From assembly GCF_018698455.1 (NCBI RefSeq), contig NZ_JABIOQ010000074.1:1-64000 (forward strand): 64,000 nucleotides of DNA, read 5' to 3'. This DNA is from Sulfurimonas sp. (lineage in GTDB: Bacteria > Campylobacterota > Campylobacteria > Campylobacterales > Sulfurimonadaceae). Under the pieces are notes generated by a model, which saw nothing but the letters and a program-made list of their open reading frames with translations, did no database searches and was not told the DNA's origin. The translations under genes and the position numbers were made by a program. Shown piece after piece: positions 1 through 64,000 of the stretch; the stretch's first letter is position 1; each line of letters begins with the position of its first letter.

Positions 1-68
1 AAGATAAAGTCGGTAAGGAGTCTTTTAATAAGCTTGAAGATTATCTCTCAACTGAGCTAAATATATGA
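1..68 (+). CDS. 3' end of an upstream gene (partial)
   Basis: An open frame enters from the left edge (codons start at base 3) and ends with TGA at 66-68, which overlaps the next ATG as ATGA. The visible tail ends in EDYLSTELNI. Too little remains to identify the product. The ATGA overlap with a glycosyltransferase suggests it belongs to the same surface-polysaccharide operon (inference). Confidence 0.6.
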   Translation, partial: DKVGKESFNKLEDYLSTELNI

Positions 69-1207
69 AAAAACTAGTCATAATTGTTACCGTTCCGGTT
101 GTTTTAGAAACATGGTTGAAGGGACAAGCAAAGTTTTTGTCAAACTACTATGCTGTTGAGATAATTACGGCACCTTCGCACACAATCCCTAGTATAGCAA
201 GTTATGAAAATGTATCTATAAAAACTATGGACTTTAACAGACAGATTAATTTTTTTAAAGATATAAAGGTTTTAATGCAACTTTGGCTTTATCTTTTAAA
301 AGAGAAACCTTCAATTGTCTATACTCTTACTCCTAAGGCTGGTTTACTTGGTATGATGGCTTCTTGGCTAAGTGGAGTTAAACATAGAGTTCACTGCGTT
401 GTAGGACTGCCTCACCTTGAAGCAGCGGGGAATAGAAAGAAAATCTTGACTATAACTGAGAAAATAACGTATTTTTTCTCCTCAAAAATATACTGTAATA
501 GTATAAACTTAAAAGAGATTGTCGCTAGCATGACAAGTAAAAGTGTAGATGTTATTGGTAATGGTTCTGTAAATGGTGTAGATACTGAGTACTTTAAAGT
601 TAGCCTGACAAGTGAAGAAAAAACTCAAGTCTTAAAAAATCTAGGGTTTAAAACAGATGATTTTATTATAACTTTTGTTGGACGAATTGTTAAAGATAAG
701 GGAATCAATGAGTTACTCAATGTTTTTAATGACTTGAGTTTAAAGTATGCAAATATAAAACTATTACTAATTGGCGATTATAAAAATGAGTCTGATCCAA
801 TTTCAGAAAAAAGTATGAAGATAATTGATGAGAACTTATCTATAAAATACTTAGTGTTTCAAGAAGATGTTGGCATATTCATGTCTATTTCAAATCTTTT
901 TGTTTTACCTTCCTACAGAGAAGGTTTACCAAATGTTTTAATTGAAGCAGGGAGTTATGGCATACCACTTGTCGCTACAAATATTAATGGATGTAATGAA
1001 ATTATCACTCATAATCAAAATGGAGTTTTAGTTAGGAAAAAAGATGAAAAAGATTTGTCAAATGTTATAGAAAAGTTTATTACAGATAAAGAGTTTTATC
1101 AAAAGATTAAGACAAATATTCGTTCAAGTATAGTCAGTCGGTATGATCAAAAATACTTTTTTAGTGAATTATTAAAAGAGTTTCAAAATATAGAGAGTAC
1201 AAAGTAG
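65..1207 (+). CDS. Glycosyltransferase family 4 protein
   Basis: A 380-residue GT-B glycosyltransferase that probably adds a sugar to a lipid-linked glycan at the cytoplasmic face of the membrane. The N-terminal half resembles the acceptor-binding domain of WbpH/PglA-type enzymes. The C-terminal half has GT4 hallmarks: FVGRIVKDKGI near residue 206 and the nucleotide-sugar binding segment PSYREGLPNVLIEAG near 283-297, with the conserved E-x7-E spacing. The start overlaps the upstream stop (ATGA) and the stop abuts the next ATG, so the gene is translationally coupled on both sides. Donor sugar and acceptor cannot be read from the sequence. Confidence 0.88.
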   Translation: MKKLVIIVTVPVVLETWLKGQAKFLSNYYAVEIITAPSHTIPSIASYENVSIKTMDFNRQINFFKDIKVLMQLWLYLLKEKPSIVYTLTPKAGLLGMMASWLSGVKHRVHCVVGLPHLEAAGNRKKILTITEKITYFFSSKIYCNSINLKEIVASMTSKSVDVIGNGSVNGVDTEYFKVSLTSEEKTQVLKNLGFKTDDFIITFVGRIVKDKGINELLNVFNDLSLKYANIKLLLIGDYKNESDPISEKSMKIIDENLSIKYLVFQEDVGIFMSISNLFVLPSYREGLPNVLIEAGSYGIPLVATNINGCNEIITHNQNGVLVRKKDEKDLSNVIEKFITDKEFYQKIKTNIRSSIVSRYDQKYFFSELLKEFQNIESTK

Positions 1208-2074
1208 ATGAGCTTGCTCATAACAGGTGCAAATGGTTTTGTTGCTGGTTATTTTTTAAAGAAATACAGTAGAAAATATAAGATAATACGCTTTTCATTT
1301 AGGAATGATGACTTAGCCGGTCTGGACTTAACTTTAGTAGACACCATTATTCATCTCTCAGCTCTTGTTCACCAGATGGGTGGAGCTAGTAAAGAAGAGT
1401 ATGAAAAAGTAAATGTTACACAGACACTAGACTTAGCAAAAAAAGCTAAGGAGAGTGGGGTAGAGCATTTTATCTTTATGAGTAGTGTTAAAGTCTTTGG
1501 TGAGGAAAGTGATGGTGTTTACAATGAACAAACTGAGTGTCATCCGCAAGATGAATATGGAGTGAGTAAGTTAAATGCCGAACTTGAACTTACTAAGCTA
1601 GAAGATGATAGTTTTAGAGTCTCTATTATCAGAACACCAATAGTATATGGGCATGGTGTTAAAGCAAACATAAAGAACCTTGTGTCTCTTGTCAATAAAG
1701 TTTCAATACTACCATTTGCTGATATTGAAAATAAACGCAGTATGGTCTATATTGGAAACTTATGTCATTTAGTGGATATGATAATTGAAAAAAAAGAGAG
1801 TGGTATATTTTTAGCATCTGATGATGAGGCTATTTCTACTACAAGACTTATAGAGCTTATAGCAAAAGAGTTAGATAAAAAAATATATTTGGTTAAAATT
1901 CCATTTTTTGAAACTTTACTGAAGGTTGTTAAGCCGTCTTTTCATAAGAGACTTTATGGGAGTTTAGAAGTTGACAATACTCTTACAATGAAAAGGCTTT
2001 TTGGTGAGGCTAAAGCCACACTTCCGTATAGTGTTGAGGATGGGATACGGTTGATGATACAGGGTATTAAATAA
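1208..2074 (+). CDS. NAD-dependent epimerase/dehydratase (extended SDR)
   Basis: A 288-residue extended SDR enzyme, probably a UDP-hexose 4-epimerase or reductase making a nucleotide sugar for the local glycan. The Rossmann motif TGANGFVAG lies at residues 6-14, the catalytic Ser is in MSS (91-93), and the YxxxK pair is Tyr117/Lys121. It starts directly after the GT4 stop with no gap. In related clusters this gene type is followed directly by the phosphosugar transferase; here about 3.2 kb of toxin-antitoxin genes lie between them. A 57-bp piece of its 3' end (2000-2056) recurs at 4302-4358. The exact substrate is unknown. Confidence 0.85.
   Translation: MSLLITGANGFVAGYFLKKYSRKYKIIRFSFRNDDLAGLDLTLVDTIIHLSALVHQMGGASKEEYEKVNVTQTLDLAKKAKESGVEHFIFMSSVKVFGEESDGVYNEQTECHPQDEYGVSKLNAELELTKLEDDSFRVSIIRTPIVYGHGVKANIKNLVSLVNKVSILPFADIENKRSMVYIGNLCHLVDMIIEKKESGIFLASDDEAISTTRLIELIAKELDKKIYLVKIPFFETLLKVVKPSFHKRLYGSLEVDNTLTMKRLFGEAKATLPYSVEDGIRLMIQGIK
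2000..2056 (+). repeat. Gene-tail direct repeat, copy 1 (inside the epimerase gene)
   Basis: These 57 bases of the epimerase 3' coding end match 4302-4358 at 55 of 57 positions; the differences are g2009/c4311 and t2032/a4334. A further 13-base block at 1960-1972 also recurs at 4291-4303, so the downstream copy is an epimerase tail lacking about 29 internal bases. Confidence 0.93.
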
Positions 2075-2266
2075 TATATAAGTGCAAATGAATCTAAATC
2101 TAAGATTAGAATGATAGCTCATTTTTCATTTGCTACTGTTGGATTATGATTTTATTTTTGTGTTTAGTAATATTTACCTGATATTTGGGGATTCGACTTT
2201 AGTCGTATAAAAATGTGAATGTTGAATTGGGTACAATAAGTTTAGATGTTTAGTTTGGGAGAGAAA
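2075..2266. other. Non-coding gap between epimerase and mntA relic
   Basis: No coding frame with start and ribosome site is visible. A small dyad CGACTTTAGTCG is present near 2193. An 11-base word AATCTAAATCT at 2091-2101 recurs at 4241-4251 on the far side of the hepT/ATPase block; this may mark an element edge or be chance. A Shine-Dalgarno-like GGGAGAG at 2257-2263 serves the ATG at 2267. Confidence 0.5.
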
Positions 2267-2556
2267 ATGCGATTATCAAAGAAACTATTTTAATTTTAAA
2301 AGAGACTATTTTTAAATATATTAATAACCCTAAAATCATTCTTTTTGGAAGTCGTACCGATGACAACAAAAAAGGTGGAGACATAGATATATTGGTTCAA
2401 ACGGATGAAAATGTTGACCTAAGAAAACAGATTAAAATATTAGCAGAGTGTGAAATAAAAGGAATAAGTAGAAAAATAGATATGCTTTTTCAAACACCTT
2501 TTACACAAGATCAAGCCATATTTAAAACGGCTATGAAAGAAGGCATACTGCTATGA
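2267..2556 (+). pseudogene. mntA: Frameshifted MntA-type nucleotidyltransferase antitoxin
   Basis: In known type VII TA systems MntA adenylylates, and so silences, the HEPN toxin HepT. The ATG at 2267 has a good ribosome site but reads MRLSKKLF and stops at 2291-2293. The -1 frame encodes the real protein body, including PKIILFGSR and GGDIDILV, that is the minimal nucleotidyltransferase signature GS-x9-D-x-D, and ends at 2556 overlapping the hepT ATG. Adding one A to the A-run at 2278-2280 would join start and body as MRLSKETILIL. The body frame has no ATG, GTG or TTG of its own. It is either a true frameshift, a sequencing error, or initiation at a rare codon such as ATT2272. Confidence 0.85.
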
Positions 2557-2999
2557 TTAATGATATTTTAGAAAAAATAAATTTACATAAAAAAAGAGCA
2601 AAAGCGGCATTAGAAGAGATAAAAGAGTGGGAAAGCTTAGATTCTGAAATATTTGAAAATTTTGAAAAGATTAAAACGATTGATACTTTTATCTATAGAT
2701 TTATAAAACTTCAAGATATGATGGGTGAAAAATTATTTAAAGTATTTTTAGATGAAATTGGAGAGTATAAAGATAATATGTCTTTATTAGATATTTTAGA
2801 TAAATTGGAAAAGTTTGAGATATTAAAAGACTCTATGCGTTGGATGGAGTATAGAAAATTAAGAAATAAATTAACTCATGAATATCCAAATAATGAAGAT
2901 GATGTTATTGAAGCACAAACTCAGTTTACACAATTGTTAAATCAAACTGTTTTCATTGTAGATAAAGTTATATGTTGGATTATGAATATATTTACTTGA
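2553..2999 (+). CDS. hepT: HepT-like HEPN RNase toxin
   Basis: A 148-residue all-helical HEPN-domain toxin. The active-site motif R-x4-H-x-Y is intact as RNKLTHEY (Arg104, His109, Tyr111); in the characterised HepT/MntA pair this Arg and His form the RNase site and the Tyr is the residue AMPylated by MntA. The ATG overlaps the stop of the mntA body (ATGA), the usual antitoxin-first layout. With mntA frameshifted the toxin looks unguarded unless another antitoxin, readthrough or low expression protects the cell. An AAA ATPase gene follows 58 bases downstream. Confidence 0.85.
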   Translation: MINDILEKINLHKKRAKAALEEIKEWESLDSEIFENFEKIKTIDTFIYRFIKLQDMMGEKLFKVFLDEIGEYKDNMSLLDILDKLEKFEILKDSMRWMEYRKLRNKLTHEYPNNEDDVIEAQTQFTQLLNQTVFIVDKVICWIMNIFT

Positions 3000-3057
3000 T
3001 ATAAATATCAATATTTGGTATACTTTATTTGACTTATATATCAAAAAAGGAAGCTAA

Positions 3058-4239
3058 ATGATTCAAGAAGCTAGAGAGTTACAAAATCTACTTTTAAAAA
3101 AACAAAAGATTAAATATAAAAGATATTTTTTTAATAAATTTGATTTTGATAGATTGAGTGGAATTATTGGTGCGAGAGGTGTTGGTAAAACAACTTTTTT
3201 GCTTCAATATTTAAAAGAACATAACTTGCCATTTTCAAAAAAGCTTTATATTAGTGCTGACTCTATTAAGATAGATTCATTATTTGATTTAGCAAAAGAG
3301 TTTCAAAATAGTGGTGGAAAACTTTTGATTATAGATGAGATACACAAATACAATGGTTTTGAAAATGAGCTAAAAAAGATTTACGATTTTTTAGAATTAC
3401 AAATTATCTTTAGTGGTAGTAGTGCTTTGCAAATAGATAACTCCAAAGCTGATTTAAGTAGAAGAACAATTGTATTTGAAGTTGAGGGGCTTAGTTTTAG
3501 AGAATTTTTAGAATTGAAAAATGATATAATATTGCCGAACTTTACATTAAATGATATTTTAGACAATCACATCGATATAGCTTATGAACTTTTAGAAAAG
3601 TTTGAATTAAATCAATTTAAAGAATACTTAGAATTCGGTTACTATCCATTTTATTTCGATAAGCAATCAAGCTACAAAATCAAACTAAATGAAACTATAA
3701 ATACTGTATTAGAAGTAGATATACCATCTATTTTTAAAATAGAATATCAAAATATTCAAAACTTAAAAAAACTACTTTTAATACTATGCCAAAGTGTGCC
3801 ATATACTCCAAATGTAAATGAATTGCTAGGCAAAATGGGTATGGGAAGTGACTATAGAAGTTTATATAGGTATTTGGATTATCTTCATAAGTCAAAGATA
3901 ATTACACTGCTTAGACCAAAAACAAAGGGAGATAATCTCTTTAGCAAACCTCAAAAGATATACTTTAATAATTCAAATTTACATTATGCCTATTGTGATA
4001 ATCCAAATATAGGAACTATTAGGGAAGTGTTTTTTAAATCAATGCTATTTGAACATTCTTTAGTAGTCGCTAAAAAAGGTGATTTTTTAATAGATGATAA
4101 ATACATCTTTGAAATTGGTGGTAAAAATAAAAATTATAAGCAAATAAAAAATTTACCAAATTCCTATGTAGTATCAGATGATATAGGAATAGGCAATGGC
4201 AATAAGATACCTCTTTGGTTATTTGGGTTTATTTATTAA
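3058..4239 (+). CDS. AAA ATPase with DUF4143-like C-terminus
   Basis: A 393-residue ATPase of the AAA_14/DUF4143 type, common in accessory DNA and of unsettled function. Walker A is GARGVGKT (38-45), Walker B LLIIDE (89-94), and a sensor-1-like IIFSGSSAL follows near residue 115. The C-terminal third (IYFNNSNLHYAY, DFLIDDKYIFEIGG) resembles the DUF4143 nuclease-like fold. An AAGGAAG ribosome site precedes the ATG. It lies inside the block bounded by the epimerase-tail repeats together with hepT, so it is probably cargo of the same insertion. Confidence 0.75.
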   Translation: MIQEARELQNLLLKKQKIKYKRYFFNKFDFDRLSGIIGARGVGKTTFLLQYLKEHNLPFSKKLYISADSIKIDSLFDLAKEFQNSGGKLLIIDEIHKYNGFENELKKIYDFLELQIIFSGSSALQIDNSKADLSRRTIVFEVEGLSFREFLELKNDIILPNFTLNDILDNHIDIAYELLEKFELNQFKEYLEFGYYPFYFDKQSSYKIKLNETINTVLEVDIPSIFKIEYQNIQNLKKLLLILCQSVPYTPNVNELLGKMGMGSDYRSLYRYLDYLHKSKIITLLRPKTKGDNLFSKPQKIYFNNSNLHYAYCDNPNIGTIREVFFKSMLFEHSLVVAKKGDFLIDDKYIFEIGGKNKNYKQIKNLPNSYVVSDDIGIGNGNKIPLWLFGFIY

Positions 4240-4301
4240 AAATCTAAATCTGTACTATCTATAGCACCCTAATTAGTCAAGACAACATGCGAGTTTAGAA
4301 G

Positions 4302-4358
4302 TTTGGTGAGCCTAAAGCCACACTTCCGTATAGAGTTGAGGATGGGATACGGTTGATG
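4302..4358 (+). repeat. Gene-tail direct repeat, copy 2 (epimerase 3'-end echo)
   Basis: A non-functional copy of the epimerase C-terminal coding end; in frame it still reads GEPKATLPYRVEDGIRLM. It differs from 2000-2056 at two bases. Upstream bases 4291-4303 continue the similarity to 1960-1972, with about 29 bases missing between the blocks. It sits directly before the yefM gene, so the hepT/ATPase block is bracketed by two direct copies of the same gene tail 2302 bp apart. Confidence 0.92.
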
Positions 4359-4435
4359 TTGTACCTAAAGGTATTTTTGATGGTCTATTTTTATTTTATG
4401 ATACAATACCGTACAATAAACTGTAAGGAAATAAT

Positions 4436-4687
4436 ATGCAAGTAGTAAGTTTAACAGAAGCTAGAAATAATTTAAAATCAGTATTTGATAGTGTTTATAT
4501 AGATCATGAAGAAGTAATCATACATAGAAAAGGTCATGAAAATGTTGTAATGATTTCGATGGATGAGTATAACTCTATGAAAGAAACAAACTATCTTTTG
4601 AATTCGCCAGCAAATAAAAAGCAACTTCTGAGTTCGTTAGCTGATGCAAGATCAGGTAAAACTTTTGAAAAAGATTTAGTAGAATGA
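4436..4687 (+). CDS. yefM: YefM/Phd-family antitoxin
   Basis: An 83-residue antitoxin. The N-terminal DNA-binding part is typical of YefM (SLTEARNNLKSVFDSV, then VIIHRKGHENVVMISMDEYNSM), and the acidic C-terminus is the toxin-neutralising tail. The upstream sequence holds GTACAAT and TGTA half-sites near 4414-4427 that could be its operator (weak). The TGA overlaps the ATG of the yoeB remnant (ATGA), the classical yefM-yoeB layout. As the toxin is reduced to 15 codons this antitoxin is now an orphan, although it could still buffer YoeB-type toxins encoded elsewhere (inference). Confidence 0.88.
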   Translation: MQVVSLTEARNNLKSVFDSVYIDHEEVIIHRKGHENVVMISMDEYNSMKETNYLLNSPANKKQLLSSLADARSGKTFEKDLVE

Positions 4688-4731
4688 ATATCTCCTGGAC
4701 TGATAAATCTTGGGAAGAATATTTAAATTGA
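4684..4731 (+). pseudogene. yoeB: YoeB toxin remnant (first 15 codons)
   Basis: ATG4684 overlaps the yefM stop and reads MNISWTDKSWEEYLN then TGA at 4729-4731. This matches the start of YoeB toxins, where a Trp (as in YWQK) normally occupies the stop position; the next codons CAA AAA still spell QK. The rest of the toxin is gone and the frame hits further stops. The TGA lies inside the -35 box of the promoter for the next TA pair. Confidence 0.85.
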
Positions 4732-4756
4732 CAAAAAGTATGAAAAAAAGTATAAT
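4728..4756 (+). promoter_or_regulatory. Consensus sigma-70 promoter of the antitoxin/relE pair
   Basis: TTGACA (4728-4733), a 17-base spacer and TATAAT (4751-4756) match the consensus exactly. The -10 is 26 bases before the antitoxin ATG at 4783, leaving a short leader with an AAAAGGA ribosome site. The -35 overlaps the premature stop of the yoeB remnant. Confidence 0.88.
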
Positions 4757-4782
4757 ATTAGATACTAAATAAAAGGATATTT

Positions 4783-5040
4783 ATGCAGCCTATCTTAGCA
4801 AACTATACGGCGAGTATCACAGAACTTAAAAAATCACCAACACAACTTTTAAAAGATGCAGGGGATGAAGCTGTTGCGATACTGAATCATAATGTAGCTA
4901 GTGCTTATCTTGTTCCTAGTAGTCTTTATGAGAAAATGACTGATATCATAGATGATTATTACATATCTAAGATTGTTGATGAGAGATTAAATGATTGTGA
5001 AGAGCCTGTTAGGGTAGATATAGATGACTTACTTTCTTGA
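4783..5040 (+). CDS. Phd/StbD-like antitoxin of the RelE pair
   Basis: An 85-residue antitoxin. The N-terminal half (ANYTASITELKKSPTQLLKDAG, AVAILNHNVASAYLVPSSLYEKM) is of the Phd/YefM/StbD type rather than the ribbon-helix-helix RelB of E. coli. The acidic C-terminus (ERLNDCEEPVRVDIDDLLS) would wrap the toxin. The gene overlaps relE by 17 bases and shares its consensus promoter. Autorepression by the antitoxin-toxin complex is expected from the family; no clear operator dyad was found. Confidence 0.85.
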   Translation: MQPILANYTASITELKKSPTQLLKDAGDEAVAILNHNVASAYLVPSSLYEKMTDIIDDYYISKIVDERLNDCEEPVRVDIDDLLS

Positions 5041-5308
5041 GTTCCATCCAAAAGCTTTAAAGGAGTGGAGTAAACTAAACCATACAATAAAAATACACTT
5101 CCAAAAGAAACTAAAAGAACAACTAGAAAATCCACGAGTTATAAAAGATAAACTTAGTGGCTATAAAAATGTGTATAAAATCAAGCTACGAAATATAGGT
5201 TATCGTTTGACTTATGAAATAAAAGATGAAAATATTATTGTTTATGTTGTAAGTATCGGAAAGAGAGAAAACAACAAAGTATATGATGATTTAAAAGATA
5301 GAATATAA
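5024..5308 (+). CDS. relE: RelE mRNA interferase toxin
   Basis: A 94-residue toxin nearly co-linear with E. coli RelE (95 residues), which cleaves mRNA in the ribosomal A site. All catalytic positions are conserved: Lys52 and Lys54 (YKIKLR), Arg61, Arg81 (GKRENN) and Tyr87. It overlaps its antitoxin by 17 bases. Its TAA overlaps the ATG of the phosphosugar transferase (TAATG), so the glycan gene is translationally coupled to an active-looking toxin gene. It appears intact. Confidence 0.9.
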   Translation: MTYFLEFHPKALKEWSKLNHTIKIHFQKKLKEQLENPRVIKDKLSGYKNVYKIKLRNIGYRLTYEIKDENIIVYVVSIGKRENNKVYDDLKDRI

Positions 5309-6270
5309 TGATTTATATAATACTTTTAATAATCTCTTTTTCTCTTACATACTTCATAAAAAACTACTATATTAAACATGCACTTCTTGAAGAGATAAAT
5401 GAAAGAAGTTCACATACTGTTCCTACTCCTCATGGTGGAGGGATTGCCATTATCCTTGTATGGTTCAGTGGTCTTTTTTATCTTCATTTTACAAATGAGA
5501 TAGACTCTTCACTCTTTTATGCACTTCTCGTAGGTATAATTATCTCAGTTGTAAGTTTTTTTGATGACTTGTATGAGTTAAGTCCGAAGCTTAGGCTTAT
5601 TGCTCAAGCTATTGTGGCATTTGGCGGACTTTATTTTCTTGGTGGTTTTGAGCAACTCAACCTTTTCTTTTTTACTCTAGAAAATCAAATTCTTACAAAT
5701 ATTTTTGCATTTTTTATGATTATATGGTTTATAAATCTTTATAACTTTTTAGATGGTATAGACGGCTATGCAGGAAGTGAAGCACTATTTTTGTCCATTG
5801 CTGCGTTTATCCTCTTTGGTGGAGCACATTTTTTGGTCTTGGCCGTAGCTGTTCTTGGCTTTTTAGTATGGAACTGGCACAGAGCAAAAATCTTTATGGG
5901 TGATGTAGGGAGTACTCTTCTTGGGTATAATGTCGCTATATTTACGATTTACTATGCAAATCAAGTGAGTACAAATTTTTGGATATGGATAATTCTTTTT
6001 GGCCTCTTTTGGTTTGATGCAACTTTAACACTATTTAGAAGATATAAAAATAAAGAAAAACTTTCACAGGCCCATAAGAAACATGCTTATCAGCGGCTAG
6101 TACAAAGTGGCTTATCACATGATAAAGTTGTCCTCTTTTCTTTAGGTGTTAATGCTATGTTATTTATAATGGTGTACTTTGCTCCTTCTGTATTTATAGC
6201 ATTACCTCTAAGTCTTATAGTGATGTATGGATGTGTGAAGTTTATTGACACTAAAAAAGGATTCTCTTGA
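5308..6270 (+). CDS. WbpL/WecA-like polyprenyl-phosphate N-acetylhexosamine-phosphate transferase
   Basis: A 320-residue integral membrane enzyme of the MraY/WecA family that loads the first sugar phosphate onto undecaprenyl phosphate. Visible motifs are the Asp pair in FFDDLYE (Asp86-87), NLYNFLDGIDG (143-153), MGDVGS (197-202) and the loop HKKHAYQRL characteristic of WbpL-like members. Hydrophobic segments run along the whole length. It would start the glycan that the GT4 protein extends. It overlaps relE by one base and the next gene by four, so its transcription probably depends partly on the TA promoters upstream (inference). Confidence 0.88.
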   Translation: MIYIILLIISFSLTYFIKNYYIKHALLEEINERSSHTVPTPHGGGIAIILVWFSGLFYLHFTNEIDSSLFYALLVGIIISVVSFFDDLYELSPKLRLIAQAIVAFGGLYFLGGFEQLNLFFFTLENQILTNIFAFFMIIWFINLYNFLDGIDGYAGSEALFLSIAAFILFGGAHFLVLAVAVLGFLVWNWHRAKIFMGDVGSTLLGYNVAIFTIYYANQVSTNFWIWIILFGLFWFDATLTLFRRYKNKEKLSQAHKKHAYQRLVQSGLSHDKVVLFSLGVNAMLFIMVYFAPSVFIALPLSLIVMYGCVKFIDTKKGFS

Positions 6271-8021
6271 TACTACATCCCTCAGAACTTAAAAGAAAGA
6301 CCTTTTTTATACTGTTTGATATAATTATTATAATTATTTCAACATTGATTTCTTTTGAGCTTAGATTTGATTTTTTTATTCCTCAAATGTATAATAGTTC
6401 TATTCTTATTACTATAGCAACTCTCATATTAGCACGCATTTCTCTTTTTTACTATTTTAGAATTTATAACATTAGTTGGAGACACTTCGGTTTTAAAGAT
6501 ATGACTACCCTTGTATATGTGACAGTATTTTCTACTGTTTTCTTGCTTTTAGTCTCTTATTTACTAAGAACTACTGAGTATATAGTTCCGCGATCTATCA
6601 TTCCTATAGAGTTTTTTATTTCATTATTTATGATTTTAGCATTGAGAGTTTCAAAGCGTTTGTACTTACAAAGTTACAAAGTTAATGTTGATGGAAAAAG
6701 TACAATAGTGATAGCTGACTTAGATAAAGCAAATGATATTCTTAGAACTATAAACAACAAGGACAGTGACTACTACCCAGTAGCGATTATAAATGATAAA
6801 AATAAAAATATAAAAGTTAATGGTATTGAAGTGTATACTTTAGAGAAGTTTATATCATTAGATATTGACTGTGATGTAGCTATTGTTGATGAGTCCATAA
6901 ATCTTGGTAGTGTTTATGAAGAGTTAAATGCCATAGGCATCATAAACATTAAAGTCGCCAGCGATTATGGAGATTATGGAGCAGAGATTAAAGATGTATC
7001 AGTAGAAGATCTACTCGCTCGCCATCCAAAAGATTTAGATAAAGATAAAGTTAAAGATTTCATAAAAGATAAAGTCGTACTTGTAACTGGAGCAGGTGGG
7101 AGTATAGGGAGTGAAATATGTCGTCAGTGTGAACTCTTTGGCGCAAAAATATTAATACTTCTTGATAATAGCGAGTATAATTTATATGCGATTGAAGAAG
7201 AGATTAAACTTATTCAAACCATCCCAATTATGCAAAGTGTTGTTAATAAGAAGTTGATTGATACTACATTTCAAAAGTATAAGCCGGAGATTGTTATTCA
7301 TGCAGCGGCATATAAACATGTTCCACTTGTTGAAGCAAATATTACCGAAGGTATCATAAACAATATAGTTGGAACTAAAAATATCATTGACCTTTCAATA
7401 AAACATGGTGTAGAGAAATTTGTTATGATTTCAACAGACAAAGCGGTACGCCCTACAAATGTCATGGGTACTACAAAGCGCATCTGTGAACTCTATGCTC
7501 AAAACTCTAATGGAAGGGGTACAGACATTGTCGCCGTTCGTTTTGGCAATGTACTCGGTTCTAGTGGTAGTGTTATACCTAAGTTTAAAGCTCAGATACA
7601 AGCTGGAAAGAACATAACCGTTACTCATCCAGATATTACACGTTACTTTATGCTTATTCCAGAGGCCTGTGCTCTTGTTCTTCAAGCGGGTGCCATTGGA
7701 AGTGGCGGAGAGATATTTATTTTAGATATGGGAGAGCCTATAAAAATAGTTGATTTAGCACAAAAAATGATAGAGCTTAGTGGTAAACCAAATATACAAA
7801 TAGAATTTTCAGGTCTAAGACCCGGTGAAAAGTTATATGAAGAGTTACTTATAGATGACAGTGATGCTTCAACCGACTATGAGTCTATTACTGTAGCACA
7901 TCCTACTCCTTATGATATAAAACAGTTAAATCTTGATATAGAAGAGTTATTAGCTTCTTCTAATCAACTTGGAGTACTTAAAAAGATTGTTCCAGAGTTT
8001 AATCATCAAGAGAATAAATAA
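6267..8021 (+). CDS. pglF: UDP-GlcNAc 4,6-dehydratase (PglF/WbpM/CapD type)
   Basis: A 584-residue membrane-anchored nucleotide-sugar 4,6-dehydratase producing the keto sugar for di-N-acetylbacillosamine or related sugars. Four hydrophobic helices (about 13-32, 44-63, 80-100, 108-127) precede a CoA-binding-like domain and the catalytic SDR domain: GAGGSIG at 275-281, TDKAVRP at 390-396, and Met400-x3-Lys404, where Met replaces the usual Tyr as in WbpM. The start is TTG6267 with an AAAGGA site upstream and a 4-base overlap with the previous gene. PglF is the closest functional label; substrate specificity is inferred. Confidence 0.88.
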   Translation: MILHPSELKRKTFFILFDIIIIIISTLISFELRFDFFIPQMYNSSILITIATLILARISLFYYFRIYNISWRHFGFKDMTTLVYVTVFSTVFLLLVSYLLRTTEYIVPRSIIPIEFFISLFMILALRVSKRLYLQSYKVNVDGKSTIVIADLDKANDILRTINNKDSDYYPVAIINDKNKNIKVNGIEVYTLEKFISLDIDCDVAIVDESINLGSVYEELNAIGIINIKVASDYGDYGAEIKDVSVEDLLARHPKDLDKDKVKDFIKDKVVLVTGAGGSIGSEICRQCELFGAKILILLDNSEYNLYAIEEEIKLIQTIPIMQSVVNKKLIDTTFQKYKPEIVIHAAAYKHVPLVEANITEGIINNIVGTKNIIDLSIKHGVEKFVMISTDKAVRPTNVMGTTKRICELYAQNSNGRGTDIVAVRFGNVLGSSGSVIPKFKAQIQAGKNITVTHPDITRYFMLIPEACALVLQAGAIGSGGEIFILDMGEPIKIVDLAQKMIELSGKPNIQIEFSGLRPGEKLYEELLIDDSDASTDYESITVAHPTPYDIKQLNLDIEELLASSNQLGVLKKIVPEFNHQENK

Positions 8022-8069
8022 TTGTAAATATATTATAATACTCTTAAAAGAACTATTAAGGATACTCTA

Positions 8070-8261
8070 ATGACTATATCGGCAAATGAGATAAAAAAAC
8101 ATGGTGTTACAATATTTGATGATATGTTAAAAAAATTTGATGAACTGATTATCAATGTACGTGGTAAAATAATTATGCAGTATCGAGTACTAATAGACTT
8201 TATCATAAAAAATAATGAGATTATACCTATAGATATTGGAACTCATGATGAAGTTTATTAG
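8070..8261 (+). pseudogene. Antitoxin N-terminus fused in frame to a RelE-like toxin C-terminus
   Basis: A 63-codon frame with a ribosome site (AAGGATA). The first about 34 residues (TISANEIKKHGVTIFDDMLKK, then VRGK) look like a Phd-type antitoxin start. The last about 25 (QYRVLIDFIIKNNEIIPIDI, GTHDEVY) look like the C-terminal strand and active-site end of a YafQ/RelE-like toxin. This is what an in-frame deletion inside an antitoxin-toxin operon would leave. The product lacks the antitoxin neutralising tail and most of the toxin, so activity is unlikely; it could still be a small DNA-binding protein. The family calls are from memory of such proteins. Confidence 0.7.
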
Positions 8262-8266
8262 TTGAT

Positions 8267-9082
8267 ATGAAATATTTCTTACTTCTTTTCCTTTTTACAT
8301 CACTTTTTTCACAAGAAAGAACTCGTGTAAAAGAGCCAGAACTTTTACTTTTAAACAAATATAATACAGATAAAAATGTAAGTGGCTGGTATATGAGTGA
8401 GAAGCTTGATGGGGTTCGAGCTTATTGGGATGGAAAACAACTCATCTCCAGAAATGGAGTTGTTTTTACTCCACCTCAGTTTTTTATAAAGGATTTTCCT
8501 AAAACAAAACTAGATGGGGAACTTTGGAGTAAACGCAGTGACTTCTCCCATATATCTTCAATAGTAAACACACATAAACCTACAACTAACTGGAAAAAGC
8601 TAACTTACAACATCTTTGAAGTCCCTAACTCAAGTGGGAACTTAATGCAAAGACTAACTACTGTAAAAGAATCAAAATATATAAAACTCATTAAGCAAAT
8701 AAATGTAAAAGATAAAAACCACTTAGATGAATTTTTAAAAAGTGTAGAGCAGCTTGGTGGAGAGGGGATTGTCGTTCGTGATGGAAGTTTAGATTATTAT
8801 GCTTCTAGAAACAACAGTGCTTTAAAAGTAAAAAGTTATCAGGATGAAGAGTGTAAAATTATGTCTTATACTGATGGAGAAGGAAAAAACCTAGGAATGA
8901 TAGGCTCTTTAGTTTGTAAAATGCAAGATAAAAAACTTATAAAAATTGGAACGGGATTAACTAATGAAGAGAGAAAAAATCCTCCTAAAATAGGAAGTGT
9001 GATTACATTTAAGTACTATGGTCTCACATCAAAAGGAAACCCTAGGTTTCCAGTATATTTACGAGAGAGAAAAAGTTTTTAA
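8267..9082 (+). CDS. ligE: Periplasmic ATP-dependent DNA ligase (Lig E type)
   Basis: A 271-residue minimal ATP-dependent DNA ligase. A signal peptide (MKYFLLLFLFTSLFS) is followed by motif I EKLDGVRAYWDG with the adenylated Lys46. GEGIVVRDG near 165 and LKVKSYQDEECKI near 188 are the later nucleotidyltransferase motifs, and a short OB fold ends the protein. Lig E enzymes carry a leader directing them to the periplasm, where a role in uptake or repair of exogenous DNA has been proposed. A competent host would fit the many signs of gene transfer nearby (inference). The ATG lies 5 bases after the antitoxin/toxin relic. Confidence 0.85.
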   Translation: MKYFLLLFLFTSLFSQERTRVKEPELLLLNKYNTDKNVSGWYMSEKLDGVRAYWDGKQLISRNGVVFTPPQFFIKDFPKTKLDGELWSKRSDFSHISSIVNTHKPTTNWKKLTYNIFEVPNSSGNLMQRLTTVKESKYIKLIKQINVKDKNHLDEFLKSVEQLGGEGIVVRDGSLDYYASRNNSALKVKSYQDEECKIMSYTDGEGKNLGMIGSLVCKMQDKKLIKIGTGLTNEERKNPPKIGSVITFKYYGLTSKGNPRFPVYLRERKSF

Positions 9083-9084
9083 GA

Positions 9085-9127
9085 CTAGCTTATAACATGA
9101 GCCACAAATTTACTCATATTATCCATA
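9085..9127 (+). repeat. Gene-tail direct repeat (echo of the GSS-like gene 3' end)
   Basis: These 43 bases match 10812-10854 at 39 positions. Read on the minus strand they encode MDNMSKFVAHVIS and a stop, against MDNISKFEAHVIS in the intact gene. The echo begins exactly at the stop codon, two bases after the ligase stop. hipBA lies between the two copies, 1727 bp apart. Confidence 0.9.
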
Positions 9128-9128
9128 C

Positions 9129-9157
9129 TTGACTGACAAATTTAAACTAGATATAAT
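9129..9157 (+). promoter_or_regulatory. Sigma-70 promoter of hipBA
   Basis: TTGACT (9129-9134), 17 bases, TATAAT (9152-9157). The promoter starts at the edge of the gene-tail echo, and the -35 TGACT resembles the TGACT of the GSS coding strand at 10859-10863, so the -35 box may be derived from the displaced gene end. Confidence 0.8.
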
Positions 9158-9217
9158 ACTTCTTATATTAAGTTTTAGATAATTTTAAAGCTTATAAAAC
9201 TTATTATAGGAAGTTTT

Positions 9218-9526
9218 ATGATTGAATTGCAGACACCATCCGAAATAATAGATAGATTAGCTGAAAATATAGAAAAGCAAAGAATTAAAAAAAGGATGAA
9301 GCAATCAGAATTATGTAAAAATGCAGAAGTTCCACTTTCCACATACCAAAATTTTATATATGAAAAGAAGGTAAATATAATCAATCTGATTAAGATTATG
9401 TATACTCTGAGAATGTGGGATAACCTTGAAGGCTTAACTAAATATGAAGAAGTAACGAGCATTGAAGAGATGAAACTTATGCATAAAAACAAGAGACTTC
9501 CAAAAAGAGTGAAGGATAAAAAGTGA
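9218..9526 (+). CDS. hipB: HipB-like antitoxin / XRE-type regulator
   Basis: A 102-residue protein with a helix-turn-helix: RIKKRMKQSELCKNAEVPLS followed by TYQNFIYEKK is the usual HTH_3 layout. In HipBA systems HipB binds operators, represses the operon and sequesters HipA. An AGGAAG ribosome site lies before the ATG, and the stop overlaps the hipA GTG by four bases. AT-rich dyads occur between 9160 and 9217 but no canonical TATCC-N8-GGATA operator is seen. Confidence 0.82.
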   Translation: MIELQTPSEIIDRLAENIEKQRIKKRMKQSELCKNAEVPLSTYQNFIYEKKVNIINLIKIMYTLRMWDNLEGLTKYEEVTSIEEMKLMHKNKRLPKRVKDKK

Positions 9527-10815
9527 AACAGCAAGATTTACTCGAAGTTGAAGCTTTTATATATGGAATGAAAATTGGAACCATGATTATGCATCATAAT
9601 CGAATTTATTTTGAGTATGATAAAGTATTTATTACAAAAGATATTGAGATATCTCCTTTAAAATTAAATACAAAATATATTGATATACCGTATACTAATA
9701 AAGAGAGCTTTGAAATATATCAGGGAATGCCAGGTGTATTTTTTGACTCCTTACCAGATAAGCATGGTATGCCTTTTATATACAGATACTTTGAACAAAA
9801 AGGTTTTTCAGTAGGAGATGTAACACTACTACATAAATTAACATTTATTGCAGATCGTGGACTTGGAGCAATAGAATATAAACCAAAACAAAAGCAAAAA
9901 ATCAGACAAATAGAAGATGTTATTTCTGTGAAAAGCCTACATGAAGATATGAGAAAAATCTTAGAAAAAGATCAACATAATTATTCTATAGACATGCTTA
10001 TGAACATTATAGATAGTGCATCACCTGTAGGTGGAGCAAGACCAAAAATGCTGATATCATATAATAAAGACACAAAACAGATTAAATATAATAATAAAAC
10101 ACTCAACAATGGTTACGTAAGAGCTATAATAAAATTTGATGAAGTTTACCCAGATGAAGATTTAATAGATAGAAGTATTGATCTCACAAAATTAGAGTAT
10201 ATCTATATGTGCATGGCTAAAGAGTGTGCCATAGATACATCAATTATACACTTGCATGTAGAAGATACTCAGAATCATTTAGTAATAGAACGATTCGATA
10301 GAGATAATCAAGATAATAAAATTCATATTTGTAGTGCTTCTGGCCTTATGCATAAAGATATTAGTGTAGCAAATGTTATGTCATATGAAGAACTTTTTGC
10401 ATTTACGAATAAAATATGCAGCAAGCAAGCAGATGTGAAAGAATTATATAAAAGAATGATTTTTAATGCACTATCTTTTAATGTTGATGATCATGCTAAA
10501 AACTTTGAATTTATGATGAATAAATATGGAGACTGGAGCCTTTCTCCTGCTTTTGATATTACATATTCCAAGGGTGTAGTAAGAGCACACATAACAAGTA
10601 TAAATGGAAAAAATGAAGACTTTGTAATTGATGACTTTTTGAGTATTGCTAAAAAAAATCTAATAAGTGAAAAAGAAGCATTGAAAATTATAGACACCGT
10701 ATCTAACAAACTTCTTGAGTTTGGACAAAGAGCAAGAAAACTTAATATTGATGAAAATACAATTCACGAGTGTGAAGAAAATATAAAACAACAAAGAAGT
10801 CTTCTGAAACCCTAG
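9523..10815 (+). CDS. hipA: HipA-like serine/threonine kinase toxin
   Basis: A 430-residue HipA-fold kinase; E. coli HipA phosphorylates GltX and causes persistence. The P-loop-like autophosphorylation region is SASPVGGARPKM (165-176), the catalytic motif FNVDDHAKN spans 319-327, and the metal-binding Asp is in SPAFDI (Asp345). It starts at GTG9523 with an AAGGAT site and ends at 10815, where CTAG serves both as its own stop and as the stop of the convergent GSS-like gene. The two stops overlap by four bases because the cassette ends exactly at the gene-tail repeat. It appears intact. Confidence 0.85.
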   Translation: MKQQDLLEVEAFIYGMKIGTMIMHHNRIYFEYDKVFITKDIEISPLKLNTKYIDIPYTNKESFEIYQGMPGVFFDSLPDKHGMPFIYRYFEQKGFSVGDVTLLHKLTFIADRGLGAIEYKPKQKQKIRQIEDVISVKSLHEDMRKILEKDQHNYSIDMLMNIIDSASPVGGARPKMLISYNKDTKQIKYNNKTLNNGYVRAIIKFDEVYPDEDLIDRSIDLTKLEYIYMCMAKECAIDTSIIHLHVEDTQNHLVIERFDRDNQDNKIHICSASGLMHKDISVANVMSYEELFAFTNKICSKQADVKELYKRMIFNALSFNVDDHAKNFEFMMNKYGDWSLSPAFDITYSKGVVRAHITSINGKNEDFVIDDFLSIAKKNLISEKEALKIIDTVSNKLLEFGQRARKLNIDENTIHECEENIKQQRSLLKP

Positions 10816-10854
10816 CTTATAACATGAGCTTCAAATTTACTTATGTTATCCATA
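10812..10854 (+). repeat. Gene-tail direct repeat (3' end of the intact GSS-like gene)
   Basis: This is the native-position copy of the 43-base repeat also found at 9085-9127 (39 of 43 identical). It encodes the last 13 residues and stop of the GSS-like protein on the minus strand. Confidence 0.9.
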
Positions 10855-11822
10855 GTCTCTGACTCATTACTAAAACTAAGTCCACAAGCCTCATAAGCGA
10901 AAAACACTTTTGCTTTTCTTTTAGACTCTTGCGTTTCTTGATATATCTTTTTGAAGTTTGAGTACTCTGGACCTTCTCCAAAAACTGTTTTTTCTATACT
11001 TCCCTCAAACTCTTCAAATGATGTCTTAAGAAGATATGGTGAGTCTGGATATAAATCTTGAAGTACTTTCATCATTCCACGAGATTCAAAGAGTGCTGTG
11101 TATGCAGGATTGATTATGATGGCTTGTTGATTATTGATGATATTAGTTATGTCAGTTAGAAGTTCACCCTCATCAGTTGCCATATCTAACCAAGAGTAGT
11201 TTTTACACCAGTACTCATAACTTTCACCATTTTCATCATGTATACCATCTTCATTAAATTCCACTTCATGCAGATAAGAAAAACTACAGCTAAACCCAGC
11301 GTCTTCAGCCATCTGTTGCAGTAGTCTTGAGTCTCTTTCTTTAGTTTCATCATCGCTAGGAGATGAAAAAAGAATCTTCCAGCCATCATATCTTTCATCA
11401 AAGTTCTCAACTCCATCATCAAGGGTTAGAAGTCTTTTAAAATTTTTGCTGATACTTGCATATATGTCATTAAACTGTGAGTCTTCAAGCTGTTCTTGTG
11501 ATGCATCATAGAGACCACTAGGCGTGTCAGCTTCAAATCCAAGAAGTTTTATGGGTTGCTTATCTATACCGCCACTAAGAAGAAATGCACCATAAACATG
11601 CCAGTGAACATCATTTTCCCAACTTTTTTTAATGGCATCGACAAGATTAAAAGGTATACCCAGGTCGAAAAAAAGCTCATTTTCTATGACATGCTCAGCA
11701 GCTTCTACATACATGTCATAAAGTTCATTGACTGAGTGGTAGTAAGTATCAGCCTCTTTTTGAGAGAGCTTAACCACCGAAAAATCCACCTGATCTTTTA
11801 GCTGATGTTTTTGAACTTCCAC
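10812..11822 (-). CDS. Glutathionylspermidine synthase-like ATP-grasp protein
   Basis: A 336-residue protein of the GSP_synth family, named after an amide-bond-forming ATP-grasp enzyme; the role in Campylobacterota is unproven. Typical blocks are NELYDMYVEAAEHVIEN, FNLVDAIKKSWENDVHWH, PYLLKTSFE and a C-terminal EACGLSF ... DNISKF. The assigned start overlaps the UPF0323 gene by 53 bases; a GTG about 15 codons downstream is an alternative. Compared with relatives I remember, the N-terminus seems a few dozen residues short. It follows the UPF0323 gene as in Helicobacter, supporting a shared envelope-related role. Confidence 0.75.
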   Translation of the reverse strand: MEVQKHQLKDQVDFSVVKLSQKEADTYYHSVNELYDMYVEAAEHVIENELFFDLGIPFNLVDAIKKSWENDVHWHVYGAFLLSGGIDKQPIKLLGFEADTPSGLYDASQEQLEDSQFNDIYASISKNFKRLLTLDDGVENFDERYDGWKILFSSPSDDETKERDSRLLQQMAEDAGFSCSFSYLHEVEFNEDGIHDENGESYEYWCKNYSWLDMATDEGELLTDITNIINNQQAIIINPAYTALFESRGMMKVLQDLYPDSPYLLKTSFEEFEGSIEKTVFGEGPEYSNFKKIYQETQESKRKAKVFFAYEACGLSFSNESETMDNISKFEAHVIS

Positions 11823-12324
11823 CGAAAAAGCTTTTTCTAGAAGATTTTGAAGCAGCAGAACGGCTATATGGACTTTTATTTGAAGCAGCGGAGTTTCTTC
11901 TAAAACTCTTGTTATTCATAAGAGAGTTTCCTATCATATTTCCAAGGAGTGAACCAGCAGCTACCGCTAGTATGGTTCCCCCTAAACCCATTCCTGCGCT
12001 ACCACTATTTTCTCTCGTTGTTTCAGAACTTCCATTTTGTACTTTCTGGTACTCTTGCTCGGCAAGAGCTTTCATTTCTGCTTCATTCATGAAACGCTCT
12101 ACTGTGTTTCCATTGACATCTTTTTCACGGATAATGGCACGAGATGGACCATCTGTAGGCATCTCTTCAACTACTATGTATTTTCCACTTGTTTGTTGTT
12201 CTATGACTAAAAAACGGTTTTTTTGTTCTTCTTGTGGTGCTTCACAACCAGTAAGTGCACTCATCATTAAAGCACTAGTAGTCCCCAGTGTTATAGCACT
12301 TGTAGTTTTAAATATATTTTTCAT
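11770..12324 (-). CDS. UPF0323 family lipoprotein
   Basis: A 184-residue predicted lipoprotein with lipobox LTGC (Cys27) after a hydrophobic leader, then NRFLVIEQQTSGKYIVVEEMP typical of UPF0323. A glycine-rich hydrophobic patch (GMGLGGTILAVAAGSLLG) and a low-complexity Ser/Lys/Gly tail ending GGFFGG follow. Function is unknown. Its ATG lies directly after the stop of the upstream gene and its end overlaps the GSS-like gene. Confidence 0.82.
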   Translation of the reverse strand: MKNIFKTTSAITLGTTSALMMSALTGCEAPQEEQKNRFLVIEQQTSGKYIVVEEMPTDGPSRAIIREKDVNGNTVERFMNEAEMKALAEQEYQKVQNGSSETTRENSGSAGMGLGGTILAVAAGSLLGNMIGNSLMNNKSFRRNSAASNKSPYSRSAASKSSRKSFFGGSSKTSAKRSGGFFGG

Positions 12325-12771
12325 TTAGTATTTTCCTATTATTTTATTTTTATCTATATGGAGTACTTTTTTTATGTTTTTGTCGTAAAAGAGTACTTCT
12401 GTTCGTGAAGTGTAAATGATGTCTCCCGTATAAGTGTACTTTTTTGTTTGTAAAGAGACATTACTTGTTTTGAACATACCCTCACCAAGAGCTTTACCAA
12501 CAGGAGGTATAAGTGTTGTAAAAGAGAGTAGAAATAGTGGTATCATTACAATTAAACTTAGTTTATTACTTCTATATATTACTAAGTAACCTAAAAATAT
12601 ACTAAGAGAAAAAAAGAGAAATGCATTTTGATTATCAGCAAATAAAACATTGTAGTATTCGTCTATATTTAAAGCATCTATATAATTAGTTTTTAACCCT
12701 AGAAAAATAAAAAAATCCATAAAAAATGTAAAAAACATACCAGTGAGTAAGGCTTGAACTATTTTGGTCAT
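12325..12771 (-). CDS. Predicted membrane protein, unknown function
   Basis: A 148-residue protein with about three hydrophobic segments (roughly 5-25, 48-65, 72-92) and a polar C-terminal part rich in Lys and Tyr. No family was recognised. It overlaps the TsaC-like gene upstream by four bases (ATGA) and abuts the lipoprotein downstream, so it belongs to the same minus-strand operon. Confidence 0.65.
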   Translation of the reverse strand: MTKIVQALLTGMFFTFFMDFFIFLGLKTNYIDALNIDEYYNVLFADNQNAFLFFSLSIFLGYLVIYRSNKLSLIVMIPLFLLSFTTLIPPVGKALGEGMFKTSNVSLQTKKYTYTGDIIYTSRTEVLFYDKNIKKVLHIDKNKIIGKY

Positions 12772-13241
12772 CGTAACCTCTTTATCTTTTTTTTGTTAAT
12801 TTTAAAAAGTGATGATGAGGAACTCTCTTTAAAGGAATTCTTATCTTCTATTATTATATCAGCTTTTTGTTCACAAAAATCTCTTTGAAATGATTTGCCA
12901 CTTTCATTTGCGGATGTTGAGTGATTCCACCTGAGGTTTCTTAATATAGAAGAATTTAAATGACCAGCTACAACTCTAAACGCAGAATCTTTGACAATAA
13001 ATGTTGTTTTAGTAGAACGACGAACTCGAGACTTAAAAGAGGAGGGGATTCTTAACTTATGAGACTGTAAATCTTTAAACCTTTGATATACTTTTATGAA
13101 AGGCTTAGATGTATCACGTGACTTTACTTCATAAAGTTTTTGTGCATCTTGTGATAAAAAACCGACAGTAGTGTCGGTTTGAGCTAGTATAACTTGTGTG
13201 TCTATACTAAAAAGTCTTGAAGTGCTGTTGATTTTGACCAT
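12768..13241 (-). CDS. Short TsaC/Sua5/YrdC-like protein
   Basis: A 157-residue member of the YrdC-domain family, whose enzymes make threonylcarbamoyl-AMP for the t6A modification of t[37 protein letters not shown] and the [10 protein letters not shown] block are characteristic of the short Campylobacterota form. With this ATG the gene overlaps the 3' end of carB by 40 bases; no better start is obvious. The Ser/Lys-rich tail is lineage-specific. Confidence 0.75.
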
Positions 13242-16200
13242 GATTCATCTTTCATCTCATCAAGAGCAAGTATTAAAGCTCTTGCTGCACTAAGTGTTGT
13301 AAAGTATGGGATTGAACGACGAAGAACCTCTTGACGGATAACTACAGCATCCTTTTTAGATGTGTTGTTATCAGAAGTATTAATAGCCATTACAATTTCA
13401 TCATTTTTCATACTATCTTCTATATTAGGACGGCCTTCAGATATCTTAAGAACTCTCTCGCATGCAATACCTGCGTTTGCTAATATTTCTTGAGTGCCTT
13501 TAGTTGCAACTAGCTTAAAACCATGCTTTACTAAACCAGAACCAATCTCAGCAGCATGTTCTTTATCTGTATCTACAAAAGATAAGAAACAAGTTCCTCC
13601 AGTTGGGATTTTATTTCCAGCACTAAGTTGTGCTTTTGCAAAAGATACACCGAAGTTTTTACTTATACCCATAACTTCACCAGTTGATTTCATCTCAGGG
13701 CTTAGTACTAAGTCTGCACCATAGAGTTTATGGAAAGGAAAAACAGCTTCTTTTACTGAAACATGACCTTTGAGTTTTGGACGACGAAGACCATTCACTT
13801 CTTCTACTATGTCATACTTATCGTAGTACTCGAGTGAACTCACAAGAGTCTCTCCCATCATAACCCGAGTTGCAACTTTCGCAAGTGGCATACCAGTAGC
13901 CTTAGACACAAATGGAACAGTTCTTGAAGCACGAGGATTTACCTCTATAAGATAAACCTCATCTTTATAAATTGCATACTGAACATTCATAAGTCCAACT
14001 ACGCCAAGACCAAGAGCGATGGTTTTAGTTTGTTGTTCGACTTTTTCTATCATCTCCTGACTTAGGTTCATAGGAGGAAGAGAACATGCTGAGTCACCAG
14101 AATGAATTCCAGCCTCTTCAATGTGTTGCATAACTGAACCGATATAAACTTCTTTACCATCACTAATACAATCAACATCAAGCTCTATTGCTTGGTCAAG
14201 GAATTTGTCAACAAGAACAGGTGCTTCATTTGAAACGCTAATTGCAAGTGTCATATATTCATTTAACTCATCTTCAGAGTAAACGATTTTCATTCCACGT
14301 CCACCAAGAACGAAAGAAGGACGAACAAGAACAGGATAACCGAGCCTCGCAGCTATTGGTGCTGCTTCTTCTTTTTTACGAGCAAGACCGTTTTCTGGTT
14401 GTTTAAGTCCATGTTTGATTACGAAGTTAGAAAATTGCTCTCTGTCCTCTGCTAAATCAATAACCGCTGAAGTCGTTCCAGAAATTTTTGCACCTATTTT
14501 TGTAAGGGCATCTGCTAGCTTGAGTGGTGTTTGTCCACCAAAGTGAACAATAATTCCATCTGGTTGTTCATTTTCTATAACTTCACGAACATGCTCAAAG
14601 TCAATAGGTTCAAAATAAAGAACATCAGAAGTGTCGTAGTCAGTAGAAACTGTCTCAGGATTACAGTTATACATAATAGTCTCTATATCCATCTCTTTAA
14701 GTGCATACGCAGCATGAACACAACAGTAATCAAACTCAATACCTTGACCAATACGGTTAGGTCCACCACCAAGAATTAGAACTTTTCTTTTATCACTTAC
14801 ACGATTTTTTACATTTGGAAGTTTAGTGATGTTTGTTGTTGAGTAAAGATATGGAGTAAGAGCTTCAAACTCAGCAGAACAAGTGTCTACTTCATTGTAT
14901 TCAAGAGAAACACCGAGTTTTTTTCTTGCAGTATAAACTTTATTTTCATCTGTTTGACATGCTGAGTTTTTAGCGATAAGCTCTGCGATGCGTTTGTCTG
15001 AAAAACCATCAACTTTTACAGTTCTCATAAAGTTCTCGTCTAAAAGAATTTTATCTGTTATAGTAGCTTCAGTTTCTATAAGTTCACTGAGTTGGTAAAG
15101 GAACCATTTGTCTATTTTACAAGTAGCATACATCTCATCTATACTCATACCACGACGAAAACCTTCAGCAACATAAAGCATTCTATCTGCATTGGGACGA
15201 CGGATTTCATGTTTGATAAAGTCCATGTCTCCATCCATCTCATTAAAACCACATAAATCAGTTTCTAAAGAACATAATGCTTTTTGCATAGACTCTTTAA
15301 ATGTACGACCTATTGCCATAACTTCACCAACTGACTTCATAGAAGTACTTAAAGTGCTTACAGCTTCAGGAAATTTTTCAAATGTAAAACGTGGGATTTT
15401 TGTAACAACATAATCTATTACTGGCTCAAAAGACGCAGGAGTTCCCGTTATGTCATTTGTAACTTCATCAAGTGTGTAACCAACTGCAAGAAGAGTAGCA
15501 ACTTTTGCGATTGGATAACCAGTCGCTTTTGATGCTAAGGCAGATGAACGTGAAACACGAGGATTCATCTCAATGACAATCATTCTTCCTGTATCTGGAC
15601 AGATAGAAAACTGAACATTTGAACCACCTGTATCAACACCGATTTCTCTTAAAATATCAAAAGAAGCATTACGCATTCTTTGGTACTCTTTATCTGTAAG
15701 TGTAAGGGCAGGGGCTACAGTTATAGAATCACCTGTATGTACACCCATTGGATCAAAGTTTTCAATTGTACAAACGATGATACAGTTATCTGCTTTATCA
15801 CGGATAACTTCCATCTCATACTCTTTCCAACCAAGCATAGATTCCATGATTTCGATTTCATTTACAGGAGAAGCAGATATGCCTTCTTCTGCGAGTTTTT
15901 TAAACTCTTCCATATTGTATGCTACACCTGAACCACCACCAGCAAGTGTAAAAGAAGCTCTAGATATTACAGGGAAACCAATCTCTTTAACTATAGATAT
16001 AGCTTCTTCAACACTATATGCATTTTTACTTTTTGGTAAATCCATCCCGATTTTTTCCATAGCTGCATTAAACGCTGAACGATCTTCACCTTTATGGATA
16101 GCTTCCGGAGACGCACCTAGAAATTGTATACCCTCAAGCATACCTTTTTCATACATACTCGTTGCAACATTAAGTGCAGTCTGTCCACCCATAGTTGGAA

Positions 16201-16459
16201 GTATTGCATCTACATTTTCATCTTTAATGATTTTAGCAATAATCTCTTCTTTGATTGGTTCGATGTAAGTTCTATCTGCAAATTCGGGGTCAGTCATAAT
16301 AGTTGCAGGATTTGAGTTTATAAGAACAACACGATAGCCTTGTTCTTTAAGTGTTTTAACTGCTTGAGTACCAGAGTAGTCAAATTCACAAGCTTGACCG
16401 ATTACAATCGGACCAGAACCTATAAGTAAAATAGTGTTAATGTCGGTACGTTTTGGCAT
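13202..16459 (-). CDS. carB: Carbamoyl-phosphate synthase large subunit
   Basis: At 1085 residues this is full length for CarB, which makes carbamoyl phosphate for arginine and pyrimidine synthesis with CarA. The start [30 protein letters not shown] is diagnostic and the two ATP-grasp halves are visible (GGSNVQF ... [18 protein letters not shown], then the repeat [18 protein letters not shown]). The C-terminal MGS-like domain carries the allosteric region. An AAAGG site lies 6 bases before the ATG. carA is not in the window. Confidence 0.98.
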
Positions 16460-16544
16460 TCTTGACCTTTAGAAATAATGTTTAAAAAATTTAGAAATTA
16501 TAGCTAAAGGGCACTTAATATTTGATGAGTTTTCACTCTTTTAT

Positions 16545-17291
16545 TTAATATTGGAAAGTATATATAAGTGAGACTAATCCTGAGTAGATAAACTGCTCAT
16601 TTACAATGGGACTATCGTAAGCACTCTTTGGCAGCATTCTTGCATTTATATTTACTAATGTGTCAAGGGAATCTGTGATTTCATAGTTGATATAACTTTG
16701 TGCAGTGAGTTGTATTCCCGCTGTTGGATTGTAAGCTAATCTTGTTGGAGTTTCTTCACTATTTTTAACTCCATAGTAGTAATTTACAAAACTTTTTGAT
16801 AAGTATGAAATACCAACACTTGGATAAAAAGAAAATTTATTGACTTTATACTCATCACCCAAAGTAGCCTCTACAACCAAAGAATCATTTCGTGAGAGTA
16901 CATCTGTAAGTGCTGTTATCTCCATATAAGTAGTTTTATAAGAAGCACTAAACGCAAGACCACCTTCTATAGAGCTCTCTCGTTTATCCATTCCTGTTAA
17001 AGTTTTTGAACCTTCTGCAGCATATCCATATGTTCTAGGCTGTGCAGTTAAAGAAAATCCCCAAGAGATATCTTTTCCCTTGTTACCAAGAAAATAAACA
17101 CCATAACGTGTCCAACGAATATAGAGGAGAGAGTTGTCAAAAAAGATAACCGGAGTTGGAAGAATCATAGTTGATACATCTATATATGGTTGTGTTTGAA
17201 CATATAATCCCAAACCCATGGTGACATCTTGTTTTTCTTCTTCTGCGTTTAAAGTAAAAAACAGTAGAGTCGCAATTAATAAATATTTCAC
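16545..17291 (-). CDS. MipA/OmpV-family outer-membrane protein
   Basis: A 248-residue protein with a signal peptide (cleavage likely after LNA), alternating beta-strand patterns and a C-terminal aromatic residue (YTFQY), as expected for a small outer-membrane barrel. MGLGLYVQTQPY and FYPSVGISYLSK are MipA/OmpV-like. In E. coli MipA bridges MltA and PBP1b; such a role here would suit the overlap with mreC but is inference. It overlaps mreC by four bases. Confidence 0.72.
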   Translation of the reverse strand: MKYLLIATLLFFTLNAEEEKQDVTMGLGLYVQTQPYIDVSTMILPTPVIFFDNSLLYIRWTRYGVYFLGNKGKDISWGFSLTAQPRTYGYAAEGSKTLTGMDKRESSIEGGLAFSASYKTTYMEITALTDVLSRNDSLVVEATLGDEYKVNKFSFYPSVGISYLSKSFVNYYYGVKNSEETPTRLAYNPTAGIQLTAQSYINYEITDSLDTLVNINARMLPKSAYDSPIVNEQFIYSGLVSLIYTFQY

Positions 17292-18049
17292 TTAATACTC
17301 CTTATCATATGAAAATAATTTGGTTCCTCTGCTTTATAATAGAGTTCTACTATAGCATTTTGGTAACCTTGAGAAGATGTGATTGATAGAATCTTCCCGA
17401 CTTTTAGACCTTTAATAAAGATATTGTCAAGTCCTGATGTAGAAACTTCATCTCCAACCTTTATGTCAAACCATGCAGGTATAAAGTTTACAACAATGTT
17501 TTCTTGGTTATTACCATGTGCTATTCCCGGTGCATTAAAGCTTCCAACATGAACAGAATAAGCACTTTTTATATCTCTACTTAAAAGAGCAAGTGGTTTG
17601 TCATTATAAGGGATGACTATTCCGGCCACTAACTCTTTATAGACTAGTCCATAAATTTTAGAAGAATTATACTCAGGAACATCTAACCAAAGGCGATTAA
17701 AATTGCCAAACTTTTCATAAGAAATTGTTCTTACAAGGACTACTTCTGGATTTGTTGTAAAATCTGATTTATTCTCTGAGTACAAATCATGTATTTCAGA
17801 GGCTAGTTGCTGCATTACAAGGTGGTTATTTTCAAATTTTTGGAGTTGATAATTTAATGCTTCTATTCTATCTGCTTGAAAAGTGTGTTTTTGAATATTA
17901 TTGTCTATTAAAGTTGTTATATTATGATAAGAAGTTTTTATGTAATTTAAAGATGAAACTATGGGTGATTGTAATGTACTGTTATAGTATATTGCACCCA
18001 CAAAGAGTGCAACAATTACGAGAAAGTAGGAAAAGAACTCTTTATTCAT
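17288..18049 (-). CDS. mreC: Rod-shape-determining protein MreC
   Basis: A 253-residue protein with one N-terminal membrane helix (FFSYFLVIVALFVGAIYY), a coiled coil (about 55-80) and a periplasmic beta-rich domain. It is shorter than E. coli MreC (367) but normal for Campylobacterota. The ATG at 18049 (MNKEFF) is preferred over a TTG six bases upstream; it overlaps the mreB stop by 8 bases, indicating coupling. Partner of MreB in lateral-wall synthesis. Confidence 0.9.
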   Translation of the reverse strand: MNKEFFSYFLVIVALFVGAIYYNSTLQSPIVSSLNYIKTSYHNITTLIDNNIQKHTFQADRIEALNYQLQKFENNHLVMQQLASEIHDLYSENKSDFTTNPEVVLVRTISYEKFGNFNRLWLDVPEYNSSKIYGLVYKELVAGIVIPYNDKPLALLSRDIKSAYSVHVGSFNAPGIAHGNNQENIVVNFIPAWFDIKVGDEVSTSGLDNIFIKGLKVGKILSITSSQGYQNAIVELYYKAEEPNYFHMIRSIK

Positions 18050-19079
18050 TGTCAAAAAGTTCTTGTAATAAGTCTATCTCCTCAAGGGCACGGCCAGTTC
18101 CTCTTGCAACAGCAAGAAGAGGTTCGTCTGCAACAAAAACAGGAATACGCACAATTGCTGATAGATATTTGTCAAGTTGGCGAATAAGTGCTCCACCACC
18201 AGTCAAAATAATTCCGTTGTTTACAATGTCTCCAGCCAAGTCAGGCGGCATTCTCTCTAACACATCACGTAGTGCTTCTGCTATTTCTACTAGTGGTTCT
18301 TTCATCGCATCTCTAGCATCTTCACTTGTAAGTTCTACGGAACTAAGAAGTCCTTCAACTTGGTCACGACCATTTACTATCATAGTTAAGTTTTCTTCAA
18401 GTGCAACGGCAGTTCCGATATTTATTTTAATATCTTCGGCTACTCTTTCGCCTATAAGAAGGTTGTATTTTTTTCTAACATAGTTGATAATACCTTGGTC
18501 TATTTTGTCTCCAGCTGTACGAATACTTTTTGAAAGTACAAGTCCACCAAGTGAAACAACACCAATTTCAGTAGTACCACCACCAATATCAACTACTAAG
18601 TTTCCTTGTGGTTCTCTAATGTCTACACCAGCACCAATTGCAGCTGCCATAGGCTCTTCAATAAGAAAAACTTCACGTGCTCCGGCTGATAGTGCTGATT
18701 CTCGAACAGCCTTACGCTCAACTTGAGTAAGACCATAAGGAACACAGATGATGATACGAGGAGAGATTAATGAGCTACGACCATGAGCTTTTTCAATAAA
18801 CTTTCTAATCATTTTTTCTGTCATATCAAAGTCGGCTATTACCCCATCACGCATAGGACGAATAGCTCTAATATTTCCTGGTGTTTTACCAACCATTTCT
18901 TTAGCTTCATGTCCAACAGCCAAAACTCTCTGTTGTCCATATTTTTCAGTTTTTACAGCAACAACAGATGGCTCATTAATAATAATTCCACGGCCCTTTG
19001 CTATTACAATTGTATTAGCTGTTCCTAAATCTATAGAAAGATCATTTGAAAAGAGTCCTACTATTTTGTTAAATATCAT
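18042..19079 (-). CDS. mreB: Rod-shape-determining actin homologue MreB
   Basis: A 345-residue actin-fold ATPase. Phosphate loop 1 LSIDLGTANT, IIINEPSVVAV, the second phosphate loop VVDIGGGTTEIGVVSLGG, and the adenosine loop GIILTGGGALI are all intact. It organises the cell-wall elongation machinery with MreC. It lies between clpX and mreC, 9 bases after clpX. Confidence 0.97.
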   Translation of the reverse strand: MIFNKIVGLFSNDLSIDLGTANTIVIAKGRGIIINEPSVVAVKTEKYGQQRVLAVGHEAKEMVGKTPGNIRAIRPMRDGVIADFDMTEKMIRKFIEKAHGRSSLISPRIIICVPYGLTQVERKAVRESALSAGAREVFLIEEPMAAAIGAGVDIREPQGNLVVDIGGGTTEIGVVSLGGLVLSKSIRTAGDKIDQGIINYVRKKYNLLIGERVAEDIKINIGTAVALEENLTMIVNGRDQVEGLLSSVELTSEDARDAMKEPLVEIAEALRDVLERMPPDLAGDIVNNGIILTGGGALIRQLDKYLSAIVRIPVFVADEPLLAVARGTGRALEEIDLLQELFDNE

Positions 19080-19088
19080 CGGGTTTCC

Positions 19089-20330
19089 TTAGGCTGTTTT
19101 TTTTGTAGATTTTTTTATGTAAACGGGTTTTTCACCATCTTCTATAACTTCTTTAGTAATAAGCACTTCATAGCCTGCATACTCTGGAAGTTCATACATA
19201 ATATCTATCATATTTTCTTCTAAAATTGCACGAAGTCCACGAGCTCCAGTTTTACGTTTGATAGATTTAGCGGCAATAGCTTTGAGTGCATCATCTTCAA
19301 AGTTTAACTCAACATCATCAATTAAAAAAAGTTTTTGGTACTGTTTAATAAGTGAATTCTTTGGTTCTGTTAGTATTCGAACCATATCTTCTTCATTAAT
19401 GTCACTCAGTGAAGCGATGATAGGTAAACGACCAACTAGCTCTGGAATTAATCCATAAGAAACTAAGTCATCTGGCTCAACCATATCATATGTAGGTTGT
19501 TGTTCATCTTTTGATTTTTTATCATGACCAAAACCTAAAATATTTTGACCTTGTTTACGTTTTAGTATTTCTTGAAGACCATCAAAAGCTCCACCACATA
19601 TAAAAAGTATATTTGTAGTGTCTATTACAGTAAAGTCTTGGTTTGGATGTTTACGTCCACCTTTTGGTGGAATGTTTACAGATGAACCTTCAATTATTTT
19701 AAGAAGTGCTTGTTGTACACCCTCACCACTTACATCACGAGTTATAGAACGGTTTTCACTCATACGAGAAACTTTATCTACTTCATCAAGGAAAATAATT
19801 CCTTTTTGTGCACGTTCAACATCCCCATCCGCTGCTTGAATAAGCTTAGTAAGTATGTTTTCAACATCTTCACCAACATAGCCAGCTTCAGTTAAACTTG
19901 TTGCATCTGCAATAGCAATAGGAACATTTAAAACACGAGCAATTGTTTGTGCCATAAGTGTTTTTCCTGATCCTGTTGGACCTATAAGAAGTACATTTGA
20001 TTTTGCTATTTCTGTGTCATCATCTGTTTTTATATTTTTAAAAATACGTTTGTAATGGTTATAAACAGCTACACTCACTAGTTTTCTAGCTCTTTCTTGA
20101 CCTATTACATAGTCACCGAGAAAGCTATTTAATTCTTTAGGACTCATTAGTATATTTACAGCACTTAGTAGTTCTTCATCTTGTTCACTTACTGTTTCAG
20201 TAGAGTCTCCAAACATAATTTTATATGCTGAAACAACACAGTTCTTACAGATATAAACACCATTTCCTGCGATTAGTGGATTTCGTTCACTCTCTTGAGC
20301 ATCACAAAAACTACAGTTTCTATTTGTCAT
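19089..20330 (-). CDS. clpX: ClpXP protease ATP-binding subunit ClpX
   Basis: A 413-residue unfoldase. The N-terminal zinc-binding domain has Cys6, Cys9, Cys28 and Cys31; Walker A is [11 protein letters not shown] and Walker [11 protein letters not shown]; the IGFG-like ClpP-binding loop is present as NILGFGHD. I chose ATG20330 (MTNRNCSFC), with AAAGGA upstream, over an ATG 30 bases further 5' that adds residues not expected before the zinc domain. It overlaps lpxA by 11 bases. Confidence 0.95.
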
Positions 20331-21117
20331 CTTGTTTTTTCCTTTCAAATGGAATTCCACGTTTTGTTTTTAAAACAAAATCACAGAGATCCTTTACATA
20401 ATAGTTTTTTATTTCTTCAAGTAATCTATTTGCCGTATCTTTAAGTGGTTGGCCAGACTCAAATAGGTCTCGATAAGCACTTTTTAGTGCATTAATGTCA
20501 TCTCTCTCAAGATGGCGCCTAAGCCCTGTAAGGTTCAGACCTCTAAGAAGAGCTCTATTTCCCTCTGCCATACAAAATGGAGGGACATCTTGTGCTAATG
20601 CTGATGCACCACCAACCATAGCATAGTCACCAATATGGATAAATTGGTGAATTGGTGTCATCCCACCAATTACAACATAATCACCAAGTTCAACATGTCC
20701 AGCTAAAGTTGCTGCGTTTGCTAGTATACAATGGTTTCCGATAATTACATCATGTCCTAAGTGAACATACCCCATGAAAAGGTTGTGATTACCAACAATA
20801 GTTTTACCACCGCCACCTTTAGTCCCGGGATTAAAAAGAGTGAATTCACGGATAGTGTTATTATCACCAATTATAAGCTCTACGTCTTCACCATCAAATT
20901 TTAAATCTTGAGGAATAGAACCTAAAACAGAATGAGAAAATATTTTGTTATTTTTTCCAATAGTTGTTTTTCCATAGATGCATGAATTCTGTGCTACAGT
21001 AGTTCCTTCACCTATTGTTGTTTGTGATGAAATAAAGCAAAAAGCTCCAATTGCTACATTTTCACCAATAATGGCACCATCTTCAATAACAGCAAATTCA
21101 GATATTTTTTGACTCAT
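20320..21117 (-). CDS. lpxA: UDP-N-acetylglucosamine O-acyltransferase
   Basis: A 265-residue left-handed beta-helix acyltransferase catalysing the first step of lipid A synthesis. Hexapeptide repeats fill the first about 190 residues and the catalytic His lies in [15 protein letters not shown] (about residue 120). The C-terminal helical domain follows. It sits between fabZ and clpX as in other Campylobacterota. Confidence 0.96.
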
Positions 21118-21126
21118 CGTATACTA

Positions 21127-21573
21127 CTACTTATCAACAATCATAGCTTTGAGTTCAGCTTCTGATACTAACTTTGCATCAACATAAGCTTCACCTTTAA
21201 GAACCCAAATAGTACCTTTGTTCTTTAGAACAGAGATTTTGTATTCTAATTTATCACCTGGTTTAACAGGGGAACGAAATTTTGCTTTATCAATGCTCAT
21301 AAAATAAACAACTTTTCCTGCTGCTTCTTCTTTTGTCATTTCCATACTTTGGAATGCAAGAAGACCACCAGCTTGTGCCATACCTTCAAGTATCATTACA
21401 CCAGGGTAAATAGGGTGACCCGGAAAATGTCCTTGAAAAATATTTTCACTAATAGATACATTTTTAAATGCATGTAAAGTTTCATTTTTTACAATTTCTG
21501 TTACACGGTCTACAAGTAAAAAGGGGTATCTGTGAGGTAAAACCTCTTGTATTTCAACAACGTCCATAACCAT
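21127..21573 (-). CDS. fabZ: 3-hydroxyacyl-ACP dehydratase FabZ
   Basis: A 148-residue hot-dog-fold dehydratase of fatty-acid elongation. [11 protein letters not shown] and the catalytic segment [20 protein letters not shown] (His and Glu) are intact. The first of two ATGs is used because GAGG lies 7 bases before it. It is 9 bases upstream of lpxA, linking fatty-acid and lipid A synthesis. Confidence 0.96.
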
Positions 21574-21622
21574 AATAAAGCCTCAAATAGAATTAATTTT
21601 TCTAATTCTATCTAAATTACTA

Positions 21623-22705
21623 TTATATATTTATTAGTTTCTCATTTACATCTTCGTAAGTTTTTGCATCGAGTGTTATTGTTAGTTTGTTATCTGGGAT
21701 CTCTTGCATTACTATTATAGGGCTTAAATCATAGTCTGTCATGTTAATAATTCGTCTAAGTTGAAGTTCATCTTTCATTGAAGGGGGATTGAAAATTAGC
21801 TCTTTCATATCTTTATAGTTTGAAGAGTTTATCTCGTTATAGTAGTCTAATGTTATAAACTTTATCTCTTCACGGTTAAAGTAGTGAATATTTTCATTAC
21901 TAAATTCTACACGACCTTGCGCTTTGTTTCTTGGGAGGGTAGAATAGCTTAGAGCGTGAGCATCTATAACATCTTTTTTCCCAAGTGTAACTTTAAAGTT
22001 AAATTGACGGTAGTTTAAAAACTTTTGTTTGATGATTTTATAGTCTATATCTTTATCTTCTAGTTCATTTCGATACGTATACATTTCTATGCGTTCTTCT
22101 ATAGAAGCCGGTAAAATTGCACCTGTAATGGGTGAAAACATTTCATCCATCAGTTTGTCTTGGCTGTCACGTTGCATAGTTAAACCAAAAATACAACCAC
22201 AATAGTCTTGACGATAAAGTTGTTCTTCTTTTGTTACTCTTGATTGGTCTTGGCTTCCACCATCAGAACGATAATCAACAGCAATAAATTCAACACCATT
22301 TTTTTCATAAAAAGCATCACCAACACGTTTGAGTTGTTCTTGGGATTTAAGTGGGCTCACAAGGAGTGTAGTTGTTATCTTTTTCTCACCAAGAGAAAGG
22401 GCTTTCTCAGCACTTGTAGAAAAACGCTTGTCAAAACAGACTTCACAACGAGCCCCTTTTTCAGGTTCTTTTTCTAAACCTCTAACTGCTTGTAACCAGT
22501 TTTCATAATCATACTCACCCTCTAAAAGATCAATACCAAGTTTATTACATGAACGTTGTACATCTAGTAAACGCAGTTGATATTCTGAATAGGGATGAAT
22601 GTTAGGATCATAAAAGAAGCCAGTAAGCTTCTCCTCTGGATAATCTTTTTGTAACTTTTGTAAAAAAAAGTGTGAGTCGACACTACAACAGATATGAACT
22701 AAGAT
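21623..22705 (-). CDS. queH: Epoxyqueuosine reductase QueH, apparently starting at ATC
   Basis: QueH reduces epoxyqueuosine to queuosine in tRNA using an iron-sulfur cluster. Read from complement 22705 the protein is 360 residues, beginning (I/M)LVHICCSVDSHFFLQKLQ, then FFYDPNIHPYSEYQLR and RCEVCF; the paired Cys and the CxxC are the expected cluster ligands. The frame contains no ATG, GTG or TTG upstream of GTG22360, which would delete about 115 residues including these cysteines. An AAAGG site (22713-22717) lies exactly 7 bases before the ATC, which sits where homologues have ATG as I remember them. Either ATC is used, or the gene or the read carries an ATG-to-ATC change. Confidence 0.85.
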   Translation of the reverse strand: MLVHICCSVDSHFFLQKLQKDYPEEKLTGFFYDPNIHPYSEYQLRLLDVQRSCNKLGIDLLEGEYDYENWLQAVRGLEKEPEKGARCEVCFDKRFSTSAEKALSLGEKKITTTLLVSPLKSQEQLKRVGDAFYEKNGVEFIAVDYRSDGGSQDQSRVTKEEQLYRQDYCGCIFGLTMQRDSQDKLMDEMFSPITGAILPASIEERIEMYTYRNELEDKDIDYKIIKQKFLNYRQFNFKVTLGKKDVIDAHALSYSTLPRNKAQGRVEFSNENIHYFNREEIKFITLDYYNEINSSNYKDMKELIFNPPSMKDELQLRRIINMTDYDLSPIIVMQEIPDNKLTITLDAKTYEDVNEKLINI

Positions 22706-22814
22706 AAGAGAGCCTTTAATTTTTTTATGAAGTATAGCAAAATATTTATAAGTATTTATTAAGTTTATATTAAATAGAATAACTTCAGATATTATAAATT
22801 ATAAGTGAGAAATC

Positions 22815-23585
22815 ATGCAAGAAACACTTGAGATTAAGTTAACTCAAAATATTATAGACACTCAAGAGGAGATGTATGGAATTTTTAAAGATTCAAAACT
22901 TTTTATGGTAAATAATAAGTTATTACAGTTTTTTAAATTCAAAAATATTGAAGAATTCAATGGTGGATTTAGAAAATTTTCTGAGTGTTTTATGCCACAT
23001 CCATCTTATTTTAATACAGAAAAAATTCCTGATGGTGAAACTTGGTTAAGTGCGATAGTAAAACTTGATGTCAGATCTAGAGTTGTAAGTATGATGAATC
23101 CAAGTTATGAGCCTTTTGCATTTTCAGTCTCAGTAAGTAATGTTGATGATGAGTATTCAGTTGCTAAATTTACAGATGTTACGAAAACCCTTATAAAAAG
23201 TATTTTAATAGAAAATGATGCAAGTTTAGATAAAAAAAGTGGTGCATATGATAAAAAGTATTTTCTTCATATTTCAGAACTTTATGAGGAATCAGCACGA
23301 TTTAATGAAAAAATGATTGGTATCATAAAAATTGTTCAAGATGATAAAAGTCAAAGTTTAGAATCTTTTGTAAGTAGCATTAAGAAAATTATTCGTGAAG
23401 ATGATATGATTATTAGATGGGGTGAAAACTCTTTTTTACTTGTCCACTTTCTTGAGAATGAAGCAAATCAAAATGTGATTTTAAAGAAGTTAGGTTCTAT
23501 AGATAATATAAATAAACCTGAACTGAATTTTGCAATTAAAAAGAAAGATGAAAGTATTAACAAACTGTTGAAGAGGCTAGATTAA
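22815..23585 (+). CDS. PAS-like protein with degenerate GGDEF domain
   Basis: A 256-residue cytosolic protein. Residues about 1-135 resemble a PAS sensor. The rest aligns with GGDEF domains: DKKSGAYDKKYFLH corresponds to the D-x-LTG-x-x-NR segment and IIRWGENSFLLVHF to the active-site RYGGDEF strand, but the GG-D/E-EF signature is gone (GENSF). It should not make cyclic-di-GMP; a sensory or protein-binding role is likely. It diverges from queH and ends in a strong terminator. Confidence 0.7.
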   Translation: MQETLEIKLTQNIIDTQEEMYGIFKDSKLFMVNNKLLQFFKFKNIEEFNGGFRKFSECFMPHPSYFNTEKIPDGETWLSAIVKLDVRSRVVSMMNPSYEPFAFSVSVSNVDDEYSVAKFTDVTKTLIKSILIENDASLDKKSGAYDKKYFLHISELYEESARFNEKMIGIIKIVQDDKSQSLESFVSSIKKIIREDDMIIRWGENSFLLVHFLENEANQNVILKKLGSIDNINKPELNFAIKKKDESINKLLKRLD

Positions 23586-23597
23586 AGCCTCTTTTTA
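23572..23597. terminator. Bidirectional rho-independent terminator
   Basis: An 8-bp stem AAGAGGCT/AGCCTCTT (23572-23579 and 23587-23594) with a 7-base loop containing the upstream stop codon, followed by TTTTT. It separates the convergent GGDEF-like and cyclophilin genes. Confidence 0.85.
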
Positions 23598-23598
23598 T

Positions 23599-24102
23599 TT
23601 AGTCTCTTTTCTCAACAACAGTTATTGAATGAATAGCATCTTGCCCTTGAACTTGTGCAAGTACATCAAAACTCTCACGGTCTTCGCTATCAATCGCACC
23701 AAAAACAGTATGAACACCATCAAGGTGTGGTGTGTCTGCAAATGTAATGAAGAATTGACTTCCACCAGTATTTGGTCCAGCATGAGCCATTGAAAGAGTT
23801 CCTGGTTTATGAACAGTAGTGTTAGTTGCAGTTTCACATGCTATAGCCCAACCTGGTCCACCAGTACCAGTTCCAGTAGGACATCCACCTTGTGCCATAA
23901 AACCTGGAATAACACGGTGAAAATTTAAATTATCATAGTAACCAGTGTTTGATAAATATGCAAAGTTTGCAACTGTATTTGGAGCTTCATCGGGAAATAT
24001 TTTTAACCAGATATCACCTTTACTCGTTGATACTTTTGCATACTGTTGCTTTAGAGACTCTTCAGCACTTATTTTATAATCTTTTAATTCTTTTCCAAAC
24101 AT
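23599..24102 (-). CDS. Cyclophilin-type peptidyl-prolyl cis-trans isomerase
   Basis: A 167-residue cytosolic cyclophilin. The core FHRVIPGFMAQGGCPTGTGTGGPG, the SMAHAGPNTGGSQFFI block with active-site Gln/Phe, and HLDGVHTVFG are intact. It catalyses proline isomerisation during folding. There is no signal peptide. An AAAGG site lies 6 bases before the ATG. Confidence 0.95.
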   Translation of the reverse strand: MFGKELKDYKISAEESLKQQYAKVSTSKGDIWLKIFPDEAPNTVANFAYLSNTGYYDNLNFHRVIPGFMAQGGCPTGTGTGGPGWAIACETATNTTVHKPGTLSMAHAGPNTGGSQFFITFADTPHLDGVHTVFGAIDSEDRESFDVLAQVQGQDAIHSITVVEKRD

Positions 24103-24216
24103 TTTATACCTTTGTATTTTTTAATTGGTGGCATTATAGTTAAATTTGTTTAAATATTGCATACTAATTCATATCTGCTTAAATTTTTTATGTCAAAATT
24201 CATCTTAAATATATAA

Positions 24217-24959
24217 AATTTAGAGGCGGTAAAACTGTGGCTAAAATTAAAGTTTTCGAAAGAGACTATTCCTACTACTAAGGTAGAAATAGAAAAATAT
24301 AAAATTCTTACTGTTTATGATAAAACTTCTATTCAAGAAATTACTAATATGTATCTGGGTTCAATGAAATTTTCTAATTTTGATCTTGAGATACTTTCTG
24401 CATAAAGTGCTAAAGATGCAAAAATACTTTTATTAAAACAACAGTGGTAAGTAACTACCCAAAATTAATTTCATAATCTATCCCATATCCCTTAATCACT
24501 TTTTCAACGTAGTTTTCCATGTTTTTGGTAGATTTCCAACGCTCAGTCACATCAAAAATTTCTGCTACTTCTTTTATTTCCCTTCCACTATTTAAAAGTA
24601 ATAATGCATGAGAATGAACTCGCTCTTTTTTACATTGACTGTTTTTTAACTCTTTTAGTTTCTCTAAAATATCTTTTTTTATTTCCATGGAAATTTACTA
24701 GCAATTATTAATCCATATTGAAGTTATTTTTGTCTTATTACTTATAGTAATGGCACTTATCGATGTTGTTACGGAAACACTAGAAGCAGCACTTGACTTA
24801 GTTAATTATATTCGAAATGATTTACACAATGACTTGATTCGTTTAGTTGTACGAACGGGTCAAGCAAATTAATTTCCCGTGATGGAAGTTGTTCAAAAGT
24901 ATGATATATGGAAAGTTCGCATAGATAAAGCATTCTTTTTTAAAGCTCTTTGCGTTTAA
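24217..24959 (+). pseudogene. Response-regulator (DUF3369-type) pseudogene split by an IS relic
   Basis: The part at 24217-24449 reads YKILTVYDKTSIQEITNMYL, FDLEILSA, a stop, then SAKDAKILLLKQQ. The part at 24702-24959 continues IDVVTETLEAALDLVNYIRN, LIRLVVRTGQAN, a stop, then EVVQKYDI. Together they follow the receiver domain of DUF3369/HD-type response regulators (KILTVDDE ... LLDVVMETDHAGL ... LRTGQ), recognised from memory. Decay is clear: two in-frame stops, loss of acidic residues (VYDK for VDDE), and a 250-base IS630-like relic inserted in the middle. The 3' end runs into the convergent BFD-like gene. Confidence 0.75.
24450..24699 (-). mobile_element. IS630-family transposase relic with internal deletion
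   Basis: A 77-codon minus-strand frame (24455-24688) starts like an IS630 N-terminal helix-turn-helix (HSHALLLLNSGREIKEVAEI, FDVTER) and jumps directly to a typical IS630 C-terminus (NYVEKVIKGYGIDYEINFG). The catalytic DDE core is missing. Candidate terminal inverted repeats are AGTAACTACCC (24450-24460) and the complement of GGAAATTTACT (24689-24699), 8 of 11 matching. The left edge abuts a TA, consistent with IS630 targeting. Size resembles a MITE. Confidence 0.7.
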
Positions 24960-25161
24960 CAAGAGCAAGGACTAGAGGAAGGTTTATTCCGTCATTATTA
25001 ATTCCCTCATCCCTACAAGATTCACACTTATCTCCTACTGGACACTCTTGATTTTCGAGTAGTTCATCAAGAGTAGTTATATGGTTTGATTTGATACATT
25101 GTGCAATTTCTCCTACACTTAATGAGTTACAAGAACATATTTCCATATCATTACTTATCAA
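24940..25161 (-). CDS. BFD-like [2Fe-2S] protein
   Basis: A 73-residue protein with Cys9-x-Cys11 near the N-terminus and Cys46-x2-Cys49 later, the ligand pattern of bacterioferritin-associated-ferredoxin-like [2Fe-2S] domains; SVGEIAQCIKSNHITTLDEL is the helix-turn-helix-like body. A role in iron or electron transfer is likely but the partner is unknown, and no bacterioferritin is nearby. Its 3' end overlaps decayed response-regulator sequence. Confidence 0.75.
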   Translation of the reverse strand: MISNDMEICSCNSLSVGEIAQCIKSNHITTLDELLENQECPVGDKCESCRDEGINNDGINLPLVLALVKRKEL

Positions 25162-25322
25162 ACGATTCTCCTTATTATATATATAACACGATTTTAGCAG
25201 AATAAATTTTAATATTTTTTAAAAATATAAAATTTGTTTTGATTATGCTGTAGATTAATACACACAGTATACACAATTTAATGTTATAATCAGAGACTTA
25301 AAAATATGAGGTACATGTACAA

Positions 25323-27059
25323 ATGAAATATATCGCAAACATTTTAATGATTTTACTATTTATAAATAGTTTAAACGCAGGTGACTTTTTAATGCCCGAT
25401 GAAGCATTTAAACCATATGCTAAAATGAACGAAGCTGGAAAGATAGAGACGGGTGTAGTACTCGGTAAAAATATTTATATTTATTCAAAAGAAATGAAGT
25501 TTAGTTTGAAGAGTAAAGAAAAATACTCTATAGAAAATATAGAGTACCCAGAAGCTACTGTTCATAATGAAGAGACTGTTTATGTAGGATCACCTAAGTT
25601 TATATTAACTCTTTCAAAAAAAGAAGATGTCCTTCCTCAAAAAGAGGTAGTTCTTCTTTTATCCTATCAAGGATGTTCTGAAATGGGATTATGTTATGAA
25701 CCTTTTAGAAAAGAATTCACTGTAAATATCCAAAACTCAGAACTTACTTCCACAAAAGCTCTCACAGTGAAAAAAGAGAAAAAATCTACAACTGATATGA
25801 TTGCAGATACAATTAGATCAGGTGATGTTATGATAGTTCTAGCAACATTTTTTGGTTTTGGTCTTCTTTTAGCAATGACTCCTTGTGTTTTTCCTATGAT
25901 TCCTATTATTTCAGGGCTTATTATATCTCAAGGTGATGGGATAACAACGAAAAAAGCATTTGCACTCTCGCTTGTTTATGTTCTTTCTATGGCTATAGCA
26001 TACACTATAGCTGGTGTTTTAGCAGGTCTCTTTGGTGCTAATCTACAAGCCGCTTTGCAGGTGCCATGGGTTGTGTATTCTTTTTCATTTATTTTTGTTG
26101 CACTTGCCTTTAGTATGTTTGGCTTTTATGAATTAAAACTTCCTGATGCTATTGTGAACAGAGTAAGTAAATCAAGTAATCATTCAGGTTATATCGGTGT
26201 GGCGATTATGGGCTTTTTATCAGCTCTTATTGTTGGGCCATGTGTAGCCGCTCCTTTAGCTGGTGCATTAGTTTATATAGGTCAAACTGGAGATGCAGTT
26301 CTTGGTGGAATGGCACTGTTCTTTATGAGTCTAGGTATGGGAATACCTCTTATTGTTGTTGGAGTAAGTGCTGGTAAGTTTATGCCAAAACCAGGTGCTT
26401 GGATGACAATGGTCAATGCTGTCTTTGGTGTTTTGATGTTAGCTGTTGCTATTTGGATGCTAGAGAAGATTCTAAGTGCAGATATTGTTATGATACTTTA
26501 TAGTATACTAGGTATAGGTTTTGCACTTTTTCTTGGTGTTTTCCGTAGTGGTGGGCATTTTTTTAAACATAGTGTAGCGATGATTATTTTTATATATTCC
26601 GTTTCTTTATTTATCGGTTTTTTAGCTGGTTCATCGAGCATGACAAAACCACTTGGTTTCTTAAATACTATGGGACACTCAAGTGGTGTTTTAAGTAAAG
26701 AAGAAAAACTTAGTTTTGAAGTTATACACTCAATCACGGAGCTTGACAAAGTGTTAAAAGCAAGCGATGGTAAAAAAGTCTTATTAGACTTTTCAGCTGC
26801 TTGGTGTACTTCATGTAAAGAGCTAGAAGAGATGACATTTACAGATCCAGATGTAATGGCTAAAATGAAGGAGTTTATTTTAGTGCGTGCGGACATAACA
26901 GAAAATAGTAGTGATGAAAAAGAACTGAGTAAAAAGTATGGTGTTTTTGGTCCACCAGCTCTCATCTTTTTTGATGAAAACTCAGCGGTTATGAAAGATA
27001 AAACTGTTATTGGATTTATAGAACCTAAAGAGTTCTTGGAACATTTAAACAGTATTTAA
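25323..27059 (+). CDS. dsbD: Thiol:disulfide interchange protein DsbD
   Basis: A 578-residue inner-membrane electron conduit that moves reducing power from cytosolic thioredoxin to the periplasm. A signal peptide is followed by the alpha domain with Cys118/Cys124, eight membrane helices with Cys188 (TPCVFPM) and Cys307 (GPCVAAP), and a C-terminal thioredoxin domain with WCTSC (Cys495/Cys498). All six redox cysteines are present and the length matches E. coli DsbD. It would supply reductant for cytochrome c maturation (ccsBA, 50094) and other periplasmic thiols. Confidence 0.95.
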   Translation: MKYIANILMILLFINSLNAGDFLMPDEAFKPYAKMNEAGKIETGVVLGKNIYIYSKEMKFSLKSKEKYSIENIEYPEATVHNEETVYVGSPKFILTLSKKEDVLPQKEVVLLLSYQGCSEMGLCYEPFRKEFTVNIQNSELTSTKALTVKKEKKSTTDMIADTIRSGDVMIVLATFFGFGLLLAMTPCVFPMIPIISGLIISQGDGITTKKAFALSLVYVLSMAIAYTIAGVLAGLFGANLQAALQVPWVVYSFSFIFVALAFSMFGFYELKLPDAIVNRVSKSSNHSGYIGVAIMGFLSALIVGPCVAAPLAGALVYIGQTGDAVLGGMALFFMSLGMGIPLIVVGVSAGKFMPKPGAWMTMVNAVFGVLMLAVAIWMLEKILSADIVMILYSILGIGFALFLGVFRSGGHFFKHSVAMIIFIYSVSLFIGFLAGSSSMTKPLGFLNTMGHSSGVLSKEEKLSFEVIHSITELDKVLKASDGKKVLLDFSAAWCTSCKELEEMTFTDPDVMAKMKEFILVRADITENSSDEKELSKKYGVFGPPALIFFDENSAVMKDKTVIGFIEPKEFLEHLNSI

Positions 27060-27073
27060 ATGAAAAACTTAAG

Positions 27074-27097
27074 GAAGATAGATTAAAATCTATCTTC
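27074..27097. terminator. Convergent-gene hairpin between dsbD and rhlE
   Basis: An 11-bp perfect inverted repeat GAAGATAGATT/AATCTATCTTC with a 2-base centre. It lies after dsbD and covers the rhlE stop. The tail is T/C-rich rather than a clean T-run, so terminator strength is uncertain. Confidence 0.55.
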
Positions 27098-28349
27098 TTC
27101 CTCTTCCTGCAGAGCTTCTTGCTCCTCCACCGCCATTACGACTTTGACCACCACGAGGCTTATTTCTAGCACCCCTGTTTCCACCCATATTAATAGGTTC
27201 GGCTTTTATGCTTGGGTCTGGTTTAAAACCTTTGAGCCATACTTTTGGTATGTCTTTTTTGATAAGTTTCTCTATGCTTGCTAAAAAATCATCTTCATCT
27301 ACACAGACAAGACTTATAGCTTCACCTTTATTTCCAGCACGACCAGTCCGTCCAATACGATGAACATAGTCTTCACTTACATTAGGAAGCTCATAGTTGA
27401 CAACATGAGGAAGATGGTCTATATCTATACCACGTGCTGCAATGTCTGTAGCGACAAGTACTCTAACTTTTCCCTTCTTAAAATCTTCAAGTGCTTTTGT
27501 TCTTGCATTTTGGCTTTTGTTTCCATGGATAGCAGCAGATGTAATCCCATCAGTAGCAAGTTGTTCACTTAAACGATTTGCTCCATGCTTAGTACGAGTA
27601 AAGACTAGAACCATCTTCCACTCACCTTCATTTATAAGTTGAGTTAAAAGCTCGCGTTTACGAGTCTTGTCTACATGGTAAATTGCTTGTGCTACTGTTT
27701 CACTAGAAGTGTTTGCACGAGCAACCTCTATAAGGGTAGGAGATTTTAAAAACTTGTTTGAAAGTTTTTTAATATCTTCAGAATAAGTAGCAGAAAAAAG
27801 AAGTGTTTGACGTTCTTTTGGAAGAACTTCCATAATCTTCTTAATGTCATTAACAAATCCCATGTCAAGCATTCTATCTGCCTCATCAAGAATAAGGAAG
27901 TCTACTTTTGAAAGGTTAATTGTTTTTTGAGAGATATGGTCAAGTAAACGACCAGGTGTCGCAACAACTATATCTATACCTTTTCTAAGTGCTACTATTT
28001 GAGGGTTTATTTTAACTCCTCCAAAAATCACTGTTGACTTATATGGTGTATGTTTTGCATAATTATAAATGTTGTCTTGAACTTGAGATGCAAGCTCACG
28101 TGTAGGTGTAAGTACAAGTGCTTTTACATGATGTTTACTATCCTGTTGTTTTGAACGTAAAAGAAGCTCTAACATTGGAAGAGTAAATCCAGCTGTTTTT
28201 CCTGTTCCTGTTTGTGCTCCCGCTAATACATCCTTACGTTGAAGGATAACCGGTATAGCTTGCTCTTGAATTGGAGTTGGTTTTTCATAACCTTGCTCGG
28301 CAATCGCTTTTAGTAGTAACTTATTAAGTCCTAAATCATTAAATGTCAT
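27090..28349 (-). CDS. rhlE: DEAD-box RNA helicase (RhlE type)
   Basis: A 419-residue RNA helicase. The Q motif ([14 protein letters not shown] ... PTPIQEQAI), Walker A AQTGTGKT (45-52), PTRELA, DEAD (155-158), SAT, ARGID and [10 protein letters not shown] are all intact. A basic Gly/Arg-rich tail ([15 protein letters not shown]) should bind RNA. RhlE proteins act in ribosome assembly and RNA decay. It diverges from a gene encoding a helicase-domain-2-like protein. Confidence 0.93.
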
Positions 28350-28445
28350 AATATTCCTAATTTTTATAATATATATATTTATTCATAATAGCATAAATTA
28401 TGACAATTAAGGATATAATTACAAAATTAATATTTTAGGATAAGT

Positions 28446-29210
28446 ATGTCTTCTAACTTAATCACTATAAAACCAACCAATCACCGTGTGTTCAAATGTC
28501 CAAATGAAAAAAAAATAGAACTGTTAAATGACATTATTGCTCAAGATAAAAAGCTTGATATCCTAGTAGTGACAGCTGGAGATGCTAAAGAACTATTAGA
28601 AAAACTAGAAGATAAAAGTACGAGGGTAATGGAAGATAGAGATTTAGTAAAAGATAAAGAACTTACTTGCCAATATCTTATAAGTTACGATCTTCCAATA
28701 AAAGCTATTGTTTATATGGCAAGAGTTAGTAAGACTACGCAACAAGCCATCATTTTAGTAGATGAGAGCGAACAAAAAGAACTTTATCCAATAGAGATGC
28801 TTTTAGGCCGTGCAATCAAACAAGAAATAGTTGAGGGTTTTGAATATGCAGTCAAAGAAAAGAAAGAAGTTGACCCAAAAGCAAGAAAAAAACTCACTAA
28901 AGATGAAATTACAGAGATAGCTAAACAACGTCATGAAAGTGCGACAGAGATAAAACCTGTCTATGAGGGATACAAAAAACCAAAGTTTGATAAGCCTAAA
29001 CGCGAGGGTGGAGACAAGTGGGATAAAAAGAAAAAAGCAGAAAATAAATTTCTTGGAAAAGATGAGAATGGAAAAGCAATATTTTCAGGAAAATCAGGAG
29101 ATAGAAATCATCATCATGATGGATCACAGCGAGAAAAATTTGATGCTCCTAAAAAAGTAGGAAAGACTATAAGTATTAAAGCTCGTAAACCTAAAGAAGA
29201 AGAGAGTTAA
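28446..29210 (+). CDS. Orphan RecA2-like domain protein with basic tail
   Basis: A 254-residue protein. Residues about 10-140 resemble the second RecA-like domain of DEAD-box helicases: LDILVVTAGDAKELLEKL, QYLISYDLPIKAIVYMARV where family members have the YDLP ... IGRTGR segment, then QAIILVDESEQKELYPIEMLLGR. The ATPase domain 1 and the Arg-finger motif are missing. The C-terminal 100 residues are highly basic (KPKFDKPKREGG, DKWDKKKKAENK), as in RNA-binding tails. It lies head-to-head with rhlE, so a role as helicase partner or RNA chaperone is inferred. It overlaps lpxB convergently by 4 bases. Confidence 0.6.
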   Translation: MSSNLITIKPTNHRVFKCPNEKKIELLNDIIAQDKKLDILVVTAGDAKELLEKLEDKSTRVMEDRDLVKDKELTCQYLISYDLPIKAIVYMARVSKTTQQAIILVDESEQKELYPIEMLLGRAIKQEIVEGFEYAVKEKKEVDPKARKKLTKDEITEIAKQRHESATEIKPVYEGYKKPKFDKPKREGGDKWDKKKKAENKFLGKDENGKAIFSGKSGDRNHHHDGSQREKFDAPKKVGKTISIKARKPKEEES

Positions 29211-30253
29211 ATCTCTTCTATAATTTCTGCAACCCTTCTAGAACTTCCATGTTTTAAATAAGCTCTCAATTCTTGAGAGTTCTCAAAAAAATCTTCTCTA
29301 TTATAACTTTTAAATGATTCTTTTAAATTAGTGACACTTACTTCTTCTTGAATAAACTCTGGATGTAAAGTTTTTCCTTTGAATTTTTTAAACATAATAT
29401 TACTTAGACCTATGTACTCTATCTTTACTAAACACGAGGCTATAAAGTAGTCTAGAGGTTTTGCTATATAACTAAGTATAAAAGGCACACCAATAAGTGC
29501 AGCTTCAAGTGTAGCCGTTCCACTGCATATAAATGCGAAGTCTGAGTTTAAAAGAGTTTTATGTGGTTCATTGGATATTTGGATATTTGTAAGGTCTCCA
29601 TAAAGTTCTTTTATTTCAACATTAGTAAAGTGTTTAGGAATAATAATGGTCGTGTTTACCTTTAGTTCCTTAGTCAGTTGGAGAAATATGGGCATAAGTT
29701 TTTGTATCTCACCCTTTCTACTTCCTGGCATAAAGGCAACATCTTTTATCTCAGTTCTAAGTTCTTTCTTAAATTCTGTTATTTGGTCAAGTAGGGGATG
29801 TCCTACGTATTCTATTGGAGCATTCTCTGGATAGTAACTAGGTTCAAATGGCAGTATAGAAGCTAAATGGTCAATAGTACGAGCTAAAACAGGGATGCGC
29901 TTTTTCTTCCATGCCCATGCTTGAGGTAATATATAATAGATGATTTCTTTCTCTGGGTATTTTTTTTTTATCTTTTTTGCGAGTGGAAGGTTAAAGCCTG
30001 AAGAGTCTATAAGAAGAACTTTATCAGCTTCCGCAGCTAATTCAACCATTTGTGAATTGAGCTTAAAAAAGAATCGTAACTTTTTAAGTGCATCCACAAA
30101 ACCCATAATGGCTAAGCTTTTAAGATCAATAATTGGAGAACCCAGTTCGCTCGAAAATATCCCTATAAATTCTACATCATCTGAGAGTTCTTTTTGAAGA
30201 GATTTTAGGTGAACATTTGCGGAATGTTCAAGTGCGCTCACTAGAAGTTTCAT
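29207..30253 (-). CDS. lpxB: Lipid-A-disaccharide synthase
   Basis: A 348-residue GT-B enzyme that joins UDP-diacylglucosamine and lipid X. The segments SALEHSANVHLKSL, YYILPQAWAWKKKRI and FAFICSGTATLEAALIGVPFI are LpxB signatures. It is slightly short against E. coli (382), as usual in this phylum. Its start overlaps the cytochrome c stop by four bases. Confidence 0.93.
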   Translation of the reverse strand: MKLLVSALEHSANVHLKSLQKELSDDVEFIGIFSSELGSPIIDLKSLAIMGFVDALKKLRFFFKLNSQMVELAAEADKVLLIDSSGFNLPLAKKIKKKYPEKEIIYYILPQAWAWKKKRIPVLARTIDHLASILPFEPSYYPENAPIEYVGHPLLDQITEFKKELRTEIKDVAFMPGSRKGEIQKLMPIFLQLTKELKVNTTIIIPKHFTNVEIKELYGDLTNIQISNEPHKTLLNSDFAFICSGTATLEAALIGVPFILSYIAKPLDYFIASCLVKIEYIGLSNIMFKKFKGKTLHPEFIQEEVSVTNLKESFKSYNREDFFENSQELRAYLKHGSSRRVAEIIEEI

Positions 30254-30612
30254 GAGCCACCATCCCCATAGTTATCATAAGAGTCATCATATTTTTCTTG
30301 CTTCTCAACATCTACATAGTCGGCAAAGAATGTAGTCAAGTTATCTATGTCTTCATCACTAAGGTTTACAGCAAAGTCTATCATCATCTCTTGGCGTTGT
30401 GTGTCTGCTTTTCTCTCTCTAAAGTGCTTTAGCTTGTATGTCATATAGCCTTTAGAACGATTTGCAAGAGCAGGAAAGGTACTAATTCCTTCTATCTTAT
30501 GTCCATGACAAGAGTAACAAGCTTTTTGTATATAGAGGTCTTTGCCTTTCTCATATGAAGAAGTAGCAAAGATATTTGAAAATGTTAGTAAAAAAAGTAA
30601 TAGTAAGCGCAA
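30250..30612 (-). CDS. Small periplasmic monoheme cytochrome c
   Basis: A 120-residue protein with a signal peptide, heme site CYSCH (Cys32, Cys35, His36) and a class I-like fold; Met in the MMIDFAV region could be the sixth ligand. The tail is acidic (EKYDDSYDNYGDGGS). A soluble electron carrier, partner unknown. It is translationally coupled to lpxB. Confidence 0.85.
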   Translation of the reverse strand: MRLLLLFLLTFSNIFATSSYEKGKDLYIQKACYSCHGHKIEGISTFPALANRSKGYMTYKLKHFRERKADTQRQEMMIDFAVNLSDEDIDNLTTFFADYVDVEKQEKYDDSYDNYGDGGS

Positions 30613-30665
30613 CTCTAAGCCTTATTTATTATATAATGCATGTATTATATCTAAGGTTGGTCTAA

Positions 30666-31856
30666 ATGCTTATAACAAATGTGATTATTTGTGATGTTAA
30701 TGGTGAGAGAGAAGCTGATGTTCGTATTGAAGATGGAATTATTACAGAGATAGGAAGTAAGCTTAATGGTGAAGAATCTTTAGATGCTGCTGGAGCTTAC
30801 CTGATTCCATCTATAGTAGATACAAATGTAAGACTACTTGACTCCGCGTTAAATGCAAAAAACATAAAGCATGTAACTGAGCAAGCAAAAAAAGGTGGAG
30901 TAGGGCATATAGTATTAAACGCGGACTCTAACCCTGCTATAGATAACGAAGTAGTATTAGAATTTGCACAATATGGGCTTGATGCTATAGAAGATGTCAA
31001 AGTAGACCTAATGCTAAATACCCTAAAAGAAGATATGTCTCTTTCAAACATAGCTATACTTTTGAAAAAAGGTATTGTTGCTCCATACATGAGTACCATT
31101 GCAAAAAATGACATTGCAATTAAGATAGCTGAGTACATTCAGATGTATAAGGTTACACTCTTTTGTAAGGCAGAGGATAACTCGCTAATGAATGCAGGTG
31201 TTATGCTAGATGGAGACATAAGTTCTAAACTAGGGTTAGCAGGCATACCAAACCTTAGTGAAGTACTCCATGTTTCTCGTATGATAGAGATAGCAAAACA
31301 CTTTAAAATAAAAATACTGTTTAAGGCTATAGCGTCTCCGCGTTCAGTTGAACTTATAGCAAAAGCAAAGAAAGATGGAGTAGAAGTTACTTGTGAGGTA
31401 TCTATACATCATTTAGTAAACTGTGATGAGGCTTGTGAAGATTTTAACACCATAGCTAAACTCAATCCACCTTTGGCTTCTCGTGAAGATATGCTCCTTC
31501 TACAGAAGGCTTTAAAAAATGGAGATATTGATCTTTTAACAACACTTCATCAACCCTCATCCCCCGTAAACAAAGAAGTGGCATTTTTTGATGCTTCTTA
31601 TGGTTGTGAAGCTATAGCGGATGCATTTCCCCTTTATTATACAAAACTTGTTCGAAGTGGACTTATATCAATGCCTGACTTAGTACGAATGACATCTACT
31701 AATCCATTAAATGTAATTAATAAAGAGTCATCTGCTATAGAAGTCGGTAAGCCGATAGAATTTATAATAGTAGATACTAAAGATAATATAACAGTTTCAA
31801 ATATTTCTTCTTTGTATAATGGGGAAAAGCTTTATGGAAGTGTAAAGTTTCTGTGA
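30666..31856 (+). CDS. Dihydroorotase-like protein lacking metal ligands
   Basis: A 396-residue amidohydrolase-fold protein related to dihydroorotase. The metal-binding HxH after the first strand is replaced by Asn54-x-Arg56 (IVDTNVRL), and the catalytic Asp segment, normally DHAPH, reads LHQPS. A downstream HH pair (VSIHHLV) remains. This matches the pattern of PyrC' pseudo-dihydroorotases that serve as structural partners of aspartate carbamoyltransferase; that role here is inference, since pyrB is not in the window. Confidence 0.8.
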   Translation: MLITNVIICDVNGEREADVRIEDGIITEIGSKLNGEESLDAAGAYLIPSIVDTNVRLLDSALNAKNIKHVTEQAKKGGVGHIVLNADSNPAIDNEVVLEFAQYGLDAIEDVKVDLMLNTLKEDMSLSNIAILLKKGIVAPYMSTIAKNDIAIKIAEYIQMYKVTLFCKAEDNSLMNAGVMLDGDISSKLGLAGIPNLSEVLHVSRMIEIAKHFKIKILFKAIASPRSVELIAKAKKDGVEVTCEVSIHHLVNCDEACEDFNTIAKLNPPLASREDMLLLQKALKNGDIDLLTTLHQPSSPVNKEVAFFDASYGCEAIADAFPLYYTKLVRSGLISMPDLVRMTSTNPLNVINKESSAIEVGKPIEFIIVDTKDNITVSNISSLYNGEKLYGSVKFL

Positions 31857-31873
31857 ACAGAAAAATTGTGTAA

Positions 31874-33016
<1,143 letters not shown>

Positions 33017-33126
33017 TTATGTCCAGTATGTAATTTGTTTAATCACCTAATTATAACAAAAGGAACTTATAGGTATAGTGAATATAGATAAAATTTCATT
33101 TACATAAATATAAGGCTTTGATATTG

Positions 33127-34587
33127 ATGAATAAAATTCATTTTAAGAAAATTTTTACATTAGAAATAAAGATAATATGCTTGATGATATCTTTATTATT
33201 CGTCTTTATATTTGTATTTGTAAAATTCTTAGATGATCGTGAAAAAGATTTTTACAATGAGCAAGTATCGATAGCAGCCAATTCAACTAAAAATATTAGT
33301 TTTGAATTAGAAAATATTTTAAGAGATAAAAAACAATTAGTTAAGTCATTCTTTGAAGATAATAGAAAAATGGTTAACCATCTCATTGAAAATTCTAACG
33401 ACTATAGTGAATATGAGAGACTAGATGAAAAGCTAGGTAAGTACTTTACAGACTACTTTTCTTTAAATATTACAAACGACGAAACAGAATTTGTGGTGGA
33501 TGAATTTGAAGGTAAAATGGGTTGGATATGTAGAAATGATGTCGCAATATTTTTGAAAAATTCAAATCAAAAAATTCGTATTCATCCAAATGCCGTTTCA
33601 TACCATTATGATATTCTTATAGACTTTAAGTATAAATCTAAGACATATGTATTTATAGTTGCATTTAAAGTCGATGAAATTGCAAGCTTACTTAAAATAA
33701 GTACTCGAGAAAACCATGAACTAGTAATGATAAACAAGAGTAAAGACTATCTAATAGCTGTTACGGCAAATGGTAGTAGAGATATCTTAGGTAAAAGAGA
33801 AGGGATACATTTAAACAAGGGTGAAATAAAAAATATATTGTCTGAGCAGTTGATAAAGGGAACATTTTGGTCTATTGTTGATGTTGTTGATGAAAATTTA
33901 TTGACTGAATATAAAAATAATTTATTGAGTGAAGAGGTTTTTGAACTTATTGTATATTTACTTTTAAATTTGTTCGTTGGTATATTTATTATTCTGACTT
34001 TCAGAAAAAAAGAGAATCTTCAACATGAACTTCTAACTCAAAATGAAACAATTGAAGCCTTGAATGATAAACTTCACAAGTTGGCTATTACAGATTTGTT
34101 AACAAGTATGTATAATTATAGATATTATGAAGAAAACTCTTTAAAATATTTTAACGAATCAAAAAGACTAGAAGTGAATTACCATATAGCTGTAATAGAT
34201 ATTGATTTTTTTAAACAATATAACGACCACTATGGACATAAAAAAGGTGATGTATGTATACAGTCTATAACAAAAATAATGAAAGATAGTTTTAGAAGAG
34301 CGAATGAATTTTGTGCTAGATATGGTGGGGAAGAGTTTGTGATAGTTAGCATTGGGCATAGTGGTAAAGAGTTTTCTAGGCGTTTAAACAAGCTTATTCA
34401 AACTGTGGAAGACACTAAAATAGAACATGCTAAATCTAGCATATGTGATTATGTTACGGTGAGTGCAGGTTATAGTAGTTCTGAATTTTCTACATTAAGC
34501 TATGTAGATGAGTACTTTGAAGAAGCAGATACAGCTTTATACCGTTCTAAGTCAAATGGAAGAAATAAGGTAAGTAGAATAGACTAA
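33127..34587 (+). CDS. Membrane diguanylate cyclase with periplasmic sensor
   Basis: A 486-residue protein with two membrane helices (about 13-33 and 268-288) enclosing a periplasmic sensor, then a coiled-coil linker and a GGDEF domain with intact active site GGEEF (400-404) after FCARY. It should make cyclic-di-GMP. I use ATG33127; TTG33118 is 3 codons upstream but only 2 bases from the AAGG site. Confidence 0.9.
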   Translation: MNKIHFKKIFTLEIKIICLMISLLFVFIFVFVKFLDDREKDFYNEQVSIAANSTKNISFELENILRDKKQLVKSFFEDNRKMVNHLIENSNDYSEYERLDEKLGKYFTDYFSLNITNDETEFVVDEFEGKMGWICRNDVAIFLKNSNQKIRIHPNAVSYHYDILIDFKYKSKTYVFIVAFKVDEIASLLKISTRENHELVMINKSKDYLIAVTANGSRDILGKREGIHLNKGEIKNILSEQLIKGTFWSIVDVVDENLLTEYKNNLLSEEVFELIVYLLLNLFVGIFIILTFRKKENLQHELLTQNETIEALNDKLHKLAITDLLTSMYNYRYYEENSLKYFNESKRLEVNYHIAVIDIDFFKQYNDHYGHKKGDVCIQSITKIMKDSFRRANEFCARYGGEEFVIVSIGHSGKEFSRRLNKLIQTVEDTKIEHAKSSICDYVTVSAGYSSSEFSTLSYVDEYFEEADTALYRSKSNGRNKVSRID

Positions 34588-34696
34588 ACATCTGATTGTT
34601 CAGTTTTATCTAGTTGTATGTAAACTTGTTGTATTATAAAATTTCAAAACTCAAAAAGTTTAAATTATTAATTTTAAGTTATAAAAAGGTGTGTTA

Positions 34697-35263
34697 ATGG
34701 CAAATGTAGGAATGAGTGATATAAAAAAAGGTGTTCGTTTAATTGTAGGTGAAGTACCATACAAAATAGTTGAATTTCAACATGTTAAACCTGGTAAAGG
34801 TGCTGCATTTGTACGTTTGAAAATGAAAAGTTTTTTAAACGGAAGAGTAGTTGAGAGAACTATTCATGCTGGTGATAAGTTTGAAGTTCCAGTTATTGAT
34901 TACAAAACAATGCAGTACCTTTATGATGATGGCGAAATGTACCAATTTATGGATAACGAAACATACGATCAACTTGGCCTTGAATATGCACAGTGTGATG
35001 ATGCTTCTAAGTGGTTTAAAGATGGTATTAATGTTGAAATTATTTTCTTTAAAAACAAGGCTATTTCAGTACAAGCTCCTGAATTTATGGAACTTGTAGT
35101 AACAGACACTCCTCCAAACTTTAAAGGTGACACTTCAAGTGGCAGTAAAAAACCTGCTACTCTTGAGACTGGTGCAGTCGTACAAGTACCTTACCATGTT
35201 TTAGTAGATGACATAGTAAAAGTAAATACTGTTGACTGTGAATTTTTAGGAAAAGTTAAGTAA
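34697..35263 (+). CDS. efp: Translation elongation factor P
   Basis: A 188-residue EF-P that relieves ribosome stalling at polyproline. The modifiable Lys34 lies in HVKPGKGAAFVR. ATG34697 is chosen with an AAAAGG site; a GTG two codons upstream is also open. The C-terminal OB domain is complete. Lysylation genes (epmA/B) are not in the window. Confidence 0.96.
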   Translation: MANVGMSDIKKGVRLIVGEVPYKIVEFQHVKPGKGAAFVRLKMKSFLNGRVVERTIHAGDKFEVPVIDYKTMQYLYDDGEMYQFMDNETYDQLGLEYAQCDDASKWFKDGINVEIIFFKNKAISVQAPEFMELVVTDTPPNFKGDTSSGSKKPATLETGAVVQVPYHVLVDDIVKVNTVDCEFLGKVK

Positions 35264-35305
35264 CACCACCACTATCCATTAAAAATACTAAATTTGACAA
35301 TAGGC

Positions 35306-35368
35306 TTTTAAGCATTATATCAATCATATTGTTTACAATAAACAATATGATTGATATAATGCTTAAAA
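35306..35368. repeat. 63-bp palindrome: perfect 30-bp inverted repeat with 3-base centre
   Basis: The left arm 35306-35335 and right arm 35339-35368 are exact reverse complements around the centre CAA. The arms are AT-rich and there is no T-run after it, so it is not a typical terminator. It lies between efp and the ATP-grasp gene and contains a promoter in its right half. Transcripts reading through from efp would form a 30-bp hairpin. Confidence 0.95.
35332..35360 (+). promoter_or_regulatory. Promoter inside the palindrome
   Basis: TTTACA (35332-35337), 17 bases, TATAAT (35355-35360), 34 bases before the ATG of the ATP-grasp gene. Because of the symmetry the minus strand has TATAAT at 35319-35314 with a weaker -35 (TTTATT). 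Another TTGACA lies at 35294-35299. Confidence 0.7.
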
Positions 35369-35394
35369 ATAAAATAACTAAAAATAGGAAAATC

Positions 35395-36816
35395 ATGAGT
35401 TTAAAGAAAAAGCAACTACCAAAATTAGGTTTTGTATACATGGATTATGTAATGAGATTTTTTGATCATTCTAACTTTAAAGGATGGCCAAACAAGATAG
35501 AGACTGTTACATATCATTGGAAAAATGATAAAGCAAGATTTATTAGAGAAGTTAAACGTAAAAAGATTGACGTTTTAATTGGTAATATTCCCTCTACTGC
35601 TTATGAGACTTTTCGTGAGATAGCTTGCGAGCTTCCTAACGTTCGTTTTATCCCATCTATGGATACTCAGTTCTCTAACAAATCTAAAGAAAACGTAACT
35701 AGATTTGCTTGGAAATACGATCTTCCAATTCCTAAAACTTATATTTATTACAAACATGATAATGCAGATAAGTTTTTGCAAAAATGTGAATACCCAAAAA
35801 TCATTAAAAAATCTTATGGTCCATCTAACTATGGTGGATACTTTGTACATAAAGTTGACTCCTATAAAGAAGCTCGCAATCTTTATGATGATAAAAAATA
35901 TCACCCACAGTACTTTCAAGATTTTGTTCCTATGGAAGCTGATATTCGTGTAATGCTTATCGGTCATAAACCTGTTTGTGCGTTTTGGCGTCGTGCTCCG
36001 AAAGGCGAGTGGTTAACTAACACTTCCCAGGGTGGAAGTATGGACTATATGGATGTTCCTGAGAATGTTCTTGACCTTGCTGTACAAGTAAGTAAAGATG
36101 CAAAGGCTGAGTACTGGGCTTGTGATGTTGCTTATGGTATAGATGGTGTTCCTCGCATTTTAGAGTGTGCTACTGCATTTGCTGCATTTCCATACATAAG
36201 AGATTGGATTGGTCAGTACATCATGTGGAGTCTTTCTGATGGGACTTTTAGAAAACCTCATATGCCAATGTTTAACTGGGAAGAGTTAAGTAAGATAGAG
36301 CCTTCTATTCTTAGAACTCTAAGACATATTCACTTTGGTAAATTTTCTCCTTCATTTGATGGTGAGTACTTTGGTAAGAAGAAGAAATCTTACGGTGGTA
36401 AAAAAGTTTACTTACATAAACTTGATGAGCAGTACCCAGTTCTTGACGTTAAACGCCGTTGGAGTGAAGAGTGGCCAAGTGAGAAATGGAACTTTCAAGA
36501 TAACCTAGCACACTTAAATACAAGTTCCAACAAGAAGAAAAAAGCTTCAAAAGCAAAAGCTCCTCATCCTACAAAAGATGAATCCAGTGAATCAGCCCAA
36601 GAAGCTCAAATCACTACAGAGGAGTTAAATGATTTTTTAATAACGATAAATGGAATCGGCAAGAAGAAAGTTAAAAATATCATTGATCATATTGGTAGTG
36701 CTGACGATGTTATTGGTGTTTTGCACCAGAACCCAACAATTCTTGTAGAAGTTAAAGGTATTACTAAAAAGCTTGTTGCTAAGATAGAAAAAGCTTGGAA
36801 AAAATTACTTAAATAG
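35395..36816 (+). CDS. RimK-type ATP-grasp protein fused to a C-terminal helix-hairpin-helix domain
   Basis: A 473-residue protein. Residues about 60-290 carry ATP-grasp features (PIPKTYIYYK, PKIIKKSYGPSNYGGYFVHK, YFQDFVPMEADIRVMLIG, YWACDVAYGI, ILECATAF) of the RimK/glutathione-synthase superfamily. After a charged linker (KKKKASKAKAPHP) the last about 60 residues form a helix-hairpin-helix unit (LITINGIGKKKVKNIIDHIG, VEVKGITKKLVAKIEKAW), usually DNA-binding. ATG35395 with AGGAA upstream is preferred over ATG35347 or codons inside the palindrome. Substrate is unknown. Confidence 0.75.
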   Translation: MSLKKKQLPKLGFVYMDYVMRFFDHSNFKGWPNKIETVTYHWKNDKARFIREVKRKKIDVLIGNIPSTAYETFREIACELPNVRFIPSMDTQFSNKSKENVTRFAWKYDLPIPKTYIYYKHDNADKFLQKCEYPKIIKKSYGPSNYGGYFVHKVDSYKEARNLYDDKKYHPQYFQDFVPMEADIRVMLIGHKPVCAFWRRAPKGEWLTNTSQGGSMDYMDVPENVLDLAVQVSKDAKAEYWACDVAYGIDGVPRILECATAFAAFPYIRDWIGQYIMWSLSDGTFRKPHMPMFNWEELSKIEPSILRTLRHIHFGKFSPSFDGEYFGKKKKSYGGKKVYLHKLDEQYPVLDVKRRWSEEWPSEKWNFQDNLAHLNTSSNKKKKASKAKAPHPTKDESSESAQEAQITTEELNDFLITINGIGKKKVKNIIDHIGSADDVIGVLHQNPTILVEVKGITKKLVAKIEKAWKKLLK

Positions 36817-36821
36817 TCTCC

Positions 36822-36848
36822 TTTATACACCCATTTATGGTGTATAAA
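36822..36848. terminator. Stem-loop after the ATP-grasp gene
   Basis: A 10-bp perfect stem TTTATACACC/GGTGTATAAA with a 7-base loop, six bases after the stop. It is followed by A's rather than T's, so termination on the plus strand is plausible but not certain. Confidence 0.5.
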
Positions 36849-36930
36849 AATTCCTGTAAAATCATTATTTCATATTAAGAAAAACTTACTATAATCTTTC
36901 TAATAATATTAGAACTATAAGGTAATTATT

Positions 36931-39900
36931 TTGAGTGCACAACCTTTTACACATTTACATCTTCATACTGAATATTCTCTTCTTGATGGAGCTAATAAAC
37001 TCGTCAATCTTGTTCCGCGTTTAAAAGAGTTAGGCATGAATTCTGTTGCTATGACAGACCATGGAAATATGTTTGGAGCTATTGATTTTTATCAGCAAAT
37101 GAGTGCTGCTGGAATCAAGCCTATCATAGGTATGGAAGGCTATATTCATAATGGCGATACTCTTGGCGATAAAAGTACAAAACAACGTTTTCACATCTGC
37201 CTTTATGCTAAAAACAAAAAAGGGTATCAAAACCTTATGTACCTCTCTTCTAAGGCATTTATAGATGGTTTTTATTACTTTCCTCGTATAAATAAAAAAG
37301 AGCTAAGAGAGCATAGTGAAGGGCTTATCTGTACCTCTGCTTGTCTTCAAGGAGAAGTAAACTGGCATCTTAATCTTGCAAATGAGAGAAATGTTAAAAA
37401 TGGAGCACTAGGTTACGGGGGAGCTTTAGATGTAGCTAGGGAATATCAAGATATTTTTGGTGATGATTTTTACTTAGAGTTAATGCGTCACGGGATAGGC
37501 GATCAACTCTTCATTGATGAACAGATACTAAAAATTAGTCGTGAGACAGGTATAAAAGTTGTTGCTACAAACGACACTCATTACACTTTTCCTAATGATG
37601 CTCAGTACCATGAAGCTTTTATGTGTATAGGGATGAATAAACTTTATGATGATCCAAATCGTATGCGTCACTCAGTGCATGAGTTCTATCTTAAATCTCC
37701 CGAAGAGATGGCAAAGATTTTTGCAGACATTCCTGAAGCGATTGCACATACTCAAGAGATAGTGAACAAGGTCGAAGACTTTGCACTGACTGTAAAAGAA
37801 CCAATTCCACCTAACTTTAAGTTCACTCCAGAGTATTCAAAAAATGATGGACTAGAAATAGACCATCAAGATGATGCACCTTTAGCAGAGAATGCGAGTG
37901 AAGCAGACAAAAAAACATGGTTTTCAGCCATAGATAAAAATGATGCTGAATATTTTACATATAGATGTAAAATTGGTTTAGAAAATCGCTTAAAAATTGT
38001 TCCAGAGGATAGACACCAAGAGTATAGAGACCGTTTAGACTTTGAGATAGACATAATTAACTCAATGAAGTTTCCTGGTTATATGCTCATCGTTTGGGAC
38101 TTTGTGAAAGTTGCAAAAGAGATGGACATTGCTGTTGGACCAGGGCGTGGTTCTGCTGCTGGAAGTCTCGTGGCTTACTCGCTTGACATAACAGACATTG
38201 ATCCAATGAAGTATGACTTACTCTTTGAGCGTTTCTTAAACCCTGAACGTGTAAGTATGCCCGATATCGATATGGACTTTATGCAAGCTCGTCGTGGAGA
38301 GGTTATTGATTATGTAGTCCAAAAATATGGTCGTAACCAAGTAGCCCAAATTATTACTTTTGGTTCCCTTCTCGCAAAGGGAGTTATCCGTGATGTTGCA
38401 CGTGTTTTAGAAATGCCACTAAGTCAAGCGGATAAACTGGCAAAACTTATTCCTGATGAATTAGGAATCACACTTAATGGTAAGACGAAAAAAGGTGAGT
38501 TTATTGATGGAGCTTTTCAAAAAGAGCCAAAAATATCAGAACTCATTGATGGAGATGCAAACGCGAACAGGGTTTGGGAGTTTGCTAAAAAGTTAGAAGG
38601 CCTTAAACGTAACTCCGGAATCCACGCAGCCGGTATCGTTATAAGTAATGAAGAACTTTGGCATAAAACACCTATATATAAGCCTTCTAGTGAGACGACA
38701 TTTGTAACACAGTACTCACTTAACTACCTCGAAGATGTAGACCTTATCAAGTTTGACTTCCTTGGTCTTAAAACATTAGATGTTATACATAATGCTATTA
38801 AACTCATTAAACGTCGTTATGATGAAGATATAATATGGCACAAGATAGATGAGAACGATCCTAAAGTATATGAGGTTATAAGAACAGGTGAAACTGTAGG
38901 AATGTTCCAGATAGAATCCTCTGGTATGCAAGACTTGAATCGTCGTTTAAAACCAGATAGTTTTGAGGATCTAATCGCCGTTCTTGCACTTTATCGCCCT
39001 GGACCTATGGAGTCTGGAATGCTTGACAGTTTTGTTGAACGTAAGCATGGTCGCGAAAAAATAGAGTACACATTTGATATTATGAAACCTATTTTAGAGA
39101 ACACTTATGGGGTCATTGTTTATCAAGAACAGGTTATGCAAATTGTTCAAAATGTTGGTGGATTCTCTCTTGGGTACTCAGACATTATTCGTCGTGCTAT
39201 GGGTAAGAAAAAAGATATGGCAACTTTTAATGCAGAATTCTCAGATGGTGCAGTTAAACAAGGTCATCCTAGGGCTGAAGCTTCAAAACTTTTTGATCTA
39301 ATTGAAAAGTTTGCGGGGTACGGTTTTAATAAATCTCACTCAGCAGCTTATGCAATGGTTACATTTCAAACTGCATGGTTAAAGACTTACTATCCAAATG
39401 AATTTATGGCGGCACTTCTCACATCAGATAAGGACAACACTGAAAAAGTTGTTCGTTACATTGATGAAGTAAGACGTATGGGGATAGAACTTTCTCCTCC
39501 TGATGTTAACGATTCCTATTTAGAGTTTTCTGCAATAACAAAAGATGGAAAAGATATTATTCTTTTTGGTCTAGGGGCTATTAAAGGTGTTGGTGGTGCG
39601 GCTGTTGAGTCGATTATTCAAACGCGAGAAGAAGATGGTGATTTTACTTCTATAGAAGATTTTGTAAACCGCATAGATCCATCAAAAGTAAATAAACGCT
39701 TTGTTGATTCAAGTATCAAGTCAGGTGGATTTGATAGGTTTGGATACAGCCGTAAAGCACTTTTAAATCAGATAGAACTTATAGTCGAAACTGCAAAAAA
39801 AGCGAGTGATGCTAAGAAAAATGCTATCGGTTCACTTTTTGGAGATGATGCTGAGATAACAACGGTTAAACTAGAACTTAAAAATTCTGAAGAGTACGAA

Positions 39901-40542
39901 CTCAAAGAAATTTTAGAGTTTGAAAAAGATACCTTAGGTTTTTATGTCTCGGGTCATCCAATGGATGAGTACCGCGCCGAAATGAGTGAGTTGAACTATA
40001 CACTGTCTTCTGAGTTAGAAAATGTTAAAGATGGTTCTCAGGCTATATTTATCGGTAAAGTTGAAGGGATAGTTAAAAAAATATCTAAAAAAGGGCACCA
40101 GTTTGGAATAGTAGACTTGATGGACTTTCATGGAAATATGGAAATAATGCTTTTCTCAGATAAGTTAGAGAAACTCGCAGAGATGAACAAAGAAGAACCT
40201 ATCGCGTTTAAAGGACGAATAACTCATACCGATTTTGGTCCCAGAATGAACATTAGTAAAATTATGACTCTTAAAGAAGCGAAAAAAGAGACAAAAAAAG
40301 TCAAAAAAGAGGTGCAAGACAAACCACCTGAACCTATAAGTTTAGCGGTAAAACTGGATGCTGATAGTGAAGTTCTAGATAAACTATATGCACTCATCCG
40401 TCAAAACCCAGGAAACCGTCCATTAACGATAACCATCGTCTCAAAACTTCATAATGTAGTGATAGACTCTGCAATACGTGTGGACACAAAAATTATTTCA
40501 GCACTTGACGGTAACGAAGCCGTTGATATTTTAGGACTTTAA
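36931..40542 (+). CDS. dnaE: DNA polymerase III alpha subunit
   Basis: A 1203-residue replicative polymerase. The N-terminal PHP domain (HLHTEYSLLDGA) is followed by the polymerase core with catalytic acids in PDIDMDF (444-450), GRGSAAGSLVAY and the IHAAGIVIS region, then HhH and OB domains. It starts at TTG36931 with an AAGG site 8 bases upstream; no nearby ATG is better. The stop abuts the aminopeptidase ATG. Confidence 0.97.
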   Translation: MSAQPFTHLHLHTEYSLLDGANKLVNLVPRLKELGMNSVAMTDHGNMFGAIDFYQQMSAAGIKPIIGMEGYIHNGDTLGDKSTKQRFHICLYAKNKKGYQNLMYLSSKAFIDGFYYFPRINKKELREHSEGLICTSACLQGEVNWHLNLANERNVKNGALGYGGALDVAREYQDIFGDDFYLELMRHGIGDQLFIDEQILKISRETGIKVVATNDTHYTFPNDAQYHEAFMCIGMNKLYDDPNRMRHSVHEFYLKSPEEMAKIFADIPEAIAHTQEIVNKVEDFALTVKEPIPPNFKFTPEYSKNDGLEIDHQDDAPLAENASEADKKTWFSAIDKNDAEYFTYRCKIGLENRLKIVPEDRHQEYRDRLDFEIDIINSMKFPGYMLIVWDFVKVAKEMDIAVGPGRGSAAGSLVAYSLDITDIDPMKYDLLFERFLNPERVSMPDIDMDFMQARRGEVIDYVVQKYGRNQVAQIITFGSLLAKGVIRDVARVLEMPLSQADKLAKLIPDELGITLNGKTKKGEFIDGAFQKEPKISELIDGDANANRVWEFAKKLEGLKRNSGIHAAGIVISNEELWHKTPIYKPSSETTFVTQYSLNYLEDVDLIKFDFLGLKTLDVIHNAIKLIKRRYDEDIIWHKIDENDPKVYEVIRTGETVGMFQIESSGMQDLNRRLKPDSFEDLIAVLALYRPGPMESGMLDSFVERKHGREKIEYTFDIMKPILENTYGVIVYQEQVMQIVQNVGGFSLGYSDIIRRAMGKKKDMATFNAEFSDGAVKQGHPRAEASKLFDLIEKFAGYGFNKSHSAAYAMVTFQTAWLKTYYPNEFMAALLTSDKDNTEKVVRYIDEVRRMGIELSPPDVNDSYLEFSAITKDGKDIILFGLGAIKGVGGAAVESIIQTREEDGDFTSIEDFVNRIDPSKVNKRFVDSSIKSGGFDRFGYSRKALLNQIELIVETAKKASDAKKNAIGSLFGDDAEITTVKLELKNSEEYELKEILEFEKDTLGFYVSGHPMDEYRAEMSELNYTLSSELENVKDGSQAIFIGKVEGIVKKISKKGHQFGIVDLMDFHGNMEIMLFSDKLEKLAEMNKEEPIAFKGRITHTDFGPRMNISKIMTLKEAKKETKKVKKEVQDKPPEPISLAVKLDADSEVLDKLYALIRQNPGNRPLTITIVSKLHNVVIDSAIRVDTKIISALDGNEAVDILGL

Positions 40543-41805
40543 ATGGAAAAACAAGATTTTAACGAAGGGCTTTTAGGTTTCCTAGATGCTTCACCGACAC
40601 CTTTTCATGCGACACAAAATATGTCTGCAATGTTCGAAAACGCAGGGTTTATTAAACTTGATGAAGTTGATAAATGGGAGTTAAACGCAGGTAGTAAATA
40701 CTATGTCACTCGTAATGACTCTTCTATCATCGCGTTTACTTATCCTAAGCATGAAAAAAACTATGTAATGATTGGGGCTCATACAGATTCGCCTAACTTA
40801 AAGTTAAAGCCAAATCCAGTTATAAAAGAACATGGAGTTGTAAAGTTCGGTGTTGAGTCTTATGGTGGTCTGTTACTCACTCCTTGGTTTGATAGAGCTC
40901 TTTCAATAGCTGGACGTGTATCTTACCTAGATGGGAAAGAAAAAATACAAAGTACACTGATAGATGTGCAAAAAAGTATAGCGACGATACCTTCTCTTGC
41001 CATTCATTTAGATGATACAGCGAACAAAGATAAAACGGTAAATAAACAGAGTGACGTTTGCCCTGTGTTAACTACTAATGATGACTTTAATTTTGATGAT
41101 TTTTTAAGATGGCAGTTAAATAAAAATGAGATTTTAGATATTAAAGAAGTTTATGCAAGCGAACTTAGCTTTTATGACACTCAAAAGGCTGCATTTATAG
41201 GTCTTCATGATGATTTTATAGCGAGTGCAAGGTTAGATAATCTTCTCTCGTGTTATATTGGAATGTTGAGTATATGTAGCGTTTCAAATGAAAAACCTAT
41301 GCTCTTCTGTGCAAGTGACCATGAAGAGGTTGGAAGTGAGTCTACATCTGGAGCAAGTGGAAGTTTTTTAGAAAACACACTCAAACGTATGTTTAGTGAT
41401 TATGATGAGTACATGAATATGACTCGAACTTCATTGATGATTAGTGCTGATAACGCACATGCCATTCATCCAAACTTTCCATCTAAACACGACAAAGAAC
41501 ATGCACCACATATGAATAAGGGTGTAGTTATAAAAGTAAACACGAACCAAAGGTATGCTTCAAACTCCACAACCATCTCGCGTTTTATGGATAGTGCAGC
41601 TAGCATAAAGGAACCCTTACAAAACTTTGTAACTCGTAGTGATATGGGTTGTGGTTCGACAATAGGACCGATAACAGCGACAAGACTTGGAATAGAGACT
41701 ATCGATGTAGGACTTCCAACTTTGGGAATGCACTCTATTCGTGAGCTGTGTGGAAGTGATGATGCTCACTCGCTTTATAAAATCTTGGTCGCGTTTAAAA
41801 ACTAA
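40543..41805 (+). CDS. apeB: M18 family aminopeptidase
   Basis: A 420-residue di-zinc aspartyl-aminopeptidase-type enzyme. The metal and catalytic residues appear in GAHTDSPNLKLKP, ARLDNLLSCY, DHEEVGSES, SADNAHAIHPNF and the C-terminal GMHSIRE. It is cytosolic and cleaves N-terminal residues of peptides. It starts immediately after dnaE and overlaps the kinase gene by one base. Confidence 0.93.
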   Translation: MEKQDFNEGLLGFLDASPTPFHATQNMSAMFENAGFIKLDEVDKWELNAGSKYYVTRNDSSIIAFTYPKHEKNYVMIGAHTDSPNLKLKPNPVIKEHGVVKFGVESYGGLLLTPWFDRALSIAGRVSYLDGKEKIQSTLIDVQKSIATIPSLAIHLDDTANKDKTVNKQSDVCPVLTTNDDFNFDDFLRWQLNKNEILDIKEVYASELSFYDTQKAAFIGLHDDFIASARLDNLLSCYIGMLSICSVSNEKPMLFCASDHEEVGSESTSGASGSFLENTLKRMFSDYDEYMNMTRTSLMISADNAHAIHPNFPSKHDKEHAPHMNKGVVIKVNTNQRYASNSTTISRFMDSAASIKEPLQNFVTRSDMGCGSTIGPITATRLGIETIDVGLPTLGMHSIRELCGSDDAHSLYKILVAFKN

Positions 41806-42788
41806 TGTCTAGTGTAACACCCGAAGAACTTAATCTACTTATAGAGCAAACTTACAAGGTTGAGGATGAGTTTAATGAGCTCAAGTCATCTTATGCTCAT
41901 CTGCAAGATACGGTCGAAAAAGTTGTTGAATTCTTACCAAACGCCATCTGGATAGTAAATAGCGATAACAGTGTCTTTTTACAAAACTCTCATGCAAGAG
42001 AACTATGGGAACTCTTAAAACTTGTAGAATTTAAAAATGACGATTATGAGATAAATTTTAACTTAAAATCATATCTGATAAAAAGTTCCTCTTATAAAGA
42101 CAAAACAATGCTCAGTGCTACAGATATAACAGAGCAAAAACGCAAGGAAAATCTTGCGACTATGGGACAAATGGCCGCACATCTTTCTCATGAGATAAGA
42201 AATCCTATAGGTGCTATATCATTACTCAGTTCAACTCTAAAAAAAAGAGTCCTCAATGAGAACATTCCTATAGTCGAAGAGATTCAAAAATCTGTATCCA
42301 GGATAGAAAGAATTATAAAAGCTACACTTATGTTTAGTAAGGGTGTTGAAGCAAATAAAACAGAATTTATGTGGGACAAGTTAAAAGAGCTTATTGATAT
42401 GTCTATAGGCTACTATGATTACTCCAAAGAAATAAAGTTTATATTTCCTGAGCATAACTTTAAATTAAACGCAGATATAGATTTACTGGATATGCTTTTT
42501 TCAAACTTTATTATAAATGCAATAGATGCAATAGAAGCAGATGAAGAAGAATCAGGCCTCATTGAAATCACATATGAATCTGATAAAAAATATCATAAGT
42601 TCTATATCTACGATACCGGAGTTCCTATAGAAGATAAAAAGTCTTTGTTTGAAGCTTTTAAGAGTACGAAAGTCAAGGGAAATGGATTGGGCTTGATACT
42701 TTCACGTCAAATAGCTGAAGTTCATGGCGGAAGTTCTGATATAATGGATGGAAGTAAAAAATGTTTTGAGATTAAAATAGAACGGTAG
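41805..42788 (+). CDS. flgS: Cytosolic PAS sensor histidine kinase, FlgS-like
   Basis: A 327-residue kinase without membrane segments. A coiled coil and PAS-like part (FLPNAIWIVNSDNSVFLQNS) precede the HisKA box AAHLSHEIRNPIGAISLL with His129 and an HATPase domain (NFIINAIDAIEA, GNGLGLILSRQIAEVHGG). The layout and H-box resemble FlgS, which with FlgR activates sigma-54 flagellar genes in Campylobacter and Helicobacter. The assignment is by resemblance only; no response regulator is adjacent. Confidence 0.72.
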   Translation: MSSVTPEELNLLIEQTYKVEDEFNELKSSYAHLQDTVEKVVEFLPNAIWIVNSDNSVFLQNSHARELWELLKLVEFKNDDYEINFNLKSYLIKSSSYKDKTMLSATDITEQKRKENLATMGQMAAHLSHEIRNPIGAISLLSSTLKKRVLNENIPIVEEIQKSVSRIERIIKATLMFSKGVEANKTEFMWDKLKELIDMSIGYYDYSKEIKFIFPEHNFKLNADIDLLDMLFSNFIINAIDAIEADEEESGLIEITYESDKKYHKFYIYDTGVPIEDKKSLFEAFKSTKVKGNGLGLILSRQIAEVHGGSSDIMDGSKKCFEIKIER

Positions 42789-42796
42789 GTATCTGA

Positions 42797-44077
42797 ATGA
42801 GACTAGTATGTTTATTTATTTTTTTTATTTTTAGTTTAAATGCTGCAGATTGGGTGACTCTTCAGGGTACAGAATCTAAAGTTTCTCATATTCCCTGGGG
42901 ATTCTTTCAAGTTCGTGCACAACATAACGATAGCCAGATAATTAAAAAAAATGGCTTTAATAAAACTCCTTTTGCCTACATAAAACCTACTTTAGAAAAT
43001 CAGTCTGAACTTCAAGTTGCTAGAGCTAGAATAGGAATACGAGGCTCTTTAACTGATGACAACAAGATTAACTACTTCACTCTTGGAGAAGTCGCTCCAA
43101 ACGGAGTAAACAACCCTTTGGGATATCAAACTCACAACTACCTTATGGATGCTTCTTTAACTTTTAAGTATCTACCAATTTATATAAGAGTAGGTAGGTT
43201 TAAATATTCTGGAAGTGAAGAAGGAAACATGGCAAGGTTTGCTTCACCTTTGATTATGTTTTCCACTGTTGGAAATAACTTGATGTTGGAGCGTTTTATC
43301 AAAACATCAAAAAGTGACATCGTGGTTGGAGACTCTTACACATCAGAGCCAAGTCATGGAGTCGGAGCATACAGAGATAGTGGAATTCAGTTTTTTAAAG
43401 CAATAGAAATTAACGAAAAGTCTTCTCTAACTTTATCTTATATGATTGGAAACGGTTCGGGTCTCGCTAATGAAAACTTGAACAATAATCACTTTACTCA
43501 TTACGGATTTGCATCTTATGAAAATCTATTTGGTGAAGGTAAAGGCTATCGAACGGAATCGCTTAAACTGTATTCTTGGTATCAAACTGGTAAGCGACAA
43601 CTTTATTCAGATGGAGAATCTCATCTATACGATAGAATAAGATATGGTATGGGTGTTACATACTTTCATGATAAGTTACGATTAGAAGCTGAGTATATGA
43701 AAGGTGAGGGAATGATAATGACTGGAGTCAAAGATGTGAATACTAATGAAAATGAAGAAACTTGGCAATATAATATGAAGGCTCCAGTTGAAAATGTAGC
43801 AAATGGTTACTACTTGTTAAGTTCATATGAGCTTTATAACCATTTCGAAGTAATAGCTAGATATGATGAATATAAACGTATGAAAAATTCAGATATTGAT
43901 TATCGAGAATTTAAAACACTAACTATGGGTTTGTCCTATATATTTAATGGTTATGATAGACTAGATGTTAATTATGCACTTAATGAAGGAAAAGCTCCGT
44001 ATAATTCTACGGCAAACTCCATATTAAAATCAATGGGTGATTTAATTGGCATTCAATATACAATGGTTATAAAATAA
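42797..44077 (+). CDS. Porin-like outer-membrane beta-barrel protein
   Basis: A 426-residue protein with a signal peptide (cleavage after LNA), many amphipathic strands and features of the phosphate-selective porin OprO/OprP superfamily (VARARIGIRGSLTDDNKINYF, IYIRVGRFKYSGSEE). The channel substrate is unknown. It is followed 10 bases later by the GGDEF-EAL gene. Confidence 0.75.
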   Translation: MRLVCLFIFFIFSLNAADWVTLQGTESKVSHIPWGFFQVRAQHNDSQIIKKNGFNKTPFAYIKPTLENQSELQVARARIGIRGSLTDDNKINYFTLGEVAPNGVNNPLGYQTHNYLMDASLTFKYLPIYIRVGRFKYSGSEEGNMARFASPLIMFSTVGNNLMLERFIKTSKSDIVVGDSYTSEPSHGVGAYRDSGIQFFKAIEINEKSSLTLSYMIGNGSGLANENLNNNHFTHYGFASYENLFGEGKGYRTESLKLYSWYQTGKRQLYSDGESHLYDRIRYGMGVTYFHDKLRLEAEYMKGEGMIMTGVKDVNTNENEETWQYNMKAPVENVANGYYLLSSYELYNHFEVIARYDEYKRMKNSDIDYREFKTLTMGLSYIFNGYDRLDVNYALNEGKAPYNSTANSILKSMGDLIGIQYTMVIK

Positions 44078-44087
44078 AGGCAGAAAG

Positions 44088-46421
44088 TTGATAAAAAAAG
44101 TAATTAAAAACAGAACCTTAATACTATACATAAGCTTGGCTTTTATTATGTGGATGAGTATTGGATACTTTTTTACTAAATATAGAGTTGGCCAATTAAC
44201 CACAGAAAAATATACTGAAATAACGAAAAATATGCATAAAGAGATTAGAACTTTAGTAAAAGAGAAAGCTGAAACTGTTTTAATAATTGCTATGTCAATA
44301 TCAAACAATAATCAAATAAAAGAAGCTATTCTTAAAAAACAAAAAATGAAGCTAGATTTGAATGCATTTTCTTTATCTTTACAAGAGAATACATCCCTAA
44401 GTGATATATGGATTCAAGTTGTAAATAAAGATGGTACTAGTTTATATAGAAGTTGGACTAAAAAAAATGGTGATGATCTAAAGAAATTTAGAATAGATGT
44501 AACACAGATGATTCAAAATCCTACAATTAGGTCGACTATAAGTGTTGGAAAATTTGACTTGACCTTTAAATCCATGGTGCCACTGTATGAAAGTGGAAAA
44601 TTTATAGGATTTGTAGAAGTAATAGCAAAGTTTAACTCTATTGCGACAAAGATGTCTAATAAAGATTATGATTCTATATTACTAGTAGATAAAAAATACA
44701 AAAGACAGCTTACAAAAGCATTTACAAAAACTTTTATTGAAGATTATTATGTAGCGACTTTAAATGCTAAGCCTGAGTTAGTGGAGTATATTGAAAAAAA
44801 AGGAGTTAAAGCATTTATAAATATAAATACTTATCTCGTCGATAATAATTTCTCGAAACTTATTAGTATGTATCCTGTAATGGATATTAATGGTGAAAAA
44901 ATGGGATATTTCACAATGTTTTATGATTTAAACAATACAGAGATGCAAAGTGTTAATAAAGATGAATTCAGACTCTTCCTGTTGTTCATTGCTTCATTTA
45001 TGATTTCTTTGGCTCTGTTTTATTATTTTTATTTAAAAAACTATGAGACTTTTATAAACAAACTTAATGATGAACTAGAGAATATGGTTGTAGACAAAAC
45101 AAAAGAGATACAATCACAAAATGACGAACTTGAATATGTTGCTAGCCATGATCCCTTAACTAAACTTCCTAACCGTATGTTGTTTATAGATAGATTGAAA
45201 CAAAGTATTAAGAGTGCTGAACGAACTGGTGGCTGCCTGTGTGTTCTATTTTTGGATTTAGATAGATTCAAAGAGGTTAACGACACATATGGACATGATA
45301 TTGGGGACAAACTTCTTCAAGCTGTTGCAACGAGGTTACGTACACAAGTGAGAGAAGTTGATACAATTTCTAGACTTGGCGGGGATGAGTTTACTATATC
45401 ACTTGTAGATTCAAGCAGTAAACAAACAATGTTAGTAGTGGATAAAATAGTATCTTTGATGGCAAAGGTATTTTTAATAAATGAGATAGAAATCTATACT
45501 ACTTTTAGTATTGGAATAAGTAAGTTTCCAGAGGATGGGGAAACATATGATATATTGTTGAGGAATGCAGATACGGCTATGTATAGAGCAAAAGAGAGAG
45601 GGAAAAACACATATCAGTTTTACAACTTTAAAATGACTGAATTAATTGTAGAAAAGTCAAAGCTGGCATTAGAGATAAAAAGAGCATTAGAAAACGATGA
45701 ATTTATACCATATTACCAACCAAAAGTAAATGCAAATACTTCAAAAATCATTGGAATGGAAGCACTAATACGATGGGAGCATCCTGAATACGGATTTATA
45801 ACACCGGATAAATTCATTCCAGTCGCAGAAGAGATAGGTTTAATAAATAAAATAGATTTATGGATGATGAAAAAAACAATTTCAGATATGTCAAAATTGC
45901 AAAAGAATGGATTTGAGATAGGAGTTCTATCACTAAATTTTTCTATGCAACTTTTAGAGGATTTAAACTGCTTTGAAAATTTACAACTATTATTAAAAAA
46001 GTTTCAAGTAAACCCTAAAGATATTGAGGTTGAGATTCCAGAAACTGTTCTAATAGGTAACCAAGAAAAAGTAATAAGTGTTTTAAACAAGTTTAGAGAG
46101 CTTAAAATTGTTATATCTATTGATGATTTTGGAACAGGATACTCGTCTTTATCATACTTAAAGTTATTACCAATAGATAAACTAAAGATTGATCGTAGTT
46201 TCGTAGATGATTTACCTGATGATAAAAATGATGTGGCAATAATTAAAGCCATTATCGCTTTAGCACAAAGTCTTAAGATGGACTTGATTGCAGAAGGAAT
46301 TGAAACAAAGGAACAGGCAGATTTTCTAGTGAAGGCGGGATGTCCAAATCATCAAGGTTATTATTATTCAAAGCCTATCCCTTTTGATAAACTTGAATCT
46401 TTTTTAAAACAGTCGATATAA
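44088..46421 (+). CDS. Membrane GGDEF-EAL protein
   Basis: A 777-residue bifunctional cyclic-di-GMP protein. Helix 1 (about 10-28), a CACHE-like periplasmic sensor and helix 2 (about 300-320) precede a GGDEF domain with GGDEF at 431-435 and an EAL domain with Glu558-Ala-Leu (EALIRW), DDFGTGYSSLSYL and EGIET. Both active sites look intact. It starts at TTG44088 with AAAGG 7 bases upstream. Confidence 0.92.
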   Translation: MIKKVIKNRTLILYISLAFIMWMSIGYFFTKYRVGQLTTEKYTEITKNMHKEIRTLVKEKAETVLIIAMSISNNNQIKEAILKKQKMKLDLNAFSLSLQENTSLSDIWIQVVNKDGTSLYRSWTKKNGDDLKKFRIDVTQMIQNPTIRSTISVGKFDLTFKSMVPLYESGKFIGFVEVIAKFNSIATKMSNKDYDSILLVDKKYKRQLTKAFTKTFIEDYYVATLNAKPELVEYIEKKGVKAFININTYLVDNNFSKLISMYPVMDINGEKMGYFTMFYDLNNTEMQSVNKDEFRLFLLFIASFMISLALFYYFYLKNYETFINKLNDELENMVVDKTKEIQSQNDELEYVASHDPLTKLPNRMLFIDRLKQSIKSAERTGGCLCVLFLDLDRFKEVNDTYGHDIGDKLLQAVATRLRTQVREVDTISRLGGDEFTISLVDSSSKQTMLVVDKIVSLMAKVFLINEIEIYTTFSIGISKFPEDGETYDILLRNADTAMYRAKERGKNTYQFYNFKMTELIVEKSKLALEIKRALENDEFIPYYQPKVNANTSKIIGMEALIRWEHPEYGFITPDKFIPVAEEIGLINKIDLWMMKKTISDMSKLQKNGFEIGVLSLNFSMQLLEDLNCFENLQLLLKKFQVNPKDIEVEIPETVLIGNQEKVISVLNKFRELKIVISIDDFGTGYSSLSYLKLLPIDKLKIDRSFVDDLPDDKNDVAIIKAIIALAQSLKMDLIAEGIETKEQADFLVKAGCPNHQGYYYSKPIPFDKLESFLKQSI

Positions 46422-46451
46422 AAGTAAAATAAATAGATTTTATGGATTAAT

Positions 46452-46772
46452 ATGTTAATAACACACGAAAATGTAATACTATTATTAGATTATGTAAAAA
46501 TAGATAGTTATAGTGTCATCTGCCATTTTAAATGTAATGAAACAAATAAAAGTGTTGTCTCAGCTGTTCCCTTTGAACCATTTGAAGGTAAATTAGAGTT
46601 TACATACAAAGAAGTCTTGCTACATCCAATAAAATCTTATAATAAATATTACCATACACCTATTACTATATATGGTAGTAGTACACAGGAAACTATTATT
46701 TTAAAAGCTTTTAAAAAGATTTCTCGACATTTCGTATGGGATGCAAAAAAAGAGATACTTATTCACAATTAG
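46452..46772 (+). CDS. Small hypothetical protein
   Basis: A 106-residue soluble protein with no recognised domain: an N-terminal hydrophobic strand, then FKCNETNKSVVSAVPFEPFE and a basic C-terminus. No convincing ribosome site is seen. It lies 30 bases after the GGDEF-EAL gene, so an effector-related role is possible but unsupported. Confidence 0.5.
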   Translation: MLITHENVILLLDYVKIDSYSVICHFKCNETNKSVVSAVPFEPFEGKLEFTYKEVLLHPIKSYNKYYHTPITIYGSSTQETIILKAFKKISRHFVWDAKKEILIHN

Positions 46773-46784
46773 TAATTTATTCTC

Positions 46785-46817
46785 ATTTACTATTCATTTG
46801 TTATCTATTTACTATTC
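46785..46817. promoter_or_regulatory. Tandem 11-bp direct repeats upstream of the multiheme cytochrome
   Basis: ATTTACTATTC occurs at 46785-46795 and 46807-46817, exactly 22 bases apart (two helical turns), about 70-100 bases before the cytochrome ATG. Such spacing suits a tandemly bound activator or two-component regulator. Regulator unknown. Confidence 0.6.
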
Positions 46818-46886
46818 GTTTAACCTTTATTTTATCAATAAGATGTAATACTCTCTACTTATATTAAATATAGGGAGAGATTAACT

Positions 46887-49268
46887 ATGAAAAAGAATTT
46901 ATTAGTTACATTAGCTGCATCAGTTGCATTTATGTCAGTAACTGCTACTACTGCTTTAGCATATGACAAGAACCCACCGTTTAAACTCAATAAGCTGAAA
47001 AAGTATACTGAGGTTAGTGCGAATGGAAAGAAAAGAACAGGGTATGAACCAAATAGTGATTATAATGTATTTATAAATTACGAACTAGGTATGCACTGTG
47101 TTGGTTTTTCAATGGATTATTGTTGTGTTATTCCACCATATAATTCTATCCAAGCACAAGCAATTTCTGGAGGAAAAAGTGGTAAGTTACCAAAACTTTT
47201 AACTCCAAATGATAACATCAAGCTTTACTACTACACTAAAGATAACTCTTATAGTGAAGGTAATAAAATGAAGTACTGGTCTGTACCTAAAGATACAGAT
47301 GGTGATGGTCACTTTGATTCTCCAAATGACAATGTTGCAAACTATGTATGGAATCACCTTTTTATATATAAAGATTTAGAAGGTACTATACCTGCAGGAG
47401 CTACTGATAAAGATCGTTTACGTATTGGTAGAGATCTTCCTATTCGTGTAGATAGTGGTCCTTCTGGAATGCCTCTTTCTGGTGGTTACCTAGAATATGC
47501 TGGAAAGCATGGTGGTAACATAGTTATGACAGACACACTCGTTCCTCCTGTTAAAAATGTTAAACTCGTTTTAACTGCCTCACATCTTTGGGATGCACTT
47601 GGTCTTCCTTTAACTGCATTTAATGATTCTACAAGAAAAGGTACTATCCGTTCCGTAACAGAAAAAGACTTCCAACCTTTTCAGTACTCTACAGTTGAGA
47701 TGCATGATGGTTCAGGTAAGGCTATAAAAAATGAGAAGGGACATGCAGTATCTTACTTTGGTACAAATCCTGTAGATATTCCTAACTGTTTTTCTTGTCA
47801 CTCGAGAAATGGTAAAGCAGCACAAATGGCTAGAGAGGAAGGTCTTGATTTTTCTGATAGAGAGTATAAGTATTGGAAAGGTTATCCTGATGAGAGTGAG
47901 TATATGGCTAGACTTGCTGAGTCTTCTATAAATATTCTTTCACTTCATGATGCTCACCATGGAACTACATTTTTAAGTGATTATCAAGATAATGCTTCTG
48001 GTGGTAGACTTGGTAAAACTGGTTTAGTTAACTGTTCTGATTGTCATGGTGATAATGTTTCTGGTAACTTACAGACACCTCGTCCAACCGCAACTGGTTA
48101 TAAGGCTGTTAAAGCAAAACCTTTAAGTGAAGCTATACATAACTTTCACCTTGCAATGGTTCCAATGCCTGATGGTGCTGGACGTTCACAAGCTTGTCAG
48201 TCTTGTCACCCAACACACTTCCAAAACTCTAACATGAATGATGATTCAAATCCATTCCGTGTTACAGATAGATACGGTGAAGGAAGATTTAGCAAAAGCG
48301 ATATCAGAAAATCTGGTGGTGGTTGTTATGTAAGACGTGATGCTCACTCAAACCCAGATGCTAAACCACCATTTTTCTTAAATGATTATGGTAAATGGCA
48401 ACTTAATGAAGTAGCACTTAAAGATGAACATGGAAAAGATGCTGGCGAGTTAAGAGGTTTATACTGTACTAACTGTCACACTAAAGTAGCTCAAGCTATG
48501 CAAAACTTTGACAATATTACTCATGATAGTACACAGACGGGTAAAACTTTAAGAAACAAAACTCTTAAAGAGATGATAAAAGAAATCTCTGGTGGAGATG
48601 CTGCGGCATTTGCAGCTATTGCAGACCCTAAAACTACTGGAAATAATGAAGTACTTAGCTACTATGCAGATCACAAATCAGCAACATTAGTTAAAAATGC
48701 TGGTAAAGATGGAGCGTTAGATCTTAAGCCATGGAATCACCCAACTGGTGGAGATGTTCCATATGCAGCGGCATCTGGTGGTAATGACTGGTGGTTATCA
48801 GCTTCTGAGCCTCACTGTGCGGATTGTCACTTAGCTCCATTTGTTGAGAGTGAAGCTGGTGGAAAGTATTTCCCTATAGATTTACCAAACAAGTACTCTC
48901 TATACAGATACTCAAAAGCTCACGGAGACATTGCTTGTCAATCTTGTCATGAGTCTACTCACGGATTATACTCTACTAGGTATGATGGTAAAGAGCGTTC
49001 AGTTGATGTAACAACACATGAACAAGCACTTCAATATTCTCCAGATGGTGAATATGCAGGTCCTGTAACATGTTCAGCTTGTCACACAGTAAATGATAAA
49101 GGTGTTCCTTTACAACTTGAAGGTACAGAGTATGAAAATGATTACTGGGCTTCAGTAACATTAGCACACTTTATGAGAAGTGGAGATCAAAAAATTGGTA
49201 CGAAAGAACTAGTTAAAAAGTATCCATATTCTAAATCTGCAAACATCGTTACAAAAGGTTGGAAGTAG
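46887..49268 (+). CDS. Seven-heme periplasmic cytochrome c
   Basis: A 793-residue exported protein (signal peptide about 1-25). Seven CxxCH sites start at Cys301, 383, 437, 527, 644, 684 and 729. The N-terminal 300 residues are heme-free and contain the motif YELGMHCVGFSMDYCCVIPP. An isolated Cys480 in GGGCYVRRDAHSNPD sits where a heme site could once have been. A GGGAGAG site precedes the ATG. It probably carries out or feeds an extracytoplasmic redox reaction; substrate unknown. The heme-lyase gene ccsBA lies about 800 bases downstream. Confidence 0.85.
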   Translation: MKKNLLVTLAASVAFMSVTATTALAYDKNPPFKLNKLKKYTEVSANGKKRTGYEPNSDYNVFINYELGMHCVGFSMDYCCVIPPYNSIQAQAISGGKSGKLPKLLTPNDNIKLYYYTKDNSYSEGNKMKYWSVPKDTDGDGHFDSPNDNVANYVWNHLFIYKDLEGTIPAGATDKDRLRIGRDLPIRVDSGPSGMPLSGGYLEYAGKHGGNIVMTDTLVPPVKNVKLVLTASHLWDALGLPLTAFNDSTRKGTIRSVTEKDFQPFQYSTVEMHDGSGKAIKNEKGHAVSYFGTNPVDIPNCFSCHSRNGKAAQMAREEGLDFSDREYKYWKGYPDESEYMARLAESSINILSLHDAHHGTTFLSDYQDNASGGRLGKTGLVNCSDCHGDNVSGNLQTPRPTATGYKAVKAKPLSEAIHNFHLAMVPMPDGAGRSQACQSCHPTHFQNSNMNDDSNPFRVTDRYGEGRFSKSDIRKSGGGCYVRRDAHSNPDAKPPFFLNDYGKWQLNEVALKDEHGKDAGELRGLYCTNCHTKVAQAMQNFDNITHDSTQTGKTLRNKTLKEMIKEISGGDAAAFAAIADPKTTGNNEVLSYYADHKSATLVKNAGKDGALDLKPWNHPTGGDVPYAAASGGNDWWLSASEPHCADCHLAPFVESEAGGKYFPIDLPNKYSLYRYSKAHGDIACQSCHESTHGLYSTRYDGKERSVDVTTHEQALQYSPDGEYAGPVTCSACHTVNDKGVPLQLEGTEYENDYWASVTLAHFMRSGDQKIGTKELVKKYPYSKSANIVTKGWK

Positions 49269-49303
49269 TACTTCCTTCTTTTTATCCCTCTTATGAGGGA
49301 TAA
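49261..49303 (+). terminator. Double hairpin after the cytochrome gene
   Basis: GGAAGTA-G-TACTTCC spans the stop codon (49261-49275) and is followed by TTCTTTTT. A second stem TTATCCCTC/GAGGGATAA (49282-49290 and 49295-49303, 4-base loop) follows, then a T-rich stretch. Together they should end cytochrome transcription. Confidence 0.7.
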
Positions 49304-49340
49304 TTCTTCTTCAATAATTTAAAATTTCCAAGGAATTTTT

Positions 49341-50015
49341 ATGAACCTATATATTAAATCTACTTTTTTTGTTTGTGCTATGAGTATATCATTGTCAGCC
49401 GAGCTTTATATAACATACTTTGATCATGGTGAGATTAAAGCCAAGACACATTATATTGATGGAACAAACACAGACTCTCTAGAGGGTACAAAGCATGGTT
49501 TACAAACAGTTTATTATGAGATGGGTAGGATTGCTTATTCTGTAAACTATATAAATGATAAACGCGATGGAAAACTCACTTGGCATGATAAAAAAGGGCA
49601 TAAACTCTCAGATGTCTTTTATAAAAATGGAAAACTCGAAGGAATGGAAAGTTCTTATTTTATAGATGGTTCGCTAAAACACAGTGTTAATTATGTGAAC
49701 GATAAGAAAGAAGGTGCTCAAAAAGAGTATTTTAACAACGGTATAGTAGCTTTAGTCGTTACATACAAAAATAACAAGAAAGAGGGATTTCAAAAAGAGT
49801 ACAATGAAGATGGAACACTCTTTAGCAGTGTTAATTATAAAAACAATTATAAAGAAGGTGAGCAAAAGTGGTTTTCTAAAGATGGAAAAGTAATAAAAAC
49901 ACTTCTTTATAAGAATGATAGACCTATAAATGTGATGAAACAAGTACAAGTAAAACAAAAAGAATATAATATTTATGTTGATAGCATAGACTTCTCTCCA
50001 CAAAACGTCGAATAG
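49341..50015 (+). CDS. Exported MORN/YwqK-repeat protein
   Basis: A 224-residue protein with a signal peptide and about six repeats of the type YYE-x-G-x3-YSVNYINDKRDGK (HGLQTVYYEMG, EGAQKEYFNNG, EGFQKEYNEDG, EGEQKWFSKDG). These MORN-like repeats form a beta-hairpin scaffold and are also found in YwqK-type proteins annotated as antitoxins; no toxin is adjacent. Function here is unknown. Confidence 0.75.
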   Translation: MNLYIKSTFFVCAMSISLSAELYITYFDHGEIKAKTHYIDGTNTDSLEGTKHGLQTVYYEMGRIAYSVNYINDKRDGKLTWHDKKGHKLSDVFYKNGKLEGMESSYFIDGSLKHSVNYVNDKKEGAQKEYFNNGIVALVVTYKNNKKEGFQKEYNEDGTLFSSVNYKNNYKEGEQKWFSKDGKVIKTLLYKNDRPINVMKQVQVKQKEYNIYVDSIDFSPQNVE

Positions 50016-50093
50016 TACATTAAAATCACTATTTGATGCTCTTTATTATCTAAAATTAACTACAATTGCTCTTTATTAAAAAGGGTATATTCT

Positions 50094-53000
50094 ATGAAAC
50101 AAATTATTTCTATTCTTCGTTCAATGAAAACAATGGCAATGCTACTACTAATCTTTGCATTTTCAGTTGGTTATGCAACTATAGTTGAAAATGACTATGG
50201 AACAATGACAGCCAAATCTGAGATATATAATGCACTATGGTTTGAAGCATTACTTGGATTTTTAGCTTTCAACTTATCTTTAAATATAGTACATTACAAG
50301 ATGTATACTCTTAAAAAAGCTCCTGTTTTTATTTTTCACATTGGTTTTTTAGTTATTCTTTTTGGTGCAACTGTTACCCGTTATGTTGGGTATGAAGGTT
50401 CTATGCATATCCGTGAAGGTTCTTCGTCTTCAACTATTGTCTCTGCTGATGCATACTATAGTGTCAATGCGAGTATAAATGATAAAACAGTAAACTATGA
50501 TAAAGTAATTTATCTTTCTAAACGCAGTAAAAATGATGTTAGTACTTCATTAGAACTAGAAGGAAAAAAGATAGATGTAGAATTACTAGAGTATATTCCT
50601 GATGCTATTGAGAGTTTAGAAGCAGATGCAAATGGACATCCCATTGCAAAACTTATGATTACTACAAGTGGCAAAGGGAAACCTGTTGCTTTAGATATGG
50701 GTAACTACTTTGATGCTGGAAATTTCATTTTAGATTTTAAATCTGGTCTTACATTTGAGAAGCCTGTGATTTCAATGTATATGGAAGATGAGAAACTTTA
50801 CATGAACCATGAAATGAAGTTAGAGTACTTTAGAATGGCTGACCGTGAAAAAGGAGAACTTCTTGCAAATACCAAAGAAATATTTAATCCAAGAATTCTT
50901 TATAGTACTGATTTAGGAAGCTTTGTTCTGCGTGAATTCATGCCTCTTGCAAGCAAAAAAATCATTACAAACCCAGAATCAAAAATGAATTCTATGGGTG
51001 TTGATGCTCTGCGTTTTAACGTGAGTGTTGATGGAGAGAGTGCAGAGAGTCTAGTCTTTGGTAGAAGCAAAGTTATAGGACAAGAAAAACACTTGATGCT
51101 CAATGGTGTAGATGTTCACCTTTCTTATGGAGCAAAAAATATAGAGATTCCATTTCGTATAAAACTACTTGATTTTCAACTCGACCGTTATCCTGGTTCA
51201 ATGAGTCCTGCTTCTTATGCGAGTGAAGTAGAACTTATAGACAAAAAAAATGGAGTAAACATGCCATTTAGAATATATATGAATAATATTTTAGATTATC
51301 AGAATTTTAGATTCTTCCAAGCCTCTTATGATAGAGATGAGGGTGGAACTATTCTTTCTGTAAACAATGACCCAGGAACACTTCCATCATACATCGGTTA
51401 TGCTCTCTTAGCTCTTGGAATGTTTTGGACGCTAATTAGTGGAAGAGGGAGATTTTCTAAACTATCAGAAAAAGCTAAAAAATCTAGTGCAGCGAAGGTT
51501 GTTCCAGCTCTTTTAGCATTAGGCTTACTTTTAAATCCTAATGCAGTTCATGCAGATATAGACCCTTCTATAAAAACAATCCTCGCGTTTGATAAAGAAC
51601 ATGCCCATGATTTTGGACAGCTTATCATTCAAGATACGCAAGGAAGAATGAAACCTATGGATACACTTGCAACAGAGATTCTTGCAAAGGTTTATAGAGG
51701 CTCATCACTCAAAGTTGGAGATAAGACTCTTACCCCAACACAGGTCGTTCTTGGAATGATGATACGTCCAGATATTTATAGAGATGTAAAAATGATACGT
51801 ACCAAAGACGAGGCAATAAATAAGGCATTAGGTGCATCTACAGATGCAAAGTATGTTTCATTTTCTCAGTTTTTTATGGATCCTGTTGGTATGAGTGGAT
51901 ATAAACTCTCTGAACTTGTTGAAAACGCGACAAGAAAAGAACCAAAGTACAGAGATAAGCTTGATAAGTCAGTTCTTAAAATAGATGAAAAGCTTAATGT
52001 TTGTTATATGGTTTTTACGGGCTCTCTTTTAAAAATGTGGGCAAAACCACATGACCTTAATAACAAGTGGTTTGCAACTATAGAAGCTTTAAAAACTTTT
52101 TCACCTGAAAATAGCATGCAAGTACGAAATGTAGCTGTTGCATACTTTACTTCGGTTGATACAGCTCTAAGTAGTGGTGATTGGTCTGCTAGTGATAAAG
52201 CACTTGAAGATATAGCACACTATCAAAGTGCTTATGGCTCAGAAGTGTTTCCAAGTCAAAACAAAATAGATGCAGAAGTATTTTATAATAAAATAAATGT
52301 ATTTGAAGAGTTGTGGCCACTTTACTTTGTAGTGGGTTTTTTACTTCTAATACTTAGTTTTACAAAAATAATATATCCTAAAATGGGTATGAATTTAATT
52401 ACAAAGTCATCACTTATTTTACTTGTAGCTTTCTTTTTAGCACATACCGGAGGATTGGCTCTTAGATGGTATATCTCTGGTCATGCTCCTTGGAGTAATG
52501 GTTTTGAATCTATGACTTATATAGCTTGGGCAACAGTTTTAGCAGGATTTATTTTCTCTAAGCATTCTCCTATTACCTTAGCTGCAACTTCTATTTTAGC
52601 TGGTCTTATTTTATTTGTAGCACACCTTAGTTGGATGGACCCTCAAATAACAAACCTTGTACCTGTTTTAAACTCTTACTGGTTGAGTATTCATGTGAGT
52701 ATGATTACAGCTAGTTACGGCTTCTTAGCACTTGGAGCACTTCTTGGTTTTATAACTATTTTACTATTTATAGTAAAAACAGATAAAAATGAGAAGCAGA
52801 TTTCACTCTCTATAAAAGAGCTAAACGCCATCAATGAAATGAGTCTAATAGTTGGTCTAGTTTTACTAACTGTTGGAAACTTTTTAGGTGGCGTTTGGGC
52901 AAATGAGTCTTGGGGTAGATACTGGGGTTGGGACCCTAAAGAAACTTGGGCTCTTGTGACTATTTTAGTTTATGCTGTTGTTATACACTTAAGATTTATA

Positions 53001-53213
53001 AAGTCTTTATATAGTGAGTTTAACTTCAGTGTTATTTCACTTATGTCTTTTTCTTCAGTACTAATGACATACTTTGGTGTGAACTACTACCTAGCTGGTA
53101 TGCACTCATATGCTAAAGGTGACCCGGTACCTATACCGGATTTTGTTCCGGTAACTTATGCTGTAATCTTTGTTGTTATAGCACTCGCGTTTAGAAACAG
53201 AAAGATAGTCTAG
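50094..53213 (+). CDS. ccsBA: Fused cytochrome c synthase CcsBA (ResB-ResC)
   Basis: A 1039-residue system II heme lyase. The N-terminal ResB/CcsB half has membrane helices and a large periplasmic domain (about 100-450); the C-terminal CcsA half has many helices with conserved His (AHTGGLALRWYISGHAPW) and the Trp-rich heme-handling segment WGRYWGWDPKETW. The fusion is typical of Campylobacterota, where paralogues serve different cytochromes. It should attach heme to the CxxCH proteins encoded nearby. Confidence 0.93.
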   Translation: MKQIISILRSMKTMAMLLLIFAFSVGYATIVENDYGTMTAKSEIYNALWFEALLGFLAFNLSLNIVHYKMYTLKKAPVFIFHIGFLVILFGATVTRYVGYEGSMHIREGSSSSTIVSADAYYSVNASINDKTVNYDKVIYLSKRSKNDVSTSLELEGKKIDVELLEYIPDAIESLEADANGHPIAKLMITTSGKGKPVALDMGNYFDAGNFILDFKSGLTFEKPVISMYMEDEKLYMNHEMKLEYFRMADREKGELLANTKEIFNPRILYSTDLGSFVLREFMPLASKKIITNPESKMNSMGVDALRFNVSVDGESAESLVFGRSKVIGQEKHLMLNGVDVHLSYGAKNIEIPFRIKLLDFQLDRYPGSMSPASYASEVELIDKKNGVNMPFRIYMNNILDYQNFRFFQASYDRDEGGTILSVNNDPGTLPSYIGYALLALGMFWTLISGRGRFSKLSEKAKKSSAAKVVPALLALGLLLNPNAVHADIDPSIKTILAFDKEHAHDFGQLIIQDTQGRMKPMDTLATEILAKVYRGSSLKVGDKTLTPTQVVLGMMIRPDIYRDVKMIRTKDEAINKALGASTDAKYVSFSQFFMDPVGMSGYKLSELVENATRKEPKYRDKLDKSVLKIDEKLNVCYMVFTGSLLKMWAKPHDLNNKWFATIEALKTFSPENSMQVRNVAVAYFTSVDTALSSGDWSASDKALEDIAHYQSAYGSEVFPSQNKIDAEVFYNKINVFEELWPLYFVVGFLLLILSFTKIIYPKMGMNLITKSSLILLVAFFLAHTGGLALRWYISGHAPWSNGFESMTYIAWATVLAGFIFSKHSPITLAATSILAGLILFVAHLSWMDPQITNLVPVLNSYWLSIHVSMITASYGFLALGALLGFITILLFIVKTDKNEKQISLSIKELNAINEMSLIVGLVLLTVGNFLGGVWANESWGRYWGWDPKETWALVTILVYAVVIHLRFIKSLYSEFNFSVISLMSFSSVLMTYFGVNYYLAGMHSYAKGDPVPIPDFVPVTYAVIFVVIALAFRNRKIV

Positions 53214-53221
53214 AAAATAGT

Positions 53222-53926
53222 ATGGAATTTGAAGGTTTTGGCAAAGGCACGTTAGAATTTTTAACTTCTATAAAAAATAACAACAATAAAGAATGGTTTG
53301 AAGCTCACAAGCTAGAGTATGAAAAACTCATTCTTAATCCATCTCGTTCATTCGTTGTTGAAATGGGTGAACACCTCCAAGCCTTAGAACCCACTATAAA
53401 CGCCATTCCAAAGATAAACAAGTCTCTTTATCGAATCTATAGAGACACTCGTAGAATGGGAGCTAACAAAGAGCCTATAAAACATAGAATCGGTGTTATT
53501 TTTTGGCAGGGAAATACAAAGAGAATGCAAAGCTCATCTTTTTATATGCATTTTTCACCTGACGAGCTTTACGTGGCAGTCGGTGTACGATGGTTTGAGA
53601 AGGCTATGCTTGATGCTTATAGAGAGTATATAAAAGATGATACTAAACGCAGGGAACTCTATGCTATACTTGAGAATATTAAATCAAAAGACAAAGGTTA
53701 TACTCATCTGGAAAAAGGCTATAAACGCTACCCTAGAGGTTTCAGTAAAGAGATGACGCATTCAGATTTGAGTCTGTATAAAGGCATGGCAACATTTAAA
53801 ATGCTTGAGCCAAGCTTAATTTATGATGGACAGACACTAGTTAATACACTCTATAAGATATATGAAGATATGCTTCCCTTGCAGAAATTTATGTATGAAG
53901 TTAGTTTGAGAATAAGAGAGGATTGA
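53222..53926 (+). CDS. DUF2461 family protein
   Basis: A 234-residue protein matching DUF2461 (TIGR02453): NNNKEWFEAHKLEYEKLILNP near the start, SLYRIYRDTRRMGANKEPIK, FYMHFSPDELYVAVG, and YKRYPRGFSKE. Function unknown. It is 8 bases after ccsBA and 3 bases before hemH, so it is part of a heme-related operon by position only. Confidence 0.85.
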   Translation: MEFEGFGKGTLEFLTSIKNNNNKEWFEAHKLEYEKLILNPSRSFVVEMGEHLQALEPTINAIPKINKSLYRIYRDTRRMGANKEPIKHRIGVIFWQGNTKRMQSSSFYMHFSPDELYVAVGVRWFEKAMLDAYREYIKDDTKRRELYAILENIKSKDKGYTHLEKGYKRYPRGFSKEMTHSDLSLYKGMATFKMLEPSLIYDGQTLVNTLYKIYEDMLPLQKFMYEVSLRIRED

Positions 53927-53929
53927 AAA

Positions 53930-54883
53930 TTGGCTAAAGAAGCAGTAATACTACTCAATATGGGTGGACCAAATAATCTCAATGAAGTTGAGATGTTTTT
54001 AACAAACATGTTTAGTGATAAAAATATTTTAACTATGAAAAGTAACCTTCTAAGAAGCTTTATAGGTGGTATGATAACATTTTCTCGAACAGAATCTTCC
54101 CAAGAGATTTATAGAACAATTGGTGGTAAGTCACCTATAGTTGGTCATACGAAAAGTTTAGTGAAAAAACTCCAAAAAAGATTTGGAGAGAATGTTATTG
54201 TGGATTTTGCTATGAGATATACACCTCCTTTTGCAAATGAAGTGATAGATAGACTTAATAAGATTGAAGATCTTGAAAAAATAGTTCTTATTCCTATGTA
54301 TCCTCAGTATTCAACAACTACCACTAAATCTTCTTTGGAAGATTTTGAAGAGTATTATCATGAAACTTGGGGAAGTGCTCTTGTTGTCGAAATAAAACAT
54401 TATTTTGAAAATGAGTCTTATAACAAGTCGATTATCCAAAATATTAAAGATAGTGTTGGAGATTCTGATTATAGAGACTTCGACATTATTTTTTCAGCAC
54501 ATGGTTTACCTCAAAAGATAGTAGATGCAGGCGATGTATATGAAAAGCATATAAACAAACATGTCAACATACTTAAAAAGATGTTAGATACAGAGGGCAT
54601 GAACTTTCATGAGTCCCATTTAGCTTACCAATCAAAAGTAGGGCCTCTGGCTTGGTTGAAACCATCTCTTGGGGAAAAGCTAGAAGTAGTGAGAAATAGA
54701 GGAATTATTATAGTTCCTATCGCATTTACGATAGATAACTCTGAGACAGTCTATGAACTTGACATAGAATACAGAGAAATTGCAGAAGAACTTGGTTTTA
54801 GAGACTATAGAGTTTGTAAGTGTCCAAATGATAGTGAGCTGTTTGTTGATGCTCTTTGTGAGATATATGAGAAGATAAAATAA
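53930..54883 (+). CDS. hemH: Ferrochelatase
   Basis: A 317-residue enzyme inserting iron into protoporphyrin IX. LLNMGGPNNLNEVEMFLTNM is the N-terminal signature; catalytic His is in FSAHGLPQKIVDAGD and Glu in DNSETVYELDIEY. It starts at TTG53930 with AGAGAGGA upstream. Its product feeds the cytochromes and CcsBA in this region. It overlaps the next gene by one base (TAATG). Confidence 0.95.
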   Translation: MAKEAVILLNMGGPNNLNEVEMFLTNMFSDKNILTMKSNLLRSFIGGMITFSRTESSQEIYRTIGGKSPIVGHTKSLVKKLQKRFGENVIVDFAMRYTPPFANEVIDRLNKIEDLEKIVLIPMYPQYSTTTTKSSLEDFEEYYHETWGSALVVEIKHYFENESYNKSIIQNIKDSVGDSDYRDFDIIFSAHGLPQKIVDAGDVYEKHINKHVNILKKMLDTEGMNFHESHLAYQSKVGPLAWLKPSLGEKLEVVRNRGIIIVPIAFTIDNSETVYELDIEYREIAEELGFRDYRVCKCPNDSELFVDALCEIYEKIK

Positions 54884-55515
54884 TGAAAAAAATAGTTATC
54901 TTTGACATGGACGGGACTTTAATTGACTCAAAAAAAGATATCACAATTTCTATAAACCATATACGTAGTACTCACTATAGCCTCGCTCCTTTAAGTGAAG
55001 AGTTTGTTGTCCAAGCTATAAATATGGAAGTTAGGAATCTACCAAAGCTTTTTTATGACACTGATGAGTACATGGAAAAAGATAGATTGTATTTTGAAGA
55101 GCATTATAAAGTTCAGTGTACTAAAAATCCTTATCTATATGATGGTATAGCTCATACACTTAACTCTCTTATCGATGCAGGTGTAAAACTCTCTGTTGCG
55201 ACAAATGCTCCAACACCTTTTGCAAAACTAATGCTTAGTTCATTGGGAATAGCTGATATGTTTGATGTGATTATCGGTGCAGATAAAGTCAGCTCTTCAA
55301 AACCAAATCCTGAAATGATACATAACATACTTGATCATTACAAGTATGATAAAAGTTGCGATATCGCATGGATGGTAGGCGACAACTCAAAAGATATTTT
55401 AAGTGCTCAAAACGCAGAGATAAACTCACTTTTTGCTACATGGGGTTTTTCTCCTTTAAGTGAGTTTGAACAAGAGATAGATCATCCTACAAAAATACTA
55501 GAGGTAGTTTTATAA
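54883..55515 (+). CDS. HAD-family phosphatase (Gph-like)
   Basis: A 210-residue HAD hydrolase. Motif I DMDGTLID (nucleophile Asp7, acid Asp9), motif II VATNAP, motif III Lys in SSKPNPEM and motif IV MVGDNSKD are all present, with a helical cap. It is closest to phosphoglycolate-phosphatase-like enzymes; substrate not determinable. Confidence 0.88.
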   Translation: MKKIVIFDMDGTLIDSKKDITISINHIRSTHYSLAPLSEEFVVQAINMEVRNLPKLFYDTDEYMEKDRLYFEEHYKVQCTKNPYLYDGIAHTLNSLIDAGVKLSVATNAPTPFAKLMLSSLGIADMFDVIIGADKVSSSKPNPEMIHNILDHYKYDKSCDIAWMVGDNSKDILSAQNAEINSLFATWGFSPLSEFEQEIDHPTKILEVVL

Positions 55516-55557
55516 CTTTTTATGATAAAATAAAATAAGTTAAATATGGAGAAGCAG

Positions 55558-56808
55558 ATGTTTCAGAATGATGTATTAGTCGCATTTTTATTTATGGCCG
55601 TTTTATTCATAAGACAAGTTGTAATACTGAGACAACCAAACAAGTTAAATTATGCTCCTTTAATGCTTGGCATAGGTGCTATTAGCAGTGTTGTACATTT
55701 TATTACTCACCCCGATGTTAGTAATGCTGTACTACTTTTTCGTGAGTCTCTTTTTCCTCTTCTTGTTGCTCTTTTACTATATATTGTGATGAATATTTTA
55801 CATCAAACACAAGAGTCGGAAAATTCAAAAACTCAAAATGAATTTACTAGAGTGTTAGTGAGTGAAATTTCGCAACTAAAAGAGTTCATACTTGATTTAG
55901 AGACACGAATGAGTATCACTCACAAAGAAGACATACTTGTGCAAGAAGAGATTCGCTCAAAGATTAAAGATGATATTCATACACTTGATACCATTCAAGG
56001 TAATCAAACGAAATTTTTTGATAAATTCAATGATATGGAGTCTTTTAATACTCAAGTTATAAGTGGGCTCAATACATTTACCCAAGAACAATTGCCAGAA
56101 CTCAACAGTGTTGTACACAAGCATATTGATATACTCAGAGTGTCAGAACAAGATCACTATAACAAACTTACATCTATTCTTGATAGAGCCGTAAAGAGTA
56201 GAGGAGACATGTCTGAAGACATTGAATCCCTTAAGGATAATATTAATAGTATAAAAAATGTTTCAGAGGATATAGCAAATTCTATAGTACATAAGACTAT
56301 GGATAAACTCTCCGGTGTCACAAAAGCATTTGAATCTCAGATGGTATTAGTTAAAACACATACAGAGGGTATTGAGACTTCACTAAGAGAAGGTGAAACA
56401 ACACTCGATAATATACGAAATAAAAGTGAAATCATTATGAAACAGATGATACTTTCATCAAATAAGATGGATGACCTTTCTAAACAACATAGTGGTTTTA
56501 GTGATGTTTATGGCTCACTCGAAGCTCTTATTAAAGATGTTGAGTCTATAAAGTCTGACTATGTAAAGTCACAAGCACAACTCAGCACTATTGCACGAGA
56601 GTTTGAAGAGAGTCGTGATGATCAAGTGGCAATAATGAAAGTACGAATAGATGACCTAAGCGATATACTCTCAAATAAGATAGACGAATCTTTAGAAAAA
56701 CTTCATGAACACTTTCATATAACAGATGGTGAGATAAGTCAAAGTGTCCAAATGCTAGCAAAACGTGCCCAACTGAAAAATGGCTATACTGAGTTAGATA
56801 AAAAGTAA
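55558..56808 (+). CDS. Membrane-anchored long coiled-coil protein
   Basis: A 416-residue protein with three N-terminal hydrophobic segments (about 3-18, 26-48, 55-76) followed by about 330 residues predicted to be coiled coil, superficially like chemoreceptor or RmuC/EzrA-type proteins but without their signature motifs. I prefer ATG55558, which has GGAG 6 bases upstream; ATG55546 lies before that site. A structural or polar-localisation role is possible but unproven. Confidence 0.7.
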   Translation: MFQNDVLVAFLFMAVLFIRQVVILRQPNKLNYAPLMLGIGAISSVVHFITHPDVSNAVLLFRESLFPLLVALLLYIVMNILHQTQESENSKTQNEFTRVLVSEISQLKEFILDLETRMSITHKEDILVQEEIRSKIKDDIHTLDTIQGNQTKFFDKFNDMESFNTQVISGLNTFTQEQLPELNSVVHKHIDILRVSEQDHYNKLTSILDRAVKSRGDMSEDIESLKDNINSIKNVSEDIANSIVHKTMDKLSGVTKAFESQMVLVKTHTEGIETSLREGETTLDNIRNKSEIIMKQMILSSNKMDDLSKQHSGFSDVYGSLEALIKDVESIKSDYVKSQAQLSTIAREFEESRDDQVAIMKVRIDDLSDILSNKIDESLEKLHEHFHITDGEISQSVQMLAKRAQLKNGYTELDKK

Positions 56809-56873
56809 AGAACGTACTTAAGTGTTTATATAAAAAGAGTGCAATAAGTTTATATAACAAAACTGGAGAAAAT

Positions 56874-57005
56874 ATGCCTAACAAAGAACATAAAATAGCA
56901 GAAGAAGAACGAGATTTAAAAGACAAAAAAGCAACAACAATAGTCTTTTCAGTAATGGCTGTAAGTTTAGCAGCTTGTTTTATATATATTATTAAATATG
57001 CTTAA
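56874..57005 (+). CDS. Small single-helix membrane protein (43 residues)
   Basis: ATG56874 with GGAGAA 5 bases upstream opens a 43-residue frame. A very charged N-terminus (NKEHKIAEEERDLKDKK) is followed by one membrane helix (about 21-41, TTIVFSVMAVSLAACFIYII). The coding pattern and ribosome site support a real gene. It lies 65 bases after the coiled-coil membrane protein. Confidence 0.65.
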   Translation: MPNKEHKIAEEERDLKDKKATTIVFSVMAVSLAACFIYIIKYA

Positions 57006-57011
57006 ACTTCT

Positions 57012-57167
57012 TTAATCATCTCTAGGAGTCTTTTTAAATACTCTATCGTGAAACTTATACCACTTACAGCGTTTCTTGTTTTTTATAGAGTAAATGTTGT
57101 AAGTAAACTTTCTACCACATTCTTGACACTTAAAAGTAGCACGGTTTTTAAACTTGTTATAATCACA
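57012..57167 (-). CDS. Possible small zinc-ribbon protein without a usual start
   Basis: A 51-codon minus-strand frame reads KFKNRATFKCQECGRKFTYN, then KKRCKWYKFHD and KKTPRDD. CxxC plus a later Cys suggests a zinc ribbon. It has no ATG, GTG or TTG; the preceding in-frame codon is a stop, with an out-of-frame ATG nearby. It is either a relic, starts at a rare codon, or suffers a frame error. It is convergent with the small membrane protein gene. Confidence 0.4.
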   Translation of the reverse strand, partial: CDYNKFKNRATFKCQECGRKFTYNIYSIKNKKRCKWYKFHDRVFKKTPRDD

Positions 57168-57188
57168 TTAATTAAAATAAGGACACTA

Positions 57189-58898
57189 ATGCAAACTATA
57201 GCATTAAATATACTCAAAACTGGAAATAATGTTTTCATTACAGGTTCTGCGGGAACTGGAAAAACATACCTATTAAATAAGTATACATTTTATCTCAAAT
57301 CAAGAAAAATAATTCCCACAATAGTTGCACCTACAGGTATAGCCGCATCACATCTACAAGGTCAAACTATACACTCCTTTTTTAGTCTTGGTATCCGCGA
57401 TACAATTGATGATGATTATATAGATTCTTTACTAGAAAAGAAATACTTACAGACAAGGTTTGCTAAACTAAAGGTTCTAATAGTTGATGAAATTTCTATG
57501 GTATCTCCAGAGATGTTTACCGCAATGGATAGAATACTCAGAGCTTTTAAAGAAAATAATATCCCATTTGGTGGTGTTCAAACAATAGTCTCTGGGGATT
57601 TCTTCCAGCTTCCACCAATCTCGAGAATTCCAAAAGACAAACGCTTTGCTTGGCAGTCTCCCTCGTGGAAAGAATTACAATTAAAGACCTGTTACCTACA
57701 AGAGAAGTTTAGACAAGATGATAATGTTCTCATAAGTATTTTAGATGAGATTAGAAGTGGGAGTGTCTCTAGTAACTCTTATGAGGTATTAAACACGAGA
57801 CATCATAAAGACCTTGGACTTGATTTTACTCCAACGAAACTTTACACTCATAATGTAGATGTAGACAGAATTAATAGCGATGAGTTAAGCAAGTTAACTA
57901 ACCCTTCTCATTCATTTAAATATAAATCAGAAGGCACAGCCAAAAATGTAGAAAAGATATTTAAATCTTCACTAGTTTTAGAAGAAATGAGTCTGAAAAA
58001 AGATGCTGTTGTGATGTTTATAAAAAATAACCATGAGCTAGGCTATGTTAATGGTACTACAGGTGTCGTAGTGGACTTTGATAAGCAAACACATCTCCCA
58101 GTCGTAAAAACATCGTATGGGGCTTTAATTAGAGTTACTTTAGAAGACTGGACTATAGAAAATGATAGTTCAAATATAGTTGCTAAAGTCTCACAAATCC
58201 CACTAAAACTTGCATGGGCGATAACCATACATAAATCTCAAGGGATGACACTTGATTCTGCCGAAATAGATCTCTCTAAAACCTTTGAAGTAGGGCAAGG
58301 TTATGTTGCACTTTCTCGTATTAAAAACATAGATGGACTGCGTTTAATGGGTCTTAATGACATGGCACTGACTGTTGATCCACTTATATTACACATTGAT
58401 GATAGAATAAAAGCAGCTTCACAAAAAGCGAGTGATGAGATATCTCTACTCTCGTCCCAAAACCTTGAAGAAATATTTGAGTCCTACATTTTAAGTATAG
58501 ATGGAATTACTGATAGTGGTGAAATTAAAGAACAAGAAGCAATTTTAAAGTCTGAGAAAAGGACAGCGATAAAGAGTGTTACTCCTACTCATATCCAAAC
58601 AAAAGAGTTGATTGATAGTTCTAGTTCTATTATAGAGTTAGCTACTAACAGAGGAGTGAGTAAAGGGACTATCATTAATCATCTCCGTATTTTAAAAGAA
58701 CAAGACTCAGAGTTGAATTTAGATAAATTTATGCCGGATGCAAATACTTGCACACTTATAAACGATGCAGTAAAACAGATAAAAGAAAGAGATAATAAAG
58801 ATGATTTTAGTGAAGATGGAAAACTTCGCTTGAAACCAATCTTTGAACTTTTAGATTCTAAAATTGAGTATGATGATATACGGATAGCACTCCTGTAA
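57189..58898 (+). CDS. Pif1-like superfamily 1 DNA helicase with C-terminal HTH
   Basis: A 569-residue helicase of the Pif1/RecD2-like group. Walker A GSAGTGKT (19-26), LIVDEISMVSPEM, GDFFQLPP and ITIHKSQGMTLD are intact. The C-terminus holds a helicase helix-turn-helix (THIQTKELIDSSSSIIELAT, GVSKGTIINHL). I start at ATG57189 with AAGGA upstream; the open frame extends 47 codons further but lacks family character. Probably acts on G-quadruplexes, forks or recombination intermediates. Confidence 0.88.
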   Translation: MQTIALNILKTGNNVFITGSAGTGKTYLLNKYTFYLKSRKIIPTIVAPTGIAASHLQGQTIHSFFSLGIRDTIDDDYIDSLLEKKYLQTRFAKLKVLIVDEISMVSPEMFTAMDRILRAFKENNIPFGGVQTIVSGDFFQLPPISRIPKDKRFAWQSPSWKELQLKTCYLQEKFRQDDNVLISILDEIRSGSVSSNSYEVLNTRHHKDLGLDFTPTKLYTHNVDVDRINSDELSKLTNPSHSFKYKSEGTAKNVEKIFKSSLVLEEMSLKKDAVVMFIKNNHELGYVNGTTGVVVDFDKQTHLPVVKTSYGALIRVTLEDWTIENDSSNIVAKVSQIPLKLAWAITIHKSQGMTLDSAEIDLSKTFEVGQGYVALSRIKNIDGLRLMGLNDMALTVDPLILHIDDRIKAASQKASDEISLLSSQNLEEIFESYILSIDGITDSGEIKEQEAILKSEKRTAIKSVTPTHIQTKELIDSSSSIIELATNRGVSKGTIINHLRILKEQDSELNLDKFMPDANTCTLINDAVKQIKERDNKDDFSEDGKLRLKPIFELLDSKIEYDDIRIALL

Positions 58899-58918
58899 CG
58901 GGTAAGGAAGTCGCTATT

Positions 58919-59608
58919 TTAATCAGATATATTTTTTATGCGAACATCATCTTGGAGTGCTTTTAATAACTTTTTATAAGTATGTCTATTAAAAATATAT
59001 TCTTTTACATTAAATAAAGTTTCGAACATTATTTTCCATAATGTAGAAAAATTTTCATCAGTTCTAGAAGCACATAGTTTTATTTGCATCATATGCTCAA
59101 GCTCAGATAGTACTTTTGCATGTTCTACATAGGATTTGATAATTTCGTATTCGATTCCAACATCGTTAAAATTTAATATCAGTTTTATAATAGAATACTC
59201 TTTTAATGTAAACTTATTATTTACCGGAAGTATAATTTCATCTTTTAAAAGTTTGTCCAAAAGATTTACATCAACATTAAAAACTTCAATAAATTCTTTT
59301 TTACTGTATAAAATTGTATCTTTTGGTATAGCACTTAAAGTATTCATTAATGGTTCTAGCATACCAAAAGAGCTAGAAAGAGATTTGTTTTTATTTTCTA
59401 AGGCATGTTTTATTTGTTCATTTGTACTACCAATTTCTTCTTTCATATATTTAATGTACTTAATGAGTTCCACATGTTCATCATTATATCTATGAACATT
59501 AGATTTTATTTTTTTGGCCTCGGGTAATAAACCTTCTCTAATATAATATAAAATTGTTGATTTAGACATGTTGGTAAGTATTACTAATTCTGATATTTTA
59601 TATTCCAA
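58919..59608 (-). CDS. MerR-family transcriptional regulator
   Basis: A 229-residue regulator. The winged-helix N-terminus (YKISELVILTNMSKSTILYY, YIREGLLPEAKK, VHRYNDEHVELIKYIKYMKE) is MerR-like and is followed by a coiled coil and a larger C-terminal domain without the metal-binding cysteines of MerR/CueR, so the effector is probably not a simple metal. It diverges from a three-gene envelope operon across a strong dyad. Confidence 0.82.
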   Translation of the reverse strand: MEYKISELVILTNMSKSTILYYIREGLLPEAKKIKSNVHRYNDEHVELIKYIKYMKEEIGSTNEQIKHALENKNKSLSSSFGMLEPLMNTLSAIPKDTILYSKKEFIEVFNVDVNLLDKLLKDEIILPVNNKFTLKEYSIIKLILNFNDVGIEYEIIKSYVEHAKVLSELEHMMQIKLCASRTDENFSTLWKIMFETLFNVKEYIFNRHTYKKLLKALQDDVRIKNISD

Positions 59609-59656
59609 ATGATTATCTCTCTTAAAGTTGATATAAGAATTATACCCTATAATTTT

Positions 59657-59681
59657 AAACGTTAAGTTGAACTTGACGTTT
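59657..59681. promoter_or_regulatory. Dyad operator between merR and the envelope operon
   Basis: AAACGTTAAGTT-G-AACTTGACGTTT is an inverted repeat with 11 of 12 bases paired around a single G. It lies 19 bases before ATG59701 and 48 bases before the regulator start. TATAAT occurs at 59648-59653 (plus) and 59643-59638 (minus). It is the likely MerR binding site. Confidence 0.75.
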
Positions 59682-59700
59682 TTAAACTAGAAGGAACAAA

Positions 59701-59910
59701 ATGCAACAAATACTGATAATAATTAAAAATATAATAACTAAACCAATAATCATATTATGGAATATATTTTCTCTATTTTTCGGGTTTCCATATGAAAAAC
59801 AATGTGATAAACTTGAATTAGAAAAATATGATAAAGATATTCGAGGCCCAGATAATGAAAAACCAAAATATACTGTATATAGAGCTAATAAAGTTAGTAA
59901 TGAAGTCTAA
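59701..59910 (+). CDS. Small membrane protein of the MerR-linked operon
   Basis: A 69-residue protein with one N-terminal hydrophobic helix (about 2-28) and a charged C-terminal part containing Cys35. An AAGGA site precedes the ATG. No family was recognised. It is the first gene of the operon controlled by the dyad. Confidence 0.6.
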   Translation: MQQILIIIKNIITKPIIILWNIFSLFFGFPYEKQCDKLELEKYDKDIRGPDNEKPKYTVYRANKVSNEV

Positions 59911-59929
59911 AATTATATAAAGGAGTACA

Positions 59930-60358
59930 ATGAAAAGTTTATTATTAATAGTGGCAATCTGTTTTAATATGTATGCAGCAAATATAGATGAATTTGCGAA
60001 TGAAACAGGGTTTCAAAGAGATTTTAAAGTAGCAATAGAAAAAGCCAAAGAAGCGAACAAACCTTTAATGATGGTTTTAAGTGCCGACTTCTGTCCTTGG
60101 TGTAGAAAATTTGAAAGAAAAACTTTAAATAGTAATCTTATTAAAACTATACTAGACAAGGATATTATCACTTTAGTTGTAGATAAAAAGTTTGATAAAG
60201 ATTCTTTTCCTGATGAGTTTCAAACGAGTATGACTCCTCGAGTATTCTTTATAAATCCATATAGTGAAAAAAGTTTTTTTCAAACTGCTGGTTATATAAA
60301 AAAATCAGACTTTAAGAAAAAAATAGAAGATATGCAAAATATTTCTAAAGGAAAATAA
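59930..60358 (+). CDS. Periplasmic thioredoxin-fold protein with CPWC
   Basis: A 142-residue protein with a signal peptide and a thioredoxin fold of the SoxW/thioredoxin_7 kind; the active site FCPWCRKFE contains CPWC (Cys56, Cys59). The cis-proline is in TPRVFFINP. It may keep a periplasmic thiol reduced, using DsbD (25323) as electron source (inference). Ribosome site AAAGGAG. Confidence 0.82.
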   Translation: MKSLLLIVAICFNMYAANIDEFANETGFQRDFKVAIEKAKEANKPLMMVLSADFCPWCRKFERKTLNSNLIKTILDKDIITLVVDKKFDKDSFPDEFQTSMTPRVFFINPYSEKSFFQTAGYIKKSDFKKKIEDMQNISKGK

Positions 60359-60796
60359 ATGAGATATTTAATTATACTATTATTCATAAATAGCCTATAC
60401 GGTGTAGGATTTTGGACATTAACAAACGTAACAAAAGCAAATATTTATATTGCAAATAAAGTTGTATATCTCAAACCAGAAACAATACAAAGTATTACAC
60501 ATAAAGTCAAAACTACACTTGAAAAAAATAATATCAAGACAGGTCTTCAAGATAGTCCAACTCTCATTATTTCAATTGAAGAAATAGAAGAAGAAGAAAC
60601 ACATTATGTATACATAAAATTTGATTTAGGTGAAGAAGTGAAAACCTATAGAAAAGACAGTACTCAAACATATGCACTTACTTATACATCTTCTGAATTT
60701 ATTGATGTTGATACCTCAGAATTAGATGCAGACATAATGGAAAGTATAGACTCTCTCTTATCTCAGTTTATTGAACAATATAAAGATGACATTTAA
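60359..60796 (+). CDS. Exported protein of unknown function
   Basis: A 145-residue protein starting directly after the thioredoxin stop. A hydrophobic leader (YLIILLFINSLYG) suggests export. The rest is beta-rich with an acidic stretch (IEEIEEEETHYVYIKF) and no cysteine, so it is not an obvious thioredoxin substrate. It was not recognised. Confidence 0.6.
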   Translation: MRYLIILLFINSLYGVGFWTLTNVTKANIYIANKVVYLKPETIQSITHKVKTTLEKNNIKTGLQDSPTLIISIEEIEEEETHYVYIKFDLGEEVKTYRKDSTQTYALTYTSSEFIDVDTSELDADIMESIDSLLSQFIEQYKDDI

Positions 60797-60899
60797 ATAA
60801 CCCTTGGATATGAGTAAGTAGTATTTTTTTTGTATAATACAAAAAAATATACATAGATGAGTGCTTTTGATACTGTGAGATACTCTAAAAAGGAATGTA

Positions 60900-61376
60900 G
60901 TGACAATAAATAAAAAAGATTATTCACAGAACAAGATATTAGACTTAGTTCACAATCCATCTACATCTAGCGAAGTGTTAGATGAATTAGCCAGAGATAA
61001 AGAAAACGATGAATGTATTAAAACCTTTATAGCCAGACATTCAAACACAACTTCTAAAACTTTAGTCTATTTGTTGAAATATGACAGAGTAGAAATGATG
61101 GGTGCCATTGCTGAAAATTCTAATACTTCACCTGAGATTTTAGAACTAATGGTACGAAGTAGTGATAAGCTATATACATTATATAAATTAGCACAAAATC
61201 CAAATACACCTTCAGATGCATTAGATGAGTTATTTGAAGAATCAGACAGCGAAGAAGTTAAATTAGCAATAGCTCAAAATCCAAGTACTGCAACATCAAC
61301 TTTAAAAAATTTGTTTAATGAAAGTGATCTTATAAGCATAGAAGCAAGAAAAAATTATGATAATAAACATGCTTAA
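60900..61376 (+). CDS. Leucine-rich-repeat-variant (LRV-like) protein
   Basis: A 158-residue helical-repeat protein. The unit NPSTSSEVLDELARD recurs as NSNTSPEILELMVRS, NPNTPSDALDELFEES and NPSTATSTLKNLFNES, close to the LRV repeat. It starts at GTG60900 with AAGGA upstream. It overlaps the Sir2 gene by 20 bases, suggesting a protein-binding partner of that enzyme (inference). Confidence 0.7.
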   Translation: MTINKKDYSQNKILDLVHNPSTSSEVLDELARDKENDECIKTFIARHSNTTSKTLVYLLKYDRVEMMGAIAENSNTSPEILELMVRSSDKLYTLYKLAQNPNTPSDALDELFEESDSEEVKLAIAQNPSTATSTLKNLFNESDLISIEARKNYDNKHA

Positions 61377-62181
61377 AGCACATAATTTAATAAATGAGGC
61401 CCAAGCAATAATTATTACTGCGGGTGCAGGTATGGGTGTAGATAGTGGACTTCCTGATTTTAGAGGTAATGAAGGCTTCTGGAAAGAGTATCCACCTATC
61501 GCTACATTAGGATATGATTTTGAACAAATGGCTAATCCTTCTCTGTTTGATACAAACCCTAAGTTAGCATGGGGCTTTTATGGACACAGGTTAAAACTTT
61601 ATAGAGACACCATTCCACATGAGGGTTTTAAACTATTACTTGAGCTTGTTAAAAACAAAGATAATAACTACTTTGTGTTTACATCAAATGTTGATGGACA
61701 GTTCCAAAAAGCAGGATTTGATAAAGATAAAATATATGAAGTTCATGGGAGTATCCACCATTTACAATGTACAGAGGCTTGTATACAGAGTGTATGGGAA
61801 AACAATGTAGATGACATTGAAATAGATATGGATAAACTTGAAGCCAAGACCTTACCCCAATGTGGAAACTGTAAAGAACTATCTCGTCCAAATATACTTA
61901 TGTTTGGTGATTGGTCTTTTATAGGTAAAAGAACTGATAATCAAGCACGAGAGTTCCATAATTGGACTATGAAAAATAAAGGTAAAAAAATAGTTATTAT
62001 TGAGATAGGTGCTGGAAGTGCAGTCCCAACAATACGAAGTTTTGGAGATAGGTTTTCTAGAATGGAAGAGGGTGCTACTCTTATACGTATTAACCCAAGA
62101 GAGTATGATGTCACAGGTGAAAAAAATATCAGTATAGAAGCTGGCGGACTAGAAGGAATTAAACAAGTTTATGATGGATAA
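61357..62181 (+). CDS. Sir2-family NAD-dependent deacylase
   Basis: A 274-residue sirtuin. NAD-binding GAGMGVDSGLPDFRG (23-37), TSNVDGQFQKAGF, catalytic His130 in YEVHGS, and a zinc module Cys138/Cys142/Cys169/Cys172 are all present; LIRINPRE closes the Rossmann fold. The active site is complete, so deacylase or another NAD-consuming activity is likely. It is sandwiched by overlaps between an LRV protein and an unknown protein, an unusual context. Confidence 0.87.
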   Translation: MIINMLKAHNLINEAQAIIITAGAGMGVDSGLPDFRGNEGFWKEYPPIATLGYDFEQMANPSLFDTNPKLAWGFYGHRLKLYRDTIPHEGFKLLLELVKNKDNNYFVFTSNVDGQFQKAGFDKDKIYEVHGSIHHLQCTEACIQSVWENNVDDIEIDMDKLEAKTLPQCGNCKELSRPNILMFGDWSFIGKRTDNQAREFHNWTMKNKGKKIVIIEIGAGSAVPTIRSFGDRFSRMEEGATLIRINPREYDVTGEKNISIEAGGLEGIKQVYDG

Positions 62182-63325
62182 AAATGAAATTAATCAAGCC
62201 ATTAGAAAGTTCATGTACCCAACGGTATTCACTGGGGTAAAACCTCTGTTTCTGGTGGCTGAAGAGTTGGCTACAAAAAAGCATACTGGAGATATCATTG
62301 ATGCGGTCTGGGTCCGTAGAAATGCTGATAGTGATGATGAATTTACTTATATAACTAAGTTTGCAGTAAAAGGGCAAATAATAAACCGTAATTATTATTC
62401 AAAAGAAGAGATGGAACCATTTTCTAACCGACTCGCATTACCTAATGAAAATAACCTTGAAAAAATGATATTACATCGTAGAATAAAAGAAGAAATTGAA
62501 GATGTAAAAGCTAAACGCGATGCCCTTGAAAATTCTATTGAAAAAGATTTTGAGAGCTTACTTCAAATACTAAAGAGAGGAGAAGAAGTGTTCCTCTTTA
62601 AAAAGGGCTATGGAGAGTGGTATGACCCATTTAATACAATAGATATCGATGCTCCATACAAAATACTAAAGATAGAAGATAGTGAGCTCAGTGGTCAAGA
62701 ATATCATCTTCAAAGTCCAAAAAATGGTACTTTAAAAGTATATTCAGAGAAGAATGAATTTTATGCTTATATAGTTGGAGGTAAGGCAGATATAGACGGT
62801 TTACGGTTAAAAAATGAAAGTTACAAAAAAGAAATAGAGACTATGCAAGATGAAGCAAGATATATCCTCTCAAGTATTGAGTGGCTCTCCTTTAACGACT
62901 CTCGAATTAAGTCAATAATAGAAAAATTACCGAAACATCCTTTTGATAATTATTTTAATTATGTTAAAAAAGGTGATGAACGTAAACTTCAGGCATCTTG
63001 GGATTTGATTAAAGCACTTGAACTTATTATTGCAAAGCATATGCCAAAGCAGATAACTCCAATGGGTATTCAATATATTCCGATCGATAATCTTCTTTAT
63101 CTGTTTCATGAAGTTATACCTAGAGCTGATGCACTTCTTGCATTAGAATCATGTGACATTATTCATGAGCCTGCTGCTTTGTTACTCGGTTATGAGGGTA
63201 AACGTGAATTTCCACCAAAATTTCTAGTGCCAGTAACCCATATAGTTTCAGCATACAAGAAATTTCCAAGTTTTGTTGAGGCTTGTGAACGTTACCTTAG
63301 CGAAAGCAGAACTTCAAAAACATAG
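62171..63325 (+). CDS. Unknown protein following sir2, possibly frameshifted at the 3' end
   Basis: A 384-residue soluble protein with a central coiled coil (about 90-130) and no recognised domain. It overlaps the Sir2 gene by 11 bases. The last residues (SESRTSKT) look unnatural; the +1 frame from about 63299 reads AKAELQKHSDYVSQILEYLV and continues to a stop at 63372-63374, only 16 bases before the next gene. A one-base indel near 63299 is therefore suspected, giving a native protein about 16 residues longer. Confidence 0.6.
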   Translation: MMDKNEINQAIRKFMYPTVFTGVKPLFLVAEELATKKHTGDIIDAVWVRRNADSDDEFTYITKFAVKGQIINRNYYSKEEMEPFSNRLALPNENNLEKMILHRRIKEEIEDVKAKRDALENSIEKDFESLLQILKRGEEVFLFKKGYGEWYDPFNTIDIDAPYKILKIEDSELSGQEYHLQSPKNGTLKVYSEKNEFYAYIVGGKADIDGLRLKNESYKKEIETMQDEARYILSSIEWLSFNDSRIKSIIEKLPKHPFDNYFNYVKKGDERKLQASWDLIKALELIIAKHMPKQITPMGIQYIPIDNLLYLFHEVIPRADALLALESCDIIHEPAALLLGYEGKREFPPKFLVPVTHIVSAYKKFPSFVEACERYLSESRTSKT

Positions 63326-63390
63326 TGATTATGTAAGTCAAATTTTAGAATATCTTGTAATAATTACACATTAAATAAAAAAGAGAAATA

Positions 63391-63846
63391 ATGCATACAT
63401 TTCAAATTGCGAAGTCAGTACTAGATGGTTATAAAAATGAGAATCTCAGTGAAGAAAGAATTAACTTTTTAATCGAACAAGCCAATGAGCAGCTTGATGA
63501 AATATCTCAAAAAAAAGAGATATATAGTGGTTTTTTAAACAAGATTAATGCACCTCAAAAGATAGACAATATTATTCTTTGGATACTTCTTTTATCAAAT
63601 GAAACAATATGTTGTGATTATAGTGATGAATTTAAGAAAGGTTTTCGAGATATAATTCCAGTTAGTGATTTAGCAGATTTATTACTCTATGTTGTTCACT
63701 TAAAAAAAGTTAAAAACATTGAATTAGATGGGTTAGATTTTTTATTGGAATATCAAGAAGAAGGTATAGAAGAAGTGGACCAATTTAGCTTTACAAATAC
63801 CTTGCTCTATATCCAAAAATCAAAAGAAGTAGAAATAGAGTTTTAG
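63391..63846 (+). CDS. Unknown helical protein
   Basis: A 151-residue acidic, mainly helical protein, with LSEERINFLIEQANEQLDEI near the start and a hydrophobic IILWILLLSNE near residue 55. No family was recognised. It is preceded by AAAGAG and follows the sir2-linked unknown gene in the same direction. Confidence 0.55.
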   Translation: MHTFQIAKSVLDGYKNENLSEERINFLIEQANEQLDEISQKKEIYSGFLNKINAPQKIDNIILWILLLSNETICCDYSDEFKKGFRDIIPVSDLADLLLYVVHLKKVKNIELDGLDFLLEYQEEGIEEVDQFSFTNTLLYIQKSKEVEIEF

Positions 63847-64000
63847 GGTGAAGTACAAAGAAGTAGAATAAGGAAATTGATAGTGCGGGGAAATTCTCTC
63901 TTTTAGAGAGTTTGAATAGTTACAAAACGATAAAGAAACAAGTGCAACGATAAGAGAATATGTGAAGTTCCCCTTCTCTTTGATTTGTCATCAGAGGCTT
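63847..64000. other. Right-edge region, no gene seen
   Basis: The last 154 bases hold no convincing coding frame. A weak stem (TCTCT/AGAGA, with ATTC/GAAT outside) lies near 63892-63917 and could end the preceding transcript. GGGGAA near 63886 and TTCCCC near 63971 are complementary but far apart. Confidence 0.4.

Follow-up and report, generated by a model that had tools for sequence, protein, structure and literature searches.

The window that we analyzed, a 64-kb stretch lying on contig C24 of a Sulfurimonas genome, contains a gene for an ATP-dependent DNA ligase on the plus strand (positions 8267 to 9082) and, pointing toward it from the minus strand, a glutathionylspermidine-synthase-like (GSS-like) gene (10812 to 11822). 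A toxin-antitoxin (TA) module lies between the two. Its second gene (9523 to 10815, plus strand, GTG start) encodes a HipA toxin kinase of 430 amino acids, recognized through the Pfam domain HipA_C (E value of 4e-42). The preceding open reading frame (ORF) (9218 to 9526, plus strand, 102 amino acids) overlaps hipA by 4 bp. It had no match to Pfam or NCBIfam in a family search, and we assigned it as a HipB-like antitoxin from its position before hipA and its 36% identity to a HipB-like protein from locus L038. The arrangement is that of a HipBA module, namely, a HipA_C kinase domain with a small HipB-like antitoxin gene ahead of it. A promoter-like site, TTGACT-17-TATAAT (11/12), is found at 9129 to 9157 on the plus strand. 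As read from its sequence, the 1.7-kb cassette is a complete hipBA module with its own promoter-like site.

The cassette is bounded by a direct repeat, between whose copies we found hipB and hipA alone, with no integrase gene inside the 1.7-kb insert. Positions 9085 to 9127 (echo A) and 10812 to 10854 (copy B) are identical at 39 of 43 nucleotides (91%), and the similarity may reach 58 bp at 83% when a gap is included. Copy B is the live gene's own tail; it reads MDNISKFEAHVIS up to the stop on the minus strand, and the repeat starts at the first base of that stop codon (10812, CTA, which is TAG on the minus strand). Echo A has the same orientation and repeats the final 43 bp of the GSS-like gene, stop codon included. 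Translated in frame, it gives MDNMSKFVAHVIS plus stop, and it begins 2 bp past the stop codon of the ligase gene. At the other end of the cassette, the hipA stop TAG (10813 to 10815) overlaps the GSS stop within the motif CTAG. Thus, the analysis bore out two claims of the original prediction, that an echo of the GSS tail stands on both sides of hipBA from the stop codon onward and that hipA ends in a CTAG common with the GSS stop.

The whole 64 kb contains only one other simple direct repeat pair, and it too surrounds TA-type genes. Its gene copy (2000 to 2056, plus strand) lies near the 3' end of an epimerase gene (1208 to 2074) and its echo at 4302 to 4358 (plus strand, 96%), with a HEPN-like and an AAA_14 gene in between. 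The same architecture had been claimed for this TA cassette. The repeat pair is indeed present, but it is less clean than that around hipBA: the final 18 bp of the gene are missing from the echo, a matching piece stands just upstream across an internal deletion, and the echo departs from relatives at points where the epimerase gene agrees with them. Upstream of the HEPN-like gene, positions 2267 to 2556 hold an MNT nucleotidyltransferase-like frame with no canonical in-frame start near its beginning; read by eye, the closest ATG, at 2267, belongs to a different frame.

Comparison with relatives indicates which parts of the locus are additional. In several of them, pglF is convergent with GSS and directly beside it (24 bp apart at L032), so the interval from 8022 to 10811 in the window is extra. 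Two relatives (L050 and L345) have the epimerase gene adjoining wecA. The extra DNA of the window thus flanks wecA-pglF, with 3.2 kb of TA-type genes on one side and, on the other, 2.8 kb comprising a small ORF, the ligase gene, and hipBA. The ligase may be native at this place, since genome G079 (L320 and L085, taken as one genome from their identical ligase match) also has a ligase gene between pglF and GSS. Echo A and the ligase stop are 2 bp apart, and a convergent ligase/GSS pair with that same spacing is therefore the likeliest entry site, with the ligase as the probable pre-insertion neighbor of the GSS stop. Most likely, then, hipBA entered the end of the GSS-like gene in such a pair. 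The relatives, of which the nearest is only ∼72% identical in GSS, carry a single GSS tail. The original prediction was to be abandoned if the echo proved to be the remnant of a complete second GSS gene; at the relatives' loci examined, we found neither such a gene nor an echo of the GSS tail, and we rejected this origin.

We compared both tails with the GSS family consensus, NMSKFVGHVI, of which NMSKFVGH is present in the majority of the relatives' GSS ends that we read; the tail is shorter in a clade of nearer relatives. Echo A is closer to the consensus than the live gene, keeping M and V at positions where the latter has I and E. The divergence is therefore not simple decay of the echo; had the copies been identical at the start, the coding one should have changed less. 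These residues weakly suggest that the noncoding echo A may be the more ancestral copy, and the differences run in the direction that would be expected if copy B arrived with the incoming DNA. With equal mutation rates in both copies, all three polarized changes would fall in copy B with a p value of ∼0.125 (about 1 in 8), and the synonymous and nonsynonymous counts in the short repeats are too small to discriminate. Since we found neither a same-species strain with an empty site nor a donor genome, the roles of donor and recipient are assigned from three or four polarized bases. The original idea that one of the tails arrived with the incoming DNA is plausible, as the echo holds consensus residues that the gene's own tail does not. 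In a GSS tree, the gene of the window branches outside the short-tail clade, whereas a carB tree places the window among the short-tail genomes; this disagreement about its neighbors indicates that the GSS gene has a mixed history.

To measure how often such repeats occur in Sulfurimonas, we scanned stretches, from a few kilobases up to about 12 kb long, with one criterion throughout. The flanks of hipA loci were tested first against cross-locus pairs, and those of the window scored 54 bits (E value of 1e-10) versus 39.7 for the best cross-locus match. Simple repeat pairs were present in 4/20 hipA stretches and in 4/40 stretches around C5 methyltransferases of restriction-modification (R-M) systems, or 3/40 without L276, which we left out for its palindromic, terminator-like repeat, a judgment made after the result was seen. 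L151 was counted through the hipA that selected it, yet the flanked module there is the neighboring R-M system. Among the controls, pairs occurred in 0/20 random stretches (180 kb), 1/20 glycosyltransferase stretches (180 kb; L313, apparently a dispersed repeat), and 1/80 GSS-region stretches (858 kb; L033). At L033, a 48-bp, 88% repeat encloses an NYN-domain gene and a small ORF (9049 to 10453), possibly another such module. The original prediction would have failed had flanking repeats been no commoner at TA modules than in random intergenic sequence. With L276 omitted, they were commoner at hipA and R-M loci pooled (7/60 versus 2/120; Fisher P = 0.007), with controls that are not fully independent because the GSS-region stretches share homology; the P value was 0.004 for hipA stretches alone and 0.10 for C5 stretches alone. 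No such pair was found around five other TA genes of the window genome (L159 and L337 to L340, with L340 only 3.4 kb long and L337 and L338 read from contig starts) or in a further C5 stretch (L341). Flanking repeats are therefore no general feature of TA modules. The genome is AT rich and short repeats do occur in it, but the cross-locus, random-stretch, and whole-window controls together led us to reject chance similarity, whose probability we consider negligible.

Other loci of the genus carry comparable scars. At L151, an R-M system (C5 methyltransferase plus HNH nuclease) adjoins a convergent BtuF-like gene within a 39-bp, 92% pair, the second copy of which begins exactly at the stop of that gene. 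At L252, a C5 methyltransferase stretch lies inside a 112-bp, 88% pair that runs from the exact stop of a HypD-like gene, the tail of which we take to be that of HypD. There, it is the gene that agrees with the consensus of 15 relatives, while the echo shows decay at invariant residues, a polarity opposite to that in the window. The window, L151, and L252 share one layout: a full gene with its tail, the cassette, an echo of the last base pairs of the gene through the stop, and then the old downstream sequence. In these three clear gene-tail cases, the repeat edge falls exactly at the stop codon (3/3). Repeats flanking hipBA measure 96 bp at L141, 26 bp at L142, and 216 bp at L145, and most of the repeat copies are nonidentical (80 to 97% at L111, L141, L142, L145, L151, L251, and L252). 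L251 (3567 to 7491, G016:C47) shows nested scars: a C5 R-M system sits inside a 660-bp, 96% duplication of a gene that we named riboflavin synthase from its sequence, and the cassette edge bears 77 bp from the tail of a Sel1-like gene, which is itself found further upstream in the same stretch. The riboflavin synthase copies differ by 9 synonymous and 5 nonsynonymous codon changes, compared with ∼22% synonymous expected by chance. The 77-bp edge piece is consistent with a ragged, nonspecific end of incoming DNA.

The 3' end of GSS looks like a repeated landing place, because divergent hipA modules sit there in two other lineages. Of the 66 GSS loci for which 2 kb or more of sequence downstream was available, L038 (6982 to 8611) and L050 (7076 to 8504) carry hipA modules that converge on GSS, and the three hipA products found at this site, that of the window included, share 23 to 32% identity over aligned parts. 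We noticed this coincidence after the fact; on a rough assumption of 0.7 to 1 hipA per genome, random placement would put two or more hipA genes at the GSS site with a probability of ∼0.001 to 0.002. The modules of L038 and L050 are unrelated to that of the window and have hipA before a small helix-turn-helix (HTH) gene, whereas the window has hipB before hipA.

We propose, with a probability of about 0.5, that the 43-bp pair is a scar left when foreign DNA entered the end of the GSS-like gene through recombination with an anchor on one side only. The ligase and GSS genes would until then have converged with 2 bp between them. DNA from another strain or species, in which hipBA abutted a GSS tail of its own, would have entered the cell; the window genome encodes a ComEC homologue. 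One end would have recombined homologously within GSS, such that the live gene gained the donor tail (copy B). At its other end, immediately ahead of the hipB promoter, the fragment would have been attached to the recipient gene 43 bp before that gene's end with little or no homology, so that the recipient's own final 43 bp stayed behind as echo A. The same product could arise by a single crossover if the incoming molecule were circular and carried the gene tail alone. A length of 43 bp is short for RecA-dependent exchange, which would place the crossover deeper within GSS. A repeat edge at the stop codon is expected where donor and recipient become unrelated. Once inserted, hipBA would help to keep the DNA in place because its loss would be punished, and recombination between the repeats could still remove it. 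We infer that ordinary homologous recombination on one side and an illegitimate joint on the other account for the layout, with no need of a recombinase. Laboratory work on plasmids in E. coli offers a parallel in homology-facilitated illegitimate recombination, which likewise combines one homologous end with one nonhomologous joint, or duplicates part of the anchored gene by a single crossover; circular molecules with partial homology gave partial target duplications of 109 to 950 bp (PMC3240628). Those events were observed directly, whereas in the window the process is deduced from a natural scar.

The main rival is true target duplication, in which a staggered break or a copy step doubles a long, variable stretch and the two identical copies diverge later. 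Furuta et al. (2010), according to papers citing them, reportedly described an H. pylori R-M insertion with long target duplication. Long, variable target duplications, with flanking repeats of ∼100 bp, have been documented at R-M systems of H. pylori and other genomes (PMC3874152; PMC1643837), and repeats of 65 to 395 bp with 86 to 98% intrastrain identity flank six H. pylori systems, with an empty site carrying a single repeat copy where the system is absent (PMC10423294). Like these, the window has direct repeats in the range of tens to hundreds of base pairs around a small addiction-like cassette without its own integrase, in the same phylum, and by analogy the putative scar matches "insertion with long target duplication." It differs in that the cargo is HipBA rather than an R-M system and that the repeat, at 43 bp, is shorter and coincides precisely with a gene tail through the stop. 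The echo at L252 and the second echo of the window look like postinsertion decay, as target duplication would have it. Against it, few of the repeats are identical, the edge at the stop codon in all clear gene-tail cases would be a coincidence if duplication were blind, and in the window the noncoding echo seems more ancestral than the selected gene tail. On balance, we consider target duplication unlikely here, though a serious contender.

A larger duplication followed by decay, in which GSS and its neighbors were doubled with hipBA in between and most of the second GSS was then deleted, finds a precedent in the whole-gene duplication around the R-M system at L251 and would accommodate the possible 58-bp extent of the window pair. 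It fits poorly with the single GSS tails of the relatives and with the hipB promoter-like site, which starts 2 bp after the repeat, and we find it distinctly improbable. Slightly more doubtful still is att-like, site-specific recombination at gene 3' ends, catalyzed in trans by an integrase, possibly the genome's own integron integrase (410 bits, G000:C20) or one of its other tyrosine recombinases. Islands mobilized by tyrosine recombinases resemble the window in that the incoming copy replaces the gene end and displaces the old end to the far side; unlike them, window-type inserts have no integrase, variable repeats, and unrelated target genes. Integron cassettes, known from the genus and from the window genome, likewise hold TA modules between repeats, but their repeats are attC sites. 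The window repeats encode a conserved GSS tail without similarity to the attC-like sites of the G000:C20 array, and a cassette origin was rejected on that ground. The GSS tail can form a hairpin (z of -2.7, echo strand), whereas the tails at L151 and L252 fold no better than shuffled sequences, and we rejected hairpin-directed insertion as well. Two echoes had originally been taken to point to a common docking mechanism rather than chance: the controls exclude chance, but one-sided recombination would suffice to explain the layout without a dedicated recombinase.

This type of scar is already known for Helicobacter R-M genes and is seen here around a toxin-antitoxin module. The literature that we searched, of partial coverage, contained no description of hipBA with such a flanking scar; one abstract mentions a cyanobacterial TA module with a direct repeat at either side (PMC7935541). 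The finding bears on how small TA and R-M modules spread without transposases or integrases. As a tentative extension, it is possible that TA and R-M cassettes of Campylobacterota share an integrase-free route with core-gene tails as anchors, the donor tail entering and the recipient echo staying behind, and that some gene ends, such as the 3' end of GSS, are reused. If so, both kinds of module would have one entry route, and a mechanism discussed for R-M systems would extend to toxin-antitoxin modules. Scars that keep the recipient tail beside that of the donor would let the direction and mechanism of insertion be tested from sequence alone, and flanking repeats are predicted to mark unstable, losable copies.

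Elsewhere in the genus, several ParE loci resemble attC arrays, as does one R-M locus; these were set aside. The L336 region (G000:C20:28000-47000) is a chromosomal integron with the integrase mentioned above, attC-like repeats, and ParE-type TA genes in the array. A short dispersed repeat (AAAAGTGGAGATTCATTCAC and variants) lies beside ParE genes at L208, L214, and L220, in three Sulfurimonas genomes, and dispersed hairpin repeats (CCCGCACTAAAGTACGGGTTCC and variants) occur near glycosyltransferase genes at L246 and L238.
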